From contig DCGE01000123.1 in NCBI GenBank assembly GCA_002314525.1, forward strand, positions 290-5,946: a stretch of DNA of 5,657 nucleotides, in the 5' to 3' direction. Positions 1 through 5,657 of this stretch are shown here, piece by piece. The translations under genes and the position numbers were made by a program. Within the stretch, counting starts at the first letter, position 1. Each line of letters starts with the position of its first letter. This DNA is from Prevotellaceae bacterium UBA1786 (lineage in GTDB: Bacteria; Bacteroidota; Bacteroidia; Bacteroidales; Bacteroidaceae). The notes under the pieces were generated by a model. That model ran no database searches. It was not told the origin of the DNA and saw nothing but the letters and a program-made list of their open reading frames with translations.

Positions 1-2908
1 GGCGATGGAGCTGTGCACGGCTGATTCCCACTTCCTCACAGAGTTTCTCTATGGAGAAATCCTTTTCACCCAGATGTCTGTTGATACAGTCCATCAAGCG
101 TTGCATGAACTGATCTTCATAGTCCACCGCCTCCACATCTTTCTGCTTGTCTTCCTGAAGGAGCTGGTCCTGGTAGGTGTTCTTCAACTGCTGACGGAGC
201 ATGATGAGGTTGATGATGGTCTGGCGCAGAATCTTGATATTGAAGGGCTTCGTTATGTATGCATCAGCGCCGATACCTAACCCCTGCAGTGTCGATTCTT
301 CATCGGCACGTGCTGTGAGCAGCACGACGGGTATGTGTGCTAACTTGATATTCTTCTTCAGTCGCCTGCACAGCGTTATCCCATCCATCTCAGGCATCGT
401 CACGTCGCTGATGATGGCATCGGGCTGTTTCTGGAAAATAAGGGTGAGTGCCTCCTTGCCGTTGGCAGCCTCACGCACATGATAGTCGGGAGACAACTGC
501 TCACACAGGTATCTTCGCACTTCGTTATCATCCTCCACGATGACAAGCTGACGGGTGGTGCGCGACTGTTTCCTGTCGTTACTGTCACCATCACCTTCAT
601 CGATTTCCACTGTCTCGATAGGGCCGATAGGCTCCTCCTCGGTAGCTTGTGCGGCAAGGCTCTGCAGTTTTTCGGCACTGCGCAGCATCATCCTATAGGT
701 CTTCTGCCTCTCCTCGTCCTTTTCATCGTCAATAAGCTGGATGAGTGGACTGATGATGAGCGACATCGGAGTGCGAATCTTGTGGGAAATAAGTGCCAGT
801 GCCTTTACCTTCTCTCTGCTGCGTATCCAGAAGTAGAGCAACGTGGCTATTGTGACGACAACAAGACATATGAGACACTTTACCCACAGACTCCCCCACC
901 ACGGATGTCGCACCTCTATGCTCACCTCCTCTGCTTCAGAACGCCTTCCGTTGTATTCCACCGCATACCGAAGTTTGTGGATACCAGCATCAAGGTTGCT
1001 GAACGACACAATATGTCCTCCGTCGGGGATGGAGATCCAGTTTCCACCATCCATCGAGTAACAATAAGTACACTCGGCAGGACGGTCAATTTCTGCAGCA
1101 GAGATCTCTACACTGAATGAGTTGTTCTCGTAGGCGATGCTGAAGCGATGTGCATCGAATACTGGTGCATCCACTACAGGCTTGCCGCCTGTGAAGGTAT
1201 TGACGTTTACAGGCACATCGTTTATATACAATGCCGTGATACGAGGGTGAAGGTTGTACTTTATCTGACTTACATTACTTGCGGAGAAATAAGTCACTCC
1301 TTCATGACCACCAAACCACAAGCTTCCGTCCTTTGCCTTTTGCACAGCTCCCTTCGAAAATTCATTACTCTGCAGACCGTCTCGTACGGAATAGTTAGTA
1401 AATATGCCTTCGTGTTCGTCGAAACAAGACAGACCGGAATTGGAGGAGAACCACAACTTTCCATTCACATCCTCATTGATGGCAAATACCGTATTCGATG
1501 ACATACCGTCAGCAGTAGTGTATATCTTTTGTTTGCCCTTGTTGAGAACAACAAGTCCTTCCGACGATCCCAACCACAGACGTTCCTTCCTATCTTCGAA
1601 GATGGAATATACGATGAGTTTCGGACACAGATGTTCTGGTTTGCTGATGTTGAACACGCCGTTGAATGTACCTGCAAGCACATCACCATTCGATAGAACA
1701 TACAGACAGTTTACGTAGTTGTTGATACCTTCATACTCAATATGCTTCATCGTTTTGTCACGACGGCTGTAACAATACACACCGTGACCCATTGTGCCCA
1801 ACCATACATTCTGCTCATGGTCTTCCTTTATGGAGAATACGCGTGGCAGGACTGGAAGTCCTTTGACCTCACTAAACGAACCATTCACACCCTTATAGCA
1901 TGGATAGTTGTACGAGCCCACCCACAGCGTACCTTCCGAATCTTCCAGCAGGGTATTTATCATAGGTGCTATGCCTTCTGTAAAATGTCTGCTCTTTCCG
2001 TTATTCACATAATACAAGCCATCACCATCGGTACCAATCCACATACCACCATCACGGCTTTCCTCCAGAGCCTGGACACAATGCGAACCTATAATATCCT
2101 GCTGTGTGCTTTTTGCGCCTAAGTATCCGAACATACTTTTCTGCCAGGACACCATCACGACACCTCTCTGATAGAGAGCAAGCCACAGATTGCCCCTCCT
2201 GTCTCGCATCAGATGATGCACTTTCTGCAATTTCTGAGGAATATCAGGAATATCGAGTGGCATGTTTTCTATAGTCTTTCCCTTCTCATTGTACAACTTA
2301 ACGCCATCCCCGTCAGTACCAAGAAGCAGATGGTTATCATCATAACGCATCTTGGAACGGAAATTCATATTTTGTGGCAGTTCTTCAGGAAATTCATTGG
2401 AGAAATAAGGTGTTTTCATCTTGCGTATTAAGAGTCTGTCCCTGTCTTCCGTCAGTATCTCGCAGAATACATCACCTATTCCATACAGTCTTCCGTCCTT
2501 CTCAAGCAGCAGATTGCTGATATTTGCCTTCATCGTCTTCCCATCTGAAAACTTAGCTCTCGGAGAGAAATCGTCCGTATCATACCTGTATATCTGCATT
2601 CCGCTGTATGTGCTGACAATCAGATTCCCATACCTGTCTTCATTCAGGGTACTTACATAATTGCTTGCTAACGAGTTATCTTCACCTTCCAGATGTTTGT
2701 ATGAGGTAATCTTCACACCATCATAACGGTTCAGCCCATCCTCCGTTGCTATCCAAATCTGTCCATACCTATCCTCGAACACACAGTTGACCAAACTGCT
2801 CGTCAGACCGTTCTCAGTCGAGAATAGCCTGTAGTTCTGACCGTAGCTCCCTACGGACAACACCTCCTGAAGCAACAGAAGCACGAAGAAAGCAATGCAT
2901 CTTATCAT
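1..2908 (-). CDS. HTCS-type regulator lacking the HATPase_c domain; C-terminus cut by window edge
   Basis: Membrane-spanning sensor and transcription regulator of the hybrid two-component (HTCS) type that controls glycan-use loci in Bacteroidota. The frame is open from ATG 2908 to the left edge (969 residues). An in-frame TAA at 2941-2939, with no start codon between, fixes this start. Seen in order: signal peptide 1-23; two-component-regulator propeller repeats about 30-545, with recurring EDxxGxLWxGTxxGL patterns (residues 44-58, 286-298, 321-332, 437-451); Y_Y_Y domain about 595-666; one membrane helix 674-694; short histidine-box segment (H709) about 705-755; acidic linker 756-785; receiver 786-900 with E792/D793/D794, phospho-acceptor D835, T865 and K887; AraC-type helix-turn-helix from about 932, cut at 969, lacking roughly its last 70 residues. 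No HATPase_c domain occurs, and the residue after H709 is lysine rather than glutamate. Family assignment is firm. Ligand and target promoters cannot be read here; the neighbouring glycan genes are the likely targets. Confidence 0.95.
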   Translation of the reverse strand, partial: MIRCIAFFVLLLLQEVLSVGSYGQNYRLFSTENGLTSSLVNCVFEDRYGQIWIATEDGLNRYDGVKITSYKHLEGEDNSLASNYVSTLNEDRYGNLIVSTYSGMQIYRYDTDDFSPRAKFSDGKTMKANISNLLLEKDGRLYGIGDVFCEILTEDRDRLLIRKMKTPYFSNEFPEELPQNMNFRSKMRYDDNHLLLGTDGDGVKLYNEKGKTIENMPLDIPDIPQKLQKVHHLMRDRRGNLWLALYQRGVVMVSWQKSMFGYLGAKSTQQDIIGSHCVQALEESRDGGMWIGTDGDGLYYVNNGKSRHFTEGIAPMINTLLEDSEGTLWVGSYNYPCYKGVNGSFSEVKGLPVLPRVFSIKEDHEQNVWLGTMGHGVYCYSRRDKTMKHIEYEGINNYVNCLYVLSNGDVLAGTFNGVFNISKPEHLCPKLIVYSIFEDRKERLWLGSSEGLVVLNKGKQKIYTTADGMSSNTVFAINEDVNGKLWFSSNSGLSCFDEHEGIFTNYSVRDGLQSNEFSKGAVQKAKDGSLWFGGHEGVTYFSASNVSQIKYNLHPRITALYINDVPVNVNTFTGGKPVVDAPVFDAHRFSIAYENNSFSVEISAAEIDRPAECTYCYSMDGGNWISIPDGGHIVSFSNLDAGIHKLRYAVEYNGRRSEAEEVSIEVRHPWWGSLWVKCLICLVVVTIATLLYFWIRSREKVKALALISHKIRTPMSLIISPLIQLIDDEKDEERQKTYRMMLRSAEKLQSLAAQATEEEPIGPIETVEIDEGDGDSNDRKQSRTTRQLVIVEDDNEVRRYLCEQLSPDYHVREAANGKEALTLIFQKQPDAIISDVTMPEMDGITLCRRLKKNIKLAHIPVVLLTARADEESTLQGLGIGADAYITKPFNIKILRQTIINLIMLRQQLKNTYQDQLLQEDKQKDVEAVDYEDQFMQRLMDCINRHLGEKDFSIEKLCEEVGISRAQLHR
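554..646 (-). other. Acidic linker in place of the HATPase_c kinase domain
   Basis: Residues 755-785 of the regulator join the end of the histidine-box helix pair (KLQSLAAQ) directly to the receiver, which begins at RQLVIVEDD. The stretch is rich in Glu and Asp (TEEEP, VEIDEGDGDSND) and looks disordered. In ordinary HTCS proteins more than 100 residues of HATPase_c domain, with N, G1 and G2 boxes, lie here. None of those motifs is visible, and the space is too small in any frame to encode them. The frame is uninterrupted, so this looks like a clean in-frame domain loss, not a frameshift. Confidence 0.85.
827..889 (-). other. Transmembrane helix of the regulator
   Basis: Residues 674-694 of the regulator form a single hydrophobic stretch (LWVKCLICLVVVTIATLLYF and one more residue), bounded by basic residues R696, R698 and K700 on the cytoplasmic side. 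It separates the exported propeller and Y_Y_Y sensor from the cytoplasmic histidine box, receiver and DNA-binding parts. With the N-terminal signal peptide it gives the usual HTCS topology. Only about 14 residues lie between its end and H709, shorter than the coiled linker usual in this family. Confidence 0.85.
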
Positions 2909-2974
2909 ATATCCAACTCTCCCAATTCCCTGATTTACTTAATGTTCAAAAGCTCAAATATCTAACCGTCCAAA
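2909..2974 (-). other. 66-base gap between the DUF1593 gene and the regulator gene
   Basis: This is the largest non-coding stretch in the window. On the minus strand it is A/T-rich with three TTTG tetramers (about 2974, 2957 and 2950). No pair is placed to fit the Bacteroidota promoter pattern (TTTG near -33, TAnnTTTG near -7). No stem followed by a T-run was found, so there is no visible terminator for the DUF1593 gene. The regulator may be read through from the enzyme genes or have a weak promoter of its own; the sequence does not decide. Confidence 0.6.
2919..2923 (-). promoter_or_regulatory. Possible ribosome binding site of the regulator
   Basis: The minus strand reads GGGAG, with ten bases between it and ATG 2908. 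This resembles a Shine-Dalgarno sequence, but Bacteroidota depend on such sites weakly, so it only mildly supports the start. The in-frame stop at 2941-2939 is the stronger argument. Confidence 0.35.
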
Positions 2975-4381
2975 TCACACTTCTATCACCACTCTTGCAT
3001 AGGAGACGAGTGTGAAGGGGCCGTTGTCATGTACTTCGCATACTACATGAATCTTGCATCCTTTGGCATCTTGTGGTATTTTCACCGTGGCCTTGCCATT
3101 ATGGTATTCTCGTATCGCGATGGCTGAAGACTGAATAGACGAGGCTTCCTCCTGTATCCACCAACGGAACTCAAGATTGTCCCCATCTCTGTCTATTGAC
3201 TTGGAAGCATCGAGACTGATTTCTGAACCTGCTTTTGCCCTTATGATGATTGGCTTGATGCTCTGCCGTCCGTTGATACGAACTATTGGATTCGTGTTTC
3301 CCCTGCCTTCCTCGGCCCACTGCATCCTGCTACAGAAATCATTCAATTCGTCAGGGTAGAATCGCCGCTTATATCCTTCAGTAATCTCTTTCTGGCGTGT
3401 CTCCCAGCTCGTCCAAGCCTTGGTGACGTTGTCAGGCGCAGTTCCCCATTGATGACATCCAGCCCATCCGGCTTGAGTAGGATCTTCCGGGTCACTAAGC
3501 CCATTCGGCAATACATACAGGAAAGACGGCGTATCGCCCTCAACTCCCCATTTGTAGTTTGGGTAGATGCGTCCTAACTCACCCTTGCCCTGTATGAAGG
3601 TCCGGTGCTTCTGCCAGTTCTGCTTACCTAAGTCACACTGCAGTTGCCATGTACCCTCATCCCAGATGAATTTCAGGTCGTCACTGAATTCCCGGCGAAG
3701 CCATTGGTGGGAACTATAAGCGCGATTCGCACGCATAGCATAGACCATATCCTGGTCGGTGATGGTATATATCCGGAACTTGTGTAGGAAAGCCTTCAAC
3801 TGTTCTCTGGTACGGGTTTGACTGACTTTCCATATAGCTTGTGCAAGGGTATTGCCACTACCCCAAGCCGCTACCCAAATAGGACGGTTATCATCTTCAT
3901 CAGCCAGACGGATAAGGAACTCGCTGCCTTCGCTGTCATTATCCTTGCCTATCACTCCTATTCCTGCTTTGTGACTTCCTGCCATACACCTGGAACGAAT
4001 ATAGTTGACGCTTGGCCAGTAGCCTATTCTCTGCCGTCCGTTTTCCTTGCCAAGCGAAAGGAATGATGTCTGTCCGGAACGCTTCATCAGATTCTCTACA
4101 TCCTTGCCGTATGCATCTACCACCATGGTTAGATATTTCGTCCATTCTTCTGGGTATGGGTCGCAGTTCCACCCTACTGTAGTCATCACAGCCTCGATCT
4201 CAAACATGTCAGCGTATGCCATCAAGTGTATGGCTGACTCCATATCGTCGGGTTCAACATTACAGTCGCCAATATCTGTCATAACGACAAGGCGAGGTTT
4301 CCATTCGCCCTGTCTAGCAGCATTTGCCACACAGCACAAAAGCAGCATGGTCAGCAGCAATGTCAGTCTCCTATACTTCAT
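2975..4381 (-). CDS. DUF1593 / Sde182-like secreted protein with nucleoside-hydrolase-like fold
   Basis: Complete 468-residue exported protein of the DUF1593 family, named after the cellulose-binding protein Sde182 of Saccharophagus degradans. The enzymatic activity is not established. Residues 1-21 are a signal peptide (TLLLTMLLLCCVANA, cleavage likely after A21); no good lipobox is visible. The nucleoside-hydrolase-like domain covers about 28-310. Its N-terminal motif TDIGDCNVEPDD (35-46) corresponds to the Asp-rich metal and ribose site of nucleoside hydrolases. AAWGSGNTLAQAIW (171-184) and GDTPSFLYVLPNGLSDPE (282-299) are further family signatures. The C-terminal beta domain (about 366-468) has a PKD-like pattern, SLDASKSIDRDGDNLEFRWW. 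The start lies seven bases after the GH2 stop, which implies one transcript. An AGGA lies 13 bases before the ATG, too far to be a strong ribosome site. It probably acts on or binds a glycan or glycoside outside the cytoplasm alongside the GH2 enzyme; substrate unknown. Confidence 0.93.
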   Translation of the reverse strand: MKYRRLTLLLTMLLLCCVANAARQGEWKPRLVVMTDIGDCNVEPDDMESAIHLMAYADMFEIEAVMTTVGWNCDPYPEEWTKYLTMVVDAYGKDVENLMKRSGQTSFLSLGKENGRQRIGYWPSVNYIRSRCMAGSHKAGIGVIGKDNDSEGSEFLIRLADEDDNRPIWVAAWGSGNTLAQAIWKVSQTRTREQLKAFLHKFRIYTITDQDMVYAMRANRAYSSHQWLRREFSDDLKFIWDEGTWQLQCDLGKQNWQKHRTFIQGKGELGRIYPNYKWGVEGDTPSFLYVLPNGLSDPEDPTQAGWAGCHQWGTAPDNVTKAWTSWETRQKEITEGYKRRFYPDELNDFCSRMQWAEEGRGNTNPIVRINGRQSIKPIIIRAKAGSEISLDASKSIDRDGDNLEFRWWIQEEASSIQSSAIAIREYHNGKATVKIPQDAKGCKIHVVCEVHDNGPFTLVSYARVVIEV

Positions 4382-4388
4382 TGTTTAT

Positions 4389-5657
4389 CTAATTTCCTAA
4401 CCGCAACTTATATTCAGCAGTCCTAAGGTTCGGTGACGTCACCTTGATGGTTACTTCGCCAGCCTCATCCTGAGGTTGTATTACAAGCAGTGCCTTTCCA
4501 CGGAAGGATTTCGGCGTAAGACTACGGAACGACTTCATGTCGAACGGATGGGCAGTGCCTCCAGTGGCGATATGCTTGACACCAGAAGTCTCAATCTTTA
4601 GAGGCAGTTCAGCTGTAGGACAGATGTTGCCGTCTTCATCAACCACATTTATATATATATACGCGAGGTCGTGGTGAGAAGCTGAAAGCTGTGAGTTCAG
4701 AGGTGAGAGTTGGATGGCTGCAGGAGCCTTCGCTGTATTGAACGAGATACTCGTCGGCATAGCGTTCTTTATCTTCTTGCCGGACACTATCTCGGCTTTC
4801 AGTTCGCCAGGTTCATATGCCACCCAAAACGAGGCAGTGAAGTTTTCTGGATTAACATCCTGCTCACCGATGACTCGGTTGTTGATGAGCAGTCTGACCC
4901 TCTTCTCTCGAGAATAGACATTCACGCGGAGGGAGTCACTGCGACGGGCATTGATATCGTGTCTGACAGCCCTGATGGTTGCCTCAATCTGGTAGTTTTC
5001 CGGACGGAGTTCGAAAGGCAGATAGCCTCCCCAGTTCCAGTGACGTTCCTCGGCTGTCCAACCCCAACCGCGCACCTCCTCGTGCTCACCCTCAGGTATG
5101 GCAGGACGCACGGCCATCTCAATATTGCTACGTCGCCATACTATGTCGCGGTAGTAAGACTGGGGCTTCTTCTCACCGGTAAGGTCGATGTCGCCGCACC
5201 AAGCGTTAAACCAAGGCCACGACATAAGCTGAACCCATGTATCATTGGTGCGTTCGAAGGTGTGTCCTACACCTGCCTCACCCAGATAGTCGATGGCAGT
5301 CCAAACAAAGTCGCCTATGATGTACGGATGGTTCTCAATGAATGTCCATGCACCGCCTATCGCACTCGGATAGTTCTCCGTTCCTACCATGATGCGCTCA
5401 GGATATGCCTCATGATCGCCTACGTAGTACTGCGATGCATAGTTGTAGCCACCAAGGTCCACATTCTCAAACGCACGATACGAGTCCTTCTCCCATACCT
5501 TGTTGGGCTTGTCCCAGTAATAACAGTTTGCCAAGGTGGTGGGACGTGTACTATCCTCATTCTTTATCACCTTGCAGAGGAGTTTCGCAATCTCCTGACC
5601 ACGAGGTTCGTCGCGTTGGTAGATCTCGTTGCCGATGCACCAGATGATGACACTCGG
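4389..5657 (-). CDS. Glycoside hydrolase family 2 enzyme (beta-galactosidase-like), C-terminal part
   Basis: The frame is open at the right edge, so the N-terminus (signal peptide, sugar-binding and Ig-like domains, first part of the barrel) lies outside the window; 422 residues are visible. The first residues, PSVIIWCIGNE, hold the GH2 acid/base glutamate (visible residue 11, codon 5627-5625). The nucleophile is probably E94 in VGTENYP (codon 5378-5376). The barrel continues through IGDFVWTAIDYLGEAG (114-129) and ends near CGDIDLTGEKKPQSYYRD (154-171). A DUF4982-like domain follows (about 195-310; LRVNVYS, YEPGELKAE), then a GH2 C-terminal Ig-like domain (about 313-420; DLAYIYINVVDEDGN, HPFDMKSF). 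This architecture is common in PUL beta-galactosidases, but relatives hydrolyse other beta-glycosides, so the substrate is not fixed. Its stop lies seven bases before the DUF1593 start. A GTG at 5570 lies inside the barrel and is not the start. Confidence 0.95.
   Translation of the reverse strand, partial: PSVIIWCIGNEIYQRDEPRGQEIAKLLCKVIKNEDSTRPTTLANCYYWDKPNKVWEKDSYRAFENVDLGGYNYASQYYVGDHEAYPERIMVGTENYPSAIGGAWTFIENHPYIIGDFVWTAIDYLGEAGVGHTFERTNDTWVQLMSWPWFNAWCGDIDLTGEKKPQSYYRDIVWRRSNIEMAVRPAIPEGEHEEVRGWGWTAEERHWNWGGYLPFELRPENYQIEATIRAVRHDINARRSDSLRVNVYSREKRVRLLINNRVIGEQDVNPENFTASFWVAYEPGELKAEIVSGKKIKNAMPTSISFNTAKAPAAIQLSPLNSQLSASHHDLAYIYINVVDEDGNICPTAELPLKIETSGVKHIATGGTAHPFDMKSFRSLTPKSFRGKALLVIQPQDEAGEVTIKVTSPNLRTAEYKLRLGN
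4677..4712 (-). repeat. Degenerate pyrimidine-rich tandem repeat inside the GH2 gene
   Basis: The minus strand reads CAACTCTCACCTCTGAACTC followed by ACAGCTTTCAGCTTCT, an imperfect repeat of about 18 bases. It encodes QLSPLNSQLSAS at visible residues 316-327, just before the conserved DLAYI strand of the C-terminal Ig-like domain. It resembles the AACTCTC-type low-complexity repeats seen in Prevotella and Bacteroides genomes, whose translation gives LNSQLS runs; that comparison is from memory. Being in frame and at a domain boundary, it is probably tolerated. Confidence 0.4.

Follow-up and report, generated by a model that had tools for sequence, protein, structure and literature searches.

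A clade of HTCS-derived membrane regulators that lacks the kinase ATPase domain and keeps the receiver active site

The window, the whole 5,657-nucleotide stretch of DNA analyzed here, encodes a regulator with the domain order of the HTCSs of Bacteroides polysaccharide utilisation loci (such as BT4663, BT3049 and BT4124): propeller, one membrane helix, DHp, receiver and AraC domain in a single chain, minus HATPase_c. Because no HATPase_c match was found, the protein is HTCS-derived and not a full HTCS. It belongs to a populous clade of kinase-less proteins whose residue pattern suggests that the ligand controls how the DHp domain docks and dephosphorylates a receiver that gets its phosphate from another source, a reading to which we assign a probability of roughly 45%.

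Domain architecture and the missing kinase domain

The features of the window are listed below by position in the window.

2..2908, minus strand: kinase-less HTCS-type gene, residues 1-969 (ORF 2908..2), with its C-terminus past the window end
2..124, minus strand: start of the AraC-type DNA-binding domain (DBD), residues 929-969, cut by the window end (HTH_18, 75.6 bits in the database protein P0001)
194..556, minus strand: receiver domain (REC), residues 785-905, with D793, D835, T865, Y884 and K887; D+2 is Thr837 (Pfam Response_reg, 91.1 bits)
329..340, minus strand: alpha3-beta4 loop AHIP, residues 857-860, at the position of the HTCS S/CHIP motif (from our alignment and the available text of PMC11253607)
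557..616, minus strand: variable linker before the receiver, residues 765-784, acid-rich in the window protein (mean pairwise identity 0.31; low pLDDT)
617..640, minus strand: clade motif EEEPIGPI, residues 757-764, at the end of DHp helix 2 (mean pairwise identity 0.85, minimum 0.25, 29 members)
641..820, minus strand: DHp domain, both helices, residues 697-756 (sub-threshold HisKA match and helices in the predicted model)
770..784, minus strand: H-box HKIRT, with His709, Lys710 (Glu or Asp in kinases) and Thr713 (29/29 members with a DHp)
821..889, minus strand: transmembrane helix, about residues 674-696, running into DHp helix 1 in the model (end set by eye)
905..2845, minus strand: sensor of Reg_prop beta-propellers and a Y_Y_Y-like domain, residues 22-668 (boundaries from the predicted model)
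2975..4381, minus strand: Sde182 nucleoside-hydrolase-like protein, upstream same-strand neighbor (PF07632, 224.1 bits; PF21027, 81.2 bits)
4389..5657, minus strand: C-terminal part of a GH2 protein, upstream same-strand neighbor (PF18565, 80.7 bits; PF16355, 39.6 bits)

The position of the regulator gene after Sde182-like and GH2 genes is consistent with a role in glycan use. The original prediction described an unbroken frame of 969 residues; the frame is indeed open, and 969 residues are its in-window part only. P0001, which differs from the window ORF at 4 of 969 residues, has a full length of 1036 residues and a complete AraC domain. Reg_prop matched seven stretches of the window protein (133.9 bits, Pfam) and is present in 29 of 29 members of the clade described below. 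HTH_18 likewise matched in 29/29, although for the window protein the AraC domain is complete only outside the window. HisKA matched residues 702-751 at 22.2 bits, under the Pfam cut-off of 26.9; it was sub-threshold in P0001 too and matched in all 29 members at E<=1. Among structures, the sensor matched 4a2l and 3v9f and the receiver-DBD part matched 12aw. In a fold comparison, all 50 entries listed matched the sensor part and none covered the cytoplasmic part.

HATPase_c gave no match to the window protein at E<=1 (Pfam) and is absent from the 13 Pfam families of P0001, from the precomputed domains of P0001-P0028, and from the 25 of 54 families shown for 29 scanned homologues (ranked by members matched, the last shown matching 2 members). 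In the AlphaFold model (mean pLDDT 80.5, pTM 0.56, DHp blocks mostly 50-70), the membrane helix continues straight into DHp helix 1 (674-728), helix 2 spans 732-756, pLDDT is below 50 at 758-782, and the receiver strands begin at 787. Since helix 2 ends at 756 and the receiver begins at 787, the model leaves no space for an ATPase fold. A hidden or diverged HATPase_c is ruled out by the Pfam search at E<=1 together with this lack of space.

These results bear out the original prediction that the regulator has no HATPase_c domain, none being found in the window protein or P0001 at E<=1, and that it could not autophosphorylate by itself. Window positions 554-646, which encode residues 755-785 and reach from the tail of DHp helix 2 to the receiver start, had been described as about 30 acidic residues: the length is right (31 residues), but the stretch is only acid-rich, with 10 Asp or Glu. 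Nor does the protein have only a short H-box as had been proposed, since the HisKA match and the model show both DHp helices. EEEPIGPI lies where kinase proteins go on towards HATPase_c.

A clade of kinase-less relatives

A search with the full-length protein scored 7993 candidates, and we considered the best 120 of 4377 matches. The best 28 (50-100% identity) all lack HATPase_c (PF02518), so that every close homologue listed is without a kinase domain. P0029, at 39% identity, is the top-scoring match that carries HATPase_c. Lower among the best 120, P0031 and P0074 also lack PF02518, P0030 is a 649-residue chimera without a receiver, and the other 89 carry PF02518. A query of residues 660-830 gave a list of 46 proteins, of which 18 carry HATPase_c and 28 do not. 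With P0031 as the query, the best 120 of 236 matches contained two further HATPase-less HTCS-type proteins, P0150 and P0161, and no additional clade member, a weak negative because known members were not recovered either. Beyond proteins, a scan of genome contigs matched the receiver part alone at two loci (26-33% identity), none of 50 pattern matches in viral contigs was confirmed, and the 30 plasmid matches listed, from a set limited to 5000 records (22.7-27.4% identity), are mostly annotated as hybrid kinases or propeller proteins.

In a quick tree built from the last 270 residues of 113 proteins (29 from the clade, 81 that carry the kinase domain and 3 more that lack HATPase_c), which has long branches on some distant rows, the 29 kinase-less members fall on one side of one branch (SH-aLRT 99), nested within kinase-bearing HTCSs, and P0029 adjoins them (support 93). 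P0074, P0150 and P0161 fall elsewhere and keep Glu or Asp after the His. Because these three lie outside the clade, HATPase_c has been lost more than once, and only the 29-member clade is populous among the proteins sampled; its clusters P0024, P0012 and P0010 hold 1145, 268 and 225 sequences. P0027, whose DHp is deleted, was left out of the alignment, tree, identity and divergence comparisons; in residue counts it is either scored as a gap or brings the total to 30. P0030 was excluded from all counts except as an unparsed row.

Conserved and altered residues in the DHp, receiver and DNA-binding domains

Within the H-box, His709, Lys710 (H+1) and Thr713 (H+4) are each present in 29 of the 29 members that have a DHp, compared to Glu or Asp at H+1 in 102 of 102 kinase-bearing relatives (Glu 99, Asp 3). 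When His-to-Asp gaps were parsed in 239 of 253 fetched proteins (14 unparsed), lysine followed the histidine in 29 proteins, all 29 with a short gap, and in 0 of 208 proteins with a long gap (Glu 182, Asp 26); the two other short-gap proteins have Glu or Asp. According to the available text of PMC3510030, in the HisKA kinases CrdS, HK853, HK4262 and HK1190 the H+1 acid is required for kinase and not phosphatase activity, and the H+4 Thr or Asn for phosphatase and not kinase activity; the H+1 substitutions described there are Ala, Asp, Gln and Gly, with Lys not among them. Because Lys replaces the acid expected of an active HisKA kinase in 29/29 while the Thr expected of a HisKA phosphatase is kept in 29/29, the DHp is, judged by its residues, of a kinase-minus, phosphatase-plus pattern. 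Lys710 thus argues against phosphorylation of His709 in trans and points to a kept phosphatase or docking role. This lysine had been overlooked in the original prediction.

The helix that enters the DHp is also shortened. An aromatic-Trp pair that precedes the membrane helix lies 39 residues from the His in 28 of 28 parsed members; in kinase-bearing relatives the commonest distance is 57 (65 of 155 parsed) and the range 37-87, with 67 of 253 proteins unparsed. The clade is therefore 18 residues, about five helical turns, under the commonest length. The helical phase may be preserved despite the shortening, on weak evidence: the phase resultant length is 0.74 over 155 rows, 0.64 over distinct lengths of 42-61 and 0.16 over all distinct lengths, and the clade represents one evolutionary event.

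The receiver keeps its active site. D835, T865, Y884 and K887 are present in 30/30 and D793 in 29/29 of those with the region, E/D792 and a small T+1 residue are retained, and even in proteins as little as 44% identical the catalytic and Y-T coupling residues do not vary. In pseudo-receivers, the available text of PMC12632262 reports that T+1 Ala/Gly drops from 74% to 43% and the Y-T coupling pair from 86% to 47%; the clade receiver has lost none of the key residues and bears none of the marks given there. Two positions that tune phosphorylation kinetics according to that text have changed: D+2 is Thr in 30/30 (Met in 98/102 kinase-bearing relatives) and T+2 is Arg in 30/30 (Lys in 87/102). 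With its functional residues invariant across the clade, the regulator is preserved and is not a pseudogene, as originally proposed.

Mean pairwise identity within the clade is 0.81 for the receiver, 0.85 for DHp helix 1, 0.74 for DHp helix 2, 0.67 for the DBD and 0.59 for the propeller, making the receiver the most conserved large domain. Among pairs with a DBD identity of 0.60-0.65, receivers are on average 0.80 identical in the clade (122 pairs), whereas kinase-bearing HTCSs average 0.64 (1099 pairs). The REC/DBD divergence ratio of the clade, 0.52 (29 rows) or 0.47 (26 rows), compares with 1.11, 0.82, 1.01, 1.22 and 0.86 in five kinase-bearing clades picked from the 113-protein tree (58 rows; fork supports 82, 100, 95, 84 and 97), and its low value could be due partly to a faster-evolving DBD. 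The pairs are non-independent, and we read these figures as a between-clade contrast with no p-value. The receiver could instead owe its conservation to a structural or partner-binding role.

In HTCSs, an S/CHIP-D-K motif forms an inhibitory REC-DBD interface (PMC11253607, available text). Motif spacings by our own count (C to D 82, D to K 39) fit the aligned chain 12aw and place the D and K at positions 931 and 970. At 857, the clade has Ala in 28/30 and Ser in 2/30; the kinase-bearing relatives mostly have Asn (97/102) and not Ser or Cys, so this position is a poor guide in this group. The following His-Ile-Pro is present in 30/30, against H in 87, I in 85 and P in 102 of 102 relatives. Position 931 is Glu in 14, Asp in 14 and Asn in 2 (Asp in 95/102 relatives), and position 970 is Lys in 16, Arg in 13 and Asn in 1 (Lys in 102/102). 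The window protein itself has AHIP and E931; the window stops just short of position 970, where P0001 has Arg. On the recognition helix, positions 966, 970 and 974 share one face, and they vary in the clade and are nearly fixed in kinase-bearing HTCSs. Together these residues suggest that the inhibitory interface is partly relaxed around an invariant His-Ile-Pro core. It is not simply lost, because His-Ile-Pro is kept in 30/30 and most changes at 931 and 970 preserve charge.

Possible mechanisms and relation to known systems

Three joint constraints, namely the absence of an autokinase, the kept receiver site and DHp His and Thr, and the partly relaxed REC-DBD lock, favor the reading in which the DHp controls dephosphorylation. 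A family derived from HTCSs would have dropped the kinase half and retained the DHp and receiver. The propeller would bind its ligand on the outer side of the inner membrane, from where the membrane helix would relay the signal directly to the DHp dimer. With His and Thr kept and Lys in place of the catalytic acid, the DHp would be unable to join in autophosphorylation and would instead, under control of the ligand, dock and dephosphorylate the tethered receiver. Phosphate could reach the receiver from another HTCS, another kinase or acetyl phosphate, and the ligand would alter the DHp's hold on, or dephosphorylation of, the receiver, thereby setting the level of phosphorylated receiver and of active AraC dimer. 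We infer the phosphatase activity, donor, ligand and switch direction from the computed architecture, clade, substitutions and conservation pattern.

Besides the alternative accounts of receiver conservation given above and the absence of Lys from the H+1 substitutions described, two points weigh against this reading. In mammalian cells the EnvZ DHp alone did not appear to act as a phosphatase, although it had first been reported to be one (PMC8971529, available text), which by analogy would count against a DHp phosphatase here. The REC-DBD motif, which looks partly relaxed, would also suit phosphorylation-independent DNA binding.

The latter is the basis of the main and close rival, in which the protein is a phosphorylation-independent, membrane-tethered one-component switch, akin to the placement of the AraC domains by the propeller that the original prediction raised beside a kinase in trans: the DHp dimer would provide mechanical coupling by docking or releasing the receiver, and ligand-driven movement would reposition the two AraC domains directly. 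Lys710 may then take the place of phosphate or metal in contacting the acidic receiver pocket. We regard this switch as possible but doubtful. The partly relaxed interface (857, 931 and 970) and the variable recognition-helix face argue somewhat for it, and according to the available text of PMC11253607, BT4124 binds DNA independently of phosphorylation once its interface is substituted, and natural BT4236 carries Gln at the phospho-His position. The 18-residue shortening, with phase perhaps kept, adds weakly to this as a single event. Against a purely positional switch stand the invariant receiver active site and the raised receiver conservation, as an unused phosphorylation site should drift; the intact His-Ile-Pro core, the mostly kept charge at 931 and 970 and the poor guidance given by 857 temper the interface argument. 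Compared to the DHp-phosphatase reading, the one-component switch better explains the relaxed lock and worse explains the kept active site.

Phosphorylation in trans, by a full-length HTCS or separate kinase that pairs with the DHp and phosphorylates His709 so that phosphate passes to Asp835, appears distinctly improbable. In its favor, His709 and the DHp helices are preserved, HTCS kinase-receiver pairing is reported to be promiscuous because of tethering (PMC11253607, available text), and the raised receiver conservation could reflect an untethered partner. Yet Lys at H+1 in 29/29 removes the acid needed for His phosphorylation in the four HisKA kinases above, and no kinase domain was found in the three main ORFs of the window (Pfam). 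Although single ORFs can lose a domain by decay or deletion, and P0027 has a 115-residue deletion relative to P0024, a pseudogene or a sequencing or assembly deletion is refuted, with next to no probability left to it, by the 28 best matches without HATPase_c, the clade support of 99 and the invariant functional residues, and an assembly deletion is untenable because in 29 members the H-box and the phospho-Asp lie 120-144 residues apart.

Pseudo-histidine kinases such as DivL resemble the clade in having, as far as the available descriptions go, lost kinase activity and kept a signaling role. DivL retains a catalytic-type domain, whereas the clade has none and carries a fused receiver and DNA-binding domain; P0029 matches a DivL chain, 4q20, over its HisKA-to-HATPase stretch. 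From full HTCSs the clade differs by the absent HATPase_c, Lys at H+1, the shorter membrane-to-His helix and a REC-DBD motif that looks partly relaxed. The nearest precedent among the work examined is BT4236, an HTCS-type protein in which the normal His-to-Asp reaction is impossible and the REC-DBD motif is non-consensus; there the His is changed to Gln and the available text mentions no loss of the catalytic domain (PMC11253607), whereas the clade keeps the His and has lost the ATPase domain. EnvZ DHp-only and HisKA kinase-minus variants also combine a disabled kinase with a kept phosphatase Thr, but these are laboratory constructs (PMC8971529 and PMC3510030, available text) and the clade is a natural tethered regulator. 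In keeping with the original suggestion of a candidate undescribed signaling design, none of the titles and abstract openings listed by searches of mostly open literature on kinase-less HTCSs and pseudo-histidine kinases describes such a clade.

HTCSs have been treated as self-contained kinases for glycan sensing. The clade, whose receiver seems more tightly constrained in relation to its DBD than that of kinase-bearing relatives, suggests that the kinase can be lost while residues of phospho-chemistry stay under selection, and it offers a natural kinase-minus, phosphatase-plus DHp for asking whether a DHp alone regulates a receiver. We tentatively propose that it may represent a natural class of kinase-free membrane transcription factors in which a ligand gates dephosphorylation or release of the protein's own tethered receiver, with phosphate from other kinases or acetyl phosphate. 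Such regulators would be predicted to integrate signals from those sources, and a ligand-gated kinase would have become a ligand-gated phosphatase, the inverse of the usual HTCS logic.

Conserved positions in the clade

Two sites in the regulator, an HTCS-type protein without HATPase_c, are conserved in the clade of kinase-less HTCS-derived proteins with Lys after the phospho-His:

617-640 (minus strand; residues 757-764): clade motif EEEPIGPI, directly after helix 2 of the DHp, the helix pair carrying the phospho-His; strongly conserved
398-400 (minus strand; residue 837): receiver D+2, the second residue after phospho-Asp D835

The D+2 residue is Thr in 30/30 clade members, compared to Met in 98/102 kinase-bearing relatives.

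Variant and outlying proteins

Sequence comparison of two clade members revealed an in-frame loss of 115 residues in P0027 relative to P0024, which takes out the DHp, the linker and the beginning of the receiver. The deletion ends share a short stretch, ALAL, and the deletion reflects either strain variation or an artefact of assembly.

HATPase_c is also missing from another three HTCS-type proteins (P0074, P0150 and P0161), which fall outside the clade and retain Glu or Asp after the His; P0150 also has an unusual loop following the phospho-Asp. P0030 (649 residues) combines propeller repeats with PF13087, has no receiver, and looks like a chimeric ORF.

Upstream genes

A GH2 gene and an Sde182-like gene (window 2909-5657), separated by 7 bases, lie upstream of the regulator on the same minus strand, with 66 bases between the Sde182-like gene end and the regulator. 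The three genes possibly form one operon.
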